Positions 1 through 64,000 of a stretch of 64,000 nt of DNA are shown here, in pieces (position 1 is the first letter of the stretch; each line of letters opens with the position of its first letter). The stretch is from Paramacrobiotus metropolitanus (lineage: Eukaryota > Tardigrada > Eutardigrada > Parachela > Macrobiotidae): positions 1,116,001 through 1,180,000 of the forward strand of contig NW_026570234.1 in the NCBI RefSeq assembly GCF_019649055.1. Reading direction: 5' to 3'. Position numbers and translations under genes: made by a program. The notes below the pieces were generated by a model. It had not been told where the DNA came from and ran no database searches. It saw only the letters and a list, made by a program, of their open reading frames with translations.

Positions 1-108
1 GTCCTTATGGTGGTAACCGATGGGTGTTTTCGCATAAGCGTTCTTGTTGGCATCGTTCATCGATGACCCTTTGTATTCGGTGGCGGAGGTATCCGCTACT
101 GGAGCCAT
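1..108 (-). CDS. 5' end of an unidentified gene, cut by the window edge
   Basis: On the minus strand an ATG at 106-108 opens a frame of 36 codons that runs off the left edge without a stop. The peptide starts MAPVADTSATEYKGS and is hydrophilic, rich in Ala, Asn and Lys, with no signal peptide. About 30 bases upstream, around 138, the minus strand reads CTGTTACCTGTAG, which resembles a 3' splice site, so the 5' leader may be spliced. The gene diverges from NEMP, with about 1.4 kb between the two start codons. I do not recognise the family; too little is visible to say more. Confidence 0.5.
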   Translation of the reverse strand, partial: MAPVADTSATEYKGSSMNDANKNAYAKTPIGYHHKD

Positions 109-1548
109 TGCGAAGTGGGTTTTGGGGATGCTGCTACAGGTAACAGAAAACTCGTGGTGTGCAGCAGAATGTACGTGATGCTAGACTGGGTTGCGATTCT
201 TTTTTCCAATCTAGAAAATTCACCTAGACCACGACCACGAGGCTTGGTGAATCTTAAATAGCCTGCAAACATTTTTTTTCAGTTTTGTGCCAAATTTGGC
301 TTACCTTGGCACTGTTGGACTGATTTGCGCTTGGAAATGAATCATCTCATACCCGACAGTATCATGTGTCGTACCGTATCACATTGTCTTGGCATAGATT
401 AACGCCGGCACATCTCTAATATTTATATTCTGTTAATGGAAGCATATCAGAATACAGGTTTAATACCAATAATCGCGTACTTGCAAAGTTGCACGAGATA
501 CTGCGGTACGAGATAATAAATGCAGGTGCATTGCAGATAGTAATAAGCTGCTATAAGTACAACGTTAACAAAAAAAAACAGTGCGATAAAATTATACAGA
601 TACGAGCTGTCTTTGCGCATGCATGCACGTCAGAATTCTACTGCAAAGAAACGTTTTACGTTTTAAGACTTATCGACTAAATAAACAATGCCTTTAATTA
701 AGCACCTCTATAAGGTGTACAACTTGTACTGTACAAACACGTCTACTTAATACCTAATAGTCATCCTAAAATTTATGAATATCATGACTGTAATCTACTA
801 ATCAGTGTAATGTGAAAATTCCTATTAGTGCGGAGGCGGATAGTATCGTTGGAAAAGCGCATACTAATTATTAGTTGTTATTAGTTGTAATTGAGGGTAC
901 ACTTAAATAAGTATCATATACTTTTATGTTTAAAAACGCTACTTTTACCATTTTAATTTAGTAAACTAAACCGAGGAAGATTTAATATGAGCCATCCGCC
1001 AACAAGCGATCCACCCTCGATCCGTGTGCCTGAACACCTGAAGGTGGAAAATCATTAAAGCAAAAATTGAATCGAAATCAGACGCAGGAGAAACCGTGAC
1101 AGTTAGCTTATTATTAAAATTATAGTAAAACAGAAAACGAAGTCAGTGCTCAAAAACCCAAAACCTTGACCCGATTTCCAAAAAAACCGAAATGGACCCG
1201 ACCCACGCACTGCGCGCGTGTGTTTCTATGAACGCCCGCGCATTTGCTTATGGATTACTGCCACCCGCCCTAAGAGCGGCAACTTATATCGATGACATCA
1301 GAGAAGGGTAGATTAGGACTTAGTAAATTTTCTCGTTTTGTCAGTTCACACTTCACAGTTGTCATTGAGTTTGCAAATTTTTGTGGTGGTAAAGCAGGTA
1401 AGCTTTTTTCGGTATTAAAAACATTTTAAAAAGATTTTTGCAAATAAAGTACTCCAGCGCTTAACTCTACCAAGATTAATGAAAGTTCTCAGCTAAAGTC
1501 GTTGCACACTCATCGGCAGTGAATAATTTTCGCTCAGGCGTCAACATA
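109..1548. other. Intergenic region between divergent gene starts, with the NEMP 5' leader
   Basis: No protein-coding gene is apparent. The right end probably carries the NEMP leader: AAAGCAG|GTAAGC at 1397/1398 and a TTTTCGCTCAG acceptor ending at 1537 would delimit a 140-base 5'UTR intron just before the start codon at 1549. The rest is AT-rich. The 63-codon frame at 489-680 shows no family resemblance. Confidence 0.4.
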
Positions 1549-3096
1549 ATGGAAATTCCTAACTTACTTTACGGTTCTTTACGGAACAGTTATGTGATAG
1601 TGGCGTTCTTCGCATTGGTTTCAGGTAAGCGATTTACGAACAACGGTTACACAGGCGACAGAAAATCTCTTCAGCAGCCTTGCAAAATTTCTTGATATCC
1701 GCACAGTCTTTGGAAACCTCATATTTCTCTGCGCAGGGTATCATTCTCCGAACGCAGAAAAGCTTACCACTTCATCCAGCAAGGGTTCGCCGTGGTCGTC
1801 CAACAACGGCAATGTCCAATGGATGTCCATGCAAAACTCCCCCTTTCCGGTAATCGCCGCGCCGATGCGCACCCTGAGAATCTTCTGCTGGCCGGGCACA
1901 CGACGCACCATGCAGTCGTTATTCTACAGCGCCTACTTCAAGCTGGACATCGAAGATGAAGCCTTCCATCTGTACCGTGGAGCGTCCTCCGAAGAAGTGG
2001 AAAAACAGTACAAATCCGCATCACGCTGGTTCACGCTGCTGCCCTGGCGGGATCGCAGCATCCGTCTGAACCCATTTACATCGACCTGTCTGGGCGTGGA
2101 TACCAATAAACCGTACGTACTCACCTTGAAGATTGTCCCCGTGGATCCGTATCGTTTCCTCGCTTTTCTGACGGGCGCTTGTCTGCTGTTCTTTGCGCGA
2201 CGAATGAGTCGTAATACATTTTTCCATTATTCCTCCGGGATCAGTATTGCGCTGGTAGGTTCATTGTTGCTGGCGGTGTTTTAATCAGCCGAATGATTCC
2301 GCGGAAAGCGGCGGGGATCTCGTTTCTGGTCGGCGGTTGGGCGGTGGTGATTTATTTTCTCCAGACTTTGTGGAAGAATTTTCGGGAGACCATTTACGAT
2401 CATCGCAATTATGTCGTGGCGTATATTATCATCGTCTCGACCATCACCTTCATGCTGATTTATCGCTTCGGCGGGATTCGCAATCCGAAGACGATGGATA
2501 TTCTGCAGTGGACGCTGCAGATTGTGGGCGCGCTGATTATGTACTTCAGCGTGACGATTGAGCCGATCGGTATCGCGTTGATTTGCGCTGCCGCCGCGTT
2601 TGATATGATCATCCATAGTGGGTATAATTTCCGGCGATTTAAAATTATTAATAAACTCTTCCCGCCTCGACCGCGCAAACTGCTGTCACCCGATGAGTTC
2701 GAAGAGGTGGGACGACGGGAGACAGCCAAAGAATTGAAGAAGCTGCGGGAGTATGCCAATAGTCCCGAGTGTAAGTCATGGTCATTGGTAAAGCGATTGA
2801 GCAGTCCGTCGCGGTTCGGTTCGTTTGTGGAAGACGGTACGCATCTTTCGCTAGATGAGGTGGACACGTATGAGCGGGAAGTGTCGTTCAGTGGATTTGA
2901 CGATGAAGACGAACCACCGGCGTCGGCGCCCGTGCAGCCGCGCTTCTCCTCATCGGCCAGCTCGCATTGGCGATCACATCGGAATAGTCCATCACACCAT
3001 CGGAATAGTCCGCTGCGATCGGCGCACTCATCGCCGTGGAATCGACATGGGAGTCAGAACGGGAATGGAGTGGATGATCTGATGGATTATGAGTAG
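1549..3096 (+). CDS. NEMP1: Nuclear envelope integral membrane protein (NEMP/TMEM194 family), with a 1-base frame break
   Basis: NEMP proteins span the inner nuclear membrane and support nuclear-envelope stiffness and fertility. Exon 1 (1549-1624) encodes a signal peptide ending FFALVS. The intron 1625-1736 has GTAAGC and TGCGCAG ends. Exon 2 (1737-3096) holds a luminal domain, then several membrane spans including FLVGGWAVVIYFLQ and LQWTLQIVGALIMYF, then the diagnostic nucleoplasmic block from LLSPDEFEE through NSPECKSW to FVEDGTHLS. The Ser/His-rich tail ends at a TAG. Family length is about 440-480 residues; this gene gives 478 if one base is added. The frame is broken at 2279-2284: it ends SLLLAVF-stop, while the next frame continues LISRMIPRKAAG, exactly as the family requires. 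One extra T in the run of four T's restores continuity. I judge this a sequence error or a recent mutation, not an intron. The 3' end converges on the BK-like gene. Confidence 0.9.
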
Positions 3097-3426
3097 CACT
3101 AGTGTGCCGTAACGGTTGTTGCATTTTAAGTTACGCAATTGTGATAATGTACTATTTCGGCAAAACTTTTTCTCAGTATTCTCTTTAAATGTTCCCCGCA
3201 AATGCGCAGACGAAATTGAACCCGTCTTGGAATATTCGTGTTGTTTTTATTATGTTAGAGGGCAGTTCGAAATCGTAGCACACTTTTTCGCTGTTGAATA
3301 GCTTTTGCCTTTATTACCGTGTTGATTATTTTGCTGTATTATATGACGATGCGGACGAAAAGAACACAGAACAAGTTTGGAAACGGGTTAGTGCTTACAC
3401 AGTAGCAGTTGAAAACCTCGAAGTGA
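3097..3426. other. Convergent 3' ends of NEMP and the BK-like gene
   Basis: Only 330 bases separate the NEMP stop (3096) from the stop of the minus-strand channel gene (3427). I see minus-strand AATAAA words at 3310-3315 and 3246-3251 but no canonical plus-strand AATAAA for NEMP, so the two 3'UTRs may overlap. Confidence 0.4.
3310..3315 (-). terminator. Poly(A) signal of the BK-like gene
   Basis: Minus-strand AATAAA lies about 112 bases beyond the stop codon at 3427-3429. A second AATAAA at 3246-3251 is an alternative. Confidence 0.5.
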
Positions 3427-6400
3427 TTACTCTTTTGAGCTTAAGAAAGCCGCTAGCCCAAGAGAGGGATCTCTTATTGGTTGGTCATTAAAATCCGGAC
3501 GATCCAAACTGTAGATCATATCGGTGGGATCGAGAATGAAATCTTCCGGTGGATTGCAAATAACAAAACGCTTCGCTGCTCTCGAGCTGTCATCTGTTGG
3601 GTCCATCTTCCGGTAGACACCCAGGCATAATCGGCCGAATGTTACCAGTGCATCGATAAATAAACCGCCATACGTCGACTCCTAGGATAAAAAACCAATT
3701 CATGAATTAAGCTGCTAATTTGTATTTATGGGCGATGTCCCTGATGCTGTTGTATAATGTGTTCTTACCGCATGCACCGATAACGGTCCGGAAGAAATTG
3801 AAAACTGGTTTACTATAACTTGATTTTTCACCATTGCGGGTTTGGAAATATTGGCACCGCCGATCATACCTATAGATAAAACGATTATAAAAGTTATGCA
3901 CACCGTATGGACACAAACATGACATTTGCAACGAAAATTTACCGGCTCCCTCGGCAAGAATCTTTTCCAGTTCCAGCGATGCCCCACCGAAAATCATGGT
4001 GCGGAAGACGTTGACGATAACCGGGTTAAAAAATGACGTTATCATCAATAAATCCAGCACAGTGCCAGAAAAGCACCGTCCGCAGGCATAAGGCTGTGTC
4101 ATGTAAAACTCCGTTCCTGGAAGGTCATCGTCATCCTGATCCAGAAACTGCGCATTGGTATCCCGCACTAGTAAAAAGGTACAGTTACGGCCACGGGTAA
4201 TGGAATGACGGAATCAGGCAGATTTGTAATGCAAAAACAAAACAAAAAAAGTCAAAAAGATAGTGGAAAAACAGGTGGCACTGAAATTTGGAAGTTTAAG
4301 TGAAGTAGCGTTTACCAGATTTAAAAAACGAGTATGAGTTTCGTTTACAGTTTACAAGCTCCAGCTCGTATAGTTTACAGTGGTCTAATTAATTACGTAG
4401 CGTATATTTTAAATTCTAGTTTAATAATCTACCGTTAAAGAAAACGTTACAGCAGCTCATCTGCTAAAACAAGCACTAAAAAAGAGGCATTCATTTACAC
4501 GCGACGCGGCTCGTGTTGGAACTTGGAACAGGGACTACAGAGTAAAGACCACAGACCGGTAACTACAGACCAGTCGTTGCGACCTTTTTAAGAATTTTGT
4601 GTACCTACGGACCGACTTCCCTAGACCCTTTCTCCTTCCCAAAGACCGACCGACATACCGTATATTATGTCGAACGAGCCCAAAAGCATTATTAATCTGT
4701 TAGTTGGCATATCAGTCTGACATAATAATATTAGTCGTATTTGTTGCGGCAGTAGATTACTCTGTACTCACGAATATCCGTTATGAGCGGCACTTCATAA
4801 CCAGTTTGCCGGGCTCGCGTCTTCAGTGAAATTCTTTGTTGGTACATGCTTTCGGTTTCGGAAATGGAGCCGACTTCGCTCGCGGCTGTAAATCAGAAAA
4901 GCCAGATATTATGATATTTTCTTGTCGCCCATGTTTCTTCAAAAAACAGAAGCTGTTCAGTGTTAGTACTTACGATTTGACTGAAACATTTCTACGGCCT
5001 CTTCTTCGGAAAATCTCATAGCGCGCACATTGAGAGTAGCCAGAATTACCGCTTTATCGATGAGCGCATTGTCGACATTCTGCATTTGAGCACCGGAACT
5101 CGGTGCGCCGATAATCACGCACATTTTACAAGTGTTGAGTGTGACCGAACGCAGGTCAGCCCGATTTAAAGCGGTGCCCTGCAAAAGAATTGATCTAGTA
5201 ATTATATTACCAAAAAAATTTAACGTAACTTACTCTAACGACATGTATTCGAGGCAAGTTCAGAAGATATGTCCATTCCTACAATAAAAATTCACCGGCT
5301 CTGCTAAATGGACGAGGATAATGACAGTAGAAAAGCCGAAGCACCTTCTTCATAAAACTGTGGTCACTCAAAATGACAACATCGCGAAGCTCCCGTGGTT
5401 TCACAACACTGGATCGTAAAGGTAGAATAAAACTGTGCAAACCAACGATCTGAGATCCCGGTTGCGATAAAATGCAAATAACGATGTGCCCGCTGAATTC
5501 CGCCTTAGCCGCTTGTTGTCGCGTCTACAGAATGCAAAGAGTAGGCGATGTGTTTACTTAATTTAATGTGTGAATGACTCTATTACACACAAATCTGATA
5601 ACTTTACGATTAATTATGCATACATACAGCGCACAGGTGCAATACTGAACGTGGAATAAAAATTAATTTCATGAAAAGTCACACAAACCATCAAAACGGA
5701 TTCCAGAGGTCGTCCTGCAACGGAAACACAATGATCAGAAATTAAATGCGCTTTTATTTTAACTTTAACAAATCGTATTATATACCTGAACACCAATGGA
5801 ACATGCCGGTGCTGTCGTACATCGCAGGCTGCTCGTTTAGGCGTTCCATTAAAGAATCACCCGTGTCCATGCCTTCCAGTTGCGGCTCCTTTGCGCCATC
5901 GTTTTTAACAGAACGCGGTGGTCTAAAGATTTTAATTAAATTACACCATATCACATTGTTTTACACATTTTTTGCGTGTGCCGTATATTGAGGATACCGG
6001 TAACTGTGTTGTAGAAACACAGAGATTTACTAGCATGAAAAAACACAGATTTACAGAAAAACTGAAAGCCATTAAATGGCAACACTACGTACGATGTTGG
6101 GTATCGCCTGATGTACGACCAGATTTTTCCTTCCAGTACATCATCCCGTCGCTTGACACCTACGGCTTGCTGGGCCTCCACACGTGCCGATACCAGATTG
6201 TACAAATCGTTTGCTTTGCCCTGTTCCTCGCTTTCCGCTAGCATATTGAATAAATTTAATATGAATTTGAATTCCTTTCTGAATAAATCATGATCGCGTC
6301 GTACCCCGGCAAGCACACTTTTTTATTTGATTGGGGTCATCCACATCACGGTGACATGTGGCGCAATAGTAAATGGCTCGCTCCACTTCTTCGGTAGAAT

Positions 6401-9400
6401 CGGCAATAAAGTATCCAATGCTTCCGATCTGGATTGTGCATTCTGATGGATTGACTTGCGGCATGCTAGCTAGATCATAGGGATCGGTCTTCACAGCCAC
6501 CAAAACGATCTTCAATCGGAGGTAACAGAATCTAGGAAAACGCGAAAGAGATTTAGTGATTGTTGTGACTCGCGGAGAAACCGGGTATTCCAAAATACTG
6601 ACATAATTATTTGCAGCGAATTTTACCTATATATATTGTTAGCATTTTTATTTGAGCTTGGGCTTAAAGTTTAAAATGCATCGGTAAATTTTCTAGCTGT
6701 TTTTGAATGATTACATGTCATCTGTGAATCGGAATGATACTAATTTTCTATTCAAACTTTATCTGCTATATAACCTATATTGAGTTCAATGATGATCAGT
6801 CCAGGAATAAAAAACATACTCGCTAGCTTGGGTAAATGACATTCCAGCGAAGGCGTCACTCAGTCTGCGCGCATACATTTCCAATGATGTGCCCCGCGCA
6901 TAGTCGATCATCCATGCGTCTTGATACTGTAGGCAATTCGTAAAGGTCAGTATCAATTAAGGTGTACGTACGAAACCAGGTCATATCATATCAACGAGAC
7001 CACAAAATTTAAAAAACCTTGCGGCATTATTAAACAGCACCTTTTTTCTTTCACTGAATGCTCGTGTTGTGAAAAAATTTGCCATCAGGGTGGAAAAGCC
7101 GGGAGCGTAGCAGCTCTGCGCGAGAAGTCCGAGACGGAGCTCAGCTGTAATTTTGTAAATCATTCACGATCAATACAGTTGGAGCGGTACGTTTGCGTGC
7201 GAAATCCGATAAGCTTAAGCCAGCCCACAAGGAAATGTCAACAATAAATTGCCAAAATCACGACGTAGAAAATGAAGAAATAGAAAAAAATGAAGAAAAG
7301 CCTGAAAAGGCAGGCGCCTTACCAATGCAAATGACCAAATCGCCTTGTTGTACATTCCAAGAAGGAATATTTTGTAGATATGCCTGTAACAAAGCTATAA
7401 GATTGCCGAGAAAAAAATGATAATGTTTGTTTAAAATAGTTAAAATTTAAAATTCAAATTTAGACACAAATCGAAGTTTTAGCGTACATACCTTGTTATG
7501 GTACTGTAAGATTTGCACAATGACACGGGCATTGTCTTTAAAGTTCTTGATCGATACAACTCTCATTATATTAACGGCATCCTCAGCGTCCGATTCTGCG
7601 GCAGCTTTGTCCGCCACCAATAATGTCGCAGCGGCCTCGAACAATTTGACTCGATTGATATCCAATGCACTGAGAATTGAGCCACGGCGGTAGTCCGCCC
7701 GATTGAAGAACTGTTTCATCAGACGTTCCATGGATTCGTCCGGTGGTTTACTGAACATAACATAAAATGTATAACTGGCGTTGAACGTCATATGTTTCGT
7801 CGACATACTCTCCCAAAATGACGATTTTGAAATGTTCGCTGATGTCACGATCTGGATGATAGAATTCTCGTAGAAACGCACCCACGGATGGGCTGGTCAC
7901 ATGACCGGAAATGATGATATGCCTAGAAAATAAATTTACAAATTTGATGTAAATTTTTTGGAAAATTTTGAGCGTTTTAAGATAGGAAAACTCAAAATAT
8001 AGTTGAAAATAAGTTTTTCCAGACTTTACGAGCAAATCTGCGAGCAGGAAAAACTACGATGATCCCTGATTACATAGGTACAAGAGGATGCGAAAAGTAA
8101 CAGGCACGCTTTCACGTCAGTCTTACAAAAATCTTTCCGGTGCAATGTAGTCTTTGTCGTACTCGGGAGTGATTTTTAGGAGCGCCACAATTTGTGGAAT
8201 CGCACGACCGATAATACCCTGAAAAGAGCCATGTTTATCCAACGCTGCACCAAAACCGTTGCATTAAATTATCATTATTAAATTATCATGCAAGAAAACA
8301 TTTTTTGTTGAAATATGGGATCAAACTGTTACTTATCGTTCCTTTTAACTTTACTACAAATTGCTGTTCAAACGACACAGGTATTTTCTGGGAGTTGTGC
8401 CACTGTGATTTACCAATGCAATCAACTGGAAGGCATAGATGATAAGCTTGCCCAACTTGGTTTGTACTCGAATACCGCTGAGGTCAATGAGAGTAACTTT
8501 GCCGTACAGATACAGGAAGCACCGCCAAAACGACACCTGCTGACCATCAAATGAACCTTTGGGAACCAGAGGATAAAAATCTCCTTGATTTTCCACCTGA
8601 AACATTTAGCGATAGCGTTGCGAATCAAATTGTTTTTCTCGAACGAAGCCGACTATAACCCACCAAATGCAGGAAACCCGCAGCAATTAATAAGGTCACA
8701 ACCACCAGCGTCACCAAATACGTTAACTTGATAGCGTTGACCGTCCGGAATACACCTACAAACATTATGAAAGTACGATCACAAATAATTGTATTATGTA
8801 CAGATACGAGAATGTGCACTTGCTTAACATTCTGCACAAAGGACGATAAAGAACATGCCATAAATTGCAACATTTCATTAAATCGGGATCTATTTAATAT
8901 TTAACTCAGTATTTAACTCAAAGTGCAGTGACGTGTACGATATACAGATTGTTTGTTCGTTTTGGATTTAGACGTACCTCTGTTTGTCAGTACGTCAACG
9001 AGCCATAGAAAGTTGTAGGCACGGCCAAAATTAAAACCTGCAAAACCATTGATCAATTTAAATTAAAGTTGTCGATTTTGTGACTGTTATAAATAGCGAG
9101 AATGTCATCGGTACCGGTGAAATAGCGGTCCAGACATGCTCCAATAATGACAGCAGGGATGGTGAAATAGTCGACTGCAAGATAATGTTTCAAGTTTTTT
9201 GTGGTACAGGATATAGCCAAACCAGTTGTTCTACATTAACATATATCATTACGCGAACGATCGTCTATTGTCTCACATCCGACTACGCTGCTAAACAATT
9301 GGCCATACCTATTGAATAAATGTCTATTAAAATTTTGAACTTCTTTTCGTTTCCGATAATCTAAAAAACACAAGAAATCACATAAACTGGCGAATATTTA

Positions 9401-11103
9401 CCGATCTTTACATTCGATGCATCCGACCTATGATGTATATGTAATATTAAATCATTCGACATTCGGACACATGATTCCGATGTAAAAATTAATTCAATAA
9501 AACTAAAACTTTGAAAAACAAAACTATAAATTATTTACCCGAACTATAAAATAGAACAGAAGGAACAAGTTTGCAATCAAGTCGATAATTTGAAAACCAT
9601 TCGGCAATGTTCCACACCACTCGAGACTGGGCAATTCTCTGGAATAACAAAAATTCAAGCATCGAATAACAACAAAAATACTTGTAGCAGCAGCATACTT
9701 AGAAACCTTGGAGAGGTAAATGATCAGCGATATCGCCGCGCAAACCAATGCGATGCTCATCTATGAAACAAAAAGTTTATAATTAACTGCCAGGAATGTC
9801 ACATCACTAGTTACTTATTAATATGCGAAGATCTTAACGAATTTCAGCTTAGAGAATAGTAATACACATGATATTGTGCCTACCATTGATTGACCGGGTT
9901 TTGTTTGTGGAGAAGAAGCATCAGCAATCCATATGGATAATTTTGACCGGTTTTGACGTTCGTAGACCAACATTTTAATCTTATCCATGTTCTGATTTTT
10001 TTGTGTGTTGTCCGTGAATTCAACATCTTCATCTTCCAGGCTTTCGTATTCTTTCCGTTGTAAGATTTTCTTACGAATAACTCGACTAATCCAACTTAGC
10101 AGGACGTAAAGGAAAGCCAGCACCGGTATGATGAAGCCGCATGTGACATACAGTTTGATCATGCTTGGCCGACCAACTTGATAACATGGAGCAGGAAGTC
10201 TGCATAGCACAACAAATTATTCCTACTGTGACTAAAAATGGCAATGACCGCGCTTAGTACAAATTGATGAGATAACATACAATTCTAGATTTTATCATTT
10301 TATGCGTAGAAACACCAACAAACGCTTTATATTTGAAGTTATGGAAACTCGTGGAATCTACGATTTATGTTTTCAGTAGTTCCATAACGTAGTACTCCGT
10401 AATTTGATTCAGTGTTTAACTAATTACTATGAAACTACGTATTTTCAACAATATTTTTACAAGTTGTACTAGTCGTTTACAGATAAAACGCTGGCTCGGA
10501 AAATTTCACAAAAAATTCGTCTCAATGTGATGATTTATGACCTGCTTACTCGACATCCGCATAATTCAGCGTGCTGTTGGTGATCCCGGTACTGTTGGTG
10601 GTGGTGTTCATAGCTGCGGTGGTCATGGATGTCGTCGTTTCCAAAAACCGTGTGGTCAGCTGCGTAACGAAGTTCTGGTAGTGATCCGGTGGGATATTAT
10701 ACTGGTCACCCTGCCCCCATGCCGGCCCGCCGCCCCAACTGTCTTGGGGCGGCGGTGCCTTGGGCGAATATCCGCCCTGACCTGCTGCACCTGCACCTCC
10801 ACCGGCCGCTGCAGCACCCATGAAGCCACTGTCGAAATTATTTCCAGAGAAATTCCCTGCTGCTTTGCCCATTTGTTCATTCATGAAGTTTCCCCCAAAG
10901 GGAGTACCGGCAGAATTATCGGTGTCGGCAAAATCCTGGAATCCACTAAATTGTCCCTGACCGGATGGAGAAGCGGATGCGGGGACGTTCATCTGACCGT
11001 TCATTTGACCGGCACTGGCCGCCCCCGAATTCGGACCTGCGCGATGGTGATAGTTATCCCCCGCATCAGTGTCGCCTCCATAACCCGGTCTCTGACGAGA
11101 CAT
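3427..11103 (-). CDS. Slo1/BK-type calcium-activated channel paralogue with a degenerate K+ filter
   Basis: Exons (minus): 11103-10550, 10199-9884, 9760-9699, 9638-9539, 9360-9309, 9174-9115, 9037-8978, 8755-8664, 8596-8414, 8218-8127, 7922-7809, 7750-7492, 7383-7323, 7144-7041, 6926-6820, 6531-6305, 6237-6093, 5922-5786, 5714-5689, 5524-5345, 5278-5234, 5178-4974, 4885-4772, 4167-3943, 3869-3769, 3681-3427. All phases agree, giving 1,291 residues without a stop. Order: a 185-residue Gly/Ala/Asn-rich N terminus, S0 (about residue 205), S1 (about 295), S2-S4, S5, pore exon (433-493), then two RCK domains. Blocks matching Slo1 include [45 protein letters not shown] and the calcium bowl around FLDQDDDD (1106-1113). 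BK channels open K+ pores on depolarisation and Ca2+. Here the filter TVGYGD is LIDLSG (468-473) and S4 keeps one of three arginines. Family assignment is firm; K+ conduction by a homotetramer is doubtful. Confidence 0.93.
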
Positions 11104-14100
11104 CTTTGTTGAGATTGATGCGGACTTTCGTAATCTATATGTATGGCAGATCCATTACTACCATGAGATACGAACTAAATTTACATAAACGTATGGCACC
11201 CGTTCAGGCTTTAACTTAATACAAAGGAGCTCGAGCTGCGGCTGTAGTTTGAAAAGGCCGCAAACACGAAAAAATAACGATGAGAGATGTGTCAACCTAT
11301 TACAACCCAAAACCTTCACAGCACAGGGCAAAATATCAGTAAATCAATGAAACACATCTCACAAAAATTTCAAGCAAGACTGGTGTAACCTAAGGGCATG
11401 CAATGTGCAATGTTGCAACTGCTTCGGGATATTTCATGCTTTCACCACAATAGTTCCGATATGTAGTACATAATACTTATGCACACTGCTGCACAAATAT
11501 ATATAATGCACTCCAGGGCGATGCATCTGACGATAACAACAATAAAATGCTACGGAAACTTGGTTACATTTTGCATAAAATGATACTATATTTAAGCGCA
11601 GTACAATAACAATTATGCATTACTGTAACAATAATTAAAAAGTATTATTGTACAGTTATCATACTTACTATTTCCACTTAATTACGAAGCATTTTTAACT
11701 GAATCGCTTTAATACAGAATTCTGCTATTTTCTGGAAAATTATGAAACTAAAAACTTCACTATCTTAATATATTGCGAAACTGAACGGCAACTTATGCTA
11801 TACCATTTTAAAAACAAGCTTGCAAAACAGAAAAGAATGACTGTTGTGGACCTTGCGCATAACCTTTAAAATATCTGACTTCTGACCATGAACAGCTGAT
11901 ATACATACGAGTACTGTTGTCCTGCTGTTCGCACAATCACACTCCACATAGCACGACTATGTTACTAGTACTTACTGTTGTCCGCACATCTGCCAGAACG
12001 TTTCAACGTGCAGCTGCGCCGGGCCGCAGGCTGACGTACCGTTAAAACATATTTTCTGCTTTCGTAATTCTTGCCCATCTACAGTACGTACTTCCTGTCG
12101 CACTCTCATAAAAACAAGAAACCATTTTACAATCTACCTAAAATGAAATAGGCGAAAGGTCAAGCGAAAGCGACTCGAATCGCCTAGTTAGTTTTACTTA
12201 TGGATTGTGGCTGAAAGCCACATTGATAAAATAATATACAAGTACAGTATGAACAATAAAGTACAGTATGAACGATCGTAAGCGGTAAGTACAGTAGTTC
12301 CAAATTGATTTACATTTACAGATGATCTACAGAATAACCACCCAATTCGTCAACCACTCCATAACCACCCTATAATTATTTCTGCAATTCGTCTTTTTGT
12401 TATTTCACTTCATGAGTTTGAAAGTCTTCTAAAATTATTGACCATTGAAAAATTCTTCAATTCCCGAGAAAAGCTTTTTCCGAATTACGGTACAACCTCG
12501 TTGTCATAAAGCAATTTCGGTTCGCATATAAGAATATCTCTGGCTGGGCTCACAGGGCGGGAAGCATATAAACGTCACTGCGGGAACGCCCAAAACTTTG
12601 TTCGGGCCAATAGTAATCTTTCTGTAGACGACCCTGTTACGCAACGCTTGCTAAACGAATACATGGCTGTACGAGTACATAAACGGGACAGCCGACTGGT
12701 AAACATAGCGAGCGTACCAGTTCCAACCTCGGTGGGTCTCCACTCTCCATGCAATGGCTGTTTATATTCATGCTGCTTTATACTGTATTTTCACGTGAGT
12801 GCAGATTTTGGAAGTGTCCAAGTTCAGGTGGTGGACTACAATCTACAATCACGACGTTATTTTCTTCCGGGGATATACTGATTGCTACATTGTGGGTTTA
12901 GGGATTCTCTGTTCTCACTCATTCTCATTTGCGGATCAGGTATGTAACGATGCTCATAACGAAGGAGAAGAAGAGAAGCTCAAAATTTTTAAAATAGTTG
13001 TGGAGTCGAGCAGTTTCTTGATTTTATTAGCCATTGCTGAGGGTGACACGTCTCCAGACGAAGTGAAAGGGTGAAAAAATATGTAGACACTGCCACACTG
13101 GGATACTTTTGATGTTTGCGTAGTGCGCACTGCCCACTGCATATACTGGCAGATGGGACGAAGTATTTGGCGATGAAAATTGTTTGCGAATATCTAGACT
13201 CCTTAGACTAGCAACGTTTTCGAAATGCGCGGCAAAGAAAGCCCAGATTGCTATTCTTCGAAATCTATGGCCAGCCATGAAAATTATAATTTAGGGAAGA
13301 CGTGAGTACAAGTGCCACCGTCACTGTGCCTTGTGGGTCTTTGGATGGATTTGCTATCTTTTTCTTTGCTATAAAACTTTTTGCTATTAATACGAATTCG
13401 AAGTACTCCATCTAATTGAATTATCATTAATATCTCGCATATTTCGCTTGATTGTATTACGGTAAGTAGTTCAATTCCGAATAATTATCTTATTTCTCGC
13501 TAGTCTGCTTTTTACAGAAGTGGCTGTGACATTCGGTAAATTTCTTGTATACTACTGTATATAGGGCTACTTGTCAGGAAGCGCGGTATTGTGTTTACGA
13601 GGTTGATTACAGTAATAATCCTTGTCGTTGGTTTCTGGATTTTTGGCAAACTCCTACTGTGGAGAATAAATTTTTTGACGTAAATTATTTGGGGGAAATG
13701 CGAAGCACAGGTTGTTCAGAGGAATTACTATAGCTTGACTTACAGAAAGTGCTGAATGTTCTGCAAACTGACTGCAGACAGCACATTTCCGTATCCCTCT
13801 TATCTGCCAAGGTCGAAATTTCGCCCAGTATATTTATAGGATATTTGTACATTGCATCGCGGTGCAACTGCATGATAAGGCGGAATACAAATATTGCTGA
13901 CTGTAGCTTGAATGTGCATACGGATCGATGTGGAGAGGAATTGTCCAGAGAGTGCCGCTTGCAAGGGATGCGTGGCCGACTGGTCGTATTATCGATCGGT
14001 CGAGGAGCGGTCAGCCACCGCATAATTATGCAGGTCACTAGAGCAAATTCCCCTGCATAGATAGTAGGCTTGGATCGTTGTGACGCAAATTGCACATTAC

Positions 14101-16874
14101 GTGCACTTTCTTTTTACTAAACTATTAGCTTAGAAGTTTTAACCGAACTTTAGCATAGTTCCGCATTAAAACTTTTAGTGCCGAAAAATGTTAAGTAAAA
14201 GTAAATTTAGCAAAACAGGCAAGCAGGTACATGTAACCGGCTTTTTAGGACGATGAGCTGTGCGTTTTTGACAAAAGATTTTTTCTCACACTCAGTTAGT
14301 TAGTCATCTAAAGATGATTAGAAATTGGCAGCATCAGGCTTTTGATAAGCGATAAAAACATACAAGATTATTTAAACTAATTTAATATAAAAAGGGAAGC
14401 TGAATAATAGCTTTTCCCCAATAAAAGTTCACAGATACAAGCAAATGTGGAAACCGAAAAACTGGATAACGATTAATAATGTGTGAGGATTTCGGCATGG
14501 AAACTGACGAAGCTTTCTGTGTTTTCTAACGATTTTAATTAACTTACATATTTTATTTGTCCCTTTAGCGATATTGCAAACTTGTGTGCACATAATTCTG
14601 GTTATATTTGCTTGGTGTTCGGACATGTTTGTAACATTTCCGATATATGGGTGCGCTGCTGCATTCCTATCGATTTGCACCCATCGATCGATTTGGGCGT
14701 TTCTGGCACCATGCTGCTAACTACTAACTTTGCGCTGAAGTTTTCAAAGTCTCCGTATTTATTTCTTTAAGATTAGGCGAGCCGAGTTCACTTTAATAGA
14801 GAATCAGTGCGAATTTTGGTGGTGCTACGTTCTAATGCATAAACGTTTTTAAGGGAAGGCCGGCGCAAATGATTGGAAAAATACCCAACTAGCAATTAAG
14901 GCATGGGGTATTGTAGATTTGCGTGCCTGTTGGTTGATTTTCGATGCGAAAACTCGAGAGAGCGCCGCGTTACCGCTGGTGTGTATATGTATAATGTGGC
15001 TGGCTACACTCGATTTAGGCTTTCCTTTCCGCTACTGCAAATTGATCGTTCGCGAGCGTGTGGTGGTGGCCGAAGAAATAGTCAGGCGCTGGCCGAAGCC
15101 CAAAGCCAGTGTAATCAAAATTGCACAGCAGCTGCTGGCTGCTTACTGACTGGCAACCAACCGTGTACCCGTACTTTGCAAAGGCTTCGTGTTGCGACTG
15201 TGAACGTGTTATCGGAAAACAGCACTCTCGTTAGCGTACTATGCATGCACACATCTGGTACGGCATAGAACTGGAAATTTACGGCCTAGCTAGCTGCAAT
15301 TGCCTACACAGCGCGAGCGATGCCAAAGCAGGCAAAGCAATTCAGTTGGCTGTGACACTAGTGTGGCTAAAGTCGAATTGTGTATTGGCAAGTAGATTTC
15401 ACATGGCCTAGACTCGCATGGAATGTCGAATAGAAGGTTTCGTGCTTGAGAGCCAGTCTATGTGGTGAAAAGTTTGACTGTCATTTTTAAAGCACTTTTG
15501 GCAGTTTTCCCTGTGCGAAGTAAGCGTGCTAGTAATTTTCTGAAAAAATTCCGTAAGCTGCAATAGGAGTGGTGACTGTGAAAAAATTATCTCGAAAAAT
15601 ATTTTCGTATTTTGTTAATTCTTCCCACTTCCGTCAACTCATCCACACTGTTATTTTCAGCAGCGGAAGTTCAGTTTTGGGAGAGGTCAGGTGTGATTGG
15701 ATAGACAATCGCTTGCCGGTGTTGTATGGTCCATTTGAGAGGTGGTTGATCGAGAGAGAAGCAGGCCAGTTGCACTGACTGGAGGACGCGCGGCGTGGGG
15801 GTATATCGGACGACGGAGATCGCAAAGACGGAGCTGGGCCACACGCGCTCGCTCGCGACCACAACTCGATTCTCTGCAGCAGAGTTGCTTGGTCTGTTGC
15901 TTCGTCGGTGTGTGATCTGCAGCTCACTTGTGTGTTCGCGTACCTGTTCGTTCATCTGTAGTCCCGTTGCGAGGACCTGTGCAGAAAATTTGGATTTTTG
16001 TCACCTGCGGGCAAATCTTGGATTGTGTGCGGAGTTGTGTGTGTGAAGAATCGCTGCTGATATTGGGACGATCGGGAGGAGCGTTCTCCCGCAAAAGGTG
16101 CGAGAATTTTATTAAAACACCCCCGTGTATTTTGCGATTATCGCGCTGTAAATTCTGTTGATGAATGATAATGCAGATAGCCGATAGGCACGAGAGTCAT
16201 GTTTATCTGTTTTGTTGCATGAATTTTGTCGCAGTATCCTTGCTTGAACCTGTTTCATACGTGTGGTAGTGATGCTGATTGGTGGTGATCCTATTTAACA
16301 TTTTAAATTTTCTTAATAATTTGGCTGTAATAACTGTAATCTTGAAATGTTATTAGAAAGCGTAGCTGTTTTAAAGATTGATGTTTGTGGTTTCATGTCT
16401 TTATTAGGTTGTTGTAAAGAATCTTTTCAAAAATTGCATCAAAACATCATCACCTGTAGAACTATCTTATACCTGTATTGACTGTGTGTGTCTGGTAAGA
16501 ATTCTTCGCGGTAAGGGTGGGTTAGTTTAAAAATGGTGTGTGGTGATTTGAATGAATTTATCGCTTCAAGTCTTCATGGTAATAATTTTGTGTCCTCACT
16601 GAAGGAAGGGATATGAAGCACGCTTTTAAAGGATATCCATTGAAAAATGTACTTTCTAAGCGGTTGCGCATTCGTAATTTCCATTACTAGTGATTAATTT
16701 TCGCAGTTTAACCATATCCGGTGTAGCTGATGGTGGAAACTTTTCTCAAGTAGTTGAAGTGGTTACTTAACGCAGTCTTCCGCTGGCAGGTGTACAGCTA
16801 GAGGAAGGAAGGCGGATTTAAAGCGCTGTCCGTTTGATAGCTATCCCGGTGAACACCGCAGAAACCAAATCATC
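11104..16874. other. Long gap upstream of two divergent genes; no supported gene
   Basis: This stretch lies between the start of the BK-like gene and the start of the RNF38/44-like gene. Frames up to 136 codons exist (for example 13685-14095 minus and 14903-15268 plus), but they overlap one another on both strands, lack splice support and show no family resemblance. From about 15500 the sequence becomes GT- and CG-richer, fitting the promoter and 5' leader of the downstream gene. A GCATATAAACG word at about 12566-12576 looks TATA-like but leads to no coding exon I can support. Confidence 0.4.
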
Positions 16875-26157
<9,283 letters not shown>

Positions 26158-26595
26158 ATTTGATTGAAAATCAAGTCCACCAGAAAATATGGAACAGGAC
26201 AGTACAGACTCATGCTAAATCCGGAACGATTGACCGTTTTACATAGACATCTCGGTTATATTCCAAAGAGAGCGATTTTTGTATTTGTACCTAACACGTT
26301 GGGAAGATTACGTTCTTTTTTCTTGATTATTTTTTTATCACCTGTTGCGAAAAGGTTTGCGAGCGAATGAATCGACGCTTGTGGGTGCAATAATTACTTC
26401 AGTTCTAACTCGGGAATAGAAATTAGAATGTGTACAGAGGATAATTGACTTGATTGCTTACTAACTGGTTACTGAAACGGTGTGGACTTGATGTTGTAAT
26501 GATGGACCTTTTTCTTTTTTCATTGTTGTACTTTTTTGTTCGGGCTCGGTATAATGTTTGGCCGGGTCGCCGTTTAATTGTAGCTGGATTTCCGT

Positions 26596-26601
26596 AATAA
26601 A
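26596..26601 (+). terminator. Poly(A) signal of the RING-H2 ligase gene
   Basis: AATAAA lies 439 bases after the stop codon and is followed by a T/GT-rich stretch, as expected for a cleavage region. Confidence 0.5.
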
Positions 26602-26947
26602 GTGTTTAGTTGTTTGTTCTCTCTGCGTTTTATTACCTGTGTGGCAATTTTGGCATCAAAGGAACTTAAGGAAGTGCCTGTTATTAATTTGTGTTCAGAT
26701 TTTTTCGCATAGCTACCATGTTTACTGCCGAAGCTATTTTATGCTTGTGAAGATGGGAAAGTCCAAATAATTTTTTCCGTAATGCCGAAAATTTCTACAA
26801 CGTACCGCGCTATTCATCCTTTGTTTTTCTCGTTTTATTCACACAGTCGCACATTTTGAAACTTGGAGTTTGTAATTTTTATACGCATACACCACTCATT
26901 ACTCCGCATCAGAAAACAGAAAAAAATGTCAATATTGTGATTACGTC

Positions 26948-26953
26948 TTTATT
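26948..26953 (-). terminator. Poly(A) signal of the small GPI-like gene
   Basis: Minus-strand AATAAA lies about 30 bases beyond the stop codon at 26983-26985. The tight spacing supports the gene being real. Confidence 0.55.
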
Positions 26954-26982
26954 CTGGGCAGCAGTTGAAAACATTGATTGTG

Positions 26983-27555
26983 TTACTTAATGTACAGAGT
27001 TATCAAAACCGTCATCCCTGTGAAAATTACATACAAATGACCCTGGAGAGACGAGCCACTGTTAATCTTGAAAAAGTACGGCGAACTGCTGGAATTACCA
27101 TTGTTATCTGCAGTAGCCACCACCGCCAGCACGGGTTTTGTTGCCGTTTTGCGTCGAAGCTCCGCGCTTTCTTCGGAACTCGATCCCTCTCCGCGAGCGT
27201 AGCTCATTTTGAGTTTAAGCTCGTAGGTCATACGTTCCATACCCTTCATGTGCGTACCATTGTGGGGCGGCATCAGATTCTTGAGCGTATCATATACCTG
27301 GGAACCATTGAACACCCGCTCGGTTAGCGTCGCTTCTCCTGGTTTCGATGGGACAATCAAGGGCAACGCTTCCCCGGCTAACTTGTCCACCGCACCGATG
27401 ACCTTTCCGGTTTGGTCACCGGCGTTAACCGGCGTCGAGGTTTCGCCTGTACCGGAAAATGGCGCATGCGACGATGAATAATTTGTGTCCTGTGCGTAGT
27501 GACCTCGAATAAAAACGATAATCAGGAAAAAATGGATGACGAGGTGTCCATACAT
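26983..27555 (-). CDS. Small secreted, probably GPI-anchored, Ser/Thr-rich protein of unknown function
   Basis: A single-exon frame encodes 190 residues. I place the start at the second in-frame Met (27555) because it directly opens a classic signal peptide, MYGHLVIHFFLIIVF, with likely cleavage after HYAQ; an upstream Met at 27585 would add ten polar residues. The mature part is Ser/Thr/Gly-rich with N-glycosylation sequons (NYSS, NGSQ, NGTH, NSSSS). The C terminus has a small-residue stretch (NSGSS) followed by a short hydrophobic tail, FTGMTVLITLYIK, the layout of a GPI-attachment signal. A poly(A) signal follows about 30 bases after the stop. I recognise no family. It is head to head with the GT31 gene, with about 960 bases between starts. 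A type I membrane protein with a very short tail is the alternative. Confidence 0.6.
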   Translation of the reverse strand: MYGHLVIHFFLIIVFIRGHYAQDTNYSSSHAPFSGTGETSTPVNAGDQTGKVIGAVDKLAGEALPLIVPSKPGEATLTERVFNGSQVYDTLKNLMPPHNGTHMKGMERMTYELKLKMSYARGEGSSSEESAELRRKTATKPVLAVVATADNNGNSSSSPYFFKINSGSSLQGHLYVIFTGMTVLITLYIK

Positions 27556-27585
27556 TTTTTCCAAATCTTTGCTAGCTATAAACAA

Positions 27586-28516
27586 TCACTACGGTGTAAC
27601 AATACAGATTTCTCAATAATATGCCATGTACGCTACAAAACAGTTATGCTATGCGATTGTCGGAACCCGCGAGGAGCGCTGGCGTTTACGTTTTCTTCTC
27701 CCAAACATGCGGTTGTGTTGTATGCCAAAGTAACGGTCAGCAGGAAAACCACTTCAGGATTGCTAATTATTCGAAAATGCGCCATGTAATTGAAGCATAT
27801 TCACCGGTGCTCTTATCAGGCAGCGTGAAGACGAAAAAAGCGCTCCAGCTTGGCTGTGCGTCGGCACTTTTAAAATTGCTTGTGACCAGTGCTGTCTTGC
27901 CGGTATGACACATGTTGTAAGCTCCTTTTTCAGTCCCGAACAGTTTCGTGGTTTGTGATTCTTAAATAACTTTTTACCAAAGAAATATGCCCAAGCGAAT
28001 TGAATCTACTTAAAATTAAAAATTCCAAATAAGTAAAATAAAACATAATTGTGTACTGTAGATTGTAGAAGTACGTACGTAAATACTCGTATACCCGTTG
28101 ACGTGTTATCACTAGTTATGCCTGGATTCGGCAAACACTTTGCCATTTCATTGCAGAATTTTATTTTCCGAGCTACGTATTAAAATAAAGTATACGGAAT
28201 TATTATTTCTTCTGTCGCTTTTCACCGGTTTTGGTAAAAAAGAAGACTGCTAACTGCGTAAGCATAAAATAAACGATACGCGCATGCATTACGATGAATA
28301 GCCCAAGGATACGTTACTGTACGTGGTGGCATGTCAAACCAATTTTTTTGCAGAGCACGCATCTCGTAACACTGACCGAAATTATTGGTGCCACGTTTTT
28401 GTTTCCACTCACGCTGGATCCAGCTGTCATCGCAGTGGAACAGGCCTATATTTTTCTGTGTTGATTTTTAAATCCCTTTAATATTTATCCCATTTTAATT
28501 TACCACCATCACCGAG
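27586..28516. other. Shared upstream region of the GPI-like and GT31 genes
   Basis: About 960 bases separate two divergent start codons. Overlapping short frames at 27499-27908 have no resemblance to known proteins. This is likely promoter and leader sequence; I see no clear TATA box. Confidence 0.4.
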
Positions 28517-30212
28517 ATGGCACCCATCCCCACCAAACTGCTGATCCCCCTGATATTAGCGCTGATCTTCATCGCTGGTTTTTTCATGGGAAATTTCAGC
28601 TCTTCAGGCCCGACACGTGTGGTGCTGCGGGACGGCAGTGGTCAGACCAACAACGAACTACCCCCGTCCGATGAATTCCCTGACACTACGGACGAGTACG
28701 GCCGCATTTTGGTGGATCTGTCGGCGCCCATTCCCACGCCCCCCTCACTGACCGTGCTCAGTAATAAAATCGATCACGAGCCCCCCTCGTGCACCTCCTT
28801 CGAGCAGGTGGCTAAACCCTCCAAATTCACCTTCGTCATCTTCATTTTCACCTGGGCCAAACAAATTGAACGCAGGAAAGCCATGCGCGAGACGTGGGGC
28901 AGTCTGGCCACCACGGATTGTGGGTTCCGTTTGATCTTCGTTTTGGGGCTGCAGAATGAGACCCCGGGGACGCAGGCGGAGTGTAAAAAGATCCAAGCGC
29001 ATGTCGACGATGAAGCGCGACAGTTTAAGGATATTCTACAGTTTGGCCATTTTATTGACAACAGTCGGACGTCCACGCAGAAGGCCACGATGACGTTCGA
29101 GTGGAGTCTGCGCGAGTGCCCCAATGCGGAGTACACGCTCAAGGGGGAAGATCATGTGTGGGTGAATCTGCCGGATTTCACCAAGTGGATTAAGGAGCAG
29201 AAGGGTGATTCTATTATGGGACATCGCGTTTACGGAGGTAGTGTGGTGTTCCGGGATCCGCAGAGTTTCTTCTATGTGTCCAGGGATGACTGGATCGACG
29301 ATACGTATCCCGAGGTAAATCAGACTGAACTTGCTTATTGAAGTGCACGTTGTGATAATTCAGTTTCACAATTTAGATTCTAATCGAGAATTGTTTCTTT
29401 TGAAAGAATTTTCGTTCTTTATTTTTTCTTGCATAATAGTTATTTGATAACCACATTGTACCACGTACAATAACAGCTCCGGCTTGTTTACAAACTATTT
29501 TGCTAGATTCTGCTATCCTTCGTGGAGTTTACTGAGTTGCTCAAAGGGATTTTTCAGTTATCGAATTAGGTTAGGGTTCAATTCAGGGTTTGAGACAGGT
29601 ACTTCTGGTGCAAATTCTTACGTTTTAGGCTAATTAAAGCGTCAGAAAATTTTTTGCAGTGATGTGATGTTAAACGATGTATAAAAGGATAGATTTATTT
29701 TGTAACTGCACACAAGTGGCTAGGCTTGTTTAGCGAGTGAGAATTATTATTTTGTTTGAAACATTGTTCATGGCTTGTGCTGAGTTATGTATTCGTGTCC
29801 CTGGAGAAGAAATGGTTTTCGTGTCGCTGTACAACATCCGACATAGCAGCCATCTTCTGGTGTATTTTTCCTCTTTTGTACAATCTGCATAACTTGAATT
29901 TTATTTTTGCAGTACATGACAAGTATGATGTACGCTATCCCGCAAAAGATTCTCAAAACTTTGGTGGACAAAGCCAAAACTATGAAGCAAATGCCACTGG
30001 AGGATGTTTTCTTCACCGGCATCGTGGCCGACGCAGCCAAAGTCCCACGACTGAACCATGAATCATATGAATATGATTATATAATTGACAAGAATAAAAA
30101 GATCGGCTGTCCGAAGAAGGACCTACTTGCTGTCCGCTACATGCCACCAACGGAGCAGTATAAATACTGGGAGGATAAATGCCACACAATAACTAAGCCA
30201 TGTTTTGCGTAG
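28517..30212 (+). CDS. GT31 (beta-1,3-galactosyltransferase-like) type II Golgi protein without a DxD motif
   Basis: Exons 28517-29314 and 29913-30212 join in phase 0 (GAG|GTAAAT and TTTTTGCAG|TAC) and give 365 residues. The N terminus has a type II membrane anchor (residues about 8-25), then a Pro-rich stem. The catalytic region has the GT31 signature RRKAMRETWG (119-128), the CPNAEYTLKG block (201-210) and, in exon 2, PLEDVFFTGI, equivalent to the EDVYxG motif. GT31 enzymes transfer Gal or GlcNAc from UDP-sugars using Mn2+ held by a DxD motif. Here that site reads GEDHVWVN (210-217), in place of the usual TDTD or TDDDVFVN. Length fits the family. The protein could use a non-canonical metal site, be inactive, or belong to a divergent clade. 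An AATAAA lies at 30559-30564. Confidence 0.8.
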
Positions 30213-30898
30213 TCGCGCGTCGGAAAGGAATGAATGTGGCAGGGAATTTTCTGGGTTTTATCTGTGATAGCAATGGTAGTGTAAGGGGAAATACCATTGT
30301 CCTTTTTGGTCACGAAAGATTCCATGCAAATACGAGTACTTGTAATCTTTGGTGCAAAGTCTTCTTCCGGTGCCTTTTCTTGCACAACATAGCGATGAAA
30401 GCGTATAATGTCTTTAATATCGAAGTCAGGATTTTTTCGGTACTATTTTAAACCGTCTGCGGCTTGGGATTAATTGGAGTTTAGTGTGCGGACTTGTTAC
30501 AACTGTGAAATCTTTTTCTGGAACGAATCGTTGGTTATCTTATAGAATTGTTACCGAAAATAAAAAGCAGATACTTGTGGATAAGTGTATTTGTGGACCT
30601 GTGGTTATATGTGGATATGTTTGCAAAAAGGACAAAATTCATTTTATGTTGGAAATTGTTTGAATTAATTTTTTGGCTGCTCTTGAAACTGCCAGACATA
30701 TGATGCAACGAATGTTAAAATTCGATTGCTGAACAAAATTAATTTTTGTTTGTCAAACAAATATTAATCACCTCAGCCTTCAAACAACTGACTGTCAAGT
30801 AAGAAACCAAAAATTAATGGCACTCGTCATTGGCCTGGACGTCTACGCCGTACAGAAGCGTTGAAATCGGTTGTTTTCGCTTCTGAAAATCTACGTAC
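30213..30898. other. Gap between the GT31 gene and the two-pass membrane protein gene
   Basis: It contains the GT31 3'UTR and the presumed promoter of the next gene. No coding exon is visible. Confidence 0.4.
30559..30564 (+). terminator. Poly(A) signal of the GT31 gene
   Basis: AATAAA (within CCGAAAATAAAAAGC) lies about 347 bases after the stop codon at 30212. Confidence 0.4.
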
Positions 30899-31399
30899 GT
30901 GACTCACATGCTTTACTATTATCTGTTCATTGTAGCGTTCAAGAATCTCATACAAATTCCGTGGAAAGATTTCTTGGACGCAGGGAGTTTGGTCGAATGT
31001 AAATGTTCTTGTTGCATAGATAGGTTGACCTTACCGGCATGCTTCCGGATCTCAATAGCCATTTTCTTATTGGCGTTGATTCTGACTACGTCGCTCCGCT
31101 TGTTGCATCACGATATGGGGCGGTATATCTTTGGCATTTTGGTTTTTTCCGTAATGATGCTATTGTACCTAAATTATCACCGGTTCGATGCCAAAAAACA
31201 CCACCGGACGATTTTTTTGGATAAAGATCAGAATGCGCCGCTATCGGGAAATGCAATGGCCGTTTCCGGTAAAGGTTTGGAAGATTTACCTGGACTCAAG
31301 ACACTGTTTCAGTACTGGAAGGAAAAGCGGCCCCGGACGACAACGTATAAGCCTACGGAACCGCCAGTTGTTGTTGTGCAAGATGGAAGACTTATTTGA
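30899..31399 (+). CDS. Hypothetical two-pass membrane protein
   Basis: This is an open frame of 166 residues starting at 30899 (or at a second Met, 30908). It has an N-terminal hydrophobic stretch, a Cys cluster (CKCSCC, about residues 34-39), two good membrane segments (ISIAIFLLALIL and YIFGILVFSVMMLLYL) and a basic, Pro/Thr-rich tail ending VVVVQDGRLI. Base choice in the second half looks coding, and only this frame is long here. An AATAAA at 31855-31860 could end the transcript. I recognise no family. The first 40 codons are less certain: the true start could be downstream, or an unseen 5' exon could exist. Confidence 0.45.
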   Translation: MTHMLYYYLFIVAFKNLIQIPWKDFLDAGSLVECKCSCCIDRLTLPACFRISIAIFLLALILTTSLRLLHHDMGRYIFGILVFSVMMLLYLNYHRFDAKKHHRTIFLDKDQNAPLSGNAMAVSGKGLEDLPGLKTLFQYWKEKRPRTTTYKPTEPPVVVVQDGRLI

Positions 31400-32643
31400 A
31401 AAAAAATTTGAAATAATTCGGGGCATGTAGTTTTTGCTTTCAGTAAAATCTTTCAGTGCAACCGTAATTTTAGGTTACGCTCTCTGTGAACCTCATTTTG
31501 TTTTTCACAATACTGGCAGTACAAATCCATCACAGCGCTGATTCAAGCTAACAATAAGGTAAAATGCTTCATCATTAAATGACAAGGTACATTTAGAAAA
31601 TTCGTAATCATTCCTTTAGTTTGTTATATTATAACGTATCAGAGGGCCGCGCCGCAGGGGACGCCGGCTATAATAGTAAAAAAGGTTACTATGACTCGGT
31701 TCGTATCTGATTGTTAAACTGGGATATAAAAGGCGGCAGCGGTGTTCGTGGTCAAACTGGGATTTAAAATTATTAAGCCGTTCTTTCGAGCTTAGTCTGC
31801 AGTTTGAAAGATCGCAAAATGACAAAAAAACAGGAAGGGAGAAAAAGTTCTAAAAATAAATTATAAGGTCTCTACGCACTAACTGCGCGTGTTTCGACTG
31901 ATTGGTGACTGATCCGGAAACAAACAAGCAAGTCGGAAGCTAATGAGAAAATTTGTCCGCTTTGGGGGAAAAATTTCACATTCAGGCCTTATATCTCTGC
32001 AATCAGTTTAAGGGAAAGAGAAATTTTTCCAGAGAATATTATCGTCTACTGTGAACTTTGGTACCTACTGCCGTATATAGAATATAACAGAATTTTACGC
32101 TTCGCCTTCGTTCATACAACTTATAAAGTTCTGTACTTACCTGCAGTTATAAGTTTTAATTTTTGCACTCGCTTTATATTACCAAACGAGTTATACAAAA
32201 TGGAAAGAAGGGTTGGGCAAATTTACATTGCAAACGATTATGATCGGAAAATATATTTTCACCGTTCGATGGCGAAAAAAATGGGGGCCTTTGACTGGCT
32301 CACCACTTCGACACAGCAAAATGAGTCGATACAGCGATACAGTAGCCGCGCTGTTCTTTCAGTTTTCCACAATTTTGTGGTTTACGTAGAAAAGGAAGTA
32401 CAAAAGCACTTTACAGTACGAGTAACAACAGAAAAAGCAACAGCTGAAGTATAATGTACTAGTAACTACTAATTAGGGTAGTAAGTACAGTACTGTAAGC
32501 GAGTCGCGACAACGATTAATACTCGTACTCAAATACTGCAGCTAGGGGATGCAAGGCAGAAAATTGTTTTAATAAAAAAATTTGCACTGTGACTGGCTTG
32601 TGTTAATAAAGAGGCAGAAACAGCTATTCGTAATCCTTGCAAT
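31400..32643. other. AT-rich gap; no supported gene
   Basis: An 84-codon frame at 32200-32454 (+) begins MERRVGQIYIANDY, but no domain, splice context or poly(A) signal supports it. Confidence 0.35.
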
Positions 32644-35600
32644 TCAGTCATTGTCTGCATCTTTAAAAATTTCGTCTATCGCCGCTAAAGTAATTTTGCT
32701 CAATGCGGTTATGTCTAACTCCCGGAGATCCATTGCATCCCATCGGTGCGGAGTTCCATCCAAGTGAAATCCACTGAACCTGTTAGCACACAAAATAATG
32801 ATACTGCAGTAAACACTGCTCGTATATCACGTACTGATTATTACAATTTATTTATTGTTCCGCAAGTAGCATCATTGAAATTCTGGTAGTCAATTATCGA
32901 CAGAAGCGAAGCGAAGGTGCTCTGTGTTCAAGGAAACTGGAATTTCGTCTATCCGTCGGTCACGCACTAATCTGTTCGCCGGTCACACAACAAAGAAAAA
33001 TATTAATAAAAATCTAATATTAAGACTAGAATAAATATTAATAAAGAATAAAAAGTTATAGTATCATAATAATATCATAGTATTTATTGTATTAATTAAT
33101 CGTAATTAGAGTATTACAGAAAACATACAGTAAGCCCTATCAAGTAACAAGATCTATAATGCAACAACCCGGTAACCTCTGGATTAGAAAAACTAGAGAG
33201 AAATAGAAAACACTGTAAACGCCATTCGATTAAGCACGGCTACAAACCGTGTCACATGCAATTAATTTAAAAAAGGTCAGCTCCCCACCCCTTCCCTCTC
33301 GCACATGCCGGTAAAGGTGCCGGTAAAAAGATAAAAAGGTCACCTTAAAAAATTTTCGAAATGTGGATGCACAGAGCAGAAAATCAATAATTTAGTATGT
33401 TCTAACTAGAAACTATTAACTTGGATAAAAAATGAACGATGATTATGATCAAATTTAATCACCGTCCAAACGGCTAAACTTTCATTTCAATCTTTTTAAA
33501 GTCGTTAGCAAGTGTAAAGTGTTAACATGAACTGTAGAGAGATAGAATAAAAATTATCTGTACAGCCAAAGTGATGCTTGCGAGGTTGAAAGAACCATGA
33601 ACTGATTTTTATATATAACGGTTTTTACATAAAATATGTGTTATTCCGGTGTTGTGTTTTGACGAAATATGGATATGACCTATACTAATAAATATTTATT
33701 CGAAATGAAATAAAGCGGCCGTGGACCACAAGAAACGCGGAGGCGTAGCCGATGCTGTTTCTAGTAAGTACAAGAATACGGCGCTTTCGGTCGGTCATGC
33801 AGTAATATTCCCGTCGGTCTCGCAATCGTTAACTAAAGTAGGACTTCGAGTATTTGTGATTCGAAACGAACCGAATCTATCCAAATTAGTAAAGTGTGGG
33901 TCATCTGGGAAACGAACTCCATCTCCGTAATGTTGCCACCCTTTACTGTTTTTCCGGGCAACCTGAAACTTGCACTGGAAATATGCCCGCTCGAGCTCGT
34001 CAGCAAATTTTAGCGTCGCTGGGAGTATGATAGTACCCTCGATATACTATCGCCAGGTGACTACGATTTGTTGTACATTTGTAGCAATGACGAGCTCCTC
34101 CATTTTCAACCAGCGAATGTCACGTACCAAAAAAGTACGGCGTAAAAGCGTTACCAAATTTTTTCACATATACCACAACAAATCTGTGGTAAGATCGAAA
34201 AATGTAGTGGCAAAGTCACAAATGTGGCAAAAATACGGGCGCAGCACAGTATGTTAACTCTTAATACGAAATATACTTCCAATTTTAATCAACACGAGTA
34301 TAACAATAACCTAAATGTTTTTGTACAGAACTCAGTTGCTGGCTCGCTTCGGTCTAATAGTGCCAGCTAAAGCGGTGCACTTACCTAATATCATTATTTT
34401 ACTCACAGGTTAAGAAAGTTTCGGACTGCGACCCATTCTTCCGGGTAAGCCAGGGTTTGTAGCCAACGCTTGTGTATACATGTCATTTTGTCATAGATGA
34501 ACTTGTTTACAAGCGGATAACTGTTATTAGCTGCCAATAAGAGAAGTCGGACGTGTTGCTCTATTGTTTCCGTGGAGCGTAGAAGGAGACGGTCGATTTT
34601 AACCACCCGACTTCCTCTGTCGTGGCAATAAGGCCGCACAAAAGGTCGATCAGTCTCTGGAATTACTTGTGGCTCTTCCAAGCACAATGCTTGTTCACGG
34701 AAAAAAGTACCAGCGGTAAATTCATGATTTACTATCAGCAGCTTATCACAAACGTCCACCAGTTTTGAGAAATTTTGGCATTCGTAATTTTCAGTTGTTG
34801 CTGTATTCTTTATTAACTCCCCGTACCGATTCCGGCAGTTTCTGATAATGATTACAGGGACTCTGATTCTTTTGGCAAGCAGAACTTTCGTTGTGATGTA
34901 CGCGCGGTTTTCAAATTCCGTTTTGCCGCTAACCGTAAGATCGACAAGGGTAAGCGTTTTCGTGCGACTGGTGATCATTTGATCCAAAACCATCGTGAGA
35001 TTAAACTCGTCATTGTAAAGGGAGTTCATATATTTAAAAGCAAGGAGTTGGTTCTGTGTAACATCCCTGTCATCGATTTTTACGCTGATATCAACTAAGA
35101 CGTTGGTGGTGACGAGATGATCCGGCAGCATTAAGTGCCACAACATGCACACTCTGAAAAAAAAACGTAAGAAAACATAACGCGTCGTGAAACAGCAGTA
35201 CTGGGTAAACTACACTTACGAGGGCCCGGTCACCGGCTCCCGGCTCCGAAAAATTTCTTTTTTTGCAGGAAAACAGTGTATCCTTTGGGTATACTTGAAA
35301 AAATATTTTCATCGGCCATGTTTAAGTGGGCGTGGCTAAACTTAATTCCACTCATCCACTGATTTATATTGTACATACAGATACAGCACTATGTATTGGG
35401 AATACCGTACCGGACAATGTCAGAGGATTTTGACTTTTGACCAAAACATGTAATCAGTAGTCAGATCCTTCTTAATTCTTCTAAAAATCACCGAGAAGAA
35501 TTATATAGTACAGTACTAGTTTGTACGAGACGGGAATTCGCCCCGCGATAGAGTATCGCACATGTCTGTTGGTCCTTGGCATTAATACAATACGCGTTAT

Positions 35601-38600
35601 TACTACTCACTAGTTTCACAATTTCTGTTAAATTCTTCTCGATTATTAACAGCAGTAATTTTGTAGAAGAATTAGAAAGGATCGGACTTTTAATAGCACG
35701 TATCTCTTGCAAACCTGTGACATTGTATGCTACACTATTACGGTATTCCCAATACATTGTGCTGTATATGTACTCGTACTAATGCACTGGAATTAAGTTT
35801 AGCCACGCCCACATGACCATGGTCAATGAAAAAATTTTTTAAGTGCGCCCAAGGGCTACTCTGTCTTCCTGCAAAAAATGAAATTTTTCGGAGCCTGGAG
35901 CCAGTGACCGGACCCTGGTTGGGTACAGTAGAAGTAGTTATCTCGAAACCCGAATATGTCTCAGAATGTTATGTGACGTCAGTAACAATACTTCTACTGA
36001 CCACTATTGATTAAATAATGCTGATCACTACTACTGTCATCTTTTGCACCTGTAGTAAAAGTGCTGTGCAATATTTCGTCAAATTAAACAAATCATTAAA
36101 ACACCACCGGACTTATTTAGTTGCAGCATTTAATGAATCAGCATGCTTATTGTACGTTTTAATGAAATTTCGTACAGAGTCTGAACGTTCAAAAATCGTT
36201 GACCTGCCTGTGCATCCTTCCTTGGACACGCGCATGGAAATGAAGAAGAACTGCAACCAAAATGGGCTGAGGAAGATCGTTAATTGGGAAGCCCTCCATA
36301 TTGGTGTCTACAACAGTTTCTTGTTATTAAAACTAGATTATGGCTGAAATATTATTAGCGAGCTCCGAAAATAAAGTATTACTAAACGCGACATCGAATA
36401 CAGACTGTCCTTATGCAACCGATCTGTATGAGCAAAAGTTTCTAGTAATACGTGATAACGCCATCAGCAGAGTGACCTTTAGGCGGCGTTCGGCAAATTG
36501 TGGCATGTGACATACTCTGAGGTAGTTTTTTGGTTCTATTTACAAAGACTACGCTAAAATATACCTATAGGAAGAGTAAGTGAACATTAAATACTGTATT
36601 TGACAAAACAACCAGCTGAACGTAGTTAACCTTCTGCAGTATCTACTCGTAGTTAACCTACCGTCAAGGTGTATGGTTAAAGGTGTATGGTTATAGGTGT
36701 ATGGTGTACACCCTATCCACCTTGCTACCGTGAAAACCTACAAGTGGCCACCTGTGTATGTAAAGTGAATGGGCGACATACCTTCCAGTTGCCAGGCTGG
36801 GATTATTTTGCTCCAGTACCGATTTTCTTCCTATTTCTTGTTTCATCGTGTTAAACACACCTTCCTCTTTTCAGAATACTTGAAAATTTAGAAATGAGCT
36901 GAACTGTTTTTAGTATTAACGTTGTAAAAAACCAGTGACGAAACACTTAATGATAAGCCACGCCACGCGATCCATTGTACATTAGTACCAGTACTGTACT
37001 ACACCAAGCTTACTGCAGCGGCAACCGCGCATGTGCGGCTGCCACAATACCTCATCCATATACTTTTACTTGTTTTTCATACATTTTTAAGTACAATTAC
37101 ACACGCTCAGTTCTACAAAAATAGCTTGTGAGTTGTGACAACAAGCAAAATGCCGCCCATTAGCATAGCCTAATGCTAGGTCCATACTTCAATCGTAATT
37201 CGGATTACAGTGAAGAAATCTTACAACAATCAAAAAAAAAGTATGTGCGCGAGTCATCTTTGCTGTAACATTATTTGCTGTAATTCTCGAAAGCGACAAA
37301 CAGTTGTAAGAAAAATGTTGTATTTAGAAAAATTTGTTTTTAGATCGATGTTGTAGGAGGGAAGGGCTTTCCTTCCTTTACAACAATCGTAGCAAACTGG
37401 CCATTGGGCAGTTTTGCTAGAATCACCATAATCATAATATAATTAATTATATGTGTATAGTGTTGCGTGGAGTTAATGATACTTGATTAATTAATGCTAA
37501 CGACTTGATATCATGAATTTATGATGTAATAAAAAAGAGTTGGTGATCAGATCAGCTGGTAGAATTGATTTTTCGTAAACGGTGAAGCCGCTTAATAAAA
37601 TGGCCAAAAACGTGCGCCCGTCAGCCTCCTGAAAATTGCGTCGTAATACGGACCAGGAATTCTGTATTTTATTCAAGCCGTTCACGAACGCGAAATACTG
37701 TGGAATCGAGATCTGAAAGAACTTCGCGAGCGCGATAAAGCTGTCCGAAATGCTTTTGGCATTTTGGTAGCTCGCTGGCTCAAGTCAATGGAATACACAC
37801 CCACACCGGAGGCATCCGAATACGTTGTCTTACAATTAGCATGCATTGCGCTACATAATTTTATGCGCGACAGCACCCGGGCGGGATCGTCGGTACGTTC
37901 CCAAAGTTCTATGCTTATCTGTTATGATAGTTTTTTATGGACATCCCATTTATTGATTTGTTAACTTTTTCGTATGAGGTTACAAATAAAATCTGCTGCT
38001 TCCGCTTATCAGTAATAAGAATGAGCGGGATCACTCCGCCAATCACGCCTCTTCTGCGGTTTTTAGTTGTGGACGTGTGGTCAAAGCAAGGTGGATGTCA
38101 AATTATGGCCAGGGAGTGTTGCAATAACTAAGCACAAAAACTGTACAACATAATTATACTCGTATTCATACAATGAGAAAACAAAAACTGTACAACATAT
38201 ACTCGTATTCATACAATGAGAATACTCGTATATTGTATTATTGCGTCGTGTCAACTGTATTCTCCGTAACAAATGTACGTACTGTGTGTACTGTGTACTC
38301 TCTAAACTGTGTTAAAAATGGTTTTTGTATTTACGGCGCTTTTTCCACACGAAAATTTGAAGAAAACAAACGGCAGTACTCACAATCGCTTAAGCTTTAC
38401 AATGCATGTAAAGCGAATGTAAAGAAATCTGCGACATTTTGCTTGTTGTAGCCTTTGTCTGCCATGCTCCAGCTTGGAGAAGGCGTAAACAGTAAACGAC
38501 AATAATAAAACAATCGCAATGTAGTGTAAGTAAGTAGTGTTTATTTCTACAGGCTGTGCAGATTTCGAGTACCATTTATTACAAACACGTTCGTTACCGT

Positions 38601-39429
38601 GGCAGTTGTAGTTAAGCTGAGTTGACCTTTGGGCCCCAGGCGGAGGTTGAACGGCTAGAAGGCTTTCACAAGCGGCTAGAAGGCTTTTACGCTTAAGGTA
38701 ATCCTCGCTATCAATAATTTCCTGGCCCCCGATTGTGTCACGTCCTTCAGCAACAACAAAACTGACAAAATCCGTACCAAACTCCACAAAAAATCGAGAG
38801 GCAAAAACGCTCCACCGCACAATTTTGCTTGGAGGACGGGGCGCAGGAAAAATACAACCAGACACGGCATCCAGATTTCTTATCAGATAAGCTTGCTTAA
38901 AAGGTATGACGTATTTCTTGTACACGAACGTTGCATTATTTCGATAAAAGCATAGCTCTTCCGCGAGCGGTAACTCCATGACAATCTGGGACTCGTAAAC
39001 GAATTTGCACTTACAATTAGACAAATGATCGCCGGATAGATGCTCATCCAAATTTACATTCCAGCATATAGAGTATTTTTGCAGTGGCACATAAGCAATT
39101 CGGCCTGCCCGAAATATAAATGGCCCACCCGGTTCGTTACGCACTGCTACTTGCACGCGTTGGCCCATATAAACCGAGCTTCCACCTTTAAAATATTCGT
39201 GCGGCCAGATATGACGAGCATGGATCCATGATGGGCCGGCGGTGCTACTGTCGAAATTTATATAAAACAGATCTCCATCAATATCTTGAACGTATCCCAG
39301 CCACCATTCACCATTGTCTCTCTTAACGATTACTGTATTGCCGTAATTGGAAAATCGAGCTTCCAGACCGAAATAACGGAAAAAAAGCGGTGTCCCATAA
39401 ACCAGTACCATTATGTGAAAACAGAGCAA
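32644..39429 (-). CDS. SH3-like/F-box-like multidomain protein, probable lineage-specific family
   Basis: I join three minus-strand exons: 39429-38384, 35153-34407 and 32779-32644. The donors are TT|GTGAGT and CT|GTGAGT, the acceptors TTTTTTCAG|A and GCTAACAG|G, and every junction is phase 2, giving 642 residues. The first exon starts near MLCFHIMVLVYG and carries an SH3/Tudor-like block (GNTVIVKRDNGEWWLGYVQD, then WIHARHIWP). The second contains an F-box-like start (LPDHLVTTNVLVDI) followed by leucine-rich text. The last ends with LRELDITALSKITL, resembling an LRR-type C-cap. F-box proteins recruit substrates to SCF ubiquitin ligases. Uncertain points: a hydrophobic stretch (YIAIVLLLSFTVYAF) before the first donor may be intronic, an earlier donor is possible, and exons 1 and 2-3 could be two genes. 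I believe similar proteins recur in tardigrades, from memory only. Confidence 0.5.
32780..34406 (-). other. Probable second intron of the SH3-like/F-box-like gene
   Basis: The donor is GTGAGTAAAA and the acceptor TGTGTGCTAACAG. It contains an A/T-only-like tract near 33001-33100 and no coding exon that I can support. Confidence 0.4.
35221..35935. repeat. Large inverted repeat, arms about 200 bases, spacer about 300 bases
   Basis: The arm at about 35221-35420 is mirrored, reverse-complemented, by about 35725-35935. Shared words include GGGCGTGGCTAAACTTAATT, ATGTATTGGGAATACCGTA and GGCTCCGAAAAATTTC, with scattered mismatches. It lies in the first intron of the SH3-like/F-box-like gene, close to the exon 2 acceptor. 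It may be a foldback transposon or an inverted local duplication. Confidence 0.75.
36667..36706. repeat. Short tandem repeat, three copies of an AGGTGTATGGTTA-like unit
   Basis: AGGTGTATGG recurs three times at a spacing of about 14 bases. The third copy is followed by TGTACACC. Confidence 0.75.
37647..37892 (+). mobile_element. PIF/Harbinger-type transposase remnant (C-terminal DDE nuclease fragment)
   Basis: After an in-frame stop at 37644-37646 the plus frame encodes a fragment with RNAFGILVARW and, 30 residues later, LACIALHNFMRD. These correspond to the ENAFGxLxxRWR and VVLACCxLHNF blocks at the end of DDE_Tnp_4/HARBI1 nucleases. The catalytic N-terminal part and the partner Myb-like gene are absent, and I see no terminal inverted repeats, so this is a dead fragment. 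It lies in the opposite orientation within the presumed long intron of the SH3-like/F-box-like gene. Confidence 0.6.
38127..38225. repeat. Imperfect tandem repeat of about 45 bases
   Basis: The string AAAACTGTACAACATA followed by ACTCGTATTCATACAATGAG occurs twice, and a third partial copy starts at about 38222. Confidence 0.7.
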
Positions 39430-40024
39430 AACTGAAATTGCAGCCGAACTACGCGCTATCGAAAATTTCTTTACTTTTCAACAGTGTTGCATAAGGATAA
39501 GGTCATCAATGGCTGGTAATAAATGGAATTATCACCTGACAAGCTTCAGGTTTGTGTCAGAATTTTTTCACGTTCTGTAGAAACGTTTGCAGTTATATAA
39601 CAACTTATACTGGTTTAATATATGTCGAGTTTTCGCGACAAGCTTGCTTTTATACAGAAGATTGACTGATTTCGTGAGATGTTTGCTTATCCAAGACTGT
39701 ACTGTAGACTGTCTTTGGCTTGTCGCATTCTCTATTGTTGCATAGTACAATACTTTGGTTCTGTCTCAATATTGAATCAACTGATGCATCAACTTAACTA
39801 GTACAGGTCGCCCTGTTGAACCAACGCATAGCACCAACGAAGGTCTGTTATTCTATAGATTATATTACAGTATATATACAACATAATGACTTTGCTAATA
39901 CTAAATACTATGACCAAAGAAAGATTCTCTAACAGAGTAACAGGGCACTGGCTATTCGGCACCGCCCATGAACACGAAACAAAATGTCGTATTCAGTATT
40001 TCAACGGCTCATACCCAGCTGCAG

Positions 40025-40062
40025 TCTCCGCGAATCTACCTAGCTAGGTAGATTCGCGGAGA
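40025..40062. repeat. Perfect 38-base palindrome
   Basis: The left half TCTCCGCGAATCTACCTAG is followed immediately by its exact reverse complement, with no spacer. Confidence 0.9.
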
Positions 40063-43000
40063 AGCAGATGTAGAAATAATAATGGACTATATCTTGCAAT
40101 GCTTCTAGGTGTCCTTATTGCAGTACGTTTCCGTCCAAAACGTCGGAGAGCTGAGGCAGGCATGTGTAATTTTTTATGACGATTTTGTTCACTGCTTGTG
40201 ACAAGTCGCTCGTTGATATAAGACTACTTTTTTTACAGATCGACCGCAGGGATGTCACAATCAGCAGAAACCGACTGGCGTTAAGCGAATCGCCAGTTGG
40301 TTTTTGATGGGGCCGTTTTTTAAGTAATCGCTTTTTGCCCTACTATTGTGATAAGTGATTTCCTTTCTTGAGGAGTGGTTCACGGTTTTTTTAATGCCTT
40401 GCGGAAATTAACAATTGCGAAATTGGGCACTTTGGGTCAGAATAGCGATATCGCTAGAGTAACGATTCACTTTAAATTCCCAATAGAAAGATTTTCCTTA
40501 TTATACACAACGGTTTATTCTCTATCTGTGGTTATACAGTCTACGATCTGTTCAACGTTTTCTTTTGCAAACGTCCGCTATTAAGCGCTAACAACCAGTA
40601 ACGACACTGTATTGTCATTTCAGGCGGGAGCAACAATGTAAAAAGTTCTGGAGCAATTTAAAACTTTTGGTCTGAGATCGTTGAAGTGGCAACGTGAGCA
40701 AATACTTATAATTATCCCTTAATTTGCTAGAATTTCCAAGTTTTACTTTTTAGTATGTAATTCATCGTATTTTGTTATTGTTGACATTATTTGACAATTT
40801 TTGTTTTCGTAAAACTTCTTCGCAAACGCTGTCCTCATGGAACGGGATATATGCCTGACTGTACGTTGACAGTTGAATTACTTACTTGTTCGTACGAGTA
40901 GTTAGTCGTTACTTATGCCAAGTTGCTTATGCCATACTCTGTATCGGTATAGCACCCATTATACTGTACACTGTACTCTGTATAGTACCAAATTTGTTTT
41001 TATAGTTGGTTTTGATATTCCCAAGTCCCAACCAGTTCTATGTGGCCCTGTGGGCTTCTCCATAGATTACAATCAACATTTTCGCGATGTTCCGGTAATA
41101 TGATTTAATCTTGTAACTTGGCCCTGACGGTGGCACGGTCAAAATTAACGTTATACCATTATTATTAATTGTCCTTTATCAAATCGTGCAAGGGTACTTA
41201 TATGTTTTTTGCAGCATTTATGCGTCGTCAGTGATCACCATTCACGGCAGACGCAAGTTTTCCGGCACGCTCGCCCAAATTGTCCAAACCAATTCACCAG
41301 TTGCACGAAAGAGTCACTGCTTTGATTTCAGCACCAGGATGATGTGAATCGGGATAGGGCAATACTTTCGTCATTATGCCACGCAGTTTTAAAGCTTCAA
41401 AATATGTGGACAAAATTTGAATTGTTAGAAAATTGACCTTACTTGTTCCTTCTGATGTACATGATCGTTCCCGGATTGTTGCATCTATAATACAGGTGTG
41501 GTCGTGAACAATCGTCCTAGTTTTTCGACTCAGAACCACCACGACCGGAAGTGTAGTTGAGTGTTCCTGACCATTCCCACAAGTTAACGTGTTCCTGATT
41601 CAGTTCGTCCTTTTCGCCAAATTTAGCTGTTACAGTTGAGATAAGAGTTGCCTACCGACTGACATTTACAGGCGTGGAAGAGTAAGATTTTTCAGCACAG
41701 TAATCGGTGTTAAGCTTATACACGAATACCTTGTTAGCATGTTCGTAAATCGTAATTACATGTCAACAGGTGATCGAGCGACTAGCTGCGAATACACGCA
41801 GGGAATAATAGGAGGATCGTCGTAACCGTATTCCAGTCCGCATTCCACATATCTCCAGTCAGGAATCCTTGTGCCGCCAAGTTTACTGGCAAGTTAAGGT
41901 TGATCACCGGATTGCTTAACGCACAGGCTTTAAAAAAATATGGGGAAACTGGCCAATAACCGAGTAGTTGTGCACCGATAAAACCATCAACTGCAACGCC
42001 CGAACGCCGTCTTCGATGTCATTCTGACCAGTTTTGCCTAAAAGCAAAAGTCCGATTCATAACTGTTTTCATATAGCGTATTCCCTTATTCTCTTGAGCG
42101 CTTATAATGAAGCCTGGATTCTACAATTAATCAAACCGACGATACCAAACGCCATGTGCAAGTACTGCCAGATGTGCGGGCGCAAGATAATTGTGCAAAC
42201 GTGAACTCAAATTATGATCTGGCGACATACTAAATTTTAAAAATCATGGTAAAAAGAATAGATACAGGTTTAGCGCAAAAGTTTACAAAAAATAACAGCA
42301 TACTCCAAGGCGAATCAGTGTACTGATGAAACATCGAATCCCGGAACGGAACAACTATGCGGACCACCATAAGGCGGTAGTATCACCGGGGGATTGCGCC
42401 GCAAACTACTGAGTAGAGAACATCCGCACTGCCTCATATTCGATCCCCGAGCCCTAAAACTAATATGGCCAATTGTCACCAGATTAAAAACATCCTCTTA
42501 AGATCTACAGGAAACATGAATTTTCAGTCAGGCTGAGCAAAACTGTGCACGTTATGCTTAAACACAGCAGCATGTTCGTCCATCAAGCAAAATATTTTCT
42601 ATTTTTACTTTAATATACAGATACTGTTATAACTAAATCACTTTGTTAGCAATGGATGTTCGGATTTCGGGTTTTCATGCAACAATCTCAGGTCAGTCTG
42701 ACACATGTGCAACGAAAAAATTTCATTTAAATTTGTTTCCTAGACAAAAAAAAATTTAACTACCGAATAACAGCAAAAACTGTTACTGTTACAAGAGACA
42801 GCTTGTACAAACTTTTTTCTTCATTTCGGGTACAGTATAGTGAGTTGTGCTACTGCATAGGTAACAAAATGGCACTGCATTTATTAAAGTGGTAGTAAAC
42901 ACAAAAAAACATCCGCATAAACATTAGCCCCCATAAACGGAGCCCCATATTAAAAAGACGGAAAGCAGTTCTTTTGGCGAAATGCAAATCATTTTCGTTC

Positions 43001-43165
43001 AAAATTTACTTAACCTTTTCTTCAAAATCACAAAATGATGCGACACAGTTAAAGACACAATGCATAGGGAAACATAAAATACAAAGTCATTGCTAATAGT
43101 CGTAAACCAGTATATAGATATTCATCCATGGTCAGCTTGTACTGTACAGTTATATTTACGAAATG

Positions 43166-43233
43166 GCTACGCGCGAGAGCATCTCGCGCTATGAGTTTTG
43201 GCAGTTTTGGCTACGCGCGAGAGCATCTCGCGC
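43166..43233. repeat. Two direct copies of a GC-rich hairpin
   Basis: GGCTACGCGCGAGAGCATCT plus CGCGC occurs at 43166-43190 and again at 43209-43233. Each copy folds as CGCGCGAGA / GCA / TCTCGCGCG-type stem; the second is fully symmetrical out to CTACGCG and CGCGTAG. Confidence 0.85.
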
Positions 43234-44095
43234 GTAGACATGACGTTATATTTATATGATATTATGATATTATATCTATAGATAGATATATAGATATACT
43301 ATGTATACGTACTCCTACACCTGCTTATTGTACATCAATTTCGTCGCAGATTGAACGATTGTCTTAATGCTTGATAGATGCTTGAACGTAACTTTGCTGC
43401 AGAAGGCGCATTTTATGTCTGCATGATTGTAGATTTGACCAGTTTTTCGCTACTTATGGTTAGCATAGGATACAGTCGTAGCACGGCTAGTGTAAACAAT
43501 AAATTAAATGTCGTTCTAATGAATCGGCTAATACTGATCACGTGAGCAGCCAGCTAAGCTCATTGTAATGACTTTGCTAATACTAATGTAAGCATCTTGA
43601 TCAAAATTCAAAACCTATTGTGTAGCACAAAAAGCTGCGCGGCAATTTATGTTAACGGTTTTCAGATTTATGTTCATACTGACCAAGGCACATAGTACAC
43701 GTACACACGCTGCCTGAGCACACATTTTCGAACATTTTTCATCGGTTTGTGTTGTGAACAATAAGTTGTGTGAAAAACTTTTTTTACTAATAAACAGATA
43801 CGTGCTCTACTTCATAACAAATTTTTGAAAATGTGTACTGATCAGGCAGCAATGGCACGAGCCGCCGCACGTGAGCATATTTTACATCATTACTCGACAG
43901 CTGCAAAAGTCCACGGTGCTGCCGTAAAAAGTTAACGTAAGAATTATGAATAACTTTTACTGCAGCGCATTACAGTTTACTGCATATGATCACTGCATAG
44001 GAGGCGAAGCCGCAGCTGTTTCTTGTAAAAGTGTACTACCTTTTTACAAACATGAAAATTTTTTGAATTTGGAGGAGGCCTATGTGCCCTGGTCA

Positions 44096-44160
44096 GTACA
44101 ATTTTAGATCTAACATTCGTACTTTTAGATCTTACATTCGTACTTACATTCGTACTTACC
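44096..44160. repeat. Short interspersed tandem repeat (ACATTCGTACTT unit)
   Basis: ACATTCGTACTT occurs three times, the first two with a TTAGATCT word in front, just upstream of a TGTACATGTAC palindrome. Confidence 0.7.
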
Positions 44161-44728
44161 GTGCTACATTTTGTACATGTACACATTAGACATCAATCAC
44201 GAAATCACAAGCAGTACATTTTCAATTTCGCCCACAAATCCTGTACATGTTGCATGTGTAGAATTAACTGTTGATGCAATATTTAAATTAACTAATATTT
44301 TACCCATATTTATATTGTATTCTTCGTTATATTTATGAAAATGTACGTACATATTCTTATCTATATTATACAATGAAATTTTGCCTCACTCAACTACAGC
44401 GTTCTTAACAAAATGAGAGCGATTTTGAATTGTATTTCGTCCTGTGAACTTGTAACTTTCAAGTGTCATTGTTAGCGTAAATTCCACCAGACATGAAACT
44501 GCCATCTATTCAATAAACATCCAGAATAATATTATGAAAAATTAGAAATGATCTGGAATTCCACAAGAACTGAGACCAAAACATAAAGCGGGCTATACGG
44601 CGAAGGAAAAATCTACCAAACGTCATCTACCAGACTAACCAGAGTATCAGCATCAAGTCATCTTACACAGCGAACATTAAATGGCTTGAAATAAAACAAA
44701 ACAGGAAGAAAGAACCCAGTGCGAGTGT

Positions 44729-45863
44729 TTACTTCTTCGCAAAGGCATTCTTGGCATCCCCGGTCTTCTCGCCCACGGCGTCGCAACCCTTCACTTCGGA
44801 GTTCTTGGTGTGCACTTCCTTGCCGTCTCGGAATTCCTGCTTCTTCTTCTGTGAAAAATTACGAATAATCGTAGGCTTCGAGTTCAAACAAAAGACTAAG
44901 CTGCAAATGTGAAAAACAAGAAACAAATATTTTCTACAAACTGCTACTGAATTCGAAATCAATCCGTTAACATTATCGAATGAATACGTAAACTATCCAT
45001 AAATTTGTATGAATAAAATAATTACAAAATATGTAAACATCAATTACCAAAATGTAACTATCGATTAATAAAAATCGACTCAAAAAAATGAAACGGATAT
45101 TTTAAATACAAATAAATACAAAACAGCGATTTAAAATTCAACTAAACAATCCCAACACAATGAAACTTATCAATAACATTAAATTATTTCTGCCATTAAT
45201 AAAGCCGGAAGAAAGATTAATGCAAAGAAATCTTGAAACGAGCAAAGTTGCAAAGAAATTAACAAATATAAAGGTCACCGATACATAAAGTTTTCAGAAG
45301 TAATAAATCAACTAATATATTTACGTGCTAACGATTTTGGTCGTTCATAAACCAGGAAACAATTCCGATGAATTACTAAAAAACATAATTCAAGCGGAAA
45401 AAGGATACAGAAACTTACATGCTCTTGCTTCTGGGGCTTGTCGGTGGTGTTGAAGTCGGTCTTGGGCAGGTCTTGGGCAGGCACCAGGCCTTTCGTTTGC
45501 AAAATTTCGTCGAAAGTTTTCTCAATGATATCTGGCGCACGACCATCGAATGATGCCACTTCTTCTCCTCCGTGGACAACGTAGAACGTGGGCTACAACA
45601 TAAGACGAAGACCAAGTTAAGTTCCCGTATACATATTTTTTCATATTTTTAAAATCCTTTCAGTGTAAAAGAAGGAAAAACAAAACTACTGCATCGCTGC
45701 TGATGCTGGTTACCTTCCCACCGACTTGATCACTGTAACGAGCAGTACCGCTCGTCACACCGTACTTCTTCTTCAGGCCATCTCGTATGGAATCCCACAT
45801 TGCGCCGAAGTTCTTGTCTTCCATTGGCAAATAAGCAGAGAGGATGAACGACTTAGGATCCAT
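44729..45863 (-). CDS. Small Lys-rich protein with Rdx/SelW- or thioredoxin-like fold but no CxxC
   Basis: Exons 45863-45714, 45592-45419 and 44848-44729 join in phase 0 (GTAACC, GTAAGT donors; TTGTAG, TTTCACAG acceptors) and give 147 residues. The first 88 residues read strand (SFILSAYLP), helix (WDSIRDGLKKKYG), strand-strand (KPTFYVVHGGEEVASFDG), helix (DIIEKTFDEIL). This is the layout of the thioredoxin/selenoprotein W group, including a Pro before the third strand. The redox site, normally CxxC or CxxU after the first strand, is absent (AYLPMEDK). The last 60 residues are charged, Lys-rich and probably disordered (KEVHTKNSEVKG). Codons favour G/C at third positions (AAG, GGC, CTG), unlike surrounding genes and consistent with high expression. 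The protein has no signal peptide, so it is likely cytosolic. Gene structure is firm; the fold call is by pattern only. Confidence 0.65.
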
Positions 45864-47101
45864 ACTGACAATGTAAAGCCGTGTTCAATGTTCGCAGAAT
45901 GTTTAGTCTAACTTTATAAAGGTCACTTGAAACAGATAATTGAGTTACTCCGAGAAAATTTGTGGAGAATCTGCGAGACTCTTCAAGACTAATTCTGTCG
46001 TGTAAAACTGAGCCTGCAGTAGCCATTAGCTCTATGGATGCGTAACTGATGTACCGTAGGCTCGTAGCTGGCGGAGCAGTGACGGTGAGCAATCATACTT
46101 CTAATACTTTCGCAGCTAATTAATGAAACTGAATGTATGTAGGGAGTGCAGGGAATGACCGGAATGTACGTATTAAATCTGCACTCGTATACGCAGTACT
46201 AGATGACGCAAGAGAACGTACGATACTTGTTACAGCACATTTATATCGCATCAAGGGCACGGTGTCCAGTCTTTCCGCAGAAACGGACATGCATGTTGCT
46301 TACGCTGTGGCCTGCTTTATTCGGCAATACCGGCCCGCTTTCATTACAGCACATTTATATCGCATCAAGGGCACGGTGTCCAGTCTTTCCGCAGAAACGG
46401 ACAATGGCACGCTGTTGCTTACCATTAGCAACCAGTGTTGGCCTGCTTTAAAAATTCGGCTACCGGCCCGTCCGTCATGGACCTAGTAATGCGGCCCGAG
46501 TTCCGGCTCGTTGCCCGTCCCGTGGCAAGCTCACCTGTCAGACGGGACCCGTTTAAATCGTAGGCGGTTCCGGCCCGTAGTAAAAGCGGAACAACACTGC
46601 AGTTGCAACTCGATGTATAGCTCCGTCATATAAATGATATAATTAAGATGTTGTTTTTCTTGGCAGCTTTGCTGTGACTTTGTTATTATTGTAATAAAGA
46701 AAGATTAAATTACGATGTTATTTTCGTGTGCTTATGCATAGAAGTATCTGTATGCATCGTGAAAATCTGGACCGAGCAAGGTGTTCTATTCGCAGATGTT
46801 CTGCTCTGTTCTGTTAAAAATTTTGCTCCCTCTGCAGCATGTATTGCACGTTCAACTGAATGCTCAATTATTCTATCGTATTCCATGAATGGTTTGTAAA
46901 CGCTAGCGATATTAATCATATCAACGATTAGCACAATGTTGGAGTACAGAGCAGGTGTTCACTTTGAAATTAGAATGGCGAAGACGTATTAACAACGAAA
47001 GACAAGCAATACTTCTTAAACAGAACAACAAACACAAGTAAACTGTTTTATCAGTGACAATGCTACAGAGTGCAAATAAATATAAACATTTACAGCAGCA
47101 G
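45864..47101. other. Gap between the Rdx-like gene and the dopamine receptor 3' end
   Basis: It contains a tandem duplication (46231-46403) and a GC-rich stretch around 46440-46600. A 117-codon frame at 46133-46486 simply reads through the duplication. No gene is supported. Confidence 0.4.
46231..46403. repeat. Tandem direct repeat, 59-base identical core, 114-base period
   Basis: A 59-base segment starting TACAGCACATTTATATCGCA and ending GCAGAAACGGACA is identical at 46231-46289 and 46345-46403. The flanks following each copy are also related (GTTGCTTAC, GGCCTGCTTT, TACCGGCCCG) but diverged, so the full unit is longer. Confidence 0.9.
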
Positions 47102-50100
47102 TTATAAGTCTTGTTGGTCACGGTTCATGCGCGATCGGACGGTCGGCGTAACCGGTGCTGAGTTACCACTCGCGTACGAAAATGCCTGATCCCTCGACGT
47201 TGAATCCATTGGACTCGTACAACATTTGTGGAACTGCAGCAGTTTCCGGAACGCTTTGCGAAAGTCTTGGTTGAAAATTGAATAAATAATGGGATTAAAA
47301 GCAGAATTACCTAAAACACACAGTTCATGTGTGCTTTCTATAATTACCATACACAAGTGATACAACATAAATAATATAAACTACTTACAAATTAATGCGA
47401 CGCGATCTCAGCCGCTAAAGCATAAGAGTATCAATGACTATTAAATTTACTGGTTGTTTTGATTTATCCCTTTAATTTTTATTAAATTTGCGATATTTTA
47501 TTATGATTTTATCTAACTGACACAGGCCTAGGCAGCTTGCGCGGTACGTATTAGACATTTTGTTAAAATTTTGAGTACTGAGTTATACGTATATCTAAAT
47601 TGTTCTGCTCTGGGGAATAGTAGTACGTATGGTTAACCTTTCGGGATACCGGTGAATAATGTGACATAAACCGGCTGTATCTGTAAAGCCTATACGGTCA
47701 TGGGATTTGCGAAAAGTCCCTGATCCAAAAGTAAATCAAAAACCCATCGCTAATTCGCGCCCAGAGAACGCATTCATCCGATGAGGCATGCCGCCGCGAA
47801 ATCCATATCGCGCTTTATGCGCTTTCCGGTGGGACGAGGGATTGTCGGCGGCAGCTCTGTTTGCTACGTAATCTACACACCGCTATCGTCTGCTTTCCTG
47901 CCCATGATTTTGTAAACACTCTGATTATTTTCCGGCGTTTGCCGAATGTTCAGTTAAATTCGGGTGATAAAACGAGATCCGTGGTAATCTTTAATCGTAC
48001 GCAACCCGGTTACCGGCTCATAATGCTTCCCGTATTGATAGATTTAAAGTCATTATAACGTTCACTAGGATAATAGAAATACCTCTGTAGCACTGGATTT
48101 GCAATAAAAAATACATAATCACCAGTAATATTGTCACGCTAACCAAGCAAGAAAAGTCGTTTATCGTGGAGGCTGATCCGGTTGAAAAGTATAACAGCTT
48201 TCGCACAATCGCTTGTGCCTTGCAATGGTTTTCAGATTTTCGCTTGTTTTCGAAACCGCAGCTGAGAAAAAATGCTAGTCAACATATCCTGTTTCAGATC
48301 GTTTATATATATTTGTGTAATCGATAATTCGGTAGTCGTTGTTCGGATTTCATCCATTACATGTTAACAAGATCGAAAGGCAAAATCCCAAATCGTACAA
48401 TAGTCCAGTTACCTCGCTTTTGCAAACAGACACTGCTTTTGTCAGTAGATTCGTGAGCTGAGTTGTCACGATTTCGGCTTTGATTTCCGAAAATATATAT
48501 GCTCCCCAAAACAAAATTGTAAAAACAGGGCGCATGACACTGTGCTGATTTCCTCGAACGCCTGTTCATACGTCAATATCCTAAACTAATATATTAATGA
48601 GTTAAATCTCTTGATAATTTTCGGTAACCGTTCGTGGTTCAATGTCGGCATGATTTTTAAAAACAGCGGCATGTCAAAATTTAGTTAAAAAATTGACTGG
48701 ATCTGCATACAGCATTATGTAACTAGCAATTGAAAAATTAATACGAATAATTACATTAATTAAAACTAATTACACATTAAATAAAACAGTACTCATATAT
48801 GTGGACTTACAGTATCCTAACCAGGTTAGGGCTTTGAAGGTCATCATCGGAATACACTGACAGTTGGCGTGTATGATGTTTATGGCGAAAAACGGGGCCA
48901 AACAAATCAGGAAAACACTAACGATGATGCCCAGTGTTACCGCTGCTTTATGTTCGGAGATCATACGATTTTGAGCATTAGCCACAGCATCGGATATGGT
49001 GCGCTGTCGGGAGCCATTACTCCCGCGATTATTCCGACTGGATAGTCCGGCCGTGGTGGCCTGCAGCTGATTGTTGGATGCCGTGGTATTGCAGTTGTTG
49101 TAATACACAATATGTGCCATCTCTTTGACACTCTTCACGTGTCGGCGCGCTTCAAAATACAGCCGCAGATAGATGAAGAGCATAATCAGACAGGAAAATA
49201 AAAACTGATAATGGAACTGGTCAGCGCGTACATGGGGTTGATCTCCAGATTGCACTGGAAGAAGGCATCACTGCCGTCAACGACCGCCAACGGCTGCACG
49301 ATACCGTTGTCAACGCGGCTGTCGTTATTACTGGCCGCCAGTGACTGCATGTAGATGAGAATTTCCGTTACATTGGAGCGCATATCCGACGCGCTCAGCG
49401 CCGTGTCGGCTTGTTGCAATGGTTTATGCCATCCCAGATTCAGCGGGACAAAGGATATTAATGTCGAAAGAAACCAGATCAGAATCACAGAGGGAATGAC
49501 GACCCGCGGCGTTACGGTGGCGCTGTAGTGGAGTGGATCTTTTATGTGGATATAACGATCCAAACTGATAGCGCACAGGTTCAGTATCTGCAGAAAACAC
49601 CAGAAATACCAGGCGTTAATAACAACAAAGTTACGGGTAGGAGGAAGCGCTACAGTAAATGCCACTTCGTCATATTAATAACGCTTGAAAGTACGAATAC
49701 TCCAGCGAAGAATAAAAATCTCATACTTAATAGAAAATTCAGATATCAGGCTATCGGCGTTCAACAAAGCTATAGATTTCCTTGCAACAAGCGACCGGCA
49801 TATATAAACAATCCTTTTAGCTTAATCTTCGGCTTACGTATACGTCTAGAAAGACTTTTTTATATAAAATAGTATTTTTGTAGGTACTTGCTTGCCTAAA
49901 TTATATACAGTAAATGTTTACAAAAATTGTACTGCAAAACTTTTACTGTATTTTAATTTTGATTAGTATAAATGCAGTCGGGCTTTTTTAATCACGAATC
50001 CGGATCATTCCTTTGCATACATATTCAGTGCACTTCTATAGCGTAATTTTTCCTTTGACGGTTTACTTATGAATAAATTCATGACTGGTAAGGCAAGGCT

Positions 50101-53100
50101 GTTAATTTGGCTGTGCAAATGGAAAATAGCGTATGACATTTGTAGGTGTTATGGATCCACATTCGATAATGATTCCCAGCGGTCAAACAGCTGCCTGTGA
50201 GTGCCAGCGAGGGCGCAACACTATATATGGGGCCCTTGAAAGTGTATTAACCAGCATCCACAGTTTGGTCTTGTCAGCGACTGATGAGAACCGCATTTGT
50301 CAGGTCACATTCCTGACGCCGGGTCTCCGCAGGACGTCAATTAGATCTCAATATGAGCAGAATCAAACCGCCAAAACGAATAATTATACTGATCAATATT
50401 AAGTGGACACTTTAAATGAAAAATCGTCAGACTCGAAAAAGTGGAAAATGAATCTCCAGCCTGAATAGTACAGTTACAAGTAGGTATTCCGTCTGTCAAA
50501 CTTTATACGCCTGCTCCATCACACGCATGCCGGATCTGGAGTTTTTTCCCTTTTATGATGGAGTACGGGGCAACTTGTCACAAACCGCTGTTTATTTAAT
50601 CTAAATACTGTACATAGGTGCATTCATTTTTGCATACGTTTTTGTAGGAAAACGTTTCTGTTTATATTTTGTTAACCGCAAATTTTTTAATAAATTATGC
50701 CGTTCTCAAGCCAGCAAATGCCAAAAAATATGAGAATTGAAAATCAGCATCACATAATGGGCTACGTATATTATATGTATCTGTATGCTTATTGCACAAT
50801 ACACAGGATGATTTCATTGTTCTGGCAGATAAGAATACGTATTATGTGCTAAACGCTTTATGTACTGTATAATAAATTGATAAATATTTTCATACAGCTT
50901 TGCGTGCTTATACCGTGTTTTCATTTGTGTATGTTCAACACTTAAAAGTTCGCGGCATTATTACTTTGAAGTTTACATGATTATCAATGGAATGCTTTAG
51001 TAATGGCTAATTGATTGTGTTGGAAAGGCTGCAACATTGCTGCAGTGTCTACATGCACGGAGTGTTTCTTAGAAGGTTTTTGTTGACGTCAAGCCGAGTA
51101 AGCAAACACACTTCGGGTTAAAATTGCAAAAAGAAATATTTGTACAACAGCCCGGACTAGACTGCTGTAAAACAAAATGTAAGGGGTCTGAAATAATAAT
51201 TACCTGCGAAACAAGGAAATGACACTTACCAGTTAGTGGCAATCCTTTATAAAAATAAACGTACACCCGAGTAAAACAGTTTGTAAAAAATACGTTAGTT
51301 AAACGTTAGTTAAAGGCCAAAATTCGAACAGTGTTCGAATTTTGGCCTTTAACTAACGTTTAGCTAACGTATTTTTTACAAACTGTTTTACTCGGGACAA
51401 ACCAAAAATTTAAAACTTTATTTTGTAGACTAATCAAGTTTTTCTTTCAAATTTTTGCTTCTAATGTAAAATCTTTGTTTCTAGATCTGGTTGACAGTTA
51501 GCACGCAGGTAATTTGTATGTACTCGTAGCATGGCTCTCCAGAACCGGGCCAACCGGCACAAATTGATTTCATATTATATAACAAGGTTAATGTAATCCT
51601 CTGGTGAGGTGATACCGTATCATCCCCGTCTTATGAAAACACTAGCCGAGATCCTATTTCCGTACGGGTTAAGGAGAGGTTTAATTACCGAGGCAGTCGA
51701 TCCCATTATGTCAAAGGAGACCCAGATTCCACACAAGAATTGCGGTAAACTCCAGTATCCAAGCAGATCGTTGAAGAGCGCCATAGGCATTACTGTGAAA
51801 AAACGTAGGTTAGGCGCATATAAGCCCATCATCAGAGAATTTATTTCCGATTAAACCGCAATCCTCTTATAACAGCAAATGCGGAAGAGGAATTTATCTA
51901 TCTATGGAAATATTTAAATCTGATATGATTTTCTTCGCGCCCGTTGTTTGATCAAATGTTCGTTCATGTTTATTTCCAAAACGAATACTACAGTATTTAA
52001 AATTTTATGGCACCTGGAAAGTTAAGAAAAGTACTCTTACAGCAGAAGCTTAGATTGCAACGCGAATCGATGCCAGTAAAATTTACCAAAACTCCAGATT
52101 ACATTATTTCTTATAATTTTTATAAGCTACTTGCAAGGCAAGTTTGTGTACTGATCTGCAAAGGCATGTCTTTAACCTCAATGAATTTTTACCTATTGAT
52201 TTTTCTTAAGGACAGCAACAACATTAAGTTTTTATTAATTGGGAGTGTGTGTGTGTGGTTTGAAAATGAAATGTAAAAAATTTCGATTCTGTTAGCTGAT
52301 TCCCGTATATTTAGAGAGTATAAATTTGTAGAGCAGCAGACACATAAAAAAGTGTGGAAGGATGACCATTCAGCGCGTAAAAAAGAATTAAACATTTGTA
52401 TATAGTATCTCGAGTTTAATCGCGAGCCTGAATTTTTTATAAGTTTTTCCAAGTTTTTTTGCAGTTCCAGTGCATTGTTAAAATAAACAGAAAAATGTAC
52501 TTCTACTGCGTCACAATTTCAAAACATCCGCGATCAACGTTTGTGAGAAATCGATACCGCAATAACGTTTTAAAAGGAATAGCGGCAGTACGTAGTCGGC
52601 TTATCATTTACCGAACGTGTTTAACCCCGTGTAATTCCTTTTCTTTGCTCCCATTCGTCAGAGCTGGATAGCCGGATTCATTACAAACCGGTTAGAAAGC
52701 AATAATTCGATGTGATGGTCATCTTTTCTACTTTAATGAACTTTAGTTATCCCGTAAATTGATGTTCTTGAAAAGCACGATGTTCTTAACGTAATATTGT
52801 AATCTGACATGTCTATAAATCAAATTTTCTGGGCCGAGCCGCGGCTGACTGTGTGTCACTCGTTGGCTCGTTCGGCTTTTATTACGCACAGCAACTTAGA
52901 AAATTATCTGTACAATGTTTTAGTGCACTTGTACGCTGTTGACAGTACATGCTGTGGGAAAAAAGCATTGGGAAAAGAATCTCTTGCCGCTACAATGTAG
53001 CTCTTTTATACCGGCATTATTCCAGCCATCCCCGCCTAATGAAAGAGAAAACACTCTGGCAGTTGACAAAAGGTTGTGTTGTTCATACAGCCAGCTAAGC

Positions 53101-54305
53101 ATAAAGCACAAAAGGATGAATATGATTTGAGTAGGTTCAAGTGCCAATACCGCAACTTGGCGGCAGTGGGAGATACAACTGAAACTTTTAATCAATGCCT
53201 TTTGCTGTTGAAAAGTTTTCCACTTCACTACTTAAACAGGGTTTGTATTGACCAAAAAACGAGCCACACGCAACCAATGATTTTCGTATTATACGGAGTA
53301 CATAGAAGTATATTTTCTTCGCGCGCGACGGTCATGCAACTTTGCATCTCTAGCTTTTAAAAATAGAAGCTGTGTGTTACAGTTTCTGAAAAGAGAGATA
53401 ATATTTTAATATACAGCAGTATACAGCAGACACTAATCGCATTTATTTTAGTTAAACTGATACTCAAGAAAAAATAAATCTGGTTAAATTTCTCGCTTCT
53501 TATTGGTAGAAGTATAGTAATTTAGGTAAAATTCCCAAAAGTAAGTTAACCATTTGAACACGTACAGAATCTATTATACGCATATGTATGGTATAGCTAT
53601 ACAATTTCACAGTTCACCTTCAGGAAATATGCACCGGATTTGTGTCATCAGCTGTTTGTGGACAGTTATATTTGCGGTAGAATTATTGGAAATCAGCGTG
53701 GAAGTGTCTAACAGAATTCGGTGCCTGCAGCGACCTGCACGCCTCACAAAAGATTAGGGAAAGTATCATTACAGCATATATTGTTGTGAGGTTTAAATTA
53801 CGTAGAAAAATTATTATCTGTGGCATGTGGTTGTAACATAATATTTGGTTTCCTTTGTCATTTTAAATGTATGATCACAAGGGGAAAAAATGGTCTTACT
53901 ATTACGATTAACGCATCAACATCTTCTTAATTTTCAAATACTGTGCGTAAGCGAATTGAGAGATTCAGAACAGCAACACAGAGGTCAGAAAAATTACATT
54001 ATGTACAGTACTACTCTATACAGTATATACATAATTAATATCCTGTATGTTTTACCAATTATTCCAACCAGTAAATCAGCAATGGCAAGAGATGCAACAA
54101 ACGTATTTCCTATATGTCTTAGGTTTCGATCCGTGCAGATGGCAATGCAAACTAAAATATTTCCGGTGATAGCGATCAAAATAAAGATGGCTAAGATTAC
54201 GGCGATCGGCACTTGGACGAGCAGGGAATGATTCGCACTAGTAGGAACGGCCTGGTTATTTGATACCAAAACATCGTGCGAGAAGTTGGAAATCCGGTTC
54301 TCCAT
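47102..54305 (-). CDS. D1-like dopamine receptor (Dop1R1 type), with a 1-base frame break in TM5
   Basis: Exons: 54305-54056, 51792-51689, 49587-48811, 47310-47102, about 446 residues. This is a class A GPCR coupling dopamine to Gs. TM1 has GNILV, TM2 has SLAIADLLVG, TM3 has the amine-binding Asp (WVSFDIMGSTAS) then LNLCAISLDRYIHIKDPLHY with the DRY motif. That string is nearly identical to insect Dop1R1, which sets it apart from octopamine and serotonin receptors. TM6 is EHKAAVTLGIIVSVFLICLAPFF, TM7 ends CNSAFNPIIYSIFN. An early Asn sequon precedes TM1. The long ECL2 and a Ser/Asn-rich ICL3 are notable. Exon 3 is broken: TM5 reads SSIISFYFPV-stop, while the shifted frame gives CLIMLFIYLRLYFEARRHV. 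One base is missing at about 49193-49198, and exon length (777) is one short of phase agreement. Introns are long (2.3, 2.1, 1.5 kb). Confidence 0.9.
51266..51396. repeat. 131-base near-perfect palindrome in a dopamine receptor intron
   Basis: Two 65-base arms run from CCCGAGTAAAACAGTTTG to its mirror CAAACTGTTTTACTCGGG around a single central base at 51331. I find one mismatch (about 51299 against 51363). It lies in the intron between exons 2 and 3. Confidence 0.92.
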
Positions 54306-56946
54306 AAAGTTTACCGGATATCACGCGGAACGTCGCTAAAAGCTGGTCGATCGGGCTGCACAGGTACGCGCGTAATGGTAAAAAGTGGAGAAGACACCGG
54401 GAATAAATAAGCAAATATCACGATGAATATTGTGTTCATGACCACAGACAATGTTCAGGCTTTTAACAGAAGCGTCCTCCTTCCGTGGAACTTATTCCCG
54501 CGCGTCCGATACAACACACACTGTGGATAATGAGGGGGTTTTTTCGTCCACACAACCGGAAGATTCTTCCCGGCATTGTCAATATTAAAAGGCCAACTTT
54601 GATAAATTAATCATCTTTCAAACTCTTGATTATACAGACCCAGAATTACAGTCGGCTTCCAATTGTGCAGCAAGAGAGCAGCGAGACAGTTGTTAAAATT
54701 TGTTTATAAACTATTAATCATCTGCCATGAAGTGCAAGGCCATACTTCGCGCAGCTGTAGTGACGAAAGATCAGATATTTAAGAAGACGAATGCGTGTTT
54801 TGTTAATGTCAGCAGAACGTTCATGGATGTATAGGCGCGCGCACACATCCACTGTAGCATATACGATATGTATGTATTCTACAGCACAAGCAATTCCGCC
54901 GGCGGAAAATTGCTTTAGAGCAAATTGTTTATGTTTATAGCAACAGCTGCGGCGGTGATAGATCTCGGAAAAGAGTCTGAAAAACTTTTTCCAAACCACA
55001 GAATAAGGAAGAAGTGGGCGTGGTCGTGTGGGAATGTGGCAGGCAAAAATTCAAATGCCGGCTCAGTCAACAAACGGTTATGCGCTCGTACATTTGGCGG
55101 GTGCGCGCACGCATGGTTAGGAAAATGACTGGTAAGCTGAGGATGGGTTATTTGCACGGGATATTTTCACTTGGCTACTGTTTAAACTTTTCAATGGATC
55201 AGAAGGGGGAGAACTGTGCGGGTGGCTGTTGTACGGTGAAACGCCGAGGCCGGCCGTGATCCAGGATTTATTCCGTCCACGTTTCGCTAATGGTCCATGT
55301 AAATACCGTCGATCCGCCTCTTCCGTAACGGGTACTGTCGGCAGCGGGCTGCAACGTACTGTACGCAATGTACTGCAACATGCATGCCGCCGCGACACTC
55401 GGCAGTTTTTTCTGCCTTTCATTCACAAGTTTGCTTACGCGGTTGTCCCGAAGCGATTACATGGCGATTTGTGGGGCCTTTTATGCGGTTACTGGAGATT
55501 GTCATTACAATTAAATTAACCACCTCGTACTGCGCACTTTGGCCAGATTTCTCTTCCACCTACTGTTTAGCGCAGGAAATCGGTGTTTTCAATTATTTTC
55601 TACAAAACACACTTGCATTTGAAAGGTTAATGGCGGAAAATATGTGTAAGACAAAGATAACAGCGGTTGATCAATATGATCTTAGTACTTGTAAAATATT
55701 TTCTATAGCTTATCATATTCAACAGTACAATACAATATTACAACTATCAAAGCATTCGGCTTCACATGGAACTATTAATTTTTTACTGAACCTTAAAACT
55801 TAAGTTGTACTTATACTCGTGCTGTTTTTATCGCATGTGATGTTATGCAGCTGGGAAACATAGAGTAGTTATACGTACTGGAGCAGCGTTACTACCTAGG
55901 TCTAATTAAATCAGCCATTGCAAAAAAAATATGCAAAATAATACTCGAATGCAAATCGAAAATCCTTTGCATCATACAGTGTACATTTATTTGAATTATT
56001 TCTTAACGTTAGCACTTTCCTCGAACAGTACTGCTTACAAGTTAAAAAAGCTAATGCACAAGTTACAAAAAGAAGTGCACAATTATGAAAGTTTGTAGTT
56101 TACTGTGTAAGCATTTACTATGTAATCGTATTCTGCATTAAGCACATCATAAAATGGTTTGCAGTAACGTTTGCAACTCCTTTTCTTTTTTACACTTCCT
56201 TCGAAATTCGAATTACAGTTTTTAGATTCGGCATGGGAGAACATGTAATGCACACAAAACGTTTGAATATTATGTTCAAAGTTGCTTAAAAGTTAAAATT
56301 AACAGTTTTAAGCAGTTGACTCTTTCCATTCTGTGCAGTGTTGGCTGAGTAGTTGCTGCGATTTTTAAATTCACGTAATCGATAACAGAGCAGTCCGCAA
56401 ATGGATTAAACCAAACAGGTAATGCTACTTCTGGGTTATTGTTTGTTTGTTTGATATTAAAACTTGCGGTATATTCGTACTTCTACAGTTCTACCGAAGC
56501 AACTTCAAACCGCAAAATTTAATCGGCATTCGGCAAAAGCCACCAACCATCAAAACCACGCATCTGATTTATAATCATACCTCTAATATGCAAGCACAAT
56601 ATAAACATTAAAAACAAAACTATGATCGCCACGCTCTGGAGTAGCCGTCCAAGGCAAAAGATCCACAGACAAGACATTCAAGCGGGGATCGTGTAGACAC
56701 GGCATACATGTAGACAATTTATTTTCACTAAAAAAAGAAACTAGAATACGCATGAAAACTGTACTATTATTCCAGATTATCATAATTAAAATGCACCGAG
56801 CATACGATACTCTGACATTTTCCCATTCAATCAGAATGATTCACTTCGGTAAAGTATTCTCAAAGGATTATCAACCATTCTACTGTGTCAGTTATCCGTA
56901 CTCGATGCTGCAAACCTCACACTCCAACGTAACCGGGAAAAACACA
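54306..56946. other. Upstream region of the dopamine receptor gene and 3' flank of Drp1
   Basis: The receptor's 5' leader and promoter should lie just above 54305. CG-richer sequence at about 55020-55430 contains overlapping frames on both strands without family resemblance. From about 56700 the Drp1 3'UTR begins (minus). No further gene is supported. Confidence 0.4.
56718..56723 (-). terminator. Poly(A) signal of Drp1
   Basis: Minus-strand AATAAA lies about 225 bases beyond the stop codon at 56947-56949. Confidence 0.5.
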
Positions 56947-59900
56947 CTATTTCAAATTCCGGTGTGCTGACAAATCCCGAACTTCGCTAATAATTTTGCT
57001 AGCTTGCTGCAGTGCTTCCAACATTGCCATGGTATTGTTGCGCTGCTCCGTGATGTGCTTTGCTTCATTCAGAACTTCAAATTTATCGGCAATTCCGGGT
57101 GCGTACAACTTGGCCAGAAGAATTCGGCTCAGCTCGTCCTGTAATAATATCATTCCCGATTTCCTATTGATGTCACTGATGCCGAATATCAGCTGTGCGC
57201 TGTACGCTAACAATAGTACTACTATATTATAGTAACTTGTCTTGCCGTGGGCGCAAGTGAATTTCGTCGGCTTTCCCATGATTCATGATGACTGTAGAAG
57301 CAAATGGCGGCCCAGTTCGGTCGTAGTTCATACTTGAAGTTTTTCGAATCAGCTTAAAATTTGTTAAATGAAACAAATACCTTCGTGGTTTCGATAAGCG
57401 AATGCACAATGGCTTTTGGCACAATATCGAATATGGTTTTCTGGACAATGGCGAAGTACTTTGTCACCAGTGTTTTCATCAGTTCGACATCTTCCATTTC
57501 GCGCGGCGGAATGTTTCCGGGATCAAACTCTTCAATCTGCAGTATCGAAACCACGAAATCTGACATCGAATTTCTATTAAACTAAACTAACAATTTACCG
57601 AAGCGTCATTTCGCCTACATGAAAAAATCATTACACAAATATACCTCGGTCAAAAAGTTGGCTTCCCGCTCTGTTCCATCTCCCAAACCGAAAATTGATC
57701 GACTAGACTTGTTTCGGCCGTTTTTCCCACGAGAAGGAGGCACCAGGGGACTGAAGTAACCAGGTGGTTGCACTGGTAGTGGTGCCTTTTTGGCTCCATT
57801 GCGTTGGGTGTTGCTTGAATCTACGAGAGTAAGAGTATTTATAGCAAAGCATCACCGCAGATCATACAACCTGGACAGTTGGGGTTTAAAAGTTTAAGGT
57901 AAGGTAGGGCAGACTATGGCTACGGTTGCAGTTATAAAGAACAGCACACACTGTCGTTACAAATCATCCAATTTTAAAGTGACTGAAATTAGCACTTTCA
58001 GGCAATATTAAAATCATCACTAAAATACCTGTACTGGATTTGTCGTGATTTTTCTCTGCTCGAGCTGCCGAGCGTTCCTCCAGTAAACTTTCCATTTCGT
58101 CACAGAAGTCCGGATGTTTAGTATTGATATAAGACACTTCGATCTGAAATAAGGTATGAACTATGAAGTGCTATTTCACTTATGATAATGAGAAACGACT
58201 TCGATTTCCGGTACATACATCCACCAGGTATTTGACCATTGCCCGGGTTGATTCGGCCTGCTGCTTGATGAACTCGTTTACAACACGAAGCACGCTGTCA
58301 CAAAATTTGGGATATTTTTGGAATTCTCGCTAAAACAAGTTAAATGAACAGTTCACAAATTACTTGAATGTTTCACATGAAAGTTACTTATGTAAGTCAT
58401 TACAAATCACCTGGATCTCTTTCCCGCAACGCTGAATAATGCGCTGCATTTCTTCGTAAACAAGGTCAACACATTCGAGGCACGGTTGCAGCATGTGGCC
58501 AATCTGGTCTTTGGCCAGTGTGCGAAACGCCATGTCAGGCACCGTCAGCGGAGGATACAATCCCTACAGCGGCGCAGACATGCATCTTACTGTCAGTATT
58601 CAAGCTTTCCATCGTGAATTAACGTATTGAAACTTCTTCTCACCGCTGCTCCACGAAGCGTCAAAACTATATTCTTTAGTTCCAAACCATCCAGGGCTTC
58701 AACAGCAAATAAATGCTCTTGAAAAATATTCTGGAATATTTCGACACTGATCATGGCTCCGCCTTTCAACTTGTTGGCGTCCACTTCGACACTGGTGCCA
58801 TCCACTGTGGAGCTGTACGCTTTAACGAATTCCGTTATCAAACGTATAAGATGGCCTTCCTTGTCGGTGACAGGCTGTCCCAAATCCTCCATTATGTTCT
58901 TATGTGCTAGAGTCAATTTGCTGATTTGCTCCTTGAGATCCGGTAAACGATCCCGAATGTGTGACATTAACAACTACGAAGAGAGCAACACCGGTATGTC
59001 AGACGCGGAATATTACAGATCGCAAGAAGTATTGTAGTCATGGGTAGCAGGAAGGAAATGCAGTAGTAGGTACAATGAGTACTATGTATACTTCTATAAA
59101 TATAAATATCTACATACAGTACATGCTGTAGATATAAAATAGTTTTCTGAACAAGGAATCAAGTATTATTTGTTTCGCTTACGTTGTTAAGAGTTCGGCT
59201 CAGGAAAATCGTGCCATGCTGATGCGCAAGTTCCGAATAATGTTTCATCAGGAATGTCTTTTCGTCCTTGAGCGCATTTAAAATTGCCTGAAATGTAGTA
59301 CAGTACAATACACGTAATATAGGAAGTTCTGAAGAAAATACACTGAAAATCACGAATTAATTGTGAAAGGTCGGAATCATTACGGCCCGTCAATTGTGCA
59401 AGACAACAACCGATATGTTTAGTAGAAGTACAGTACTCTATATTTTGAACATTTCTTCCATGCCACTCTTGTTATGTAATACAGTACATACTTTGTTAGT
59501 GTTGATATCCTGCTGCGAACGATTGACCACACCAATGATTCCCAGTTTAACCGGGATAACACCGCCGCTCAGAACGTCCCGTGCATCGGTTCCTTTATCC
59601 ATCAAATCCAGTTTGGTGATTACCGCAAGTGTGCGCTTTCCTGGAATACGTACAGAGTAGATACTCGGAACACTTAAATTTTATTGTACGACCAAACTAA
59701 AAATACAGATGCTAGCATGCAGCAATACGAATGTACAACTACATAGTAAAACACTAATCGAGACCACTGTTTACTTCGTTAAAAAAAATTGATAAATAAA
59801 ATGAATGAATCAAAGCATTATTGTAAGGTACCTTCCGGATCGACCGCTTTTGCCAGCTTCAGCGCTTCCGACGTGGCCATGTCCACATTGGCTGGTGTTA

Positions 59901-61280
59901 CCGCCAAAATAAGAGAATTGGGGTTCTTGATGTAGGTCATAATCAGTTTAGTGATCTGATCTTCTATGTCGCGAGGCTGATCGCCAACGGGATTCTGAAA
60001 ACAACGCACCGCGTCGATTACTTATTTTTTCCATGTTTTTCAGTGCTAATTCAGGATTAAGTGTTACAGTATTTTAGAAGCTTAATTGTCAAAAACTCGT
60101 CAGCCAGATGAAAGTTAGTCTAAGAGCAAGGCTCACCTTTGTCAGCCCAGGCAGATCGACCAGTGTCAGATTAACAACCGACTCCGAAAATATTCTCAAG
60201 TTTATGGGTTTGCTTCCAATGCCCTAAAGACGGTTATTCGTAGCGAAATGAATGCACCTATACCGGTGAAACGGCATTCTTACTTTGTTTTTCCCCATAA
60301 CCCGGTCGGTTTCATCGTTGATTTCCTTCCGAACGTCATCGAAGCTAGTGTACAATTTGTTCTCATCGTGAAGAAACAAACCAAATTCCTTCTTGCCGCT
60401 GCTGCCTGGGATATTCTTTAATAGTTCACCTAACAAAAATACAAGTATCAGGCATCTGCCAAATGAAAACTACTGATTTATAAAAGAAAAAAGCTTGAAA
60501 TATTATGGAAAAATACGGTTTCATACGAGCATTGTTGCAGAAGCAGGAAAAGGTCGCAAAAATTATGCACTTGCCTCCGCAAGTGAACCTGGTTATACGA
60601 GTACGCGTATGATACAAATTACAAATCACCTATTTACAAAACTTTGTACAGATGGCATAATTTTCTCAGTTTTCTGCACGTAAACTTATAAATTTTCTCG
60701 CATCATAATCTTATTCTTTAAAGAACTGAAAAATCAGAAACATCCATACCGTAGCGACTTTTGCTGTCGTCATCCCAGTGGATGAGCTGCAATACAAGGG
60801 GCAGTCGGGTAACCAATCCTTGTCCGCGCGGCAGGAAATCGCGACCAACCAAGCTTTCCAATACAGAGCTTTTTCCGGCGCTCTGCAATGAAACAAAGGT
60901 ACCTGGTAGCCGTTGTTTTTTTCTGTTTGACATCTAACCGATTCTAACGATCATTAATTTAGACGACTAAACGACTAACGATGACTAAATGGCTAACAAT
61001 TAATTTCGTCCTTTAAATTTTACAAACATTCTTAAAGTTAATCAAAATCAGTAAGAAAATATCCACAATTTAAGAAAATCCAAAATCGGACGAGAGTAAT
61101 GCAATAATTGAAACATTTTTAAAATTTTTAGAACAAAGGTGCCGTAGTTGTACTTTGTACCTGTGCTCCAACCACTATGATTTGCGGGAGGTTAATAGCC
61201 TCTAGGTTGGTAATGCCGGCTTTGCTGAAAACATCTTGGAGCTTGTTAATAACAGGGATAAGGGCCTCCAACCCTTCCAT
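56947..61280 (-). CDS. Drp1: Dynamin-1-like protein (Drp1), mitochondrial/peroxisomal fission GTPase
   Basis: Fourteen minus-strand exons: 61280-61161, 60882-60750, 60429-60284, 60223-60137, 59994-59832, 59640-59492, 59287-59183, 58973-58644, 58563-58411, 58329-58219, 58143-58029, 57820-57645, 57536-57381, 57138-56947. All phases agree, 711 residues, close to the family's usual 700-740. Drp1 oligomerises on mitochondria and uses GTP to constrict them. Visible: [18 protein letters not shown] start, P-loop GAQSAGKSS (38-46), LPRG switch, LVDLPGLTK (154-162), VITKLDLMD and VVNRSQQD. The stalk follows, then a variable region lacking a lipid-binding PH domain (which separates it from classical dynamin), and the C-terminal GED with [10 protein letters not shown] and [13 protein letters not shown]. 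The P-loop has Ala where vertebrate Drp1 has Ser. No damage is visible. Confidence 0.95.
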
Positions 61281-62459
61281 GGTTCCTCCCAAGTCCCAGC
61301 AAAAAAACCAATTGACACTAACAACAAGACCAAAGGTCACTGTAAAAGACGCTTTACTGTAGGACACCCAAAAATTTCAGTGTTTTTTAGGCAGGTGCTA
61401 GTTTCCAGAGTGGAAATTAATGTCAAAAACGAAAAGACTGAAGTAAAAGAAAAGACGAACCTGGAAGTTTGAAACACTACTGCAATACGAGCTGGAGCTT
61501 TTATCGTATTCTTCAACTGACAACTGACAAGGTAGAAGCAAAAAGCAGTGCAGTGAATGCGGGCTGGATCAATCAACGCACGAGATTACACTGATTTGTG
61601 GTAACAAGGCTTAAAAAACGCCACTCAATGCACACAAAGAAATCTTCGGAACTCATCCCTGGCGCTGAAAAAAACTGGCTGCACGTGGTCAGTGGTGACG
61701 TGCTCGCCGCTCGGTACCTGGATCTGCTTAACAAAGGCGTGACAAGTTGCTCTGATTGGCGGATTGGGCGTGAGATCGTGGAAGTGCTGAACACAAAAAA
61801 CTGATACAAGTACAGGACTGCCGGTGCAATCTTTGGTCCCATGCCTTCTCGTAGGGAAAACTCAAAACAGCATGATTTTTAATTAAAATGTAATTTTAAT
61901 TTACCATCAAAATGTAATTTTAATTAGCACATATTAAGTAACATTAATTAACACATATTAAGTGAGCGAAGCTCCCCTGTATAGATATATCATATATATC
62001 TATATATACTTCGAGTATGTATATATACAAGCATTGTGAATGTTATTACTGCACTTATTGTTATTAAGAATGTTATTATTTTAATACGTACGTAGTAGTT
62101 TTGAACTTTTGGTATTCACTATTCACAACGTGAGGGGGATGCGCTTCCCGGCTGTCATTTGCTGAAAGTTTCGCTCCATAAAACGTTTACTTTTTACTTT
62201 TCCTGGCAGCCTGCCACGGTGCCGCTACAGATATTATAATTTATAGACTTTCAATCTCAATAATTAAAGTGCTTAAAAATAGGTAAATAGATTCTGAAAA
62301 AGTGTGCACAAATCTTTGATGTGAACAATATCAGGCAGTTAGGAACTGCAGAAAACAACTGTCTTCAGTCAGGTACTACTGTAAATCACATGAAAAATGA
62401 ACCAACCGTTTTGAAAAATTATCAGTCTGTCTGTACATTATACGGACATTTCGTTGTAT
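61281..62459. other. Gap between the ARL13-like 3' end and the Drp1 start
   Basis: It includes the Drp1 promoter, an AT-rich stretch with direct repeats (AAAATGTAATTTTAATT twice at 61885-61925, ACACATATTAAGT-like twice at about 61926-61964) and a TATA-type microsatellite at about 61981-62030. No gene is supported. Confidence 0.45.
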
Positions 62460-63498
62460 CTACAGTATCCCATTGGGCAAGCTGAGACGTTTTCTGGTTA
62501 TATTATCCGCCATCCTCTTGTACAACGGTGGTCGCGAAAGTTTAGGTTTGTAGATTTGCACGACGTCTTCCGTATCCGATATGATAATATCACCATTATC
62601 TGGCGGAACATCGGGGACATCATCGTTGTGAAGGGCTTTCAGATTGATGACCGATGGCCATTTCGTGTCGGTCTGCTTACTGGTCGGTGTGGTAGTAGTG
62701 TTGACGACGGGATCGATAACAACATCTTCCGATGCAGCATCCTCGGCTATCATTTTCAGGTTGGGCTCGGATTTGGATATTGACAAGGTCGACTTGCTGG
62801 GTGCCGGCTGCTGCACGGTGGACGCCGTATGATTTATGCCATTTGGCACATTAACACGGACGGTGCTGCTATCATTAAGCGCTGTGTTCACATCGTTTTT
62901 CACAGCGATTGTCTCTTTTTCAATACGCTGTAGGTGTTCGGCTAAGGGAATAAAGGTTTCCGGTACAATATTATCATCATCATCCGCTGCGTCATTCTCC
63001 GCGGCTTCACGCGCCGCTTTAAAACGCAACATCCTTTCCTGGCGCTCCTCTTCCTCCTGTTCAATTTGATGCCGGGAATCCAGTTGGACTTTCATATGCA
63101 GTGACGGGTAACTGTCCTCAATGCGCCGAACAATCCACATTAGAGATTCTTCGAGATTTTTCCAGCACAGCTGTCGTTTCATGGGTGCTGATCGAATTAG
63201 TTCTTTTTCGCGGATACAGACGGGGAAGACTTTGTAGGGAATGGAGTATTTCTCAAGAAACTCTTTAATGTCAACGCGTGCTTGCAGCTCACTTTCATTA
63301 ATATTGGGTTTTACATCCTGCAAGGATTAAAGAAGGATGTTACTTTTTTTCGGTTCCACTTGCCCACTTACAAGTATCAAACATAAGAGAATCAATAATT
63401 ATTAGGCGAAACTAAATTAAAGCATACGGAGACACGCATGTACAGTACATACTTACGCATACGGCTGTAACGATAATAATTTCAAAATCAATAAGCAT
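62460..63498 (-). CDS. 3' part of an ARL13-like protein gene (5' exons probably outside the window)
   Basis: The last exon, 63317-62460, opens after TTTAATCCTTGCAG in phase 0 and encodes 285 residues to a TAA. It begins DVKPNINESELQARVDI, fitting the segment after the NKQD motif of ARL GTPases. It continues with LEESLMWIVRRIEDSYP and a Glu/Arg-rich coiled coil (QEEEERQERMLRFKAARE), the layout of ARL13B, a ciliary GTPase. A low-complexity Thr/Pro/Asp tail follows. The P-loop and switch regions are not present. A 14-codon piece at 63498-63457 (MLIDFEIIIVTAVC, donor GTAAGT, phase 0) could be a start exon of a GTPase-less protein, but it does not supply NKQ, so I think the true upstream exon lies beyond 64000 or was missed. 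Confidence 0.5.
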
Positions 63499-64000
63499 GT
63501 TCAATGGCTGCGCGCGACAGTAAGTATTAATGCGTTTGTTAAAAACTCCAGTATATAGGGAAAGGTTGGGTCACAGCCCAATACGTAGTCACTAGTCACT
63601 GTGGTCAGTAGTACTCATAATACTGGGAATTGTAGTGTTCGCTAAAACACAGGGCAGTGTCTGTTAGCGTTAAGCCAGCTCTATCCGAGTATTTTTTGAT
63701 AATTAATCTCGTTTTACAAATATTTTAAAATCTTTAAAGCTGTTATAATATTTGAGCAGCCTCCCGATTGACTTCAGGCGATACGACATGGATTGCGTAG
63801 TTTTTACTGTTTAGTCGTAAGCCGTTATAAAAACAATTCACCTTTTTTCGGCATTACTTGTTGAATGTTGACACAAGTGTGTAAAATTGTAAATGCGGTT
63901 ACGCTCGTTATGCATTTCCCAGTCACGGTTCGAAATTTTAGTCCGTTATTTTTTAAAATTTTGTCATTTATTTTCCAAATTAATCTTCACATATGCCTTC
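63499..64000. other. Right edge; no exon recognised
   Basis: AT-rich sequence, probably an intron or upstream region of the ARL13-like gene. I found no frame supplying GTPase motifs. Confidence 0.3.

What the first reader, a model, noticed from the sequence alone, without database searches (positions are those of the whole stretch)
8474..8491. BK-family channel whose K+ selectivity filter is replaced
The pore exon aligns with Slo1 without gaps from the W-x-C pore helix start to LGKL. At the filter, T-V-G-Y-G-D becomes L-I-D-L-S-G (residues 468-473). Both filter glycines and the Tyr are gone. Exon phases, frame and flanking pore-helix/S6 text are intact, so this is not a misread exon or a shift. 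A channel of this family that keeps its whole architecture but not the filter is either non-conducting, altered in selectivity, or only active in heteromers.
Basis: partly seen in the sequence, partly recalled or inferred. Interest (0 to 1): 0.85.

Follow-up and report, generated by a model that had tools for sequence, protein, structure and literature searches.

The report
Tardigrade BK channels with rebuilt pore
Water bears carry a family of relatives of the calcium-activated BK potassium channel in which the part that normally selects potassium was replaced long ago by a different, strictly kept sequence, which suggests pores that do something other than pass potassium.

Summary
The window (tardigrade Paramacrobiotus metropolitanus) holds a complete 26-exon BK/Slo1-type gene on the minus strand (11103..3427). 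At 8491-8474 its filter TVGYGD reads LIDLSG (residues 468-473); no alternative TVGYGD exon was found in the gene. It is neither an oddity nor a decayed copy. Four other loci in this genome, three Hypsibius exemplaris proteins and one Ramazzottius protein share YG[KR]-x-[TS]-h-h-D-L-S-[GY]; eight more divergent loci keep YGK and the Asp. The nine DLSG proteins form one clade (100/100), in a tardigrade Slo1 group that also has canonical GYG members. The change reaches beyond the filter: pore helix and pore-facing S6 gain Lys/Arg, E321 is lost and S4 R213 is Asn, while most Ca2+-site residues remain. Against Drosophila Slo1 the pore is the least conserved of six segments (12/48); between Paramacrobiotus and Hypsibius orthologues it is the best conserved (45/48 for the window gene). 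Rebuilt once, then frozen, fits a pore with a new job: most likely a Ca2+-gated, weakly voltage-sensitive channel that is not K+-selective. Conduction, selectivity and expression are untested; a non-conducting Ca2+ sensor is the main rival.

The parts
3427..11103 (-). Complete filter-replaced BK/Slo1-like gene, 26 exons, 1291 aa (= P0002), start ATG at 11103, stop TAA 3429-3427
   Evidence: Exact spliced reconstruction of P0002, all 25 introns GT-AG; P0002 listed for P. metropolitanus on a contig of the same length as C14
8414..8596 (-). Pore exon, residues 433-493 (turret, pore helix, filter, start of S6)
   Evidence: 53/61 identical to H. exemplaris P0004
8474..8491 (-). Replaced selectivity filter L468-I-D-L-S-G473 (canonical TVGYGD); Asp470 at the first filter Gly
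   Evidence: Asp in 17 of 17 D-class pores read
8498..8506 (-). Y463-G464-K465 at the end of the pore helix (YG[KR])
   Evidence: 17 of 17 D-class pores read carry YG followed by K or R; coordinates
8468..8470 (-). Arg475 after the filter (Y294 position, recalled mammalian numbering)
   Evidence: R/K in 8 of 9 DLSG proteins, Q in Ramazzottius; coordinates
8127..8218 (-). S6 exon: Arg498 at the pore-facing S317 position and Gln502 at the E321 position
   Evidence: R/K at 317 in 9 of 9 DLSG proteins; acidic residue at 321 in 0 of 9, at 324 in 2 of 9; residue numbers
8978..9037 (-). S4 exon: [11 protein letters not shown]207 position is Asn384, R210 kept (Arg387), R213 position is Asn390
   Evidence: R213 is N in 9 of 9 DLSG proteins, R in 8 of 8 non-tardigrade Slo1, but also not R in C45, C22 and C3; residue numbers
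7041..7922 (-). First part of RCK1 (exons 7922-7809, 7750-7492, 7383-7323, 7144-7041), with D367 of the RCK1 Ca2+ site (Asp548)
   Evidence: Pfam Slo-like_RCK and BK_channel_a
3430..4167 (-). End of RCK2 with Ca2+ bowl [12 protein letters not shown] (4150-4115) and Slowpoke_C domain

Best explanation
The gene is a member of a tardigrade clade of BK (Slo1) paralogues whose pore was rebuilt and has since been kept. SHOWN: the K+ filter is replaced in the genome by [TS]-h-h-D-L-S-[GY] after YG[KR]; the DLSG proteins group as one clade; the pore is the best conserved of six segments in the three Paramacrobiotus/Hypsibius pairs; most Ca2+-site residues are kept and S4 residue R213 is lost. INFERRED: the protein is a Ca2+-gated tetrameric channel with reduced voltage sensing whose pore is not K+-selective. 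Without the two filter glycines the K+-coordinating backbone should not form. The Asp at the first Gly position (a possible four-Asp ring) and the Lys/Arg five residues before it, a charged pair present in all 17 D-class pores read, probably set or brace a new filter. In the DLSG class the inner pore is electrostatically reversed (E321 lost, Arg/Lys at pore-facing S317), so which ion passes (Na+, Ca2+ or an anion) cannot be told from sequence.
For: Exact model; no alternative filter exon found; BK homology, best PDB hit Drosophila Slo at 2.9e-43; Pfam RCK, BK_channel_a and Slowpoke_C; three Hypsibius and one Ramazzottius proteins of the class; DLSG one clade 100/100, with two divergent-class rows 99/95; pore plus S6 identity against voltage-sensor identity in three Paramacrobiotus/Hypsibius pairs 45/48 v 70/115, 39/48 v 71/115, 45/48 v 78/116, and in the Paramacrobiotus/Ramazzottius pair 28/48 v 37/112, Fisher 9.6e-6, 0.017, 2.6e-4, 0.0047, but 12/48 between the window and Drosophila pores; window and Hypsibius tips 0.18 each, DLSG stem 1.63; dN/dS 0.055-0.12 in pore exons of six divergent copies, 7 usable of 15 pairs, all with dS above 1; Ca2+-site residues. 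R213 as the only S4 arginine carrying gating charge, the E321/E324 ring and pore-facing S317: passages of PMC4319557.
Against: No current, expression or tetramer evidence. Arg/Lys at the inner pore and loss of E321 would hinder a cation pore, and an Asp in the filter would hinder an anion pore, so the charge pattern points to no single ion and could mean a sealed pore. Conservation of the pore can also be structural. No canonical Hypsibius Slo1 was available as a baseline for the same distance; in canonical pairs outside tardigrades the segment is not the best conserved (Drosophila/Ixodes 37/48, Drosophila/Haliotis 32/48). In the Paramacrobiotus/Ramazzottius pair the turret (16/22) is better conserved than the pore (28/48). 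Voltage sensing may not be gone: R167, D186 and R210 are kept, and R213 is also lost in tardigrade copies with a GYG filter (C45, C22), so that loss is not tied to the filter change. Two of the nine DLSG rows (C120, Ramazzottius) are on long branches of about 2 changes per column.
Confidence: 0.55

Rival explanations
1. Non-conducting Ca2+ sensor: the tetramer forms, the gating ring senses Ca2+, but the pore is sealed by a Lys/Arg-Asp-Arg salt-bridge network and the protein acts as a scaffold or signalling subunit.
For: Filter glycines gone, basic residues at three pore positions and E321 lost; gating ring and most Ca2+ ligands kept.
Against: Pore helix, filter and S6 together are the best conserved of six segments in the three Paramacrobiotus/Hypsibius pairs; a dead pore would be expected to drift. 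The S6 proline is kept in 9 of 9 DLSG proteins.
Confidence: 0.3
2. Obligate heteromer subunit: works only with canonical Slo1 or between different D-class copies, altering permeation or acting as a dominant negative.
For: The same genome has 10 loci with canonical TVG[YF]GD filters (two of them near-identical) and 13 D-class loci to pair with; the RCK domains, which assemble BK (recalled), are conserved.
Against: Several pore positions changed charge at once, and a mixed filter has no obvious geometry (inference); no co-expression data either way.
Confidence: 0.13
3. Decaying copy, misread exon, alternatively spliced TVGYGD exon or assembly artefact.
For: None beyond the absent filter.
Against: 26 clean exons reproducing P0002, no alternative exon found, same filter in H. 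exemplaris, short branches of the window gene and its Hypsibius orthologue.
Confidence: 0.01

Closest known systems
Slo1/BK (KCNMA1, slowpoke) Ca2+- and voltage-activated K+ channel
   Same: Gapless pore alignment, S1-S6 homology, RCK domains, BK_channel_a, Slowpoke_C, Ca2+ bowl, D367/E535
   Different: TVGYGD to LIDLSG; R207/R213 lost; E321 lost; Arg/Lys at T284, Y294 and S317 positions; Pfam Ion_trans and Ion_trans_2 not detected at E 0.1
Tardigrade Slo1-like paralogues with canonical filter (P. metropolitanus C183, C45, C22 and others)
   Same: Same genome and family; C45 and C22 fall in the same tardigrade-specific group, and C45 and C22 too have lost R213
   Different: Keep TVGYGD, R207 and R210; C183 also keeps R213
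TRPV5/6 (T-I-I-D) and bacterial Nav/Cav (T-L-E-S-W) acidic filters (recalled, not tested)
   Same: An acidic residue after T-h-h or T-L, near the position that superposes on the first K+-filter Gly; a works-like analogy only
   Different: Unrelated families; following residues and surrounding pore differ; no structural test made
K+ channels with variant filters (GFG, GLG)
   Same: Pore-loop fold
   Different: Those keep TxVG(Y/F/L)G, called obligatory for all K+ channels in PMC12332018 (passage); here both Gly and the aromatic residue are gone

Membership tests
Slo1/BK channel family (by descent) | Sequence homology across the transmembrane domain and gating ring | tested here: met
   phmmer 2.9e-43 to Drosophila Slo; 35-37% identity over 98-99% of the window model to P0007, P0009 and P0015
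Slo1/BK channel family (by descent) | RCK, BK_channel_a and Slowpoke_C domains | tested here: met
   Slo-like_RCK with two matched stretches, BK_channel_a, Slowpoke_C
Slo1/BK channel family (by descent) | Ca2+ bowl and RCK1 Ca2+-site residues | tested here: met
   Window: Q889, D892, D895, D897, D367, R514, E535 kept; binding itself not tested
Slo1/BK channel family (by function) | Voltage-sensing S4 arginine R213 | tested here: not met
   Asn in 9 of 9 DLSG proteins
K+ channel | TxVG(Y/F/L)G filter | tested here: not met
   LIDLSG
K+ channel | K+-selective current | not testable with these tools
   No electrophysiology available
Pfam Ion_trans / Ion_trans_2 pore | Profile match | tested here: not met
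   Not detected at E 0.1 in P0002, P0004, P0006, P0121, P0122; detected in the control Ixodes Slo1 P0009
Acidic-filter cation channel (TRPV5/6, Nav/Cav like) | Ring of acidic side chains lining the filter | not testable with these tools
   Asp in 17 of 17 D-class pores read; side-chain orientation in a tetramer not modelled

The most novel reading that the evidence does not exclude
A K+ channel lineage evolved a new kind of selectivity filter, YG[KR]-x-[TS]-h-h-D-L-S-G, in tardigrades: Ca2+-gated channels built on the BK frame that pass another ion, possibly with the Lys/Arg-Asp pair replacing the carbonyl cage. The Asp design then multiplied to at least 13 loci in one species.
Probability: 0.5. 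Interest if true: 0.92.

Novelty: new variant of a known kind. Interest (0 to 1): 0.82.

Why it matters
The K+ filter is among the most conserved motifs in channel biology. A natural clade that replaced it, kept the Ca2+-sensing gating ring and then froze the new pore gives a direct test of how a K+ pore can be turned into something else. It also bears on osmotic and Ca2+ physiology in animals known for desiccation tolerance, though no link to that tolerance was tested here.

Tried and rejected
Alternative pore exon: none found. Pseudogene or retrocopy: 25 introns, open frame, short branches of the window gene and its Hypsibius orthologue. An early reading as a Ca2+/Na+ channel by analogy with acidic filters was toned down once the table showed Arg/Lys at S317 and loss of E321. 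AlphaFold2 of the Ramazzottius relative P0006 (22-row alignment, mean pLDDT 59, pTM 0.39) shows a helix at 361-373, a loop and a helix at 385-413 where pore helix, filter and S6 are expected (residues placed); Foldseek lists only Slo1/BK entries among the best 50 of 1262 matches, but TM-scores are 0.25-0.31 by query length, so it says nothing about filter geometry. The tree places the divergent D[VL]x class (2 of 8 used) with DLSG at 99/95 on a branch of 9.3 changes per column, so that join leans on a long branch and on the motif, which was left out of the tree. In the tree without them the tool warned that the long branch of C3 meets the DLSG clade, so the exact sister of DLSG is open. One clade of all tardigrade copies is neither shown nor rejected (p-AU 0.152). 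Left out: two of eight divergent pore exons (C103, C283) from dN/dS for unequal length, and 8 of 15 pairs had no usable dS. C11:18k has no usable C-terminal half in my model, C183 was trimmed at the RCK1-RCK2 linker, and the C45, C22 and C3 models contain some doubtful micro-exons. The trees hold 4 of the 12 non-D Slo1-like loci whose filter was read. Loci not read for a filter: C107:87k and 115k (not resolved) and weak hits such as C39, C7, C1, C87, C4, C40, C58, C15, C177, probably other channels. Only 120 of 891 homologues were listed, so D-class proteins outside tardigrades among the rest are not excluded. A search with the S4-S6 region alone returned four proteins including the query, all tardigrade, but it also missed P0001, P0003, P0005 and P0006, so its silence says little. 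The second homologue search returned two Paramacrobiotus proteins only. Papers: ten searches, open-access library only; those on tardigrades or filter loss listed four papers in all, none on filter-less BK by title and abstract start; one search listed 12 of 353. Passages of PMC4319557 and PMC12332018 were read; everything else was seen as listings with abstract starts.

Full report
WHAT IS THERE. The window is bases 1116001-1180000 of contig C14 of a 169.8 Mb assembly. The protein database lists P0002 of Paramacrobiotus metropolitanus on a contig of 1808999 bases, the length of C14. P0002 is rebuilt letter for letter from the window's minus strand in 26 exons with 25 GT-AG introns, 11103..3430, followed by TAA. 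Residues 468-473 at 8491..8474 read LIDLSG where Slo1 has TVGYGD, with no gap from the pore-helix tryptophan to LGK. A pattern scan found no TVGYGD-like exon in the gene. Pfam finds Slo-like_RCK, BK_channel_a and Slowpoke_C but not Ion_trans or Ion_trans_2 at E 0.1, both of which match the control Ixodes Slo1.

NOT ALONE. In the same genome I read a filter at 25 Slo1-like loci. Ten are canonical TVG[YF]GD: C183, C45, C22, C325, C14:1231k, C14:1074k, C24, C63, C16, C107:129k. Two are otherwise altered: C3 STIGGSE and C14:1307k ATIGSPD. Thirteen carry the Asp: five of DLSG type (window, C11:18k, C11:466k, C11:551k, C120) and eight of D[VL]x type (C46, C295, four on C105, C103, C283). Two further loci (C107:87k, C107:115k) could not be read and weak hits were not examined. 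H. exemplaris has three DLSG proteins (P0004, P0005, P0124) and R. varieornatus one DLSY protein (P0006) among those returned. YG[KR] with Asp five residues after the K/R holds in 17 of 17 D-class pores read.

ONE CLADE, THEN FROZEN. With the motif columns left out, the nine DLSG proteins are one clade at 100/100, in a tardigrade group (100/99) with C45, C22 and C3, while C183 joins arthropod Slo1 at 99/95. The tool warned that long branches meet around C3, so the sister of DLSG is open. With two D[VL]x proteins added the D-class is one clade at 99/95, but these two sit on a branch of 9.3. Three Paramacrobiotus/Hypsibius pairs and one Paramacrobiotus/Ramazzottius pair come out as sisters; Paramacrobiotus and Hypsibius belong to different superfamilies. 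Identity of pore helix, filter and S6 in the pairs is 45/48, 39/48, 45/48 and 28/48, against 70/115, 71/115, 78/116 and 37/112 in S1-S4 (Fisher 9.6e-6, 0.017, 2.6e-4, 0.0047). It is the best of six segments in the first three pairs but not in the fourth, where the turret is higher (16/22). The same segment shares 12/48 with Drosophila Slo1, the lowest of the six, where RCK1 shares 118/226. In canonical pairs it is 37/48 (Drosophila/Ixodes) and 32/48 (Drosophila/Haliotis), not the best segment. Pore exons of six divergent copies give dN/dS of 0.055-0.12 in the 7 of 15 pairs with a computable dS, all with dS above 1 and so rough.

WHAT CHANGED. In 9 of 9 DLSG proteins: V283G, T284K/R, G289D, Y290L, G291S, R213N, S317K/R and loss of E321; Y294 is R/K in 8 of 9; E324 is acidic in 2 of 9; R167, D186 and R210 are kept in 9 of 9 (mammalian numbering recalled). 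R213 is also Tyr, His and Tyr in the tardigrade copies C45, C22 and C3, so its loss is not tied to the Asp filter. Ca2+ sites: D367 is kept in 8 of 9 (Glu in Ramazzottius), R514 in 8 of 9, E535 in 8 of 8 with a letter, D895 and D897 in 7 of 8 (lost in C120), D892 in 6 of 8 with Glu in two; D362 is Glu in 9 of 9. A review states that R213 is the only S4 arginine contributing gating charge though not the only voltage-sensing residue, that E321/E324 form an acidic ring raising conductance, and that A313, A316 and S317 face the pore (PMC4319557, passages). In the two D[VL]x proteins aligned, positions 294 and 317 are not basic, 321 is acidic, D367 is Asn, and the Ca2+-bowl ligands are mostly gone, so the constant core of the D-class is K/R284 with D289, and Ca2+ gating is inferred for the DLSG type only.

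HOW IT MAY WORK. A protein under selection mainly for its gating ring would be expected to let its pore drift. Here the pore is the part that drifts least once the change was made. I therefore favour a conducting pore of changed selectivity, Ca2+-gated and weakly voltage-dependent (0.55), over a sealed Ca2+ sensor (0.30) or an obligate heteromer subunit (0.13). Which ion passes is not decided by sequence: Asp in the filter suggests cations, while the reversed inner charge suggests anions or rectification.

LIMITS. No expression, current or tetramer data. One search listed 120 of 891 homologues, and one search missed known members. Nothing on filter-less BK in tardigrades was found, which cover open-access papers only and were judged by titles and abstract starts.

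Noticed in passing
P. metropolitanus C3:427362-427532 and C14:1307192-1307371: Two more Slo1-like copies with other filter changes: STIGGSE and ATIGSPD in place of STVGYGD.
   Followed up: partly
C105:196-365k, C46:903k, C295:30k, C103:24k, C283:37k: A divergent, partly clustered Slo-like group (YGKLVFLDVTS type); two members are annotated as uncharacterized proteins (P0121, P0122), in which Pfam sees only Slo-like_RCK above its cut-off.
   Followed up: partly
P0123 (P. metropolitanus C11:551k) and P0124 (H. exemplaris): In both species the DLSG channel is annotated as one protein with PF02104 (SURF1, name recalled) as well, in the N-terminal part by my reading: conserved neighbours or a true fusion.
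   Followed up: no
P0004 residues 1254-1408 (H. exemplaris): The orthologue of the window gene ends in a RETREG/ARL6IP-like domain (Pfam 3.1e-07); that tail has no match at E 1e-3 in this window, so perhaps a gene-model fusion.
   Followed up: partly
C22:1251-1258k and C325:43k: Near-identical Slo-like pores with GYG, perhaps haplotypes or a recent duplicate.
   Followed up: no
C107:87k-129k: Slo-like copies; in at least one (129k) the pore helix appears split by an intron and the filter reads STVGFGD; two others were not resolved.
   Followed up: partly
window 2215-3093 (+), 28499-29338 (+), 48770-49674 (-): Other genes in the window: NEMP family, a galactosyltransferase-like stretch and a rhodopsin-type 7tm receptor. 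No Rfam match at gathering threshold in the window.
   Followed up: no
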